The notes under the pieces: generated by a model
Seen by the model: the letters and a program-made list of their open reading frames with translations, nothing else
The model's database searches: none
Told to the model about the DNA's origin: nothing
Shown here: positions 1 through 40,083 of the stretch, piece after piece
How positions within the stretch are numbered: the first letter of the stretch is position 1
Layout of the letters: each line of letters begins with the position of its first letter
NCBI GenBank assembly: GCA_947623815.1
Contig: CANQHO010000006.1
Location: 1 to 40,083, forward strand
DNA: 40,083 nucleotides
DNA from: an uncultured Bacilli bacterium
Lineage (GTDB): Bacteria; Bacillota_I; Bacilli_A; RF39; UBA660
Direction of reading: 5' to 3'
Translations under genes and position numbers: made by a program

Positions 1-7
1 ATTTCAA

Positions 8-23
8 TGTTCCACGTGAAACT
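8..23. promoter_or_regulatory. parS site 1
   Basis: TGTTCCACGTGAAACT, one mismatch (last base) to the ParB/Spo0J site consensus. Confidence 0.88.
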
Positions 24-44
24 TTATTTTATTCATTATTCCAA

Positions 45-60
45 TGTTTCACGTGAAACT
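45..60. promoter_or_regulatory. parS site 2
   Basis: TGTTTCACGTGAAACT, one mismatch (last base); this is the copy closest to the symmetric TTTCACGTGAAA core. Confidence 0.9.
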
Positions 61-81
61 TTATTTTATTTATTATTTCAA

Positions 82-97
82 TGTTCCACGTGAAACT
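82..97. promoter_or_regulatory. parS site 3
   Basis: TGTTCCACGTGAAACT, identical to site 1. Confidence 0.88.
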
Positions 98-109
98 TTA
101 TTTTATTCA

Positions 110-574
110 TTATTTCAATGTTCCACGTGAAACAATATTATTTTTCCTTTTTTTCTTGAAAAATTCACTTAATAATAATTGAACATCTTCTTTTAAAATA
201 TCACTTTCTATTTCTATTTTATTTTTGTTTAATACATTATATCGTGAAATAACTGCACCAAACTTTTCATTTGGAACAGAATAAACAATTTTTTTTATAT
301 GTGATTGCATTATTGCTCCAATACACATTAAACATGGTTCAACTGTTACATATAAAATACAATCATTTAAATGCCATGAATTTAACTTTTTACATGCTTT
401 TTCTATAGCAATAATTTCAGCATGTTTTGTAACACAATTATATTTTTCTTTTTGATTATAACCAGTTGCAATAATTTCATTATCTTTTACAATAACACAA
501 CCAATAGGCACTTCATTTTTTAAATAAGCCTTTTTAGCTTCTTTTATTGCTTGTTGCATAAAATATTCATTCAT
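110..574 (-). CDS. tadA: tRNA-specific adenosine deaminase TadA
   Basis: TadA deaminates A34 to inosine in tRNA-Arg(ACG). The 154-residue protein has the zinc deaminase motifs HAE (residues 51-53, catalytic Glu) and PCLMC (80-84). The ATG at 574 is preferred over an in-frame GTG at 583, because GTAGGTG stands at a good distance before it and the GTG overlaps that ribosome site. It lies directly downstream of the SRP RNA, as in Bacillus (tadA next to scr), with only 13 nt between the RNA's T-run and the start codon. It may therefore be expressed by read-through. The last ten codons run into parS site 4, so the C-terminal tail is dictated by the partition site. Confidence 0.95.
   Translation of the reverse strand: MNEYFMQQAIKEAKKAYLKNEVPIGCVIVKDNEIIATGYNQKEKYNCVTKHAEIIAIEKACKKLNSWHLNDCILYVTVEPCLMCIGAIMQSHIKKIVYSVPNEKFGAVISRYNVLNKNKIEIESDILKEDVQLLLSEFFKKKRKNNIVSRGTLK
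119..134. promoter_or_regulatory. parS site 4, inside the tadA reading frame
   Basis: TGTTCCACGTGAAACA, a full match to the consensus. It lies inside tadA: read on the minus strand it encodes part of the C-terminal residues NNIVSRGTLK. Confidence 0.9.
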
Positions 575-587
575 TTTTATCACCTAC

Positions 588-668
588 AAAAAAAGACACA
601 CACACTTAGAGGACCTTAAGGCTGCTATCTTCCGATTCTGACCTGGTTCAATCATAAATGTTGTGTCT
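588..668 (-). ncRNA. ffs: Signal recognition particle RNA (small 4.5S-like)
   Basis: The minus strand carries the universal SRP helix-8 signature: ccaggtcagaatcggaagat then agcagcc, with the GGAA tetraloop and the symmetric internal loop that binds Ffh. The ends pair (gacacaac... with ...gtgtgtgtc) to close a hairpin of about 74 nt, followed by a run of seven T, so the terminal stem also acts as terminator. The small size lacks an Alu domain, unlike the long scRNA of Bacillus subtilis. It lies between gyrA and tadA. Confidence 0.93.
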
Positions 669-673
669 TATAT

Positions 674-702
674 ATAATACAATATTTTATATTATTTTTC
701 AA
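674..702 (-). promoter_or_regulatory. Promoter of the SRP RNA
   Basis: On the minus strand, -35 TTGAAA (697-702) and -10 TATTAT (674-679) are 17 bp apart. Transcription would start near 667-668, the first base of the RNA. It sits in the short gap after the gyrA stop codon. Confidence 0.75.
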
Positions 703-708
703 ATGAAA

Positions 709-3147
709 TTATTCTTCATTTAAATTTTCTTCTATTTTATCAACTAAGGCAACAGTACTTACTTTTTGATCATCTTTTAAATTTATTAAACGAACACCTT
801 GGGCCACTCTACCTGTCGTTGATATTTGTTCAATAGGCATTCTAATAATCATACCACTATTAGTAATAATCATTAAATCTTCTGCCCCATTAACAGTCTT
901 AAATGATACAATATTTCCATTCTTTTCCGTAACATTTAAAGCTTTTACACCTTTACTACCTCTATGAGTCATTCGATAATCATCAAGAGGTGTTTGTTTT
1001 CCATAACCATTTTCGGTTACTACTAAAATTTGTTGTCCTTTGTTTGCTATTTCACAACCTACGCATATTCCTTTATCCATACTAATTCCTCGAACTCCTG
1101 TAGCAGTTCTACCAGTAATTCTTATTTCACTTTCTGGATATCTAATCATTCTACCATTTGAAGAAGCCATCAATATTTCATTTTCGCCGTTAGTTTTTTT
1201 AACAGAAATCAATTCATCATTATCCCTAAGGGTTATGGCAATCTTACCATTACTTCTTATATTTTCAAATTCACGAATATTTGTTCTCTTAATCAAGCCA
1301 TTTTGCGTACAAAATACAATATATTTGTTTTCTTCATCTTTTTTAATAGTAAACATTACTTTTACTGCTTCATCTTTTTCTATTGGTAGTAAGTTAACGA
1401 TAGGCAAACCTTTAGATTGTCTTGCATATGCTGGTACTTCATAACCTTTCATTCTATATACTTTTCCTTTGTTAGTAAAGAATAATATATAATCATGAGT
1501 AGTCATTGAAATCATATGTTCAACGAAGTCTTCTTCATTAGTACTCATTCCTTTAATACCAACCCCACCACGATTTTGACTTCGATAGTTAACGCTTGCT
1601 ACTCTTTTTACATAACCTTTATTAGTTAAAGTAACAACTATATCTTCTACTGGTATTAAAGATTCATCTTCAATATAATCTAATGCCGTCATATCAATTA
1701 TGGTTTTTCTTTCATCGGCATATTTTTCTTTTATTTCTTTTAATTCTTCTTTGATTATTTGATAAATCTTTTCATCACTGGCTAAAATTTCTTTTAAATT
1801 CTTTATAAGTTCTAATAAAGTTTCTAATTCTTTGATTATTTTTTCTTTTTCTAATCCAGTTAAACGACGTAATCTCATTTCTAATATTGCTTCGGTTTGA
1901 ATATCATCTAAACCATATTTATTACTCAATTGTTCTTTAGCAATTACATCACTTTTAGATTCTTTAATTATTTTTATAACATCATCAATATTATCTAAAG
2001 CAATTTTTAAACCTTCTAAAATATGGGCTCTATTTAACGCTTTATCTAAATCAAATTTGGTTCTACGATAAATTACTTCTCTTTGAAATTCAATATATTT
2101 ACTTATAATATCTTTAAGGCCTAAAATTTTTGGTGTTCCTTGATCTAACATTAACATGTTTATACCATATGAAAACTGCAAATTAGTATGTTTATATAAA
2201 TTATTTAAAACAATATTAGGATTAGCATCTCTTTTAAGTTCTATAACTATTTTCATACCATCGTCAAATGATGTTTCTTCTCTTAAATCTGCTATCCCAT
2301 CAATTATTTTATCTCTTACTAACTCTGCTATTTTAGTTATTAATGTTGATGTATTAACTTTATAAGGTACCTCAGTAATAATTAATTCATATCTATCTTT
2401 TTTTTCAACAATATCAACTTTACCACGAATTGTAATTGTTCCTTTACCAGTTTCATAGGCTTTTTTTATTCCACTATTTCCTAAAATACTACCACCGGTT
2501 GGAAAATCAGGACCTTTTATATATTGCATCAATCCTAGTGTATCTATATCAGGATTATCAATATAGGCTATACATCCATCTATTACTTCTCCTAAATTAT
2601 GAGGGGGAATATTAGTTGCCATTCCAACGGCAATTCCCATTTGACCATTGATTAAAATATTGGGAAATCTAGAAGGTAAAACCGATGGTTCTTTTCTAGA
2701 TGCATCAAAATTATCATCAAAATCAACGGTATTTTTATTTATATCTCTTACTAGTTCCATAGCAATTTTAGATATTCTTGATTCAGTATAACGATAAGCA
2801 GCCGCTTGACTACCATCGATTGCTCCAAAATTACCATGACCATCTATTAAAGGATGTCTATAACTAAAGTCTTGAGCCATTATTACCATTGCATCATAAA
2901 CAGCGGTATCTCCATGAGGGTGATAGTTACCAATAACTGCCCCAACTGTTTTGGCACATTTTACATATTCTTTATCTGGTGTAAAACCGGATTCTAACAT
3001 CGTATATAAAATCCGCCGATGAACTGGTTTTAAACCATCTCTTAAATCTGGTATTGCTCTTGCTATAATAACACTCATTGAATATTCAAGAAATGATTTT
3101 TGCATTTCTTCAACTATATTTTTTGTATCTAATTTATCTCTATCCAT
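709..3147 (-). CDS. gyrA: DNA gyrase subunit A
   Basis: Gyrase introduces negative supercoils with GyrB. The 812-residue length is usual. The active-site tyrosine is Y120 (AAYRYTESR context) and the quinolone-determining region is [12 protein letters not shown]. Thr81 occupies the position of E. coli Ser83; Thr is also normal in Clostridioides difficile, so this need not mean resistance. Beta-propeller repeats fill the C-terminal half. The GyrA box at residues 524-530 reads QNRGGVG, weaker than QRRGGKG but still present, and together with the gyrB neighbour it argues for GyrA rather than ParC. The start follows GAGGTGAGG and lies 10 bp after the gyrB stop, so they are cotranscribed. Confidence 0.97.
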
Positions 3148-3157
3148 AACCTCACCT

Positions 3158-6206
<3,049 letters not shown>

Positions 6207-6282
6207 GAATCACCTCTTTTGTTAAAAAAAGCCTATTTTTTTTAAAATATGACTGTTCTATGTACTCCTATACACAATTACT

Positions 6283-6288
6283 ATTATA
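6283..6288 (-). promoter_or_regulatory. Possible -10 box for the recF-gyrB-gyrA operon
   Basis: TATAAT on the minus strand in the comK-recF gap. No good -35 is seen at 16-18 bp, so this is tentative. Confidence 0.35.
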
Positions 6289-6302
6289 TCATAAATTTAA
6301 AC

Positions 6303-6339
6303 AAAAAATAAGCATTTTACTGTTTTTATGCTTATTTTT
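6303..6339 (-). terminator. Terminator after comK
   Basis: A 12-bp perfect inverted repeat (AAAAATAAGCAT with ATGCTTATTTTT, loop 12 nt) followed on the minus strand by T. The comK stop codon lies inside the stem. It may also work from the other side. Confidence 0.75.
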
Positions 6340-6793
6340 CACCAAAATATTTGTTTTTTACAACTGATTCTAACAAAGTAGCTTTTTTATATTGATTTTC
6401 TATTGAATAAAATGATGTTCTTAATGTTAAATTAGTTCCATTATAAAATATTATTTTTACTATTGGTTTATTTTTTTCTTTTACAATTCTTTTTATATTA
6501 GTTAAGTTTATCCAAGCACAGCCTCTTGTTTTAGGCGACTTAGTGGGAAAAAACACCGTCGAATTATCTTCTTCAACAACTACCGGTTGTTTATAGGCTA
6601 CTCCTGTTAAAAATTTTGTTCCTTCACATCTTCCAGCATAGGAACTACCATATCGGCAACAGTTTTTATCAAGTATTTTATAGGCATTTTCATTAACATA
6701 AAATTCATCATTTACTTCTAAAATATGGGTTTTATTTTCTCCCATAGAAATAATTGCTAAAGTGTTTTCAGTTATTTTGTAATAATTATTCAT
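6332..6793 (-). CDS. comK: ComK-family competence transcription factor
   Basis: ComK is the master activator of DNA-uptake genes in Bacillus and binds AT-boxes. This 153-residue protein keeps the diagnostic central block: LDKNCCRYGSSYAGR (41-55), then FFPTKSPKTRGCAWI (81-95) and SFYSIENQY (127-135). These match SCRFFGSSYAGR, FPT..T..QCGWIS and SYNSFENQV of B. subtilis ComK. The C-terminal tail of about 35 residues that in B. subtilis carries the MecA-binding FMLYP is missing. The start is set by AGGAGGG six bases before the ATG at 6793; an in-frame start at 6826 has no ribosome site. It is monocistronic, flanked by terminators on both sides, between dnaN and recF. Confidence 0.88.
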   Translation of the reverse strand: MNNYYKITENTLAIISMGENKTHILEVNDEFYVNENAYKILDKNCCRYGSSYAGRCEGTKFLTGVAYKQPVVVEEDNSTVFFPTKSPKTRGCAWINLTNIKRIVKEKNKPIVKIIFYNGTNLTLRTSFYSIENQYKKATLLESVVKNKYFGEK

Positions 6794-6849
6794 TATATCC
6801 CTCCTGTTAAATTTAATATTAAACACTATAGCTATTAAAAAATTTGTCG

Positions 6850-6879
6850 AAAAAAAAAGACAGTATTTAATTATACTGT
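6850..6879 (-). terminator. Terminator after dnaN
   Basis: Minus strand ACAGTAT-AATTAA-ATACTGT followed by C and nine T. It overlaps the dnaN stop codon and separates dnaN from comK. Confidence 0.85.
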
Positions 6880-7992
6880 TCTTATTGGAACTATAAGTTC
6901 AAGTAATTTATCATCTTCGACGTTTTTTATAACAATTGGTTTTATTTCCCCACTAAACATTAAAATTATTCTTTCACATTCTAAGGCTTTTACAGCATCC
7001 ATCATATATTTTGATGAAAACGCTATTCTTATATTTTCTTCATTGTTTTTAGTTGCTTCAATTATTTCTTCCACATTTCCTATTTCGGGTATATTAGAAG
7101 ATATTTGAATTTCATTATCTCTAGTTACTAAATTTATAGTATTTTTATCTTCTTCATTAGTAAATAATGATGCTCTATCTAAGGCTTCATAAAATTCATG
7201 GAGATTAACTTCAATGGTAAGTAAGAAATCATTGGGGATAAGCGCTGATAAATTAGGGAAACTTCCATTTATTAACCTAGACATAAATATTATATTGTTA
7301 AATTTAAATATTACTTTATTATTGAATATATGAATATTTATATCTTCTTCATCGTCATTTATAAGTTTTACTAATTCATTTAAATTCTTAGTGGGAATAA
7401 CTATATTTATGGCTTCTTTAACATTTTCTTTTAGTAAAATATCTTTTTTACTAACCCGATATGAATCAGTAGCACTTATTTCCATAATATTACCTTCACA
7501 TTTAAAGTTAATTCCGGTTAAAACAGGTTTTGATTCTTGATTAGAAGATGCAAAGGCGGTTTGTCTAATAACATTTTTGAACATAGTTTTTTCTATTTGA
7601 ATTGGATTTTTACTATCACTTAAATCTAATATTGGAAATTCACTTGGTATATTACAATTTAAATTAGTAGATGATTTATCGGTTTCAATAATAATTTTAT
7701 TGTCGATAACTTCTTCTATTTTAATTATTTTATTTGGTAGTTTTCTAATTATTTCATATATATATTTACCGGATACTAGTATTTCACCACAACTATTTAT
7801 TTTTTCAATATCTTTCCTATCAATGAATGCTTTTATAGCAATATCATTATCTGTACTTAATAAATATAACCCTTCTTCTTTTAATTCAAATTTTATACAG
7901 TTTAAAACTGGTATCATATTTTTATTACTTATACCCCTTATTACATAGTTTAAGTATTCCATTAATATTGATTGTTTAATTTCTAAGTTCAT
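6871..7992 (-). CDS. dnaN: DNA polymerase III sliding clamp (beta subunit)
   Basis: DnaN forms the ring-shaped processivity clamp. The 373 residues match the family size and start with the typical MNLEIKQSILMEYLNYV; the C-terminus ends in LIVPIRTV, the clamp tail near the peptide-binding pocket. AAAGGAG precedes the ATG. It is downstream of dnaA with a 134-bp gap that contains DnaA-box-like sites and its own promoter. Confidence 0.97.
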   Translation of the reverse strand: MNLEIKQSILMEYLNYVIRGISNKNMIPVLNCIKFELKEEGLYLLSTDNDIAIKAFIDRKDIEKINSCGEILVSGKYIYEIIRKLPNKIIKIEEVIDNKIIIETDKSSTNLNCNIPSEFPILDLSDSKNPIQIEKTMFKNVIRQTAFASSNQESKPVLTGINFKCEGNIMEISATDSYRVSKKDILLKENVKEAINIVIPTKNLNELVKLINDDEEDINIHIFNNKVIFKFNNIIFMSRLINGSFPNLSALIPNDFLLTIEVNLHEFYEALDRASLFTNEEDKNTINLVTRDNEIQISSNIPEIGNVEEIIEATKNNEENIRIAFSSKYMMDAVKALECERIILMFSGEIKPIVIKNVEDDKLLELIVPIRTV

Positions 7993-8047
7993 AAAATTCT
8001 CCTTTTTTTATTATATTTATTATTATTTTTATTATAGATGTAGAAAA

Positions 8048-8100
8048 TGTTCAAAACTTTATTACTTCTTTATAATATAATGTTTTTTGATGTTCAAAAC
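8048..8100. promoter_or_regulatory. Two DnaA-box-like sites in the dnaA-dnaN gap
   Basis: TGTTCAAAAC occurs exactly at 8048-8057 and 8091-8100 (complement TTTTGAACA as the nonamer). The same element is repeated in the main origin upstream of dnaA, so the origin appears bipartite as in Bacillus. Confidence 0.65.
8069..8097 (-). promoter_or_regulatory. Promoter of dnaN
   Basis: Minus strand -35 TTGAAC (8092-8097) and -10 TATAAA (8069-8074) with a 17-bp spacer. The -35 lies inside the DnaA-box-like site at 8091-8100, which suggests control of dnaN by DnaA. Confidence 0.5.
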
Positions 8101-8126
8101 TTGTCAAAAAATAACAATTTTCGACA

Positions 8127-9479
8127 TTAGTTAATTTGTTTAATTAACTTTTGAATTTCAATTTCTAAATTTGAGTTATTTTCAATTTCGTCTTTAATTT
8201 TATTTACCGAGTGCATAACTGTCGTATGAGTTTTTCCACCAAATTCAATTCCTATTTTGGCTAGAGGCTCATCATAGGCAATTCTACATATATACATTGC
8301 AATTTGTCTTGGAATGTTAATCGATGATTGTCTTTTAGTTCCTTTTATTTCTTCTAATGTAATATTGTAGTGTTCAGCGACCACTTGTTGAACTTGTTGT
8401 ATTTTATTTTTAGAAGCCGTATTATCTTTAAAATGATCTTTTAAGGCTTCTTTCGCCAGATCTAAGTTAATTTCTCCGGAGTTCATCATAGTCGCATAGG
8501 CAACAACTCTTGTAATTGTCCCCTCTAGTTTTCTAATATCACTAGTACAATTTGAAGCAATAAATTCTTTTACATTTTGTGGGAAAGTACAGTTTAGCAT
8601 ATGTCCTGCTACTTTATTATCTATAATTTCCATTCGCAATTTAAAATCTGGTGGTAATATATCAATGTTTAATCCCCAAGTAAATCTTGTTCGTAAACGT
8701 TCTTCTAGTAGTTTTAAATCTTCTGGTGAACGGTCAGATGATATAATTATTTGTTTATCATTGTCATGCAATACATTAAATGTGTTAAAAAATTCTTGTT
8801 GTGTTTGATTGGCGGTTCCAAGATATTGTATGTCGTCTATTATTAAAACATCAATATCCCGATACTTTTTTTTAAATAATTCGACAGTATCAAAATTATT
8901 ATTTTTATTCTTTTTTCGAGATATGCCAATAAAATCATCGACAAATTGTTCACAAGTAACGTATAAAACTTTCTTTTTAGAGTTTTGAACTATATAATTT
9001 CCAATAGCGTGCATTAAATGAGTTTTTCCAAGACCACTGGAACTGTAAATGAATAAAGGATTATACATGGTGCCGGGATGTTCCGCTACCGCAAAGGCCG
9101 TAACTTTTGCTAAACGATTACTTTCTCCAACAATAAAGTTATCAAAACTATATTTAGGATTTAAATTTGATTCAAAACTTATATTGGCTGGAACTCCTAT
9201 TTCATCGGTGTTAATGGAAATGTTAGTTTCTATTTCTTCCGGTGTTAAAAATTCAAATTTGAAATTGGTACCAGTAATTTCCGTAAAGGTGTCAACAATT
9301 AAATTATAATAGTTTTCTTTTAAATTCTTTTTTGTGACATGATATGGAACTATTACTTTGGCTTGGTCTTCACTTAAAGAATATAATTCAGTCCCCATAA
9401 ACCATGTATCAAAAGCCATTGGCGATAGTTCAGGCTTAATTTTTTCTAAAAAAGAATTCCAAACTTTTTCTTTATTCAT
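8127..9479 (-). CDS. dnaA: Chromosomal replication initiator DnaA
   Basis: DnaA binds boxes at the origin and melts it. The 450-residue protein has domain I (1-80), a short linker, the AAA+ domain with Walker A SSSGLGKTH (146-154) and Walker B LIIDD (212-216), and domain IV (about 352-450). In domain IV the helix-turn-helix loop reads GGKTHTTVMH (414-423) where nearly all DnaA have GGRDHTTV. Thr417 therefore replaces the conserved Asp (E. coli D433), and an Ala replaces P423. The ATG at 9479 is chosen over upstream GTG codons because GGTGGTG precedes it at about 7 bases. Confidence 0.97.
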   Translation of the reverse strand: MNKEKVWNSFLEKIKPELSPMAFDTWFMGTELYSLSEDQAKVIVPYHVTKKNLKENYYNLIVDTFTEITGTNFKFEFLTPEEIETNISINTDEIGVPANISFESNLNPKYSFDNFIVGESNRLAKVTAFAVAEHPGTMYNPLFIYSSSGLGKTHLMHAIGNYIVQNSKKKVLYVTCEQFVDDFIGISRKKNKNNNFDTVELFKKKYRDIDVLIIDDIQYLGTANQTQQEFFNTFNVLHDNDKQIIISSDRSPEDLKLLEERLRTRFTWGLNIDILPPDFKLRMEIIDNKVAGHMLNCTFPQNVKEFIASNCTSDIRKLEGTITRVVAYATMMNSGEINLDLAKEALKDHFKDNTASKNKIQQVQQVVAEHYNITLEEIKGTKRQSSINIPRQIAMYICRIAYDEPLAKIGIEFGGKTHTTVMHSVNKIKDEIENNSNLEIEIQKLIKQIN

Positions 9480-9509
9480 CCTTAACACCACCAGTTCTAA
9501 ACTTATTTT

Positions 9510-9538
9510 ATCTTATTTTCATTTAAAATAAAAGACAA
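9510..9538 (-). promoter_or_regulatory. Possible dnaA promoter
   Basis: Minus strand -35 TTGTCT (9533-9538), 17-bp spacer, -10 TAAGAT (9510-9515), about 25 bp before the dnaA start. Confidence 0.4.
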
Positions 9539-9565
9539 AATGAGTAAAAAAATAAAAAAAATAAA

Positions 9566-9792
9566 GTTTTGAACATCAAAAAACATTTATATTTAAAAGA
9601 TAAACAAGACTTTTGAACATATATGTGTAGAAAACTATTGTAAAAAGTTAAAATGTTTAAAGTTTTATACACAAAAATGTTCAAAACTTTTTGAAAATAG
9701 AAAAATAAAGCAATTTTAATGTTCAAAAATGTGTAAAAAACTCTTTTTTTGTCAAAATCTGTCGAAATTAAATTTATTGTTATGTTCAAAAC
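9566..9792. promoter_or_regulatory. Cluster of DnaA-box-like sites
   Basis: Nonamer TTTTGAACA (or complement TGTTCAAAA) lies within 9566-9575, 9610-9619, 9678-9687, 9720-9729 and 9783-9792; the first two are in the opposite orientation to the rest. Also present are TTATACACA at 9665-9673, which fits the classical TTATNCACA, and TGTGTAGAA (9624-9632) and TGTGTAAAA (9730-9738), each one base off that consensus on the other strand. Confidence 0.7.
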
Positions 9793-9881
9793 TTTTAATA
9801 AAAAAATTTTTAAACAATATTATTAAATGAGTTATAATTATAATTTTTTATTGAAAAAAATGTCTAAATCCTTCTTTTTCA

Positions 9882-9910
9882 TTGACAAAAACAATAAAAA
9901 TATATATAAT
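9882..9910 (+). promoter_or_regulatory. Promoter of rpmH
   Basis: Fully consensus: TTGACA (9882-9887), 17-bp spacer, TATAAT (9905-9910). It serves rpmH and, by read-through, rnpA-yidC-jag. Confidence 0.9.
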
Positions 9911-9956
9911 GTTAAAAGCGAACCGAAAAATTTAAATACATTGGAGGTGTTTATTT

Positions 9957-10079
9957 ATGAAAAGAACTTATCAACCAAATAATAGAAGAAGAAGTAAAAA
10001 ACAAGGATTTTTTGCCAGAATGAAATCTGGAATTGTTAGTCGTAGAAGAAAAAAAGGTAGAAAAGTTTTAGCGCGCTAA
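9957..10079 (+). CDS. rpmH: 50S ribosomal protein L34
   Basis: Translation gives 40 residues starting [18 protein letters not shown] and ending [12 protein letters not shown], the highly basic L34. The usual bacterial length is 44-46; compared with B. subtilis L34 about four residues are missing after ARM, in the TKNGR-VL loop. GGAGGTG stands seven bases before the ATG. It is divergent from dnaA across oriC and followed by an attenuator-like hairpin before rnpA, the classical arrangement. Confidence 0.97.
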
Positions 10080-10103
10080 AAACCACATTGTTGTGGTTTT
10101 TTT
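10079..10103 (+). terminator. Terminator/attenuator between rpmH and rnpA
   Basis: AACCACA-TTGT-TGTGGTT followed by a run of T up to 10103. The stem is short, so partial read-through into rnpA is expected. Confidence 0.8.
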
Positions 10104-10120
10104 GAAATTTAGGAGTCAAT

Positions 10121-10444
10121 ATGAAAAAAGAAAATGTTTTAAAATCCAATCGAGATTTTACAAGAATAATGAAAGAAAATAGTTCTAAAAAAACTAAGTA
10201 CTATTATATATATATAGAAAGAACAGAAAATAATAATTATCATTTTGGGATATCCGTAAGTAAAAAAATAGGTAATGCGGTTACAAGAAATAAATATAAA
10301 AGAAGAATTCGTCATATAATTTCTTTATTGGACTATCAAAATGGTTTTAATTGTATTATAATAGTAAAGAAAAGTATTTTAAATGCCACTTTTTTAGAAA
10401 TGAAAGAAGATTTACAAAAAAATTTAACTGAGGTGATTAAATGA
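10121..10444 (+). CDS. rnpA: Ribonuclease P protein component
   Basis: RnpA is the basic protein subunit that helps RNase P bind precursor tRNA leaders. The 107 residues contain the signature GNAVTRNKYKRRIR (about 51-64). The ATG has TTAGGAG upstream. Its TGA stop overlaps the yidC ATG by four bases (ATGA), so the two are translationally coupled. Confidence 0.95.
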   Translation: MKKENVLKSNRDFTRIMKENSSKKTKYYYIYIERTENNNYHFGISVSKKIGNAVTRNKYKRRIRHIISLLDYQNGFNCIIIVKKSILNATFLEMKEDLQKNLTEVIK

Positions 10445-11421
10445 AAAAAATTTTTAGATTTTTAATTATATGTGTTTGTATATTTAGTTTAACTGGTTGT
10501 ACAAAATATATAAAAGTAAATAAAACCCAAGTAAAAAATGAAGAGACTGGACAAGTTCTGGTTAAAAATATTTTGTGTAAGACCAAAAATAATGAAGTAA
10601 TGTATAAAGATACCTTAGCTGATAAAAAATTAAAATTAGATGAAAAAAAACAAAAAGAAATTTTAAAATCAGTTGATTTTGAAAAATTAAGTGATTGTGA
10701 AAAAATGGGTATCGTAGAATCTTATCAAGGAATTTGGACAACAATTTTTGTAAGACCGCTAGCCTTTATTATTATAAAAGTTGGAATGCTTGTTAAAAGT
10801 TACGGATTGGCCCTTATTTTAATAACGATATTTATAAGATTATTAGTTTGGCCTTTTACCAGAAAAACCGCAATGCAATCTGAAAACTTACAAAAGGCTC
10901 AACCAGAATTGAATAAACTAGAAAGAAAATATAGAAATAAAACCGATCAACAAAGTCGAATGATGATGAGTCAAGAAATGTTGATGATTTATAAAAAATA
11001 TGATATTTCGCCTTTATCCGGATGTTTATTTTCATTATTTCAAATTCCATTATTCTTTGCATTTTATGAAGCAATAAGTAGAATTCCAGTTATTTTTGAA
11101 GAAACATTCATTAGTTTTCAATTAGGTACTAGTCCAATTACCGCTTTGGCAAGTGGGCATATGCAATATTTGATTTTAATTATTGCTTTACCACTATCAA
11201 CATATTTTTCATTTAAATTAAATAGTGGTGCTTCAATGGGTGAAGAACAACAACAACAAATGAATATGATGAGAAATATGATGGTAGTATTTATAACAAT
11301 AGCTGCTTTATCTATTTCATCAGGAATTGCTATATATTGGATAACTTCTCAAGCAGTTACAATTATCCAAAATTTAATGGTGAAAAGAGGTAAAAAAAAT
11401 GATAGAAAAAAAACAATTTGA
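10441..11421 (+). CDS. yidC: Membrane protein insertase YidC (lipoprotein type)
   Basis: YidC inserts and folds membrane proteins. The 326-residue protein has a lipoprotein signal ending in the lipobox LTGC (about residues 17-20). An extracytoplasmic segment of about 80 residues follows, then the conserved five-helix core including RLLVWPFTRK, SPLSGCLFSLFQIPLFFAFY and a YWITSQAVTIIQN helix. The short hydrophilic C-terminus is typical of Gram-positive YidC1/SpoIIIJ. It overlaps jag by 23 bp. Confidence 0.95.
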   Translation: MKKIFRFLIICVCIFSLTGCTKYIKVNKTQVKNEETGQVLVKNILCKTKNNEVMYKDTLADKKLKLDEKKQKEILKSVDFEKLSDCEKMGIVESYQGIWTTIFVRPLAFIIIKVGMLVKSYGLALILITIFIRLLVWPFTRKTAMQSENLQKAQPELNKLERKYRNKTDQQSRMMMSQEMLMIYKKYDISPLSGCLFSLFQIPLFFAFYEAISRIPVIFEETFISFQLGTSPITALASGHMQYLILIIALPLSTYFSFKLNSGASMGEEQQQQMNMMRNMMVVFITIAALSISSGIAIYWITSQAVTIIQNLMVKRGKKNDRKKTI

Positions 11422-12013
11422 GGCTAAAACAAAAGATGAAGCATTAAAACAAGCATTGGATTATTTTAAAACAGATATTGACAATTTGATTATTGATGAA
11501 GAATATATAAGTGGAAAATTATTTAAAAGTTCAAAATGTATTTTACGAGTAATAAGTTATAATGATATAGTTAATTATTTAAGAAAGTATTTTAAAGATT
11601 TATCAGAAAAAGCGAAAATACCTATGCAACATGAAATAAGATTTCAAGATGATGTAATACAAGTGATGATTATATCACCAGAATATAATCAAAATTTAAT
11701 TGGCAAAAATGGAAAAACTTTAGATAGTATTCAATCAATAATTAGACAAACATTATTAGTTCAAACGGGAATACCTATTAAAGTAAATGTTGATGTATCA
11801 AATTATAAACAAAGAAAAATCACCCGGTTAGAAAATGAGGTAAGAAAAATCGCTAAAGATGTTATAAAAACTCAAGAAGATATCGCATTAGACCCCATGA
11901 ATTCTTATCAAAGAAGAATTATACATACAATGATTCAAAACATGGAACATGTGACAACGGAAAGTATTGGTGAAGGATCAGAAAGACATATTGTTATAAA
12001 ATATGTCGCATAA
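11399..12013 (+). CDS. khpB: Jag/KhpB, KH-R3H RNA-binding protein
   Basis: An RNA-binding protein next to yidC that with KhpA affects cell elongation in streptococci. The 204 residues show an N-terminal Jag domain (1-50), a KH domain with the loop GKNGKTLD (about 102-109), and an R3H domain ending in SYQRRIIHTMIQ and the GEGSERHIVI motif. The start lies inside yidC after AGAGGT. A hairpin follows the stop codon. Confidence 0.93.
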   Translation: MIEKKQFEAKTKDEALKQALDYFKTDIDNLIIDEEYISGKLFKSSKCILRVISYNDIVNYLRKYFKDLSEKAKIPMQHEIRFQDDVIQVMIISPEYNQNLIGKNGKTLDSIQSIIRQTLLVQTGIPIKVNVDVSNYKQRKITRLENEVRKIAKDVIKTQEDIALDPMNSYQRRIIHTMIQNMEHVTTESIGEGSERHIVIKYVA

Positions 12014-12017
12014 ATTA

Positions 12018-12045
12018 AATATCCTAGTAAAAACTAGGATATTTT
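12018..12045 (+). terminator. Terminator-like hairpin after jag
   Basis: AATATCCTAG-TAAAAA-CTAGGATATT (10-bp perfect stem) followed by only a short T run, then the ribosome site of the next gene. Likely a partial terminator. Confidence 0.65.
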
Positions 12046-12060
12046 AAAAAGGATGAAGAT

Positions 12061-12570
12061 ATGAAAACATTATTAGAAAAATATGAATATATAAAAGAAT
12101 ATTATGATATAGTAAGTCCAATTTTAAATAGTGAGGAATTTCAAAAAAGAAAACAATGGAGACATCATGGTGATACTACCCTTTATGAACATTGTATAAA
12201 GGTATCTTATCTTGCTTATCGCATGTCTTTAAAATTTAAAATGGACAGTAAAAGTGTGGCCATTGGCGGATTATTACACGATTTTTATTATAAACCATGG
12301 ATGGAAAATATTGAAAAAAAACCTCTTTTAAAAAAACATGGTTTTGTTCATGCGAAAGAAGCCAGAGATAATTCCTATAATTATTTTAATGAATATATGA
12401 ATCCAATAATTGATAATATAATTTTAAGACATATGTTTCCATTAAATATAATTCCTCCAAAATATAAAGAAGCATGGTTAGTTAATTTAGCCGATAAAAT
12501 AGCGTCACTAGATTTTATAGAAAAAGAAAGTTTAGCTAAAACATTTGGAATATATAAGAAAGGAAAATAA
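12061..12570 (+). CDS. HD-domain phosphohydrolase
   Basis: The 169-residue protein carries the metal-binding HD-superfamily pattern: H in TTLYEH, the doublet HD in GGLLHDFYY (about 79-87), H in HGFVHAKEA, RHMFPLN, and a final D in NLADKIAS. These enzymes hydrolyse phosphate esters, often of nucleotides, but the substrate cannot be told here. It stands three bases before mnmE in the same direction, so it is likely cotranscribed. AAGGATGAAGAT precedes the ATG. Confidence 0.85.
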   Translation: MKTLLEKYEYIKEYYDIVSPILNSEEFQKRKQWRHHGDTTLYEHCIKVSYLAYRMSLKFKMDSKSVAIGGLLHDFYYKPWMENIEKKPLLKKHGFVHAKEARDNSYNYFNEYMNPIIDNIILRHMFPLNIIPPKYKEAWLVNLADKIASLDFIEKESLAKTFGIYKKGK

Positions 12571-12573
12571 AAA

Positions 12574-13923
12574 ATGGAAGATACAATAGTGGCTATTTCA
12601 ACAGCCTTAGGAGTTGGAGCAATTTCGATAGTTCGAGTAAGTGGAACGGATGCTATAAGTATTGTAAATGAAATTTTTACTGGCAAAGATTTATCTAAAG
12701 TCGAATCTCATACAGTACATTATGGATTTATCAAAGAAGAAAATAAAAAAATAGATGAAGTTTTAATAACAGTTATGAAATCTCCTAAAACTTTTACTAG
12801 AGAAGATATTGTTGAAATAAATTGTCATGGTGGAATAATGACTACCAAAAAAATAATGGAATTGTTAATTAGAAAAGGTTGCCGAGTAGCCGAACCAGGA
12901 GAATTTACTAAAAGAGCATTTTTAAATGGAAGAATAGATTTATTAGAGGCCGAAGCCGTTATGGATATAATAGAAGCAAAAACCGAAAATAATGCAACTT
13001 TAGCGTTAAATCAATTGACTGGAAGTATATCAAATAAAATAGAATCATTAAGACAAGAAATAATTGAACTTTTAGCCTCGATAGAAGTTAGTATAGACTA
13101 TCCTGAATACGATGAGGCAAATCAAGCAACCAATGAATACTTAAAAACAGGTATAGAAAATATTTTAGAAAAGATTAAGAAAATAATAAAAAACAGTGAA
13201 GATGGAATTATTTTAAAAAATGGAATAAAAACTGTTATTTTAGGTAAACCAAATGTTGGAAAAAGCAGTTTATTAAATAGTTTATTAGAAGAAGAAAAAG
13301 CCATTGTAACTTCTATACCCGGAACAACTAGAGATATTGTTGAAGGATCAGTTAATATAGGTGGTTTAATTTTAGATATGATGGACACAGCCGGTATTAG
13401 AGAAACTGATGATAAAATAGAAGAAATAGGCGTTCAAAAAAGTCTGGAAATAATGAATCAAGCCGATTTGATTTTATATTTAGTAGATAGTTCTAATTAT
13501 CAAAAAGAAGATTTAGATTTGTTAAATAAAATAAAAGATAAAAAAGTTATTGTAATATTAAATAAAATAGATTTAAAAAATGATATATCTTTAGATAATG
13601 TAAGTTATCCTATAGTTAAAATAAGTGTCAAAGAAGGAATTGGAATAGACAATTTAAAAGAAGAAATAATTAAATTATTTAATCAAAATAAATTAGAAAC
13701 CAAAGATTTAACATATTTAACTAATGCTAGAAGTATAGCGTTACTAAAAAAATCTTATGATAGTTTGTTGTCGGCCCAAAATAGTTCTATAAATAATATG
13801 CCAGTCGATATTACAGAAATAGATTTAAAAGAAGCATGGAATTTATTGGGAATGATAATAGGAAAAACTTATGAAGATGAACTAATTGATCAGTTATTTT
13901 CCCAATTTTGTTTAGGAAAGTAA
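12574..13923 (+). CDS. mnmE: tRNA modification GTPase MnmE
   Basis: MnmE with MnmG adds the carboxymethylaminomethyl group to U34 of certain tRNAs. Of 449 residues, the N-terminal folate-binding domain ends near 118, followed by a helical domain that encloses the G domain: GKPNVGKSS (224-232), GTTRD (250-254), DTAG (271-274), NKID. The protein ends in CLGK, the CxGK motif with the catalytic Cys446. The partner mnmG lies 0.6 kb downstream, separated by an inserted gene on the other strand. Confidence 0.97.
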   Translation: MEDTIVAISTALGVGAISIVRVSGTDAISIVNEIFTGKDLSKVESHTVHYGFIKEENKKIDEVLITVMKSPKTFTREDIVEINCHGGIMTTKKIMELLIRKGCRVAEPGEFTKRAFLNGRIDLLEAEAVMDIIEAKTENNATLALNQLTGSISNKIESLRQEIIELLASIEVSIDYPEYDEANQATNEYLKTGIENILEKIKKIIKNSEDGIILKNGIKTVILGKPNVGKSSLLNSLLEEEKAIVTSIPGTTRDIVEGSVNIGGLILDMMDTAGIRETDDKIEEIGVQKSLEIMNQADLILYLVDSSNYQKEDLDLLNKIKDKKVIVILNKIDLKNDISLDNVSYPIVKISVKEGIGIDNLKEEIIKLFNQNKLETKDLTYLTNARSIALLKKSYDSLLSAQNSSINNMPVDITEIDLKEAWNLLGMIIGKTYEDELIDQLFSQFCLGK

Positions 13924-13950
13924 AAAAGCAGGACTAAACCTGTTTTTTAA
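13922..13950. terminator. Bidirectional terminator between mnmE and a convergent gene
   Basis: A-run, GCAGG-ACTAAA-CCTGT, T-run: works on both strands. The stop codon of the minus-strand gene lies in the loop. Confidence 0.8.
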
Positions 13951-14389
13951 TTTTTCTTTTAATTTTATAAGTTTTTTCTCCTAATTTATATAATCCATTT
14001 TCTTGTTTTTCATATTTTATAACATTATCTTGATATAAATTTTTATTTATTTCATCTAATTCATCAAAATCATAACATAATAAATCAGATATTTCTTCTA
14101 AATGATTTAAATAAATATTAGGTAAATAAGATATTTCATAGTTTTCTATAAAACGATTTAAAGATAAATTTCCTAAAGTTAAATAATAATTTAGTTCTTT
14201 AGTAGATAAATTAAATTTTTTCTTAATTTGTTTATCAGTTATACCTTTTTTCTTATAAAGTTTAATTTTAAGGGCTAAATTTAACTCTTCAAAATCAAAT
14301 TTTTTTACTATATATTTTGGCATACAATTAGGTATATATCCAACATCTTTTTTATAAATTACATTTATTATATCTTTATTTGGATTCAT
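13934..14389 (-). CDS. Unknown protein with a predicted HTH
   Basis: I do not recognise this 151-residue protein. A helix-turn-helix-like segment is visible at about 50-75 (GITDKQIKKKFNLSTKELNYYL), so DNA binding is possible. The C-terminal tail is strongly basic (KTYKIKRKIKKQV). The ATG at 14389 has AGGAGG eight bases upstream; a TTG one codon earlier is possible. It lies between mnmE and mnmG, which are adjacent in Bacillus, and points against replication, so it looks like an insertion into the cluster. Confidence 0.75.
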   Translation of the reverse strand: MNPNKDIINVIYKKDVGYIPNCMPKYIVKKFDFEELNLALKIKLYKKKGITDKQIKKKFNLSTKELNYYLTLGNLSLNRFIENYEISYLPNIYLNHLEEISDLLCYDFDELDEINKNLYQDNVIKYEKQENGLYKLGEKTYKIKRKIKKQV

Positions 14390-14414
14390 CAAAACATCCT
14401 CCTTTTAAAAAAAT

Positions 14415-14443
14415 ATTTTATTCCTTATTATAATAAATGTCAA
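14415..14443 (-). promoter_or_regulatory. Promoter of the HTH gene
   Basis: Minus strand TTGACA (14438-14443), 17 bp, TAAAAT (14415-14420). Confidence 0.65.
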
Positions 14444-14485
14444 TGATTAAATTTTTATAACATAGAAAAAAACAAAAATTAAATA

Positions 14486-14514
14486 TTGTATTTTATAATA
14501 TAAAATAGTATAAT
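14486..14514 (+). promoter_or_regulatory. Promoter of mnmG-rsmG
   Basis: TTGTAT (14486-14491), 17 bp, TATAAT (14509-14514). Confidence 0.6.
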
Positions 14515-14545
14515 TAAAACGTTTAATTAAAAGGAAGTGACCATT

Positions 14546-16411
14546 ATGGAATATGAAATAATTGTTGTTGGAGGTGGACATGCTGGATGTGAAGCGGCTT
14601 TAGCCTGCGCAAGATTAAATCATAAAACTTTATTAGTAACAGGAAATATCAAAAATATTGCTGATATGCCATGTAATCCATCAATTGGAGGTTCAGCTAA
14701 AGGAATAGTAGTAAGAGAAATTGATGCTTTAGGTGGGCAAATGGGGAAAAATGCGGATAAAGGTAAAATTCAAATAAAAATGTTAAATTATAAAAAAGGC
14801 CCTGCTGTTCAAGCCTTAAGAGCCCAAGCCGATAAAATAGTTTATCCTAAAGAAATGCTTAAAACTTTAAAAAATACAAAAAACTTAGAAATACTAGAAA
14901 ATATGGTTGAAGACTTAATAGTAGATAATAATATAGTTAAAGGTGTTATTTTAAAAAATGGGGAAAAAATAACATCAAAAGCGGTAATCTTAACTACGGG
15001 AACATATTTAAAGGCTGATATTTTAGTTGGCGATACTAGAACTAGAAAAGGTCCCCATGGTGAAGAACCATCTAATCATCTAAGTGATAATTTAAAAAAA
15101 TTAGGTTTTACTATCAAACGTTTAAAAACTGGAACTCCGCCAAGAATAGCTAAAGATTCAATTGATTTTTCAAAAACTAAAATTGAATATGGTGATGATT
15201 ATCCTTATACATTTAGTTTTGATAACGAAGAAATTACTAAATTACCTGAAGTACCATGCCATTTAGTATATACAACTTTAAAAACTCATCAAATTATTTT
15301 AGATCATTTAAATGAATCAAGTATGTATGGTGGTTTAGATGATATAAAAGGAATTGGTCCAAGATATTGTCCGTCAATAGAAGATAAAATAGTTAGATTT
15401 AAAGATAAAGAAAGACATCAATTATTTTTAGAACCCGAAAGTTTATATTATGATGATATTTATATTCAAGGTTTTTCTACCTCGATGCCACATTATGTTC
15501 AAGAACAAATGGTTCACAGTTTACCAGGATTAGAAAATGCCAAAATTTTAAAATATGCATATGCCATAGAATATGATTCTATCTACCCTACGCAATTAAA
15601 AAGGTCACTTGAAACTAAAATAATTGAAAACTTATACTGTGCTGGTCAGATAAATGGAACTAGTGGTTATGAAGAAGCCGCTTGTCAAGGACTAATTGCC
15701 GGTATCAATGCTTCCTTAAAATTAGAAAAAAAAGAACCCCTAATATTAAAAAGAAATGAAGCATATATTGGAGTTTTAATTGATGACTTAGTAACAAAAG
15801 GAATAAGAGATCCATATCGATTATTAACATCTAGAGCCGAATATCGATTATTACTAAGACATGATAATGCCGATTTAAGATTAAGAGAATATGGATATAA
15901 AATTGGTTTAATAAATGAAAAACAATATCAAAAATTACAAAAGAAAAAAGAAGATATTGAAAATTGTATTAAATTATTAAAAGATAATAAACTAAATCCT
16001 AGTGATGAAGTCAATGAAAAATTAAAAAGTATTTTATCAACTCCCATAAAAGATGGAATTAGTTTTTATAATTTATTAAAACGTCCAGAAGTAACTATTG
16101 ATTTTATAAAACTATTTATTAGTTTACCTTATGATGAAGAAGTAATAAATCAAGTTGAAATAACAGATAAGTATGAAGGATATATAAAAAAGGCTTTAAA
16201 AGAAGCCCAAAAAATGTTAAAACTAGAAAATCAAATAATCCCAGAAAATTTAGATTATGATTTAGTTCCTAATATAGCGAGTGAAGCAAGACAAAAACTA
16301 AAAGAAGTAAAACCAACATCAATTGGTCAAGCCATAAGAATAAGTGGAGTTAACCCGGCTGATATATCAGTTTTATCAGTTTATTTAAAAAAGGAGAAAG
16401 TTAATGGATAA
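14546..16411 (+). CDS. mnmG: tRNA U34 carboxymethylaminomethyl synthase, MnmG subunit
   Basis: The FAD-binding partner of MnmE. The 621-residue protein starts with the Rossmann motif GGGHAG (9-14) and has CNPSIGGSAKG near residue 47, typical of the GidA family, and GTSGYEEAACQG near 371. The ATG at 14546 has AAGGAAGTGA in front; an in-frame GTG at 14537 falls inside that ribosome site and is rejected. It overlaps rsmG by eight bases. Confidence 0.97.
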   Translation: MEYEIIVVGGGHAGCEAALACARLNHKTLLVTGNIKNIADMPCNPSIGGSAKGIVVREIDALGGQMGKNADKGKIQIKMLNYKKGPAVQALRAQADKIVYPKEMLKTLKNTKNLEILENMVEDLIVDNNIVKGVILKNGEKITSKAVILTTGTYLKADILVGDTRTRKGPHGEEPSNHLSDNLKKLGFTIKRLKTGTPPRIAKDSIDFSKTKIEYGDDYPYTFSFDNEEITKLPEVPCHLVYTTLKTHQIILDHLNESSMYGGLDDIKGIGPRYCPSIEDKIVRFKDKERHQLFLEPESLYYDDIYIQGFSTSMPHYVQEQMVHSLPGLENAKILKYAYAIEYDSIYPTQLKRSLETKIIENLYCAGQINGTSGYEEAACQGLIAGINASLKLEKKEPLILKRNEAYIGVLIDDLVTKGIRDPYRLLTSRAEYRLLLRHDNADLRLREYGYKIGLINEKQYQKLQKKKEDIENCIKLLKDNKLNPSDEVNEKLKSILSTPIKDGISFYNLLKRPEVTIDFIKLFISLPYDEEVINQVEITDKYEGYIKKALKEAQKMLKLENQIIPENLDYDLVPNIASEARQKLKEVKPTSIGQAIRISGVNPADISVLSVYLKKEKVNG

Positions 16412-17108
16412 AACCAAATGGTTAGAAGATATAAAAAAACTTGGAATAAATATAAATGAAAAACAATTAGAAAAATTAGATGCTTTTTATAATATGTTAA
16501 TAGAAAAAAACAAGGTTATGAACCTCACTGCAATAACTGATAAAAAAGAAGTATATTATAAACATTTTTATGATAGTTTATCAATTATAAAAATTGTAAA
16601 TTTAGAAAAACAGAACAAGTTATGTGATTTTGGTAGTGGGGCTGGTTTTCCTGGAATTATATTAGGTATAATTTTTCCTAATTTACAAATAACTTTAGTA
16701 GAAGCCCAATTAAAAAGAGTAAATTTTTTAAATGAAGTTATTGAAAAATTAGATTTAAAAAATATTGAAGCCATTCATGAACGTATAGAAGATTATGTTC
16801 AAAAAAATGAAGAAAAATTTGATATTATAATTGCTAGAGCGGTGGCTAAACTTTCTATTTTATTAGAATGGTCGGTTAAAGGATTAAAAATAAATGGTTC
16901 ATTTATAGCAATGAAAACTGATAGTAAACAAGAAATATCAGAAATAAAAAATGCTTTAAATATTTTAAACATGAAAATTGAAAAATCCATTGACTTTATT
17001 TTACCAGAATACGAGGCTAAAAGATGTTTAATAAGTATAAAAAAATTATCAAAAACAAATAAAAAATATCCAAGAAAATATAGTGAAATAAAAAGAAGAC
17101 CATTATAA
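16404..17108 (+). CDS. rsmG: 16S rRNA (guanine-N7) methyltransferase RsmG
   Basis: RsmG methylates G527 of 16S rRNA (E. coli numbering). The 234 residues contain the SAM-binding motif DFGSGAGFPGI (about 75-85), the N-terminal segment NLTAIT and IIARAVAKLS, with a basic C-terminus. AAAGGAGAAAG precedes the ATG inside mnmG. A terminator follows directly, so the unit is mnmG-rsmG and noc is separate. Confidence 0.96.
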   Translation: MDKTKWLEDIKKLGININEKQLEKLDAFYNMLIEKNKVMNLTAITDKKEVYYKHFYDSLSIIKIVNLEKQNKLCDFGSGAGFPGIILGIIFPNLQITLVEAQLKRVNFLNEVIEKLDLKNIEAIHERIEDYVQKNEEKFDIIIARAVAKLSILLEWSVKGLKINGSFIAMKTDSKQEISEIKNALNILNMKIEKSIDFILPEYEAKRCLISIKKLSKTNKKYPRKYSEIKRRPL

Positions 17109-17128
17109 GAAAAAATCTTCTTTTTTTT
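17091..17128 (+). terminator. Terminator after rsmG
   Basis: AAAAGAAGA ... TCTTCTTTT followed by T; the left arm lies in the last rsmG codons. Confidence 0.75.
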
Positions 17129-17136
17129 ATTTTATA

Positions 17137-17174
17137 ATTATTTCCCAAAATTTCATTGCATTATTTCCCAAAAT
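17137..17174 (+). repeat. Two 15-bp direct repeats in the noc promoter, candidate operator
   Basis: ATTATTTCCCAAAAT occurs exactly at 17137-17151 and 17160-17174, a 23-bp step. Each contains TATTTCCC, the left half of the Noc-binding site TATTTCCCGGGAAATA. The second copy covers the end of the -35 box and the promoter spacer. Confidence 0.7.
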
Positions 17175-17184
17175 ATAGTATGAT
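17156..17184 (+). promoter_or_regulatory. Promoter of noc
   Basis: TTGCAT (17156-17161), 17 bp, TATGAT (17179-17184). Confidence 0.55.
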
Positions 17185-17211
17185 AATATAGAAGAATAAG
17201 GAAGGGATTTT

Positions 17212-18870
17212 ATGAAGATTGAAAATGATGTAAAAATATTAAACTTAGATGATATTTTGCCAAATCGTTTTCAACCAAGAATTACTTTCAACGAACAAGC
17301 TATTTTGGAATTAGCTGATTCCATTAAAGAACATGGAGTAATCCAACCAATAATTGTTAGAAAAATAGCTGATAAGTTTGAAATAATTGCGGGAGAAAGA
17401 CGATATAAGGCAAGTGTATTAGCTGGTAAAACTAACATACCTGCTATAGTAGTTGATTTAAATGATAAAGATAGTGCTGAAATAGCCTTGATCGAAAATG
17501 TTCAAAGACAAGGATTAACCCCAATAGAAGAAGCAGTATCGTATAAAAAAATTCTTGATATGGGTTATTTAAATCAATCCGACTTAGCTAAAAAACTTGG
17601 AAAAAATCAATCGACAATAGCTAATAAATTAAGACTATTAAACTTAAGTGATGAAGTTCAAGATGCTTTATTAAAAGAAAGAATATCTGAACGCCATGCC
17701 CGTTCCTTATTAAGATTGGATAAAGAAAAACAAAATGTTATGTTAAATAGAATTATTACTGAACGCTTAACAGTTAGAAAAACTGATGAAGAAATAAGAA
17801 AAATGTTAGAACAATCAGATGATGATAATGGTGAAGAAAAACAATTAAATCCAATAAAGAAAGAAGGAAATGAAAATATGAATCAAAATGATGTAAATAA
17901 TGTTAATGTACCAAGTGAACCAGTTCAAGAAAATACTATAAATCCAGGATTTATGGATGTTAATAAAATAGAAAGTCAAGCAAGAGATATAAATAGTGTT
18001 TCCATGACTCCAGAAACTCCTGCTGTGGAACAGGCAAATGCTTCAATATTTACTGCTCCATCTCCAGTTGAAGTAACCCCAACACCTGTTACTACTCCAG
18101 AACCAGTATCAAATAGTATACCTCAACCGGATGTAGTTACTCCTCAGAGTTCATTTGATACTCCTCAAACTCCACAGATGGCAGTTCCACCTGTAATGCC
18201 AACTGAACAACCTATGCCACAACCAGATTTTAATCCAATGGAATCTGAATTAGTAAGTGGAGGAAAATTCTTTAATATACCTGTTGATAATGGAAATGAT
18301 GTAAATAATAATATGAATACTCAACCAGTTAATAATACTTTTGGTATTCCAACTCAACCTATTATGGGTCAAGAAAATGTAGCAATGCCAGAAACTAATC
18401 AAGTAAATCCAGTTGCTTCTATGTTTGCCGCCAATCAAAATCAAGCAGTTGAAAGTATACCAACAACACCTGATATGACCAAAATAAATTCTAATTTAAG
18501 TGCTCCAGTAAATAATGAACCTATATATAATCAAACTATTCCTAATGAACCAATAATTACGCAAAATCCAGCAATGACAAATCCAAGTCCAATGAATTCA
18601 TTTGGAATGAATCAAACCCAAAATATGGGAAATTTTAACCCTAATCAAAGTTTAGTGGAAATAGGAGGCAATGGTGTAGCAACTGAAGAACCTGTTTTAC
18701 AACCAGTTATGCAAACAGTTGTCCAACCAAAAAAAGCTGATTTAAAAGAAGCAATTATGCTAATTAGAAATTGTGCAGATAAAATAGAAAGTATGGGATT
18801 TATAATTGATGTAGAAGAATTAGATTTTGAAAATTCTTATCAAGTTTCTTTTAAAATAAATAAAGATTAA
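17212..18870 (+). CDS. noc: Noc-type ParB-family nucleoid occlusion protein with a long linker
   Basis: ParB-family CTP switches spread on DNA; Noc keeps the division ring off the nucleoid. The 552 residues comprise the N-terminal CTP domain with NRFQPR (18-23), GERR (61-64) and ENVQR (95-99), and an HTH domain (121-165). The family C-terminal dimer domain is at 505-552, where IMLIRNCADKIESMGF to YQVSFKINK resembles the end of Bacillus Noc. At the four residues that separate Noc from ParB it has Gln133, Lys139, Asn144 and Arg161, that is three of four Noc-type. The N-terminal amphipathic membrane helix of Noc is absent. Between the two halves lie about 300 residues of Pro/Asn/Gln/Thr-rich, probably disordered sequence. 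The rsmG neighbour matches Bacillus. No parA or second parB is nearby. Confidence 0.85.
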   Translation: MKIENDVKILNLDDILPNRFQPRITFNEQAILELADSIKEHGVIQPIIVRKIADKFEIIAGERRYKASVLAGKTNIPAIVVDLNDKDSAEIALIENVQRQGLTPIEEAVSYKKILDMGYLNQSDLAKKLGKNQSTIANKLRLLNLSDEVQDALLKERISERHARSLLRLDKEKQNVMLNRIITERLTVRKTDEEIRKMLEQSDDDNGEEKQLNPIKKEGNENMNQNDVNNVNVPSEPVQENTINPGFMDVNKIESQARDINSVSMTPETPAVEQANASIFTAPSPVEVTPTPVTTPEPVSNSIPQPDVVTPQSSFDTPQTPQMAVPPVMPTEQPMPQPDFNPMESELVSGGKFFNIPVDNGNDVNNNMNTQPVNNTFGIPTQPIMGQENVAMPETNQVNPVASMFAANQNQAVESIPTTPDMTKINSNLSAPVNNEPIYNQTIPNEPIITQNPAMTNPSPMNSFGMNQTQNMGNFNPNQSLVEIGGNGVATEEPVLQPVMQTVVQPKKADLKEAIMLIRNCADKIESMGFIIDVEELDFENSYQVSFKINKD

Positions 18871-18893
18871 CATGTTTTGTGACATGTTTTTTT
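18869..18893 (+). terminator. Terminator after noc
   Basis: AACATGT-tttgtg-ACATGTT followed by a T run; starts in the stop codon. Confidence 0.8.
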
Positions 18894-18894
18894 A

Positions 18895-18923
18895 TTTACA
18901 ATTTGGAATAAATATTTTATAAT
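18895..18923 (+). promoter_or_regulatory. Promoter of the giant sigma gene
   Basis: TTTACA (18895-18900), 17 bp, TATAAT (18918-18923), with GGAGGAAA just before the ATG. Near-consensus, so constitutive housekeeping transcription is likely. Confidence 0.75.
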
Positions 18924-18946
18924 AACGAAGTCTGGAGGAAACATTT

Positions 18947-21900
18947 ATGAGTGATAAATATGTAGAAGAAGATTTAACAACAATTTATTTAAAAGAAATA
19001 AATAAAAATTCTCTTTTAAGTAAAGAAGAAATTTTAACTTTTTTCAATGAATATAAAAAAGGAAATCAAGAAGCAAGAAAAAAATTGATTGAAGGAAATT
19101 TAAAATTAGTAGTTAGTGTCGCCAAAAAATATATAAATCTTGTTCAAAGCTTAACTTTATTAGATTTAATTCAAGAAGGAAATCTAGGACTTATAAGATC
19201 AATTGAAACATATAATCCTAATTTTGGTTCTTTTTCAACTTATGCCACCTTATGGATAAAACAGTTTATAATAAGAGCTATAAAAAATAAAGAAAAAAAT
19301 ATAAGAATTCCAGAAAATTTAATAACAGTAACAACTAATTATAAAAAACTTATAAAAGAATATATAGATGAAAATAATATTATGCCAACTGATGAGTATA
19401 TAAAACAAAAATTGAATATAAGTGATGCTATTTTAGATTATTTAAAAAAAGCTAAAATATATAATACTAAAAGTATCAATGAACCTATATTAGATGAAGA
19501 TGGAAAAGAAATATCAGAAACAATTAAAGACAAACATGACGATTATAATGCTTTAATAAGCAATATAGATAATTATGATCTTTTTGTAGTAATAAAAAAT
19601 TTATTAACAAATAAAGAATATTACATTATTTATAATAGAATATTAACTGATGATAGAAAAAGTTTAGAAACATTAGGAAAAGAGTTTAATTTAAATGGAG
19701 AAACCATAAGAATAAATGAAAAAAAAGCTTTAAAAAAAATAAGTAATTATATAAAGAAAGAAAGTGAACCATATAAAACTAAATTAACTATACTTAGAAA
19801 TCTATATAAAGAAAAATATTATAAATTAAAAATAGAACCAATAAAACCAGATGATATTTGTATTTATTTATATTTAGATAATAAAATTTCAGAGATAGAA
19901 AAGAAAATATTATATTTTAAAACTATGAGCAAATTTCAATATAGTACTGAAGAAATAAGTGAAATGATTGGAATAAGTTTCCAAGAATTTATAAAATTTG
20001 ATAATCATTTAAATATTATAATAAAAGATACATTAAAATCTAATAAATTCAAAGAATATAAGAATAATATAATAAAAGAAAAACGATTTAAGATATTTGA
20101 TTATGTTATAAATCAGCCAGAAATAGAAATAGATTATAAAAAAATAAAAAATCAATATTTTGATAAAGATTTAGATGAAATTAAGAATATTTTTAAAGAA
20201 GAATTAGATAAATTAACTAATCAAGAAAAAAATATCTTATTTAAATTTTTTAATCAAAAAGAATATTATAATACATCTAGTTACTTAATAAATAGAGAAA
20301 TAAATTTATTACTAAATGGTTATAAAAATAAAATAAAAAATGTCAGTTTTAAAATTTTATATCAAACTTTTCAAAAAAATAAAGACTTATTTTCTTTAGA
20401 ACAAATTCTTTTTTTAGAATGTTATATATTTAATGTCAAAAATCAAAAAGAATTTAAAATAAAATATCCAAATAGTCCTTTATTAAAATATAATTCTTTT
20501 TTGATTGATAGATTAGAAATGATTTATTATGGGATTTATAAATATTATGAACTAAATTTTGATATTAAAAAATATTTAGAAATAAAAGAAAAATATAAAC
20601 AAGAAATTGGGAAAAATAGAATAAAAATTTTAGATTTATTTTATATAGAAAAAAAATCGATTCAAGAAATTGCGGATATAATTCAAAATTCTTATGATAA
20701 AACCCATGATATGTTAAGAAATGCTCGTAAAAAAGTAATAAATATATATACCAATCAAACTCAAAAAAAATTATTTAATAAAAATTTATATTCTAAATAT
20801 ATTTTAAATCCCAACTTTTTAATGTCCAATGATAATCGAAAAATTTTATATCTTTATATAATAGAAAATAAAACTTATGAAGAAATAAGTCAAGAAACTA
20901 AATTAACTAAATACAAAATATCAAATATAATTACTGAAAACATAAAAAAAATAGATAATTATCGATTTAATCTATTAACATTAAATGAATATAATGAAGA
21001 AATATTAAATGACTTTTTTCATTTTTATGAAAAAAACTTTACCAAAGAAGAACAAATGATTATTAAAGATAGATATCTTAATGGTAAAGATAATCAAACA
21101 TGTTCATTACAATATAACAAGCCCAAAAATAAAATAAATAGAATAATTAGTAGATTTAATGAACTTTATATAGCATATCAAATTAAAGATGTAGAAATAA
21201 CTAAAGATGAGATAAAAGAAGAATTAAATAAATCTAAAATAGAAAGTGTACTATCTGAAAGAGAAAAAGAACTATTATCATATTATTATGGTATAAAAAG
21301 TAAATATAATATAGAAAGTAAAGTTTTAAACACAAAAGAAATATATGAAAAATTAAATATTGGGAAAAATATTTTTTATCATATTTATAATAATGGTATA
21401 ACTAAAATAAAAGAAAGAAAAATAGGAATTATTAAACCCGATCTTTTATATATTGAAAAGGAAGAATTAAAAGAATTATTAAATGATTGTCATTTACCTA
21501 TATCGTTAAAAGAAAGAGAAATAATTAACTATTTATTTGAATTTAATAATTATCCTTATAAAAATATCGATGAATTAGCCATGTTATATGGAGAAAATTC
21601 TAGCAGTATAAAAAGAAGATATGATAGAGCTATAGTTAACATTTTAAAATATAAGAATAATGAAATAGAAGGAATAATTAACTTTGAATATGATATTTTA
21701 CCAAACTTAAAATATTTTCCTAATAATTATCAAAAATTTTTAATAGATTATTACAAAAATAATTTAACATATAAAGAAATATCCAAAAAATATAAAATGA
21801 CATTTGATCAAGTTGTGCCAATTTTTAATCGTTTAAAATATGAAATTTTTGAAATATTAAATAATCCTAAACAAAAAAAATTTGATTTTGAATTTTATGA

Positions 21901-22525
21901 ACAAAATCAAAACAATCCGCGATTACCTTTTTATGGTAATAGAAATTTAGCCAATCAAATTTTTAGATTATATTTTGGTATGGATAATATAATGTGTAAA
22001 TCGATACCACAAATAAAAAAAGAATTAAATATTAAATATGAAACAACAACAATAGATAAAATAATAAATTATTACATGTTATCTTTTTCTAAATTACAAA
22101 GTGGAATTGAAAAAAAAGAAGAATTTAGTTATGAAGAAATAAAGAAATTTTATATAAATTATCAAAGTGAAATGAAAGCGTTTGTTAAAATATCATTTAT
22201 AAATTACTTAAAAAGAATAGAAAATAACAATTATTATTTTTTAAAAAAAACTAATATCAATTATGTCGTATTATTTGAAATGTTAAAAAAATATAATTCA
22301 AATTTATTTGATGTTCAAAAAATAACCAGTCAAAATGTCAAAATAATTTTAAAAAAATATAATAAAATTATCAATAAAAAAGTAAGAAATGACTTGATGT
22401 ATTTATTTAATATAAGTGAGAGAGAACTAATGAATGGAAAAGAAATAAATCATTTATATAGAATTTTAAATAAATTAGATATTCAAAAACAAAAAGACCA
22501 ATCTAAAAAATATATAAAAAAATGA
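18947..22525 (+). CDS. Giant sigma-70-family protein with tandem HTH (sigma4-like) extension
   Basis: Residues 1-270 are a recognisable RpoD-like sigma factor: region 1.2 (8-40), sigma2 (43-113, with NLKLVVSVAKKY and FSTYATLWIKQ), sigma3 (119-200, starting IRIPENL) and sigma4 (212-270, with SLETLGKEFNLNGETIRINE). The first Trp of the promoter-melting pair TWWIRQ is Leu102 here. About 920 further residues follow, in which I count eight or nine degenerate modules of 'helix, x, helix-turn-helix' type. The clearest start near 318, 557, 630, 700, 768, 853, 927 and 1000 (for example IIENKTYEEISQETKLTKYK and KNNLTYKEISKKYKMT). Usual sigma factors have 250-600 residues. The frame is intact, with a good ribosome site and terminator, so it is expressed as one protein. 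Function unknown: an alternative sigma factor, or a promoter-array-binding regulator. Confidence 0.85.
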   Translation: MSDKYVEEDLTTIYLKEINKNSLLSKEEILTFFNEYKKGNQEARKKLIEGNLKLVVSVAKKYINLVQSLTLLDLIQEGNLGLIRSIETYNPNFGSFSTYATLWIKQFIIRAIKNKEKNIRIPENLITVTTNYKKLIKEYIDENNIMPTDEYIKQKLNISDAILDYLKKAKIYNTKSINEPILDEDGKEISETIKDKHDDYNALISNIDNYDLFVVIKNLLTNKEYYIIYNRILTDDRKSLETLGKEFNLNGETIRINEKKALKKISNYIKKESEPYKTKLTILRNLYKEKYYKLKIEPIKPDDICIYLYLDNKISEIEKKILYFKTMSKFQYSTEEISEMIGISFQEFIKFDNHLNIIIKDTLKSNKFKEYKNNIIKEKRFKIFDYVINQPEIEIDYKKIKNQYFDKDLDEIKNIFKEELDKLTNQEKNILFKFFNQKEYYNTSSYLINREINLLLNGYKNKIKNVSFKILYQTFQKNKDLFSLEQILFLECYIFNVKNQKEFKIKYPNSPLLKYNSFLIDRLEMIYYGIYKYYELNFDIKKYLEIKEKYKQEIGKNRIKILDLFYIEKKSIQEIADIIQNSYDKTHDMLRNARKKVINIYTNQTQKKLFNKNLYSKYILNPNFLMSNDNRKILYLYIIENKTYEEISQETKLTKYKISNIITENIKKIDNYRFNLLTLNEYNEEILNDFFHFYEKNFTKEEQMIIKDRYLNGKDNQTCSLQYNKPKNKINRIISRFNELYIAYQIKDVEITKDEIKEELNKSKIESVLSEREKELLSYYYGIKSKYNIESKVLNTKEIYEKLNIGKNIFYHIYNNGITKIKERKIGIIKPDLLYIEKEELKELLNDCHLPISLKEREIINYLFEFNNYPYKNIDELAMLYGENSSSIKRRYDRAIVNILKYKNNEIEGIINFEYDILPNLKYFPNNYQKFLIDYYKNNLTYKEISKKYKMTFDQVVPIFNRLKYEIFEILNNPKQKKFDFEFYEQNQNNPRLPFYGNRNLANQIFRLYFGMDNIMCKSIPQIKKELNIKYETTTIDKIINYYMLSFSKLQSGIEKKEEFSYEEIKKFYINYQSEMKAFVKISFINYLKRIENNNYYFLKKTNINYVVLFEMLKKYNSNLFDVQKITSQNVKIILKKYNKIINKKVRNDLMYLFNISERELMNGKEINHLYRILNKLDIQKQKDQSKKYIKK

Positions 22526-22559
22526 TAGAAAATTTATGATCATAATTTCTATTATTTTT
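22525..22559 (+). terminator. Terminator after the giant sigma gene
   Basis: ATAGAAA ... TTTCTAT with an inner TTATGATCATAA palindrome, followed by TATTTTT. The stop codon abuts the stem. Confidence 0.75.
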
Positions 22560-22571
22560 CATTATACCATA

Positions 22572-22600
22572 TTGTCAAAAATCTTGTTTTATTATATAAA
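22572..22600 (+). promoter_or_regulatory. Promoter of uvrB
   Basis: TTGTCA (22572-22577), 17 bp, TATAAA (22595-22600). No LexA/DinR box of the Bacillus type is seen. Confidence 0.5.
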
Positions 22601-22669
22601 AAATGTTAAAATACTAAAAAATTAAGTTTAAAAAAAATTTATTTTATAATAATAAAAAAGGTGATATTT

Positions 22670-24634
22670 ATGAATAAAATATTTGATTTAGTATCAAATT
22701 ATAAACCTAGTGGAGACCAACCTCAAGCGATAGAAAAATTAGTAGAAGGTATTAAAAATAATGATAAATATCAAGTGCTATTAGGGGCTACAGGAACAGG
22801 TAAAACTTTTACCATAGCGAATGTAATTAAAAAAATAGGTAAAAAAACTTTAGTTTTAGCCCATAATAAAACGCTTGCTGGACAACTTTATGCTGAATTA
22901 AAAGAGTTATTTCCCAATAATCATGTAGAATATTTTGTTAGCTATTATGATTATTATCAACCAGAAGCCTATGTAGCTAAAACCGATACTTATATTGAAA
23001 AAGATGCGGCCATTAACGATGAAATAGACGAATTAAGACATGCTGCTACTTCTGCTCTTTTAAACAATGATGATGTAATCGTTGTAGCCTCAGTATCATG
23101 TATTTATGGAATAGGTGAAATAGAAGATTACAAAGACAAAATGCTTACTTTAAATGTTGGTGACATCATCAATCGAGATGATATTATGTTAAAACTAGTT
23201 GATATGTTATATGAAAGAAATAACTTAGAATTAAAAAGAGGTACCTTTAGAGCCAGAGGCGATATTTTAGAAATAATTCCTGTTAATCAACATGGTAAAG
23301 CCATAAGAATTGATTTTTTTGGTGATGAAATAGATAAAATATTAGAATATGATACCTTAACGGGAAATATTTTAAATCAGAAAAAAAGTATTTCTATTTT
23401 TCCTGCTAGTCATTTCGTGACTAACGAAGAAAAACTAAAAAAAGCCGTTGCCAATATAAAATTAGAATTAGATGAACAATTAGCCTATTTTAAAGCTAAC
23501 GATAAATTGCTTGAATACCAAAGATTAAAAGAAAGAACAAATTATGATATGGAGATGTTACTTGAAACCGGAAGTTGTCGGGGAGTGGAAAATTATTCAA
23601 GACAATTGGCTTTAAAACCTAAAGGGGCAACTCCTACTACTTTAATGGATTTTTTTGGTGATGATTATTTACTTATTGTTGATGAATCACACGTAACTTT
23701 ACCCCAAGTTAGAGGTATGTATCATGGAGATCAAGCCAGGAAACAAGCCTTGGTAGAATATGGATTTAGATTGCCTAGTGCTTTGGATAATAGGCCATTA
23801 AAATTTAATGAATTTGAAAAAAAGATAAATCAAGTTATTTGTGTATCAGCCACTCCTGGAGATTTTGAATTGGAAAAAGCCAGTCAAGTAGTAGAACAAA
23901 TAATTCGTCCAACTGGTTTGTTAGATCCTAATATTGAAGTCAAACCAACCGTTGGACAAATCGATGATTTACTTATTCAAATAGAAAAAGTAAAAGAACA
24001 AAATGAAAGAGTTTTAATAACTACTTTAACCATCAGAATGGCGGAAGAATTAACATCTTATTTAAAAAATTTAGATATTAAAGTTGCTTATTTACATTCC
24101 GAAGTCAAAACATTACAAAGATTACAAATTATCCGCGATTTAAGAATGGGAAAATACGATGTTTTAGTAGGAATCAATTTATTAAGAGAGGGATTAGATA
24201 TACCAGAAGTATCTTTAATTGCTATTATGGATGCGGATAAACAAGGATTTTTAAGAAGTGATCGGAGTTTGATTCAAACGATTGGCCGGGCGGCTAGAAA
24301 CGCTAATGGTCGTGTAATAATGTATGCGGATACTATTAGTGAATCAATGGAAAAGGCTATCAATGAAACCAAAAGAAGACGAGAAATTCAAGAAAAATAT
24401 AATAAAGAACACAATATTATACCAAAAACAATTATTAAAGAAATTCGAGAAGTTATATCAAATAATGAAGAAAATATTGAGGCTAAAGAAGTAAAATTAA
24501 GTAAAAAAGATAAAAAGGAATTAATTATTAAAGTCGAAAATGAAATGCAAGAAGCTGCCAAACAACTTGATTTTGAAAGAGCAATGGAACTTAGAGATAT
24601 TTTATTTGAATTAAAAGAAAATAATAGTAAATAA
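22670..24634 (+). CDS. uvrB: Excinuclease ABC subunit B
   Basis: UvrB is the DNA-damage-verifying helicase of nucleotide excision repair, loaded by UvrA and cut-partner of UvrC. The 654 residues show Walker A GATGTGKT (about 39-46), the beta-hairpin region [10 protein letters not shown], the DESH Walker B, helicase motif [11 protein letters not shown], and a C-terminal UVR coiled-coil domain ([16 protein letters not shown]). The ATG at 22670 is favoured by AAAAGGTGA; the GTG at 22661 is part of that site. uvrA does not follow, unlike Bacillus. Confidence 0.97.
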
Positions 24635-24652
24635 ACAATTATTAAAAGAATA

Positions 24653-24661
24653 TGGTATAAT
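24653..24661 (+). promoter_or_regulatory. Extended -10 promoter before the YvlD-like gene
   Basis: TGGTATAAT fits an extended -10 (TGn-TATAAT). The start codon is only 16 bp beyond, giving a very short leader. Confidence 0.5.
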
Positions 24662-24677
24662 AAAAAAGAGGTATAAA

Positions 24678-25097
24678 ATGAGTGAAAAAAATAAAATTGT
24701 ATTTTTAGAATCAGGTATAAATATAATCTGTTATGCTTTAATATTAGTAATGATGTCCGAATTATTTCAAAAAACTATCCAAATAGATAATAGTTATTTT
24801 GGAATATGGGGTTTACTAATTTCTTTAGTTATTTTTATAATGAATAAAACTGTAAAACCAATTATTTTTTCTTTAACTTTACCTATTACTGCTTTAACTT
24901 TAGGAATATTTTATCCTTTTATAAATTTATTTATATTAAAAATTGTAGACTTATTATTTTTTAATCATTTTAATATTCATGGTTTTTTCATGAGTTTATT
25001 AGTCGCAATTTTAATAAGTTTTACTAATATGATATTAGCTAAAGGTATAATTAAACCTATGATAAGGAGGAATAAAAATGAATCCCATAGCTATTAA
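24678..25097 (+). CDS. Small membrane protein, YvlD/phage-holin-4-2 family
   Basis: A 139-residue protein with four hydrophobic segments. The middle NKTVKPIIFSLTLPIT followed by TLGIFYPFINLFIL resembles the conserved NVLIKPLLVLLTLPVT...TFGLFLFVINA block of YvlD-type proteins. Its role is unknown; the family is often near stress genes. In Bacillus yvlD likewise lies between the uvr genes and lgt, so the neighbourhood supports the call. AGAGGT precedes the ATG. It overlaps lgt by 20 bp. Confidence 0.75.
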   Translation: MSEKNKIVFLESGINIICYALILVMMSELFQKTIQIDNSYFGIWGLLISLVIFIMNKTVKPIIFSLTLPITALTLGIFYPFINLFILKIVDLLFFNHFNIHGFFMSLLVAILISFTNMILAKGIIKPMIRRNKNESHSY

Positions 25098-25854
25098 AAT
25101 AGGGCCTTTTTCTATATATTGGTATTCTTTATTTATAACAATAGGCTTTGTTTTAGGTATTATTTTGGCCTTAAACGAGGCTAAAAAACAAGGTATTGAT
25201 AAAGAAACTATGATAGATTATTTCTTTTATTTAATTCCCTTAGTGTTAGTTGGAGCCCGACTATATTATGTCCTATTTAATTTGGATTACTATTTAAATA
25301 ATCCTATAGATATTTTTAAAGTTTGGGAAGGTGGTCTGGCTATTCATGGGGGGGTAATTGTCGGAGTTATTGTTACAATTGTATTTTTTAAAAAACGAAA
25401 AATTAACTTTTTAAAGATAACGGATATCATGGTAATTAGTTTAATACTTGGCCAAGCAATCGGTCGTTGGGGAAATTTTATCAACAAAGAAGCGTTTGGT
25501 CCTGTTACTACTATTGAAGCGTTACAAAAATTACATATTCCAAAATTTATTATTGATGGAATGTTTATTAGTGGAAATTATTATCAACCAACCTTTTTTT
25601 ATGAATCAATTTGGTGTATTTTAGGATTTATTATTCTTTTGTTGATAAGAAAATTTAAAAAAACTAATTTAGGAGAATTGACTTCATACTATTTAATATG
25701 GTATGGATTAGGTCGTTTGATGATTGAAAGTTTAAGAACCGATAGTTTAATGTTTATGGGACTTAAAGTTGCTCAATTAGTTTCCGTAGTTTTTATTATA
25801 GTTGGGGTATTCATTTTGGAATATGGTTTAAGAAAGGAAAATAAAAATGAATAA
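25078..25854 (+). CDS. lgt: Prolipoprotein diacylglyceryl transferase
   Basis: Lgt transfers diacylglycerol from phosphatidylglycerol to the lipobox cysteine of prolipoproteins in the membrane. The 258 residues have about seven membrane helices, the essential HGG (GGLAIHGGVIVG, about 89-100) and the signature GRWGNFINKEAFG (about 130-142). AAGGAGG precedes the ATG. It overlaps the next gene by eight bases, so yvlD-like, lgt and trxB form an operon. Confidence 0.96.
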   Translation: MNPIAIKIGPFSIYWYSLFITIGFVLGIILALNEAKKQGIDKETMIDYFFYLIPLVLVGARLYYVLFNLDYYLNNPIDIFKVWEGGLAIHGGVIVGVIVTIVFFKKRKINFLKITDIMVISLILGQAIGRWGNFINKEAFGPVTTIEALQKLHIPKFIIDGMFISGNYYQPTFFYESIWCILGFIILLLIRKFKKTNLGELTSYYLIWYGLGRLMIESLRTDSLMFMGLKVAQLVSVVFIIVGVFILEYGLRKENKNE

Positions 25855-26722
25855 TTATGATGTTGTAGTAATAGGATCTGGTATTGCTGGAATAACCGCG
25901 GCTATATATTTAAAAAGAGCATCCATAAATGTTGCTTTAATAGATATGAATGCGCCAGGCGGACAACTTTTGAACATAAAAGCTATCGAAAATTATCCTG
26001 GTTTTAAAGAAATAACTGGTCCAGATTTAGCCTGGCAATTATATGAACAAGTTACCAAATTAGATATTCCTTTTTATACCGAAGAAGTTATCGATATAAA
26101 AGATGGAGAAAATAAAGTAGTTACGACCACTAAATCTGTTTTTAATTGCTTTGGTATTATCTTAGCTACAGGTCGTGCAATGCGAACTTTAGGTTTACCA
26201 AATGAAGCAAATTATCGTGGAAAAGGTCTTAGTTTTTGTGCCACTTGTGATGGGGCTTTATATAAAGATAAAACCGTATGTATTTTGGGAACTGAAAAAG
26301 AAGATATCGATTATTTATTAGGAGTATGTAAGGAAGTTATTATTTTAAATCCTACTTTAGAATGCGAATATAAAAATAATAAACAGATTAGAGTTATAAA
26401 TCAAGCTAAAATAGAAAAATTAGAAGGACAATCTAAATTGGAAAGCATTGTAGTAAATGGTGAAAAAATAAATACTTCTGCCCTATTCATCAATTTAGAT
26501 TCAGTTCCTAGTATATCTTTTATAAAAGATATTCCAATTAAAAAAGATAAAGGTTATATTGTTGTAAATGATAAAATGGAAACAAATATTAAAGGTATTT
26601 ATGCTTGTGGCGATATTATTAAAAAAGATTTATATCAATTAGTAACGGCCGCTAGTGAAGGAGCAATTGCCGCAACCAATTTAAGAAAAGAAATAAAAAG
26701 GGGCTGTAATGAAATGAAATAA
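25847..26722 (+). CDS. trxB: Thioredoxin reductase-like flavoprotein with an eroded NADPH site
   Basis: The 291 residues show the FAD motif GSGIAG (10-15), APGGQL, the redox pair CATC (131-134) and the C-terminal FAD motif GIYACGD, all typical of low-molecular-weight thioredoxin reductase. The NADPH domain lacks both GGGDSA (here VCILGTEKEDIDY, 144-156) and the HRR triad (VIILNPTLECE, 164-174), and the protein is about 20 residues short. It may use another electron donor, as ferredoxin- or deazaflavin-dependent relatives do. The last residues RGCNEMK are encoded by the terminator hairpin. The symbol is by family only. Confidence 0.8.
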   Translation: MNNYDVVVIGSGIAGITAAIYLKRASINVALIDMNAPGGQLLNIKAIENYPGFKEITGPDLAWQLYEQVTKLDIPFYTEEVIDIKDGENKVVTTTKSVFNCFGIILATGRAMRTLGLPNEANYRGKGLSFCATCDGALYKDKTVCILGTEKEDIDYLLGVCKEVIILNPTLECEYKNNKQIRVINQAKIEKLEGQSKLESIVVNGEKINTSALFINLDSVPSISFIKDIPIKKDKGYIVVNDKMETNIKGIYACGDIIKKDLYQLVTAASEGAIAATNLRKEIKRGCNEMK

Positions 26723-26740
26723 TTTCATTCAGCCCCTTTT
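26696..26740 (+). terminator. Repeated hairpin, copy 1: terminator overlapping the trxB end
   Basis: AAAAGGGGCTG ... CAGCCCCTTTT with an inner AATGAAAT/ATTTCATT stem. It includes the last seven trxB codons and the stop. A nearly identical inverted copy is at 27018-27062. Confidence 0.88.
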
Positions 26741-27017
26741 GCTTTGGAAAAAATTTTTTATTCTTTTAATTCATTGATATAATTCAATAATTATTTATAT
26801 AGATCATAAGCTAAATATATAAGAATAATTTCATAAAATGTTTTTACAATTATATATTCTTATATTCCTCACAACATTTATTTGAGGGGACTATGAAAAT
26901 TGGTCTTTTTGTGTTAAAATATTCCATGTGATACAACTTTTTTCAACAATTAAATTGTATCACAAAAGTGCCTTGAAGTCTTACGATTTCAAGGCTTTTA
27001 TAATTTTAGAAAAAAAA
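26741..27017. other. Non-coding stretch with several inverted repeats
   Basis: No credible gene. Inverted repeats are: ATATAAGAATA/TATTCTTATAT (26817-26827 with 26855-26865), GTGATACAA/TTGTATCAC (26928-26936 with 26955-26963), and GCCTTGAA/TTCAAGGC with a T-rich tail (26970-26999). A 12-codon frame MKIGLFVLKYSM at about 26893 has GAGGGG only three bases before its ATG, too close for a confident call. The order hairpin, then terminator-like hairpin could be the 3' end of a small RNA. Confidence 0.5.
26970..26999 (+). terminator. Terminator-like hairpin in the intergenic stretch
   Basis: GCCTTGAA ... TTCAAGGC followed by TTTTATAATTTT. There is no gene upstream on this strand within 250 bp, so it would end either trxB read-through or an unannotated RNA. 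Confidence 0.55.
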
Positions 27018-27062
27018 GAAAAGGACTGAATGAAATTATTTCATTTCATTACAGCCCCTTTT
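27018..27062 (-). terminator. Repeated hairpin, copy 2: terminator overlapping the small gene end
   Basis: On the minus strand it matches copy 1 at 43 of 45 positions (two C to T changes in the right arm, tolerated as G-U pairs), followed by C and a T run. It supplies the last seven codons (RGCNEMK) and stop of the 52-residue gene. Confidence 0.85.
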
Positions 27063-27194
27063 TTCTTGTATTACTAATTTTTGTTTAATTTCTTTTAATC
27101 TTTCTTTTCTTTCGGAATTTTTTGATAATTTTTCTAACTTATCTAATGCAAAAATTAGTTTTTCTTGTTCGGTTAATTTATTTTTTGGGTCCAT
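27036..27194 (-). CDS. Small 52-residue protein coupled to the 788-residue gene
   Basis: I do not recognise it. It starts MDPKNKLTEQEKLIFALDK, is rich in Lys, Glu and Leu with a heptad-like pattern (LDKLEKLSK...ERLKEIKQKL), so a single coiled-coil helix is likely, and ends in RGCNEMK. It overlaps the 3' end of the upstream gene by 17 bases and has its own GAGGAGAT eight bases before the ATG, so it is translationally coupled. Its last codons are within repeated hairpin copy 2. Confidence 0.7.
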   Translation of the reverse strand: MDPKNKLTEQEKLIFALDKLEKLSKNSERKERLKEIKQKLVIQEKRGCNEMK

Positions 27195-29544
27195 TTATTA
27201 TTATCTCCTCTTTTAAAGTATTATTAAGTTTGTTAGTTAAGATAGTTAAATCTATATCATCCCCTTTACTTCCATAACTAGATATAATGGTAATAGCTTC
27301 ATTAATTAATTCTTGATATTCATTTATATCAATTAAATTTTTGTTAAAAGATTGCCCTAATAAGTTAATAAATAAATTATATTTTTCTTTTAAATTACCT
27401 TTACTATATAAAATATTATGGACATCATTTTTATTAAAAGATATAATTTCTCTATTTTGATAGTATTCTTTTAAATTTCTATTTTTTTCTTTATATTTTT
27501 GTCTGTTAATAACATATATTGGTATATTAAAATATTGAGCGGCTAATTTGGATTCGTCATTTATATTTCCATCAAAGCAAATAATACAATTTGGTTGTAT
27601 TCTGTGATCAAATTCAGGTTTTGAACTACTTTTTCTATTTAAAACAACTTCATTATAATTTTCACTTTCTGATTGTAAAACATCTGGATTCATATAATGA
27701 TTGGAAAAACTAGATGGGTTTAATTCTCTTTCGTCAAATTCAATACCAATATCACAAGAATCCATTAAGTATAATGAATTATCTGAAACGTTATTAAAAC
27801 CATAATATACAGAATCTTTTCTGCCATTACCTACACATTCCATATGTGTATTACTTATCATACTAGTTGACAAAGTTGAAGATCCTTCTAATTGATTCCA
27901 AAGGGCTGGGTTATTTATTATTTTATTATTATGAATATTAAAAGAATCAATATTATGGATTAAAAGTTTAAAATCAATTCCATCTAATTCTACTATATTT
28001 ATAAGGTTATCACTGGAGATTTTTTTATTGTTAATATCTAAAATTTCACTATTGATACTGGGTATTGTACTATATTTAATACCTGTTTTTTTCTTATAAT
28101 CAGGTTTAAATAAAGAATTTTTAAGCAAGGTACTATAATAATTTTTTAATTTTTTTTCTATTTCAAATAAAGAACTATTTATTTGACCTAATTTAATAAT
28201 GTCATTAAATTTTAATTTAAGAAGATCAATATCATTTTCACTAATTATTTCTTTTATTATTTCTATACTTGCGATATCTTTAATACTTAAAATGTTATTC
28301 TTTTCTATAATATTAGTCATAAAATTTTTTGAATCAATATTATATTCTCTAAATATTCTTTTTGTTTCAACAATATTGGTATTAAATAAAATTTGTAAAA
28401 TATTATTTTTAATTTCTTCTAAAGAATTATTTTGCATTTTTCCTTCTAGTAAATTTTGACGATAATGTTGATAATTAGTTAATTCATCAATATTTGAAAC
28501 ATTAAAATTATTTTTTTTAGATAATACTTCTATAAGAATATTTTGTTGTTTTTCATTTAAAGTAACATGATTATCTAAAATATTTTTAATTAGGGGTTTG
28601 GTATTTTCATAATTTAATAAAGCCATATGTAAAAGTTTTTTGTCATAAATAGTCAATTTAGATATGTAATCAATCCATTGTTTTAATAAAGTATCCCCAT
28701 TTAATGTAGTTTTTATTAAAATTTTATCAGCCCCACTGTTATATTCTAGTATTGTAGAAATAATTGTATATCCATATGTATTAACAATTATAGGGTTAAG
28801 CAATTCAACAGTTTTAAGAACCGGATTATTTAGTTTTAGTTCCGGGCGTACTTGAAGTAAATTATGTAAAGATTGATTTAAGTATTTTATCTCTTCTGTT
28901 TCAACACCAAGATGTTGTAGGAGTAATAAAGTTTTAGTTTTTTTATATTTCAAAAAATATTGATAAGTTAATTTTTTTGCTTCATTGACTGTTAAAAATT
29001 GTTTTTGTTTATTATTATTTAAAAAATCAAAAAAATCATTATCACATTTGATTAGGTTATCATAACCAAAAGTTTCAATCAAAAGTAAAAGTTGATCATT
29101 TTTAAATATACTTGAAAATTTTTGTAAAGGAGTATTTTCTAAAACAATTGCCATATCAATAGTATTAAAACAATCTGTTCTTAATAAAGAAACTGGTATT
29201 TTTTGGGGATTTTTAATATCACAATTTTTAAAATTAACAAACTTATCTATATCCAAATTTATAATTGCAAAATCTAAATTGGCCTTACTTTTAGAAAAAT
29301 CTGCTATATGTTTTTCATCACTAAAAACATACATGTTTTCCCATGCTTCAAAAGGAATATCACTCAAATCATAAGTTAAAAGTTGACTTTGAAAATTAAA
29401 ATAAGAATCTAACGCTTGTTGTTCATACATATTTTCATCAAAATTAGGATTATCTTGATTTTGACTAATAATTGTTGATACTTGTTCAATAAATTCTTGC
29501 ATTTTTTGCTTAAATTCATTAAATTGATTTAAGTTTAGCCTCAT
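27178..29544 (-). CDS. Large protein of unknown function with a C-terminal conserved-looking domain
   Basis: I do not recognise this 788-residue protein. No signal peptide or membrane helix is seen, so it is cytoplasmic or secreted by another route. Residues 1-480 are mostly helical, Leu/Asn/Lys-rich. From about 520 the character changes to a mixed alpha/beta domain: FKLLIHNID (525-533), STLSTSMIS (556-564), YNEVVLNR (630-637), then IQPNCIICFDG and IPIYVIN (649-680), which look like alternating strands. The order 'LLIH, STS, EVVLxR' vaguely recalls ADP-ribosyltransferases, but the catalytic Arg and ExE are not seen. It points against replication, with a 52-residue partner downstream. AGGAG stands 11 bases before the ATG. 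Confidence 0.75.
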   Translation of the reverse strand: MRLNLNQFNEFKQKMQEFIEQVSTIISQNQDNPNFDENMYEQQALDSYFNFQSQLLTYDLSDIPFEAWENMYVFSDEKHIADFSKSKANLDFAIINLDIDKFVNFKNCDIKNPQKIPVSLLRTDCFNTIDMAIVLENTPLQKFSSIFKNDQLLLLIETFGYDNLIKCDNDFFDFLNNNKQKQFLTVNEAKKLTYQYFLKYKKTKTLLLLQHLGVETEEIKYLNQSLHNLLQVRPELKLNNPVLKTVELLNPIIVNTYGYTIISTILEYNSGADKILIKTTLNGDTLLKQWIDYISKLTIYDKKLLHMALLNYENTKPLIKNILDNHVTLNEKQQNILIEVLSKKNNFNVSNIDELTNYQHYRQNLLEGKMQNNSLEEIKNNILQILFNTNIVETKRIFREYNIDSKNFMTNIIEKNNILSIKDIASIEIIKEIISENDIDLLKLKFNDIIKLGQINSSLFEIEKKLKNYYSTLLKNSLFKPDYKKKTGIKYSTIPSINSEILDINNKKISSDNLINIVELDGIDFKLLIHNIDSFNIHNNKIINNPALWNQLEGSSTLSTSMISNTHMECVGNGRKDSVYYGFNNVSDNSLYLMDSCDIGIEFDERELNPSSFSNHYMNPDVLQSESENYNEVVLNRKSSSKPEFDHRIQPNCIICFDGNINDESKLAAQYFNIPIYVINRQKYKEKNRNLKEYYQNREIISFNKNDVHNILYSKGNLKEKYNLFINLLGQSFNKNLIDINEYQELINEAITIISSYGSKGDDIDLTILTNKLNNTLKEEIIINGPKK

Positions 29545-29569
29545 TATTTTAACATCTCCTATTTTAATT

Positions 29570-29575
29570 ATTATA
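29570..29575 (-). promoter_or_regulatory. Possible -10 box for the 788-residue gene
   Basis: TATAAT on the minus strand; the hexamer 17 bp upstream is TTCAGG, a weak -35. Confidence 0.4.
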
Positions 29576-29624
29576 ACATCAATTATTTAAAACCTGAATA
29601 AAGCAAAATCTTTTTTACGTTTTA

Positions 29625-29653
29625 TTTACAACTTTCCTATTCCATAGTATAAT
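29625..29653 (+). promoter_or_regulatory. Promoter of yvcK-whiA
   Basis: TTTACA (29625-29630), 17 bp, TATAAT (29648-29653). The leader would be about 68 nt. Confidence 0.7.
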
Positions 29654-29681
29654 AAAATTACTTATGAAATACTATTTATAG

Positions 29682-29727
29682 AAAGGAGGCAATAGGTAAA
29701 TATTAAACAAAACCTATTGTTATTTTT
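29682..29727 (+). promoter_or_regulatory. Hairpin-bridged ribosome binding site of yvcK
   Basis: AAAGGAGG (29682-29689) is 38 bases from the ATG, too far to act directly. A hairpin starts on the very next base: CAATAGGT (29690-29697), 14-nt loop, ACCTATTG (29712-29719), then eight bases and the ATG. Folding leaves an effective spacing of eight. No other ribosome site or start codon fits, because an in-frame TAA lies at 29704-29706. Confidence 0.75.
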
Positions 29728-30699
29728 ATGAGAAAAAAAGTTGTAGTATTAGGTGGCGGTACAGGTATGTCCCAACTCCTTAAAGGTTTGAAAGAATTTC
29801 CTATTGACATAACCGCTATTGTATCAGTTTGTGATGATGGAAATAGTACCGGTAGACTTAGAAAAGAATTTAATACTTTGGCTGTAGGCGATATAAGAAA
29901 AGTTATTGTAAGTTTGTCAAACACAGACCCTTTAATGGATGAAATAATGAATTATCGTTTTAAAACAACAAGCGATTTAAATGGCCATACTGTTGGAAAT
30001 TTAATGCTTATTTCCATGCTTAACTTAGTGGGAAATGTATCAGATGGTATTTCTTCTTTAAAACAAGTATTTAACTTGAAAGGAAAGGTTTTACCATTAA
30101 CTGAAGAGGCAGTTACTTTAATAGGAGAAATGATGGATGGTACAATTGTCGAAGGCGAACATAATATTTTAAATAATAATAAACCAATCAAACGAGTTTA
30201 TTATAAAAAAGATCCTAAAGTCCATCCGGAAGTTATAAAAACAATCAAAGAAGCTGATTTAATTGTATTAAGTATGGGAAGTTTATATACTAGTATTATT
30301 TCCAATCTAATTTGTAAAGAAGTAATAAATGCTTTAGATGAAAGTAAGGCTCCTATAGCCTATATTTGTAATATCATGACTCAGCCTGGCGAAACAAATA
30401 ATTTTACAGTTTATAATCATATAGAATGTTTGAATAAATATTTAGGAAAAAGAAAAATAAATACAGTATTTGTCAATAATGGCAGAATACCATCTAATAT
30501 TTTAAAAAAATATGAAAGTATGGAACAAAAAGATCAAGTAAAAATAGATGAAAATAATTTAAAAGATAATTCTATTATTGTATTTAAAAATAATTATGTT
30601 ACAATTGAGGAAGAGAGGATAAAACATCAAACTGAAAAATTAGCTTTAGATGTTTATAGATATATAATAGGTGATTTATGTCGTTCACAAGTCAAGTAA
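29728..30699 (+). CDS. yvcK: YvcK/GlmR-family gluconeogenesis and envelope factor
   Basis: YvcK (GlmR) binds UDP-GlcNAc and supports precursor supply for peptidoglycan, being needed on gluconeogenic carbon in Bacillus. The 323 residues begin VVVLGGGTGMSQLLKGL (GGGTG at 9-13) and contain CDDGNSTGRLR (about 35-45), GDIRK, NGHTVGNLML and MTQPGET, all typical. It is followed by whiA with a 22-bp overlap. The rapZ/yvcJ gene usually upstream is absent here. The start codon uses an unusual hairpin-bridged ribosome site. Confidence 0.94.
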   Translation: MRKKVVVLGGGTGMSQLLKGLKEFPIDITAIVSVCDDGNSTGRLRKEFNTLAVGDIRKVIVSLSNTDPLMDEIMNYRFKTTSDLNGHTVGNLMLISMLNLVGNVSDGISSLKQVFNLKGKVLPLTEEAVTLIGEMMDGTIVEGEHNILNNNKPIKRVYYKKDPKVHPEVIKTIKEADLIVLSMGSLYTSIISNLICKEVINALDESKAPIAYICNIMTQPGETNNFTVYNHIECLNKYLGKRKINTVFVNNGRIPSNILKKYESMEQKDQVKIDENNLKDNSIIVFKNNYVTIEEERIKHQTEKLALDVYRYIIGDLCRSQVK

Positions 30700-31610
30700 A
30701 AAATGAAGTTGGTTCTTTAGAAATAATTATGCCGGAATGTTTATCTGAATTATCCGCCATTTTAAGAAATATTGGAGTAATTCAAAATGATGTGTTAAAA
30801 ATATCAACAGAAAATGAAACCGTAGCGCATAGAATATTTGAAATGTTTAGAAAAATTTTTTCTATCATACCTAAAGTAACTGTCAGAAAAGGATATAATT
30901 TTCATAAAAATTATATTTATCTTTTAGAAGTTAATACTAAATTAGAAGAAATACAGGAAACTTTAGCGTATTTAGATAATACTCCCCCACTATATTTAAT
31001 AGCCGATGAAAGGGAGAAAAGAGCGTATATCCAAGGACTTTTTTTAGCAACCGGTAGTATAAATGATCCTAAAAAATCTAGATATCATTTAGAATTTTCG
31101 GTAAATAATAAAGAGTATGCTTCTTTTTTATCTAAACTTTTAAATGAAATGTATTTAAATAGTAAAATCTTAAAAAGAGAAAATAAATATATGATATATA
31201 TTAAAGAAGCGGAAAAAATAGGTGATTTTTTAAGAATAATTGAATCGACCCAATCGTTATTTTATTATGAGGATATTAGAATTTATAGAGATCATGTAAA
31301 TATGACTAATAGATTAAATAATTGTGAACAAGCCAATGTTGATAAAATGATTCAAACGGCCACTAATCAAGTAAAAGATATTCAAATAATTGAAAAAATT
31401 CAAGGATTAAATTTATTAGATGATAAAACTAAAGAAGCGGCTATATATAGATTAAAATATCCGGAAGCATCATTACAAGAACTCAGTGAAATAATTACTT
31501 TAGAAACTGGCAATCCAATTACTAAGTCCGGTTTACACCATCGGTTTGTAAAAATAAAAAATTTAGCGGAAAAAATAAAAAATAAAGAAAAAAATATTGA
31601 AAAAAATTAA
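30678..31610 (+). CDS. whiA: WhiA, LAGLIDADG-like DNA-binding protein
   Basis: WhiA controls sporulation in Streptomyces and affects division and chromosome segregation in Bacillus. The 310 residues begin MSFTSQVKNEV, contain the homing-endonuclease-like fold (RAYIQGLFLATGSINDP, about 114-130) and a C-terminal HTH domain (YPEASLQELSEIIT to SGLHHRFVKIKNLA). AATAGGTGAT stands before the ATG within yvcK. The crh gene that follows in Bacillus is absent. Confidence 0.94.
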   Translation: MSFTSQVKNEVGSLEIIMPECLSELSAILRNIGVIQNDVLKISTENETVAHRIFEMFRKIFSIIPKVTVRKGYNFHKNYIYLLEVNTKLEEIQETLAYLDNTPPLYLIADEREKRAYIQGLFLATGSINDPKKSRYHLEFSVNNKEYASFLSKLLNEMYLNSKILKRENKYMIYIKEAEKIGDFLRIIESTQSLFYYEDIRIYRDHVNMTNRLNNCEQANVDKMIQTATNQVKDIQIIEKIQGLNLLDDKTKEAAIYRLKYPEASLQELSEIITLETGNPITKSGLHHRFVKIKNLAEKIKNKEKNIEKN

Positions 31611-31624
31611 AAATGTGATAAAAT
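31597..31624 (+). promoter_or_regulatory. Possible promoter of the unknown gene after whiA
   Basis: TTGAAA (31597-31602), 16 bp, TAAAAT (31619-31624), beginning inside the whiA end. Confidence 0.4.
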
Positions 31625-31649
31625 ATAACCCTTGGTAAGGGGTGAAATT

Positions 31650-32480
31650 ATGTCAGATATTGATATGAAAAAAATTTTTAATATGATTACAGGTCGAAAA
31701 TTTACGGATTATGATTTTATTAGTGTATTTTTACCACTACTTCAAGAAAGTGGTGTAAGTGAATTTACCTTAGATGAATTAAGTAAAAAATTGTTTTGTT
31801 ATTACAAAGAAAAAAATTATAGGGAAATTTTTAGAGAAATAAATCAGTTAAGTTATGATTCAAAAGTAAATGTTGAAAAAGCCATAAATCAGGAAAAAAT
31901 GGAAACTGAAAATCTTTTTACTGATGTAGAAGAACCATCAAAAATTTATTTAAATTATCCAAGTGATATGAAACTTCATCGATGGCGAAGAGATTTAAGT
32001 AAAGATGGATTAAATAAAATGCAAAAAATAGCTTTAGATTTTGCTATTAGGTACCAATATGAAATAACAAGTCCTAATCAAATGGATATATATGGTGGAA
32101 ATCCAGATAATCAATATTATTATTTAGGCGCTGGAAAAAATGGTAATGACCAAGTAAGATGGGATTTAATAACTGATGGAGAAATTAAAAATATCCAAAA
32201 ACAAATAAATCAAGGTAAATTTTTCTTTGAAAATCCCAATGATTCAGAAAGTAAATTATTATTGAGTAATAATACCATAAAAGCCTTATATTTAAAAAAT
32301 GCTAAATATGCTATTTTACAAGGCTATATGAATGATAAAATAAAAAGAATTAAAGTTTATACTGAACTTTTAGACAAGTATTCTTTAAAGCAAATTCAAA
32401 CAATTGCTAATACAGAATATAATGGTTTAGAAAAAACAATTGATGAAGGAAAACCATATATTAGAAAAATTAAAATTTAA
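31650..32480 (+). CDS. Unknown cytoplasmic protein
   Basis: I do not recognise this 276-residue protein. It has no membrane segment or signal peptide. The N-terminus (about 15-70) looks like a small helical unit (DFISVFLPLLQESGVSEF). The middle carries many aromatics and glycine (MDIYGGNPDNQYYYLGAG, about 143-160), and the C-terminus is helical and basic. The ATG at 31650 follows AAGGGGTGA; an earlier TTG frame start has no ribosome site. It is a single gene between whiA and the terminator before rplI. Confidence 0.75.
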   Translation: MSDIDMKKIFNMITGRKFTDYDFISVFLPLLQESGVSEFTLDELSKKLFCYYKEKNYREIFREINQLSYDSKVNVEKAINQEKMETENLFTDVEEPSKIYLNYPSDMKLHRWRRDLSKDGLNKMQKIALDFAIRYQYEITSPNQMDIYGGNPDNQYYYLGAGKNGNDQVRWDLITDGEIKNIQKQINQGKFFFENPNDSESKLLLSNNTIKALYLKNAKYAILQGYMNDKIKRIKVYTELLDKYSLKQIQTIANTEYNGLEKTIDEGKPYIRKIKI

Positions 32481-32503
32481 AACATCTTAACTGATGTTTT
32501 TTT
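32480..32503 (+). terminator. Terminator before rplI
   Basis: AAACATC-ttaact-GATGTTT followed by seven T. Confidence 0.8.
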
Positions 32504-32513
32504 CATTATTTTA

Positions 32514-32542
32514 TTGTTTCAAAATGGATAAATTGATATAAT
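32514..32542 (+). promoter_or_regulatory. Promoter of rplI-dnaB-walJ-rlmH
   Basis: TTGTTT (32514-32519), 17 bp, TATAAT (32537-32542). The leader holds a tight repeat TTACCTT-gt-AAGGTAA at about 32556-32571. Confidence 0.6.
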
Positions 32543-32586
32543 ACAAATAAGGCAATTACCTTGTAAGGTAAGAAAGAAGGTAAAGA

Positions 32587-33027
32587 ATGAAAGTTATTTT
32601 TATAAAAGATGTAAAAGGACAAGGCAAGAAAAATGAAATAAAAGAAGTAAAAGATGGTTATGCCATTAACTTTTTAATTAAAAATGGTTATGCCATCAAA
32701 GCCGATCAAAATAATGTAAGAAAATTGAATAAAAAATTACAGACCGATAAACTTGAAGAAAATCTACTTATTAAAGACATGGAAGATTTAAAAAAGAAAA
32801 TCGAAAAAGAAACTATAGAATTTAAAGTAAAAACCGGTTCTCAAGATAAAATGTTTGGGCAAATATCAATAAAACAAATAAAACAAGAATTAGATAAATT
32901 AGGATATGAAATAGACAAGAAAAAAATTAAAATAGAAAATCCTATCATGTCATTAGGATATCATGAAGTAAAAATAGAACTTCATAAAAAAGTAATTGCT
33001 AATTTAAAAATATCCGTAAGGAAGTGA
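32587..33027 (+). CDS. rplI: 50S ribosomal protein L9
   Basis: L9 binds 23S rRNA domain V and affects frame maintenance. The 146 residues start [20 protein letters not shown] with the conserved GYAINFLI and GYAI repeats, then a long charged connecting helix (about 45-75) and a C-terminal domain ([13 protein letters not shown]). The ribosome site is AGAAGGT. It is first in an operon with dnaB, whose start is four bases beyond. Confidence 0.96.
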
Positions 33028-33031
33028 AGTT

Positions 33032-34384
33032 ATGAATCAAAAAGAAATGCCCCATGATAACGCCGCTGAACAATCTGTTTTAGGGGCAATGTTTATGTCT
33101 AACAAGGCCTTAAAACGTTGTTGTGAGGTTATGAATAAAGAACACTTTTATTTGGATAGACATGCCAAGATATTTGAAGTAATGAAAAGTCTTTCTGAAG
33201 CATCTAAACCAGTTGATATAACGATATTAGTTGCAGAATTAGAAAAAAGAAAAGAATTGAATCAAGTCGGTGGTATTGAATATATAACCGAACTTACTTC
33301 AATAGTGCCAAGTGCTGCCCATGTTGAAGAATATATATCAATAGTTGTGGAAAATGCCATAAAAAGAAAATTGATTGAAACTGCTTTTACAATTGAACAA
33401 GACGGTTATAATTGGACATCATCTTTAGATGAACTTTTAGATAAATCCGAAAAAAATGTTATGGAAATTGGTAAAACTAGAAACACTTCAGAATTTCAAA
33501 AAATTCAAGATGTTTTGATTAAAACTCAAGCAAGTTTAGATAAATTAGCCTCATCGGATAATGAAATAACTGGTTTAGAAACCGGCTATCGTTATTTAGA
33601 TAAAGTGACTTCCGGTTTACATCCAAATGAACTAATAATAATTGCCGCTCGACCTGCAATGGGAAAAACGGCTTTTGCCTTAAATTTAGCAACCAATATT
33701 GCCATGAATAGTGGTAAAGCTGTAGCCTTATTTACTTTAGAAATGCCGGCCGAACAATTGACTATGAGAATGATTGCTTCCGTTGGTCAAATCGATAGTC
33801 GAAAATTAACCAGTGGTAGATTTGAAAATAGTGATTGGAATAGAATAAATGAAGCCATAAGTCGTTTAGCGGAAACTAATATCTATATTGATGATACTCC
33901 GGGTATATCAATCAATGAAATAAGAGCTAAAGCCAGAAGATTAGCCAGTGAAGGTAATTTGGGAATAATAATAATTGATTACTTACAACTTATTAGTGTT
34001 AATTCTAGATTTTCGGGTAACCGCCAACAAGAAATTGCCGAAATATCTAGATCTTTAAAAACTTTAGCCATGGAATTAGAAATACCTATTATAGCCTTGG
34101 CTCAATTATCTCGTAGTGTAGATTCAAGAGATGATAAAAGACCAATTTTAAGTGATTTAAGAGAATCTGGTTCAATCGAACAAGATGCCGATATAGTAGC
34201 CTTTTTATACCGTGAGGACTATTATACTCCAAGTGAAGCAATAGATGAAAATACAAGTAAAAGTGAATTTATCATAAGAAAGCACAGAAATGGTCCAACA
34301 ACAACAGTTAAATTGATATTTAAAAGAGATAAATCAACTTTTGTTAATTTTGATGATAGTTTTGAGAGGCAAGAACATGAGTAG
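33032..34384 (+). CDS. dnaB: Replicative DNA helicase DnaB/DnaC
   Basis: The hexameric fork helicase (called DnaC in Bacillus). The 450 residues have the N-terminal DnaG-interacting domain (1-110) beginning with the typical PHDNAAEQSVLGAM, and a RecA-like domain with Walker A ARPAMGKTA (206-214), Walker B IIIIDYLQL and SDLRESGSIEQDADIV. AAGGAAGTG precedes the start. It overlaps walJ by eight bases. Confidence 0.97.
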   Translation: MNQKEMPHDNAAEQSVLGAMFMSNKALKRCCEVMNKEHFYLDRHAKIFEVMKSLSEASKPVDITILVAELEKRKELNQVGGIEYITELTSIVPSAAHVEEYISIVVENAIKRKLIETAFTIEQDGYNWTSSLDELLDKSEKNVMEIGKTRNTSEFQKIQDVLIKTQASLDKLASSDNEITGLETGYRYLDKVTSGLHPNELIIIAARPAMGKTAFALNLATNIAMNSGKAVALFTLEMPAEQLTMRMIASVGQIDSRKLTSGRFENSDWNRINEAISRLAETNIYIDDTPGISINEIRAKARRLASEGNLGIIIIDYLQLISVNSRFSGNRQQEIAEISRSLKTLAMELEIPIIALAQLSRSVDSRDDKRPILSDLRESGSIEQDADIVAFLYREDYYTPSEAIDENTSKSEFIIRKHRNGPTTTVKLIFKRDKSTFVNFDDSFERQEHE

Positions 34385-35150
34385 TTTAAATGTATGTGTT
34401 TTGGCTAGTGGTTCCAAAGGAAATTCCACTTATATAGCCAGTCCGAATACTAAAATACTAATTGATATGGGAATGACTTGTTCTTATATAGTTAATAAAT
34501 TAAAAAGTTTAGAAGTAAATCCAAATGAAATAGATGGTATTTTAATATCTCATACTCATTCAGATCATATCGCCGGATTAAAAGTTTTTTTAAAAAAATA
34601 TAATCCTACCTTATATTTAACTGAAAAAATGTATTTAGATTTAAAAGATCAAATGACTATTTCATCATATATAATAATTGATAAAGAGTTCAACATAAAA
34701 GATTTAAAAATAACTCCTGTTAAAACATCACATGACGCCAGTGATTCACAAGGTTATATAGTAGAAACTCAAGGAAAAACGGCTGTTTACATAACAGATA
34801 CAGGTTATATAAATCAAAAAAATTATCAAATTTTAACTAATAAGAATGTTTATATAATGGAAAGTAATCATGATATTACCATGCTTATGGAAGGAAAATA
34901 CCCATATCATTTAAAACAAAGAATACTTGGTGATTATGGACATTTATCCAATCATGATTCAGCGAATTATTTATCAAAATTTATTGGAAATGAAACTAAA
35001 CATGTATTTTTAGCCCATTTAAGTGAAGAAAATAACACCCCTACCCTAGCCCTTACAACATTACAAGAAAAATTAAAAGAAAAAAATATTGAATTTGATT
35101 CTATATCAATAGCCGAACAAAAAGAAAGATCTGAGTTGATTGAATTATGA
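34377..35150 (+). CDS. walJ: Metallo-beta-lactamase-fold exonuclease WalJ/YycJ
   Basis: WalJ (VicX) is a dsDNA 5'-3' exonuclease implicated in mismatch repair and linked to the WalRK cell-wall system. The 257 residues contain the MBL motif SHTHSDH (58-64), DTG and HLSEENNTP near the C-terminus. The ATG at 34377 has GAGAGGC in front; an upstream in-frame ATG at 34341 lies in dnaB without a ribosome site. walRKHI genes, which accompany it in Bacillus, are not present in this window. Confidence 0.92.
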   Translation: MSSLNVCVLASGSKGNSTYIASPNTKILIDMGMTCSYIVNKLKSLEVNPNEIDGILISHTHSDHIAGLKVFLKKYNPTLYLTEKMYLDLKDQMTISSYIIIDKEFNIKDLKITPVKTSHDASDSQGYIVETQGKTAVYITDTGYINQKNYQILTNKNVYIMESNHDITMLMEGKYPYHLKQRILGDYGHLSNHDSANYLSKFIGNETKHVFLAHLSEENNTPTLALTTLQEKLKEKNIEFDSISIAEQKERSELIEL

Positions 35151-35599
35151 TAAAAATTTTAGTAGTTGGGAAGTTGAAAGAAAAATGGTGGTGTGAAGCA
35201 TGTTTGGAATATCAGAAAAGATTACAAAAATATTGTAAATTAGAAATAGTTGAAGTAGCCGATCAAATTGGAGATGAAAAAACAATTTTAGAAAAAGAAA
35301 AACAATTGTTATTTTCTAAAATAAAAGACAAAGATTTTGTTGTTACTTTAGAAATTGATGGAAAAATGTTATCATCGATTGAACTATCTAATAAAATAGA
35401 AAAATGGCAAATGAATTATAGTGATATTATATTTGTTATAGGTGGTTCATATGGTTTATCTGATGATATAAAAAAAAGAAGCAACGCTTCCCTTTCCTTT
35501 TCTAAGTTGACATTTCCCCATCAATTATTTCGGGTTATGTTATTAGAACAAATATATCGGGCATTTAAAATTCAAAACCACGAAACATATCATAAATAG
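35147..35599 (+). CDS. rlmH: 23S rRNA pseudouridine-1915 N3-methyltransferase RlmH
   Basis: RlmH is a SPOUT enzyme that methylates pseudouridine 1915 of 23S rRNA. The 150 residues include LEIDGKMLSS, FVIGGSYGLSD (about 101-111), LSFSKLTFPHQLFRVMLLEQ and the C-terminal YHK, all characteristic. It overlaps walJ by four bases (ATGA) and closes the rplI operon with a terminator. Confidence 0.97.
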   Translation: MIKILVVGKLKEKWWCEACLEYQKRLQKYCKLEIVEVADQIGDEKTILEKEKQLLFSKIKDKDFVVTLEIDGKMLSSIELSNKIEKWQMNYSDIIFVIGGSYGLSDDIKKRSNASLSFSKLTFPHQLFRVMLLEQIYRAFKIQNHETYHK

Positions 35600-35616
35600 A
35601 CAAATGTCTATTTTTT
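35595..35616. terminator. Terminator after rlmH
   Basis: AATAGAC-aaat-GTCTATT followed by T, overlapping the rlmH stop codon. It also lies at the 3' end of the convergent Xre gene. Confidence 0.75.
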
Positions 35617-35854
35617 AGTTGGTGTTAAAAACAATGATATCATTGAAATTGCATTCTAAGGCATGACAAATTCTTATCAAAACGTCAATGTCAATTTTAG
35701 TAATATCTCCTTTATAATATTTTTGAAGAGTTTGAAAATGAAGATTAGCATCTTTACATAATTTATTTTTGCTAATATTTTTTTTAAACATCACTTCGGC
35801 TAATTTAAAATTTACTTGTCCAAATTCATTTTTGTATACATATTCTTCTGTCAT
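35615..35854 (-). CDS. Xre-family small DNA-binding protein
   Basis: A 79-residue protein with a Cro/C1-type HTH (about 17-70): VMFKKNISKNKLCKDANLHF, LQKYYKGDITKIDIDVLIRI and C-terminal LECNFNDIIVF, which is the usual 'L-x-C-x-x-x-D-I' end of this family. It probably represses transcription; no partner toxin gene is adjacent. AGAGGTG precedes the ATG. It is oriented against replication and divergent from spoIIR. Confidence 0.88.
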   Translation of the reverse strand: MTEEYVYKNEFGQVNFKLAEVMFKKNISKNKLCKDANLHFQTLQKYYKGDITKIDIDVLIRICHALECNFNDIIVFNTN

Positions 35855-35883
35855 ACTACACCTCTAAAGTTATTTTATCATTT

Positions 35884-35913
35884 ATTATACGCCTTTAAAT
35901 ATTGCATTTTGAA
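35884..35913 (-). promoter_or_regulatory. Promoter of the Xre gene
   Basis: Minus strand TTCAAA (35908-35913), 18 bp, TATAAT (35884-35889). Confidence 0.5.
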
Positions 35914-35978
35914 GTACTATTTAAAGATATAGTGAATAAAATAAAAAAATTATTCCATGATATATTAGGAGGTAGTAT

Positions 35979-36515
35979 ATGAAAAAATGGATAATTATAT
36001 TAGTTGTTGGTTTGTTACTATATAATAATAATATAAATAAAAAAAAGGAATTTCAAAATATTACTATTCCTGATGAAGCGATAAGATTTAGAGTAATTGC
36101 CAACAGTAATGACTATTATGATCAAAATACTAAAAGAAAAGTATCGGTAACAGTTCAAAATAGATTGTATCAATTATTAAAAGATACTAAAGGAATAAAA
36201 GAAGCCAGAAAAAAAATCCAAAACAATATTGATTTGATGGATAAAGATGTGGCGGCAATTTTAAAAAAAGATCATGTGGATTATCCTTATCAAATAGATT
36301 ATGGATATCACTATTTTCCTAGTAAAACTTTTGATGGGATTACGTATGACGAAGGAGATTATGAATCTCTTTATATAACATTAGGTAAAGGTGAAGGAGA
36401 AAATTGGTGGTGTGTATTATTTCCTCCATTGTGTATTATGGAAGCCACAGATTCAGAAAGTGACAATGTAGAATATCATTCTTTTATAAAAGACATGATT
36501 GACAAATATTTATAA
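35979..36515 (+). CDS. spoIIR: Stage II sporulation protein R
   Basis: SpoIIR is secreted from the forespore and triggers SpoIIGA-dependent processing of pro-sigmaE in the mother cell. The 178-residue protein has a hydrophobic N-terminus (4-16) acting as signal or anchor, then the family start IPDEAIRFRVIANSN (30-44) and the strongly diagnostic NWWCVLFPPLC (142-152). It is shorter than the roughly 220 residues of Bacillus SpoIIR, ending soon after that block. A strong AGGAGG precedes the ATG. No sigmaF promoter is convincing. It suggests a sporulation pathway. Confidence 0.9.
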   Translation: MKKWIIILVVGLLLYNNNINKKKEFQNITIPDEAIRFRVIANSNDYYDQNTKRKVSVTVQNRLYQLLKDTKGIKEARKKIQNNIDLMDKDVAAILKKDHVDYPYQIDYGYHYFPSKTFDGITYDEGDYESLYITLGKGEGENWWCVLFPPLCIMEATDSESDNVEYHSFIKDMIDKYL

Positions 36516-36548
36516 AATATAACCAGTATAAAAATTACTTCTTGTCCA

Positions 36549-36554
36549 TATAAT
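36549..36554 (+). promoter_or_regulatory. Possible -10 box before the MntP-like gene
   Basis: TATAAT 19 bp before the start codon; no clear -35. Confidence 0.3.
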
Positions 36555-36572
36555 GAGATAGGAGGTTTTTTT

Positions 36573-37103
36573 ATGTCAATTTTAATTCCCCTAATTGCTA
36601 TATCATTAAGTATGGATGCTTTTTCTTTGTCTTTGGCGTATGGTACTTTAAATATATCTAAAAAGAATCAATTAACTTTGTCACTTATTGTCGGTATTTA
36701 TCATCTTTTTATGCCTATTTTAGGAATGAAAATTGGTATTTTAATTATTAAAACTTTACCGATTAAACCAGATTTTATAATATTTTTTGTGTTAACTTTT
36801 ATTGGTGTCCAGATGATATTAGAAAGTTTAAAAGAAAGTCGAAGTATAAATATTATGAACTTTATTGAACTTTTGGTGTTTGGATTAGCCGTATCAATCG
36901 ATAGCTTTTCAGTGGGAATTGGACTTTTAGCAATTACCAGTAATTGGCTTATAAGTTCTATTATATTTGCTATATCGGCCTTTACATTTACTTTATTAGG
37001 TTTACAATTAGGAAAAAAATTAAATGACAAATTTGGTAATATATCCACATTATTAGGAGGAATAATGTTACTAATAATTGTCTTATTAACTTTACTTCAC
37101 TAA
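36573..37103 (+). CDS. MntP-family membrane protein (putative manganese efflux)
   Basis: The 176-residue protein has six hydrophobic segments and the internal duplication of the MntP family: SMDAFSLSLA (13-22) in the first half and SIDSFSVGIG (about 108-117) in the second, each with the conserved Asp of the transport site. The first half also carries IYHLFMPILGMKIG. MntP exports Mn2+; substrate is inferred from the family. AGGAGG precedes the ATG. No manganese (yybP-ykoY) riboswitch fits in the 57-bp gap upstream. Confidence 0.82.
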   Translation: MSILIPLIAISLSMDAFSLSLAYGTLNISKKNQLTLSLIVGIYHLFMPILGMKIGILIIKTLPIKPDFIIFFVLTFIGVQMILESLKESRSINIMNFIELLVFGLAVSIDSFSVGIGLLAITSNWLISSIIFAISAFTFTLLGLQLGKKLNDKFGNISTLLGGIMLLIIVLLTLLH

Positions 37104-37126
37104 TTTATTTTTAGTGATAACTTTTA

Positions 37127-37155
37127 TTTACATTTTATTTATAATGCCTTATAAT
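37127..37155 (+). promoter_or_regulatory. Promoter of fba
   Basis: TTTACA (37127-37132), 17 bp, TATAAT (37150-37155). The start codon is 16 bp after the -10, so the leader is very short. Confidence 0.65.
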
Positions 37156-37170
37156 TAAATTGGTGATAAA

Positions 37171-38016
37171 ATGATTGTAAATGGAAAAGAAATGTTAAAA
37201 AAAGCCAAACAGGAAAAATATGCGGTTCCTCATTTTAATATCAATAATTTAGAGTGGACGAGATTTATTTTAGAACAATGTCAAGAAATGAATAGTCCAG
37301 TATTATTAGGTGTTAGTGAAGGAGCAGCCAAATATATGGGTGGTTTTAAAGTAGTGGCTGATTTAGTTAAAAATTTAGATGCAGCTTTAAATATAACTGT
37401 TCCAGTGGCTATTCATCTAGATCATGGAAGCAGTGTTGAAGTAGTTAAACAAGCCATAGAAGCCGGTTTTACATCAGTTATGATCGACGCTTCAAAATAT
37501 GATTTAGAAACAAATATAAACATGACTAAAGAAGTAGTTGAATTAGCCCATCAAAAAAATATAACTGTTGAAGCCGAAGTTGGTCATATTGGTGGGAACG
37601 AAGATGGTTTATCATCAGAAGTTGCTTATGCTAATATTGATGATTGTATAAAATTTGTAAATGAAACTAATATTGATAGTTTTGCACCAGCCGTAGGTAG
37701 TGTTCATGGCATATATAAGGGTGAACCAAAGTTAGATTTTGAATTGATGTTAAAAATATCTGATTTAACTAATTTACCATTAGTTTTACATGGCGGAAGT
37801 GGAATTCCTGATGAAATGATTAAAAAAGCTATTGAATGTGGAATTTGTAAATTAAATATAAATACGGATTTACAAATTGTTTGGTCAAAAGCCGTTCGTG
37901 AATTTTTAAAAGAAAGTGATGCTTATGATCCAAGAAAGATAATAAAAAGTGGAGAAGCCAGTATGAAACAAGCAATCAAAGATAAGATAATACTTTTAGG
38001 AAGTGCTCAAAGATAA
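37171..38016 (+). CDS. fba: Class II fructose-bisphosphate aldolase
   Basis: Zinc aldolase of glycolysis, cleaving fructose 1,6-bisphosphate. The 281 residues contain the catalytic/zinc motifs HLDHGSS (about 81-87), VEAEVGHIGG (about 131-140), GSVHGIYKG and LHGGSGIP (about 208-215), then NINTD. GGTGAT lies before the ATG. murA follows after 18 bp and is probably cotranscribed. Related tagatose-bisphosphate aldolases are similar, but the length and motifs fit Fba best. Confidence 0.93.
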   Translation: MIVNGKEMLKKAKQEKYAVPHFNINNLEWTRFILEQCQEMNSPVLLGVSEGAAKYMGGFKVVADLVKNLDAALNITVPVAIHLDHGSSVEVVKQAIEAGFTSVMIDASKYDLETNINMTKEVVELAHQKNITVEAEVGHIGGNEDGLSSEVAYANIDDCIKFVNETNIDSFAPAVGSVHGIYKGEPKLDFELMLKISDLTNLPLVLHGGSGIPDEMIKKAIECGICKLNINTDLQIVWSKAVREFLKESDAYDPRKIIKSGEASMKQAIKDKIILLGSAQR

Positions 38017-38034
38017 AAACATAAGGAGGGAAAC

Positions 38035-39285
38035 ATGAGAAACCTAGTGATAGAAGGTGGACATTTACTAGAAGGTACCATAACTGTTGGTGGGGCTAAA
38101 AATGGAGCTGTTGCTTTAATACCGGCCGCTTTACTTTCTGATGAAATAGTAACCATAGATAATATACCTAATATATCCGATATAGATGCTTTAGTTGAAA
38201 TATTAGAATATTTAGGAGCAAAAGTTCAATTTGAGGGAAATAAAATAAGAATAGATAGTCGAAATATCCAAAACAAAGAAATACCTGAATCTATATCGAC
38301 CAAATTACGGGCCTCATATTATTTTATGGCTGCTTTATTAGGTAAGTTTAAAAAAGTCGTTATGTATTTTCCCGGGGGATGTAATATTGGAAAAAGACCA
38401 ATTGATCAAACTTTAAAAGCTTTTTCAGAGTTAGGTGCTACTATTATCGAAGAAGATAATAAATATACAATATTTGCGGAAGAAATTGTTGGAAACAATA
38501 TTTATTTAGATATGCCAAGTGTAGGTGCTACTATCAATGCTTTACTTACAGCGGTTAAAGCAAAAGGTAGAACAATTATTGAAAATGCTGCCAAAGAACC
38601 GGAAATTGTTAATGTGGCCACTTTTTTAAATAATATGGGTGCTAAAATTACTGGGGCTGGAACTAGTCGGATAATTATTGATGGTGTGACTAATTTAAAA
38701 GGTAGTTATATTGAAGTTATACCTGATCGAATTGAAGCCGGAACTTATATATTGGCTGGAGTTTTAATGGGTAACAATTTAAAGATTGCCAATGTTATAC
38801 CAAGACATATAGAAGCGCTTACTATGAAACTTAAACAAATGGGAGCCTCTATTAAAATCAATAAAGATAGTATTATAGTATCTAAGACTAATCAGTTAAA
38901 ACCAGTATCAATTAAAACTTTAGGTTATCCTGGTTTCCCTACTGATTTACAACAACCGATGACCGTTGTTTTATGTATGGCTAGTGGACAATCTAAAATA
39001 GAAGAAACAATATATGAAAACCGTTTTCAAAATGTAGTTTATTTAAATAAAATGGGAGCCTCTATTAAAATTGAAAAAAATGTTCTAAAAATAAACGGTC
39101 CTACTCCCCTTTTAGGTCAAGATGTAGAGTCAACTGATTTAAGAGCCGGGGCTTGTATGATTTTAGCTGGTTTAGTTGCCAAAGGAAAAACTAGAATAAC
39201 TAAAATTGAACATATTTTAAGAGGGTATGAAAATATTGTTGAAAAATTACAAGCGGTAGGTGCTAAAATAGAAATTAAAGAATAA
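38035..39285 (+). CDS. murA: UDP-N-acetylglucosamine 1-carboxyvinyltransferase
   Basis: MurA commits UDP-GlcNAc to peptidoglycan by transferring enolpyruvate from PEP. The 416 residues start with AKNGA (21-25) and have the catalytic loop FPGGCNIGKRP (112-122) with Cys116, the target of fosfomycin; many resistant MurA have Asp there. Many Bacillota have two copies, MurAA and MurAB; which one this is cannot be told, though in Bacillus murAB (murZ) is next to fba, which fits. AAGGAGGG precedes the ATG. Confidence 0.95.
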   Translation: MRNLVIEGGHLLEGTITVGGAKNGAVALIPAALLSDEIVTIDNIPNISDIDALVEILEYLGAKVQFEGNKIRIDSRNIQNKEIPESISTKLRASYYFMAALLGKFKKVVMYFPGGCNIGKRPIDQTLKAFSELGATIIEEDNKYTIFAEEIVGNNIYLDMPSVGATINALLTAVKAKGRTIIENAAKEPEIVNVATFLNNMGAKITGAGTSRIIIDGVTNLKGSYIEVIPDRIEAGTYILAGVLMGNNLKIANVIPRHIEALTMKLKQMGASIKINKDSIIVSKTNQLKPVSIKTLGYPGFPTDLQQPMTVVLCMASGQSKIEETIYENRFQNVVYLNKMGASIKIEKNVLKINGPTPLLGQDVESTDLRAGACMILAGLVAKGKTRITKIEHILRGYENIVEKLQAVGAKIEIKE

Positions 39286-39288
39286 AAT

Positions 39289-39315
39289 AAAGTAAAGAAA
39301 ATCTTTACTTTTTTT
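39289..39315 (+). terminator. Terminator after murA
   Basis: AAAGTAAAG-aaaat-CTTTACTTT followed by T. The next gene's ribosome site GGGGG lies directly after the T run. Confidence 0.8.
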
Positions 39316-39324
39316 GGGGGTTTT

Positions 39325-39930
39325 ATGAAAAAGTTATTATTGTTTTTATTTATTCCTTTACTTGTTTTTTTAATTTATCAATTTAATAAGGATACTAAAG
39401 TTAATGTATTAAATATAAGTGATACAGAAAATCCGTATATAACTTTTATTTTGGATTATTATAAAAATAAAAACAAACTAGATAATTTTAATAATAATTT
39501 TTCCAAAAGTGATTATCGAATTACCGATTTATCTTTGGATATTGAAAATAATAAATTTGTAAATATAAATCAAAAAAAGCAGTATTTAAATAATTCTTTA
39601 ATAAAGTCTGAAATTATAACAATATCGGTTGGTAATACCGACTTATACTATAAGTTAAATTATTATGATGTTAATGAAATGTATAATTATATTGATGAAT
39701 TGTGTCAAGATTATGAGAAACTATTGGAAAAAATTAGAATGATTACTAAAGAAAAAATAATAGTTTTTGGTTATACATCAATAAATTTAAAAAATAAAAA
39801 AGTTATAGATTATTATAATGAAAAATTAAAAATGATATGTCAAAAAAATAATATAAATTTTTTAGATATCGATGAAAATACCAAAAATAATTTATTGAAT
39901 TTGTTGAAAAGTTGGAAGTTAGATAAATAA
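39325..39930 (+). CDS. Membrane-anchored SGNH/GDSL hydrolase-like protein
   Basis: A 201-residue protein with an N-terminal membrane anchor (3-19) and an extracellular part. ITISVGNTDLYYK (98-110) resembles block III (GxND) of SGNH hydrolases, and the rest alternates strands and helices (EKIIVFGYT, 143-151). The usual first GDS block is not evident, so activity is uncertain. The ATG has a GGGGG site in front but only nine bases after the murA terminator, so it may depend on read-through. Confidence 0.55.
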   Translation: MKKLLLFLFIPLLVFLIYQFNKDTKVNVLNISDTENPYITFILDYYKNKNKLDNFNNNFSKSDYRITDLSLDIENNKFVNINQKKQYLNNSLIKSEIITISVGNTDLYYKLNYYDVNEMYNYIDELCQDYEKLLEKIRMITKEKIIVFGYTSINLKNKKVIDYYNEKLKMICQKNNINFLDIDENTKNNLLNLLKSWKLDK

Positions 39931-40083
39931 TATTTAATTAAAAAGTCAAGTGCAACTTTTAGAATAATCTATAATTTACTTTCTTTAGTATTTGTGTTAC
40001 AATTTTGATAGTGTGAAAAGTTTTATGGAAAACTAGTCATACTAGATGAAAAATATATTAAGATGAAAATTTTAATATAAATC

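What the first reader, a model, noticed from the sequence alone, without database searches (positions are those of the whole stretch)
18947..22525. Giant sigma-70 protein with eight or more tandem sigma4-like modules
The first 270 residues are a complete-looking sigma factor, but 920 residues follow that are built of degenerate repeats of about 45-95 residues, each with an HTH-like core of the form 'Y-x-E-I-A/S-x-x-x-x-(L)-x-x-x-x-I/V'. I know no described sigma factor of this design. Such a protein could read several -35-like elements at once, act as a DNA-condensing or clamp factor, or combine sigma activity with sensing. Leu replaces the first Trp of the melting pair (residue 102), so promoter opening may differ.
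Basis: partly seen in the sequence, partly recalled or inferred. Interest (0 to 1): 0.87.

Follow-up and report, generated by a model that had tools for sequence, protein, structure and literature searches.

The report
Sigma factor with a sigma4 array
Uncultured gut bacteria carry an oversized transcription-start (sigma) protein whose normal front end is followed by about ten more degenerate copies of its own DNA-reading domain, a design I could not find described and that may let it read far more promoter DNA than any known sigma factor.

Summary
ORF 18947-22525 encodes 1192 aa. Residues 9-268 are a sigma-70-type sigma factor (regions 1.2, 2, 3, 3.2, 4). Residues 270-1192 fold (AlphaFold2, pLDDT 89 for the extension alone) into an all-helical chain that repeats the four-helix sigma4 pattern. 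Profile-profile tests against shuffled and reversed controls, and an outside sigma4 model, support nine extra sigma4-type modules by sequence (m1, m2, m4-m10). m12 is probable; m3 and m11 rest on helix pattern only. All 22 relatives tested match Pfam Sigma70_r4 in the extension.

It is a real family, not decay: 26 intact long sigma-bearing copies in uncultured gut Bacilli, colinear end to end, with dN/dS 0.26-0.46. Found in 17 of 386 genomes sampled, chromosomal, absent from phage and plasmid records. Some relatives are short (sigma+m1), one has a second sigma4+m1 pair, and some are array-only, lacking sigma2/3.

Best reading: an alternative sigma whose array reads or wraps a long upstream stretch of promoter DNA. 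DNA binding and core binding are inferred, not shown. The Trp-to-Leu change is real but not distinctive: the first Trp is kept in only 4 of 40 members.

The parts
18947..22525 (+). whole gene, 1192 aa: sigma factor plus sigma4-module array
   Evidence: ORF
18971..19300 (+). sigma regions 1.2 and 2 (residues 9-118); core-binding helix LLDLIQEGNLGL at 71-82; L102/W103 at the melting pair
   Evidence: Pfam Sigma70_r2 1.5e-15; family residue counts
19301..19462 (+). sigma region 3 (119-172)
   Evidence: covered by SigA/RpoS alignments and AF2 helices; Pfam Sigma70_r3 itself did not fire
19463..19570 (+). region 3.2 linker / sigma finger (173-208), acidic EPILDEDGKEI
   Evidence: alignment to SigA; low pLDDT 170-208
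19571..19750 (+). canonical sigma4 (209-268)
   Evidence: Sigma70_r4 E 2.6e-4 on the slice; helices 210-219, 222-233, 240-246, 251-268
19847..20035 (+). module m1 (301-363), nearest to canonical sigma4; recognition helix not basic
   Evidence: hhalign s4-m1 49.7, prob 97; charge
20171..20314 (+). module m2 (409-456), degenerate
   Evidence: m2-m12 32.5, m2-m8 29.2; outside sigma4 model 10/34 members
20348..20527 (+). module m3 (468-527), helix pattern only
   Evidence: weak by sequence
20564..20749 (+). module m4 (540-601), clear sigma4 type
   Evidence: m4-m5 51.3; 28/34 members
20780..20965 (+). module m5 (612-673), clear sigma4 type
   Evidence: Sigma70_r4 630-668; 20/34
20996..21184 (+). 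module m6 (684-746)
   Evidence: m6-m9 49.6; 9/34
21203..21424 (+). module m7 (753-826)
   Evidence: m7-m8 46.3; 20/34
21458..21655 (+). module m8 (838-903), well conserved, most basic recognition helix
   Evidence: 27/34; charge and entropy
21683..21862 (+). module m9 (913-972)
   Evidence: m9-m5 52.3; 15/34
21887..22099 (+). module m10 (981-1051)
   Evidence: m10-m5 35.6; 5/34
22130..22294 (+). module m11 (1062-1116), helix pattern only
   Evidence: no sequence support
22328..22519 (+). module m12 (1128-1191), diverged, conserved GKEINHVYRIL-like end
   Evidence: m12-m8 37.2, m12-m2 32.5
17212..18870 (+). neighbour: ParB-family protein (Noc-like), upstream
   Evidence: Pfam ParB_N and HTH_ParB; same neighbour in G240 and G246
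22661..24634 (+). neighbour: uvrB, downstream
   Evidence: identified by sequence; same neighbour of a short relative in G294

Best explanation
A chromosomal, lineage-specific alternative sigma factor. The N-terminal 270 residues join core RNA polymerase through region 2.2 and handle the -10 region. Behind the normal -35-reading sigma4, a rigid chain of nine to twelve sigma4-derived helix-turn-helix modules, built by repeated duplication of sigma4, lies along the DNA upstream of -35 and reads or wraps a long composite element, so that the holoenzyme is confined to a few promoters. Shown: the domain anatomy, the repeats, their relation to sigma4, purifying selection, module gain and loss, array-only relatives. 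Inferred: core binding in this protein, DNA contact by the array, promoter selectivity.
For: Region 2.2 core-binding residues are kept across the family (D73 37/40, E77 35/40, Q76 32/40). The modules are homologous to sigma4, a DNA-reading domain. AF2 gives a confident extension, pLDDT 88.9 and pTM 0.69, and its best PDB matches by fold are sigma factors, though weak (E 0.03-0.3). The extension is basic (+4.7 net charge per 100 aa against +1.1 for the sigma part and -0.1, SD 2.9, for other proteins of the window over 200 aa), with basic recognition helices in m6-m9. dN/dS of the extension 0.26-0.46 in six pairs. The array, from sigma4 to m12, is the most constant part: array-only relatives lack sigma2/3 but keep it. 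In the same order other sigma factors carry 7 and 12 Helicase-associated (HA) repeats, a domain thought to bind nucleic acid (own knowledge), so sigma plus a long array arose there more than once.
Against: No DNA or core-polymerase binding was tested. Recognition helices of m1, m4 and m10 are not basic. Residues of several recognition helices vary widely between members. Residues for -10 reading and melting are relaxed in the family (first Trp 4/40, second Trp 25/40, Gln437 equivalent 17/40). The sequence upstream of the gene has no long copy elsewhere in the genome, so no target element was found.
Confidence: 0.5

Rival explanations
1. The array is a protein-binding regulator rather than a DNA reader: degenerate sigma4 modules bind the polymerase flap, an anti-sigma or a partner, or fold back on the sigma part, switching it on or off, much as ECF sigma factors with C-terminal extensions are regulated.
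For: Sigma4 domains also bind the beta-flap and anti-sigma factors (own knowledge). Known sigma extensions act as sensors or switches (PMC8999054). Several recognition helices are not basic. Short forms lacking m2-m12 recur.
Against: No partner gene is conserved beside it; neighbours differ between genomes. Array-only proteins would have no sigma part in cis to regulate.
Confidence: 0.25
2. A sigma-derived antagonist or DNA-organising protein: it holds polymerase or coats DNA but no longer starts transcription.
For: Melting and -10 residues are relaxed; L128 lacks region 3 and the finger; array-only relatives exist (L124, G357).
Against: Many members keep region 2.2, most of 2.3 and a canonical sigma4, e.g. 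G109, G168, L115, L116, G348, and the sigma part of close pairs is under purifying selection, dN/dS 0.26-0.47.
Confidence: 0.13
3. Part of an anti-phage or mobile element, e.g. like sigma factor MzaA of the MZA system.
For: PADLOC MzaA model matches, but only over the generic sigma part (residues 34-268). Patchy occurrence, tandem duplicates and fast divergence.
Against: Immediate neighbours look like housekeeping genes; no relative in phage or plasmid records or viral contigs.
Confidence: 0.05
4. An ordinary sigma factor with a meaningless or decaying tail.
For: Some copies are broken: frameshift in G087, in-frame stop in G053.
Against: 26 intact long copies; the extension is as conserved as the sigma part and under purifying selection.
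Confidence: 0.02

Closest known systems
Sigma-70 family, group 2/3 alternative sigma factors (RpoS, SigA-like; NCBIfam TIGR02394, TIGR02393; Pfam PF04542, PF04545)
   Same: Residues 6-272 align end to end, with the core-binding helix, the finger and a canonical sigma4.
   Different: 900 residues of further sigma4-type modules follow; the melting pair and -10 residues are relaxed.
ECF sigma factors with C-terminal extensions (ECF41 SnoaL, ECF42 TPR, ECF56; PMC3426412, PMC8999054)
   Same: Sigma factor with a C-terminal extension in one chain.
   Different: ECF factors lack sigma3; their extensions are unrelated folds of about 100-200 residues. Here a sigma3 region is present and the extension is made of sigma4 itself.
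MzaA, sigma factor of the MZA system (NF041931, PDLC02203)
   Same: Matches over the sigma part only.
   Different: In the MzaA model the sigma part sits at the C-terminal end (profile 421-658 of 683); here it is N-terminal, and no MZA genes were recognised near it.
Cyanobacterial sigma-70 patterns with duplicated essential domains (PMC11119718)
   Same: That scheme provides for non-canonical sigma factors with duplicated domains.
   Different: No array of this length is reported in the passages read.
Sigma factors fused to Helicase-associated (HA) repeats in the same order (L039, L040; this work)
   Same: Sigma factor followed by a long array of small helical, probably nucleic-acid-binding domains.
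   Different: HA repeats are another family and much closer to each other; the sigma4 modules are old and diverged.

Membership tests
Sigma-70 family | Region 2 with core-binding helix 2.2 | tested here: met
   Sigma70_r2 1.5e-15; D73/Q76/E77 kept in 37, 32 and 35 of 40 members
Sigma-70 family | Region 4 matching the curated Pfam cut-off | tested here: met
   whole protein 63.9 bits against 24.1; the canonical copy alone 20.9
Sigma-70 family | Region 3 | tested here: inconclusive
   aligned, but Pfam Sigma70_r3 did not fire
Sigma-70 family | Trp pair for promoter melting | tested here: not met
   L102/W103; first Trp 4/40, second 25/40 in the family. Not required of alternative sigma factors (own knowledge)
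Sigma-70 family | Binds core RNA polymerase and directs initiation | not testable with these tools
   needs biochemistry
ECF sigma factors with extensions | sigma2-sigma4 only, no sigma3 | tested here: not met
   region 3 and finger aligned and modelled
ECF sigma factors with extensions | SnoaL, TPR or other known extension domain | tested here: not met
   only Sigma70_r4-type and other HTH matches recur in the extension
MZA system (MzaA) | sigma part at the C-terminal end behind a long N-terminal part | tested here: not met
   profile 421-658 of 683 matches residues 34-268
MZA system (MzaA) | other MZA genes next to it | tested here: inconclusive
   flanks are a Noc-like gene and uvrB by sequence; neighbours were not scanned with PADLOC
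Tandem sigma4-module proteins (proposed here) | repeats mutually homologous and homologous to sigma4 | tested here: met

The most novel reading that the evidence does not exclude
The sigma4 array is a self-standing long-element DNA reader: sigma-bearing copies use it in cis, array-only paralogues (L124, G357) use it in trans with polymerase or with the sigma-bearing neighbour, giving bacteria a modular promoter-reading chain that evolves by gain and loss of sigma4 modules.
Probability: 0.2. Interest if true: 0.88.

Novelty: new variant of a known kind. Interest (0 to 1): 0.73.

Why it matters
Sigma factors are thought to read two short boxes with one sigma2 and one sigma4. A sigma factor that multiplied its own sigma4 some ten times would show that promoter reading can be extended by domain duplication, gives a natural series (1, 2, 4 and about 12 modules) to test how sigma4 copies diverge, and could supply very selective sigma factors for synthetic biology. 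It also marks a group of uncultured gut Bacilli as a place where sigma factors are being rebuilt, since HA-array sigma fusions occur there too.

Tried and rejected
1) Gene split as a design (sigma+m1 in one gene, m2-m12 in another): first suggested by G087 and G053, but the junctions show a frameshift and an in-frame stop, so these two look like decay. 2) hhalign self-comparison of the whole profile gave no off-diagonal hits with the settings used; replaced by module-by-module tests with controls. 4) Search for a copy of the upstream region elsewhere in the genome: chance-level hits only. 5) MZA or defence reading: match confined to the generic sigma part. 6) Phage or plasmid origin: no matches; viral fold matches are low-TM, some of them sigma or HTH proteins. 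7) HA arrays as a common sigma fusion: of 10 further HA regions examined none carried a sigma motif. 9) The four weak hits outside the family are 72-79-residue matches at E 6e-7 to 6e-6, consistent with generic HTHs; not followed.

Full report
What is there. The ORF at 18947-22525 (+) encodes 1192 aa and lies between a ParB-family gene (Noc-like, 17212-18870) and uvrB (22661-24634), on the same strand. The genome is a 1.36-Mb, 96-contig assembly with an ordinary 364-aa primary-type sigma factor on another contig. Residues 9-267 align with SigA and RpoS structures (E to 3e-35) and residues 6-272 with NCBIfam sigma models; Pfam gives Sigma70_r2 1.5e-15 and, for the whole protein, Sigma70_r4 63.9 bits with the best stretch at 630-668, outside the canonical sigma4.

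The repeats. AlphaFold2 on a 21-sequence alignment gave pLDDT 83.2 and pTM 0.56 for the full protein, and pLDDT 88.9 and pTM 0.69 for the extension alone from 22 sequences. The extension is all helix and repeats the pattern of canonical sigma4 (helices at 210-219, 222-233, 240-246, 251-268) at 301-363, 468-527, 540-601, 612-673, 684-746, 753-826, 838-903, 913-972, 981-1051 and 1128-1191, with less regular units at 409-456 and 1062-1116. I cut modules at these helix boundaries, not by sequence similarity, and compared them with hhalign. Real pairs reached 52.3 with mean 25.0; 936 column-shuffled pairs never passed 19.0 and 156 reversed pairs never passed 16.4; sigma2/sigma3 slices gave no pair with probability 80 or more. 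Canonical sigma4 is closest to m1 (49.7) and matches m4-m10 at 21-34; m4, m5, m6 and m9 form the tightest set (47-52). A sigma4 model made only from sigma factors without arrays confirms m2 and m4-m9 in many members, m1 and m10 in few, and m3, m11 and m12 in almost none. Pfam Sigma70_r4 matches the extension of all 22 members scanned. So there are nine sequence-supported extra modules (m1, m2, m4-m10; m1 and m10 mainly by profile-profile comparison), one probable (m12), and two seen only as helix pattern (m3, m11).

The family. A search of 386 genomes of the same family found the extension in 17, from 12 of 150 genera. A profile search of 385 genomes of the order (all reported as the same family) added more. 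A scan of 84,980 species representatives found 18 loci, all in uncultured Bacilli, Bacillales, Tenericutes, Firmicutes or Bacillota metagenome assemblies, one named Candidatus Coprovivens excrementavium. That genus belongs to GTDB order RF39 as I remember it; the tools did not confirm the order. RF39 is predicted to sporulate with unusual regulation (PMC10868615), but nothing ties this protein to sporulation. In the class-wide sample there was no convincing relative outside the family, and none in phage records, plasmids or viral contigs. I count 26 intact long sigma-bearing copies, 1092-1226 aa. One other genome of the same genus (G240) has it at 71% identity; another (G135) does not.

Selection and conservation. 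The extension is about as conserved as the sigma part. dN/dS in six pairs is 0.26-0.46 for the extension and 0.26-0.47 for the sigma part; dS is high in some pairs, so the values are rough. In the tandem pair L120a/b the sigma parts are 63% identical and the extensions 39%, which would fit divergence of the reading part after duplication (inference).

Architectural variants. Short forms (sigma plus m1, mostly 394-431 aa) recur in several genomes and usually end near residue 395 of the window protein; in the sigma tree several sit beside long forms of the same clade, so they probably arose more than once. G437 has a 629-aa protein with a second sigma4+m1 pair, 31% identical to the first (E 7e-21): direct evidence that modules duplicate. 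L124 holds in a row a 926-, a 1008- and a 451-aa protein that start at sigma4 without sigma2/3, then a sigma-bearing one; G357 has a 978-aa array-only protein. G087 carries a frameshift and G053 an in-frame stop in sigma4. L128 lacks region 3 and the finger. The sigma4-to-m12 array is thus the most constant element of the family.

Genomic place. G000 and G240 share noc before the gene, G246 too, and a short form in G294 lies beside uvrB. A second shared place, between obg (with one small gene in between) and a predicted FAD-dependent oxidoreductase gene, holds G168, G265, L115, L116 and L128 (genes named by sequence only). Elsewhere neighbours differ. No partner gene is constant.

How it may work. 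The core-binding helix is kept (D73 37/40, E77 35/40, Q76 32/40), while the melting pair and the -10 Gln are relaxed (first Trp 4/40, second 25/40, Gln 17/40). The extension is more basic than its neighbours, and the recognition helices of m6-m9 are basic while those of m1, m4 and m10 are not. I therefore favour a sigma factor with an array that lies along upstream DNA, confidence 0.5, and keep a protein-binding or switching role as the main rival, 0.25. Nothing here shows binding of DNA or polymerase.

Compared with what is known. ECF factors with C-terminal extensions are the nearest described idea (PMC3426412, PMC8999054), but they lack sigma3 and their extensions are other folds. A cyanobacterial survey (PMC11119718) allows for duplicated sigma domains but the passages I read report no such array. 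Eight literature searches found no sigma factor of this design; the library holds open-access papers only, so absence is not proof. I call it a new variant of a known kind: the parts are sigma-70, the arrangement appears to be new.

Noticed in passing
L040:3082-5853 (-), L039:4118-8367 (+): In the same order, complete sigma-70 factors are followed by 7 and 12 Helicase-associated (HA, PF03457) repeats; the second runs off its contig. HA-only repeat proteins of 766+ and 1386 aa lie at the end of another contig of the same genome (L154) and may be the continuation.
   Followed up: partly
L108:2482-9597 (+): A 2371-aa protein starts with a complete sigma-70 factor (regions 1.1 to 4) and continues for about 2000 residues with no confident Pfam match.
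   Followed up: no
L109:1503-4355, L110:2671-5079, L041:2786-4876, L112:2166-4298: Further large sigma factors (696-950 aa) with long N- and C-terminal parts of unknown kind in the same order.
   Followed up: no
L124:197-8705: Four tandem relatives, three without sigma2/3 (926, 1008, 451 aa) and one sigma-bearing, a possible case of array proteins working in trans.
   Followed up: partly
L105:2355-4244 (-): 629-aa protein with sigma plus m1 followed by a second sigma4+m1 pair, a snapshot of module duplication.
   Followed up: yes
window 17212-18870: The ParB-family (Noc-like) neighbour has a long Pro/Asn/Gln/Met-rich, probably disordered stretch of about 280 residues between its DNA-binding part and its C-terminal end; relatives in G240 and G246 are similarly long.
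   Followed up: no
G000:C4:10300-15500 (L148) and G000:C11:3500-8500 (L149): The window's own genome has two 919-931-aa proteins with several HA repeats behind a start that resembles a helicase, without sigma motifs.
   Followed up: partly
L120:4013-5914: A transposase-like ORF lies between two tandem full-length copies of the giant sigma factor.
   Followed up: no

What the first reader, a model, noticed from the sequence alone, without database searches (positions are those of the whole stretch)
29682..29730. Shine-Dalgarno joined to the yvcK start through a hairpin
A strong AAAGGAGG is 38 bases from the only start codon, and an 8-bp stem (CAATAGGT/ACCTATTG) begins on the next base and ends eight bases before the ATG. 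Such a bridge is known from phage T4 gene 38. It could make translation depend on temperature or on a factor that opens the stem, fitting the tight control of YvcK and WhiA.
Basis: partly seen in the sequence, partly recalled or inferred. Interest (0 to 1): 0.62.

Follow-up and report, generated by a model that had tools for sequence, protein, structure and literature searches.

The report
Hairpin-bridged ribosome binding site of yvcK
In a gut bacterium, the signal that docks the ribosome lies unusually far from the start of the yvcK gene, and the RNA in between folds into a small hairpin that appears to bring the two back to normal distance, a trick known from virus T4 but here seen, with matching changes in a sister species, in a bacterial chromosome.

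Summary
AGAAAGGAGG (29680-29689) lies 38 nt from ATG 29728, with CAATAGGT (29690-29697) and ACCTATTG (29712-29719) between them and 8 nt left over. The sister species (89% identical YvcK; 49 of 91 fourfold sites differ) keeps the SD, an 8-bp stem and the identical 8-nt spacer, while its loop shrinks from 14 to 10 nt and one G-C pair becomes U-A. Other family yvcK genes carry an ordinary SD near the start. Folding predicts the hairpin in both species, and keeping it costs almost nothing when SD and start are exposed. Best reading: a split ribosome binding site bridged by a hairpin, as in T4 genes 38 and 25. It is constitutive as far as can be told. The temperature or stem-opening idea is not supported: the stem stays closed at 42 C, and bridging needs it closed. 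Two further candidates, nifU-like and yihY-like, were found in 761 kb of the same genome. Their sister-species orthologues have ordinary SDs, so the arrangement looks gained by hairpin insertion. The main rivals are SD-independent initiation, a regulatory hairpin, and a coupled AUU mini-ORF. No experiment was possible.

The parts
29625..29653 (+). promoter: TTTACA, 17 nt, TATAAT (11 of 12 consensus matches); implies a leader of roughly 65-70 nt
   Evidence: 57 of 60 bases of 29600-29659 identical in sister species. Transcription start not mapped.
29680..29689 (+). extended Shine-Dalgarno AGAAAGGAGG
   Evidence: sister has AGAAAGGAG then T. GAAAGGAG occurs 67 times in the genome against 14 for the reversed word; 49 of 66 sites examined have a start 3-16 nt downstream.
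29690..29697 (+). 5' arm of bridging hairpin, CAATAGGT
   Evidence: sister CAATAGTT
29698..29711 (+). hairpin loop, 14 nt (10 nt in sister, sequence not conserved)
29712..29719 (+). 3' arm of bridging hairpin, ACCTATTG
   Evidence: sister AACTATTG
29720..29727 (+). 8-nt spacer TTATTTTT from stem to start, identical in sister
29728..30699 (+). yvcK (323 aa), ATG start
   Evidence: TIGR01826, E 2.4e-100. Relatives with ordinary SDs begin at the same residue with the same MRKKVVV or similar N-terminus.
30678..31610 (+). whiA, overlapping the end of yvcK, presumably the same operon
   Evidence: TIGR00647

Best explanation
The yvcK leader is a split ribosome binding site bridged by a hairpin. The 30S subunit pairs with the 10-nt SD. 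The next 30 nt stay folded as an 8-bp stem-loop sitting outside the mRNA channel, so the path from SD to AUG is 8 nt (9 counted from the GGAG end) instead of 38, within this genome's ordinary range, and YvcK is translated from AUG 29728. Shown by sequence: the geometry and its conservation with a pair-restoring change in a sister species. Inferred: that the hairpin forms on the ribosome, that it is needed for initiation, and that it is constitutive rather than a switch. It most likely arose when an inverted repeat was inserted between an ordinary SD and start, and was tolerated because it folds out of the way.
For: Geometry. Chance of a bridging stem 1.2% by shuffling. Sister species G001 (L002/L004): same SD, 8-bp stem with a G-C to U-A replacement, loop 14 to 10 nt, spacer 8 of 8 identical, while 49 of 91 fourfold sites of yvcK differ, so leader identity is not just recent ancestry. 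Two random substitutions in the stem would hit one pair and restore it about 2% of the time (arithmetic). Folding: every stem pair 0.94 or more in the window species and 0.86 or more in the sister at 37 C; with SD and start region forced open, keeping the hairpin costs 0.06 and 0.11 kcal/mol, melting it 4.4 and 4.8 kcal/mol more. Residual spacing of 9 nt from the GGAG end falls in the 4-11 nt range that holds 188 of 201 ordinary strong SDs here. Of 47 yvcK loci, 42 have an SD-like core near the start by script, and two more by eye (L025, L016); the other three are the window and two copies of the sister. Two more SD-hairpin-start leaders in 761,438 bases of this genome, at nifU-like and yihY-like genes. 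Precedent: T4 genes 38 (22 to 5 nt) and 25 (27 to 11 nt), with stem-destabilising mutations lowering initiation (PMC3014915, passage).
Against: Only two species have it, so there is one covariation event. The alignment of the 5' arm is ambiguous: either G to T plus a loop deletion or loss of one G plus A to T; both restore the stem. The sister's leader as a whole folds no better than shuffles (z +0.78). In the window species the predicted full fold also pairs the start codon and part of the SD, costing 12.2 kcal/mol to open against 6.75 in the sister, which might mean repression there. The orthologues of the two extra cases are not bridged in the sister. A reversed-SD control in the census gave 2 hits in 26 pairs, against 5 in 50 for the true SD, pooled over four sets, so hairpins in such places are not much rarer without an SD. 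Some genes here have no SD-like core near an early start (117 of 731 ORFs by a crude caller), so SD-independent starts may exist.
Confidence: 0.7

Rival explanations
1. SD-independent initiation: the ribosome loads on the U-rich, unpaired stretch at the AUG, and the distant SD and hairpin are a remnant, a standby site or an mRNA-stability element.
For: 117 of 731 ORFs in the census lack an SD-like core near an early start (crude gene calls, some surely wrong); a few look leaderless, with a TATAAT-like box 6-8 nt before ATG.
Against: Does not explain why the SD, the stem with a restoring change and the exact 8-nt spacer are all kept at 54% fourfold divergence. All other family yvcK loci examined use a near SD.
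Confidence: 0.11
2. Regulatory hairpin: a structure-forming leader (thermometer, or target of a protein or small RNA) that represses yvcK by pairing the SD and AUG and opens on a signal.
For: In the window species the predicted fold extends below the stem and pairs UUAUAGAAA with UUUUUAUGA, covering the AUG; z -3.0 for 101 nt; 12.2 kcal/mol to open.
Against: The extension is not kept in the sister: z +0.78, opening cost 6.75 kcal/mol. The conserved stem excludes SD core and AUG and does not melt by 42 C. No Rfam family matched.
Confidence: 0.1
3. The SD serves a mini-ORF with a near-cognate AUU start whose stop overlaps the real start (AUU 29702 to UGA 29729-29731, AUGA overlap), and yvcK is translated by coupling.
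For: An AUU-to-stop frame ending at or just before the start exists in all four leaders: yvcK in both species (offset 13 and 12 from GGAG), nifU-like (9), yihY-like (11). Non-canonical starts with extended SDs are described for S. aureus (PMC13009471, passages).
Against: Each is common in shuffles: ATT alone 0.149, 0.206, 0.234 and 0.051 of 5,000, and it was noticed after the fact. Offsets of 12-13 nt lie outside the range of nearly all ordinary SDs here. It does not explain the paired change in the stem.
Confidence: 0.06
4. DNA-level inverted repeat (operator for a dimeric regulator) or a weak intrinsic terminator.
For: Perfect 8-bp inverted repeat followed by TTATTTTT.
Against: Half-site centres move from 22 to 18 bp between species, about 0.4 helical turn. 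A pattern covering both versions is not enriched in the genus genomes over its reversed control (14 v 21, 24 v 18, 15 v 40). The terminator scan found none; loops of 14 and 10 nt are long for terminators.
Confidence: 0.03

Closest known systems
Phage T4 gene 38 translation initiation region
   Same: SD too far from AUG (22 nt), hairpin immediately after the SD, residual spacer short (5 nt); leader read here as SD AAGGAG followed by 22 nt and ATG
   Different: Phage gene, G+C-rich stem with a UUCG loop; here a bacterial gene, A+T-rich 8-bp stem with a 10-14 nt loop, 38 to 8 nt, stronger SD
Phage T4 gene 25 split RBS (review PMC3014915 citing Malys and Nivinskas)
   Same: 27 nt reduced to 11; structure kept in close T-even phages and absent from distant relatives, the same taxonomic pattern as here (passage; leader)
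   Different: Tested by reporters and DMS probing there; here sequence evidence only
Extended SD initiation of S. aureus (PMC13009471)
   Same: Long SD:anti-SD helices in low-GC Firmicutes (passages read)
   Different: Extension there runs towards the start codon with ordinary spacing; no bridging hairpin in the passages I read
RNA thermometers and translational riboswitches
   Same: Structure around the SD and start
   Different: Those hide the SD; here the conserved stem lies between SD and AUG and leaves both free

Membership tests
hairpin-bridged (split) ribosome binding site, T4 gene 38/25 type | SD lies beyond ordinary spacing from the only usable start codon | tested here: met
   38 nt (sister 34-35); ordinary strong SDs here 4-11 nt in 188 of 201; no other start
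hairpin-bridged (split) ribosome binding site, T4 gene 38/25 type | intervening hairpin reduces the spacing to a functional one | tested here: met
   by prediction: 8 nt left; pairs 0.94 or more (window) and 0.86 or more (sister) at 37 C
hairpin-bridged (split) ribosome binding site, T4 gene 38/25 type | pairing conserved while loop sequence varies | tested here: met
   two species, one restoring change, loop 14 v 10 nt; a small sample with an ambiguous 5'-arm alignment
hairpin-bridged (split) ribosome binding site, T4 gene 38/25 type | stem-breaking mutations reduce initiation and compensation restores it | not testable with these tools
   needs reporters in a tractable host
RNA thermometer | conserved structure occludes SD or AUG and melts in the physiological range | tested here: not met
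   conserved stem excludes SD core and AUG; stays paired at 42 C; the occluding extension in the window species is not seen in the sister
intrinsic terminator / attenuator | G+C-rich stem, short loop, U tract | tested here: not met
   none found by scan
coupled mini-ORF | start codon at ordinary spacing from the SD | tested here: not met
   no ATG/GTG/TTG 3-14 nt downstream; only ATA and ATT, the ATT at 12-13 nt in yvcK

The most novel reading that the evidence does not exclude
Inverted-repeat insertions between SD and start are a recurrent, tolerated route of leader evolution in these AT-rich gut Bacilli: the ribosome works across a folded hairpin, so one genome holds several independently arisen bridged genes (yvcK, nifU-like, yihY-like), and some such hairpins are then kept by selection on the stem. 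Gene finders and RBS models that use linear spacing would misjudge them.
Probability: 0.3. Interest if true: 0.62.

Novelty: new member of a known kind. Interest (0 to 1): 0.46.

Why it matters
The bridge trick is documented for two phage T4 genes (review passage). The nine answered paper searches, aimed at it or at yvcK/whiA, showed me no bacterial chromosomal case in their listings, though the library is partial. A case in a widely conserved bacterial gene, with a restoring change between species and two more candidates in the same genome, offers natural material for asking how large a structure the 30S platform tolerates between SD and start. It also explains why linear-spacing models would call this strong SD useless.

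Tried and rejected
Leader-wide DNA search in 386 family genomes: only the sister matches the leader at length; the other matches are short pieces of promoter-like or N-terminal coding sequence. 16S tail pattern: none, as often in MAGs. Rfam: only the SRP RNA. IR as an operator family: not enriched. Terminator: none.

The census changed as it went. One search (window plus 20 stretches, 394 ORFs) listed yvcK plus two genes that have an ordinary SD upstream (L125, L141), dropped. One search (6-bp minimum, 731 ORFs) listed yvcK, L152, L166 and L137 (A/T-only stem, TTG), L137 dropped for lacking a G-C pair. One search used a stricter rule that dropped yvcK itself, because an internal ATG has AGGT before it, and gave 2 hits of 10 pairs. 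One search is the final rule. Results: G000 3 of 13 pairs (shuffle mean 0.216; 0 of 500 reach 3), reversed SD 0 of 12; G001 1 of 8 (yvcK), reversed 1 of 5; G002 1 of 23 (L206, residual spacing too long to count as clean), reversed 1 of 6, the same site; G199+G245 0 of 6, reversed 0 of 3. Pooled this is 5 of 50 against 2 of 26: the reversed control does not separate well, the shuffles do (0.43 expected in all). The extra cases are therefore leads, not proof. In one search, 66 of 67 GAAAGGAG sites were listed; one, at a contig end (L122), was dropped, apparently by the script's duplicate filter, and not looked at apart.

Full report
WHAT IS THERE. The window (contig C6 of a 1.36-Mb, 96-contig genome) carries yvcK (29728-30699), whiA (30678-31610), an unnamed ORF and rplI in one direction. 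Upstream, on the other strand, is a 788-aa ORF (27178-29544). A good sigma-70-type promoter, TTTACA-17-TATAAT, lies at 29625-29653, so the leader should begin near 29660. It contains AGAAAGGAGG (29680-29689), then directly CAATAGGT (29690-29697), a 14-nt loop, ACCTATTG (29712-29719), TTATTTTT (29720-29727) and ATG. Every number in the finding is right. Between an in-frame TAA at 29704 and ATG 29728 there is no other ATG/GTG/TTG, and no canonical start in any frame lies 3-14 nt behind the SD.

IS IT MORE THAN CHANCE. A perfect 8-bp stem placed to bridge SD and start came up in 1.2% of 20,000 dinucleotide shuffles of the spacer; any 8-bp stem came up in 7.0%. That alone is modest.

THE SISTER SPECIES. 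One other genome of the genus (G001; contig CANRBE010000004.1, 'uncultured Bacilli bacterium', seen as L002 and L004) has YvcK 89% identical. Its leader reads AGAAAGGAG-T-CAATAGTT-10 nt-AACTATTG-TTATTTTT-ATG. Stem, spacer and SD are kept, the loop is shorter and different, and one pair went from G-C to U-A. At fourfold-degenerate sites the two yvcK genes differ at 49 of 91, so this conservation is selective. The 5' arm can be aligned in two ways (a G-to-T change with a loop deletion; or loss of one G with an A-to-T change). Either way both arms changed and the 8 bp were restored. In the wider family the arrangement is absent. Of 47 yvcK loci, 42 have an SD-like core near the start by script, L025 and L016 by eye, and the remaining three are the window and two copies of the sister (a few loci are the same contig fetched twice). 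A DNA search with the leader in 386 family genomes found it at length only in these two species.

FOLDING. At 37 C all eight pairs have probability 0.94 or more in the window species and 0.86 or more in the sister. At 42 C the lowest values are 0.93 and 0.82. When SD and start region are forced open, as on a ribosome, keeping the hairpin costs 0.06 and 0.11 kcal/mol, whereas melting the spacer costs 4.4 and 4.8 more. The window species also shows a longer fold that pairs the AUG (z -3.0; 12.2 kcal/mol to open). The sister does not (z +0.78; 6.75 kcal/mol), so I do not build on it.

HOW IT MOST LIKELY WORKS. The 30S subunit docks by a long SD helix, the hairpin is looped out next to that helix, and the remaining 8 nt (9 from the GGAG end) place AUG in the P site. 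Ordinary strong SDs of this genome sit 4-11 nt from the start in 188 of 201 cases. This is inference from geometry and conservation; ribosome binding was not tested.

OTHER CASES IN THE SAME GENOME. GAAAGGAG occurs 67 times (reversed word 14); 49 of 66 sites examined have a start 3-16 nt downstream. Among the rest is L111/L166: AGAAAGGAG-AT-TAGTAAAA-TTT-TTTTACTA-TGATAAA-ATG before a 77-aa NifU-domain protein (PF01106). A census of 761,438 bases and 731 ORFs added L152: AAGGAGG-A-AAGTAAG-TAA-TTTACTT-AGTAGTTTA-ATG before a YihY-family protein. In the sister the orthologues have plain leaders: AAAAGGAGAAAATATG for nifU-like and AAAGGAGATAAGTAATGG for yihY-like. The last pair looks like an insertion that made an inverted copy of the existing AAGTAA; that mechanism is my inference. 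Statistics are mixed: 3 hits against 0.216 expected from shuffles in this genome, but pooled over four sets 5 of 50 true-SD pairs against 2 of 26 reversed-SD pairs, one of these the same site. The two extra cases are leads.

COMPARISON WITH WHAT IS KNOWN. T4 genes 38 and 25 have SD-AUG distances of 22 and 27 nt reduced to 5 and 11 by an intervening structure; stem-weakening mutations lower initiation, and the gene 25 structure is confined to close T-even phages (passage of PMC3014915 read). I read both T4 leaders directly and they show the same order of parts. By works-like and by the testable membership features this leader belongs to that kind; the functional feature (mutation and compensation) could not be tested. 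The answered paper searches listed nothing I recognised as a bacterial chromosomal example, but the library lacks most subscription journals, and only passages of PMC3014915, PMC13009471 and PMC11087576 were read.

RIVALS. SD-independent start, regulatory hairpin, AUU mini-ORF coupled through an AUGA overlap, DNA operator or terminator are weighed in their own sections. The mini-ORF deserves mention: an AUU-to-stop frame ending at or near the start is present in all four leaders, but each is common in shuffled spacers (0.05-0.23) and in yvcK it is too far from the SD.

VERDICT. Observation confirmed; bridge interpretation likely (0.7); regulation by temperature or an opener unsupported. A new, probably chromosomal, member of a known but rarely described kind.

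Noticed in passing
L137 (G000:C9), minus strand, 17190-17120: AGGAGGTGATAGAA is followed by an open frame without a canonical start at ordinary spacing; an AUA codon sits 9 nt from GGAG. Possible AUA start or a mis-called gene.
   Followed up: partly
L206 (genus-mate G002, contig C13), 2245-2308: AGGAGG followed by a perfect 10-bp hairpin (TAATCGATCT/AGATCGATTA) and 13 nt before an ATG of a 250-aa ORF; residual spacing is long for a clean bridge.
   Followed up: no
window 29645-29651 and 29668-29674: Inverted repeat ATAGTAT / ATACTAT spans the -10 box and the first transcribed bases; both arms are kept in the sister, and 57 of 60 bases of 29600-29659 are identical although fourfold sites of yvcK differ at 54%. 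A regulator site is possible.
   Followed up: no
L134 + strand near 13283; L136 minus strand near 7491: TATAAT-like boxes 6-8 nt before ATG, leaderless-looking genes in a genome otherwise rich in SDs.
   Followed up: no
L104 (G000:C52:2790-3400), minus strand: GGAGG followed by a long perfect palindrome (CTATTTTATGTAGTTAACTACATAAAATAG) beside an ORF that looks like a tyrosine recombinase (by eye, not searched); perhaps a recombination site or terminator.
   Followed up: no
L186 (G001:C16), minus strand near 17641: A perfect 8-bp AGTTGGTT/AACCAACT hairpin inside what looks like coding sequence, which served as a reminder that such hairpins occur without an SD role.
   Followed up: no
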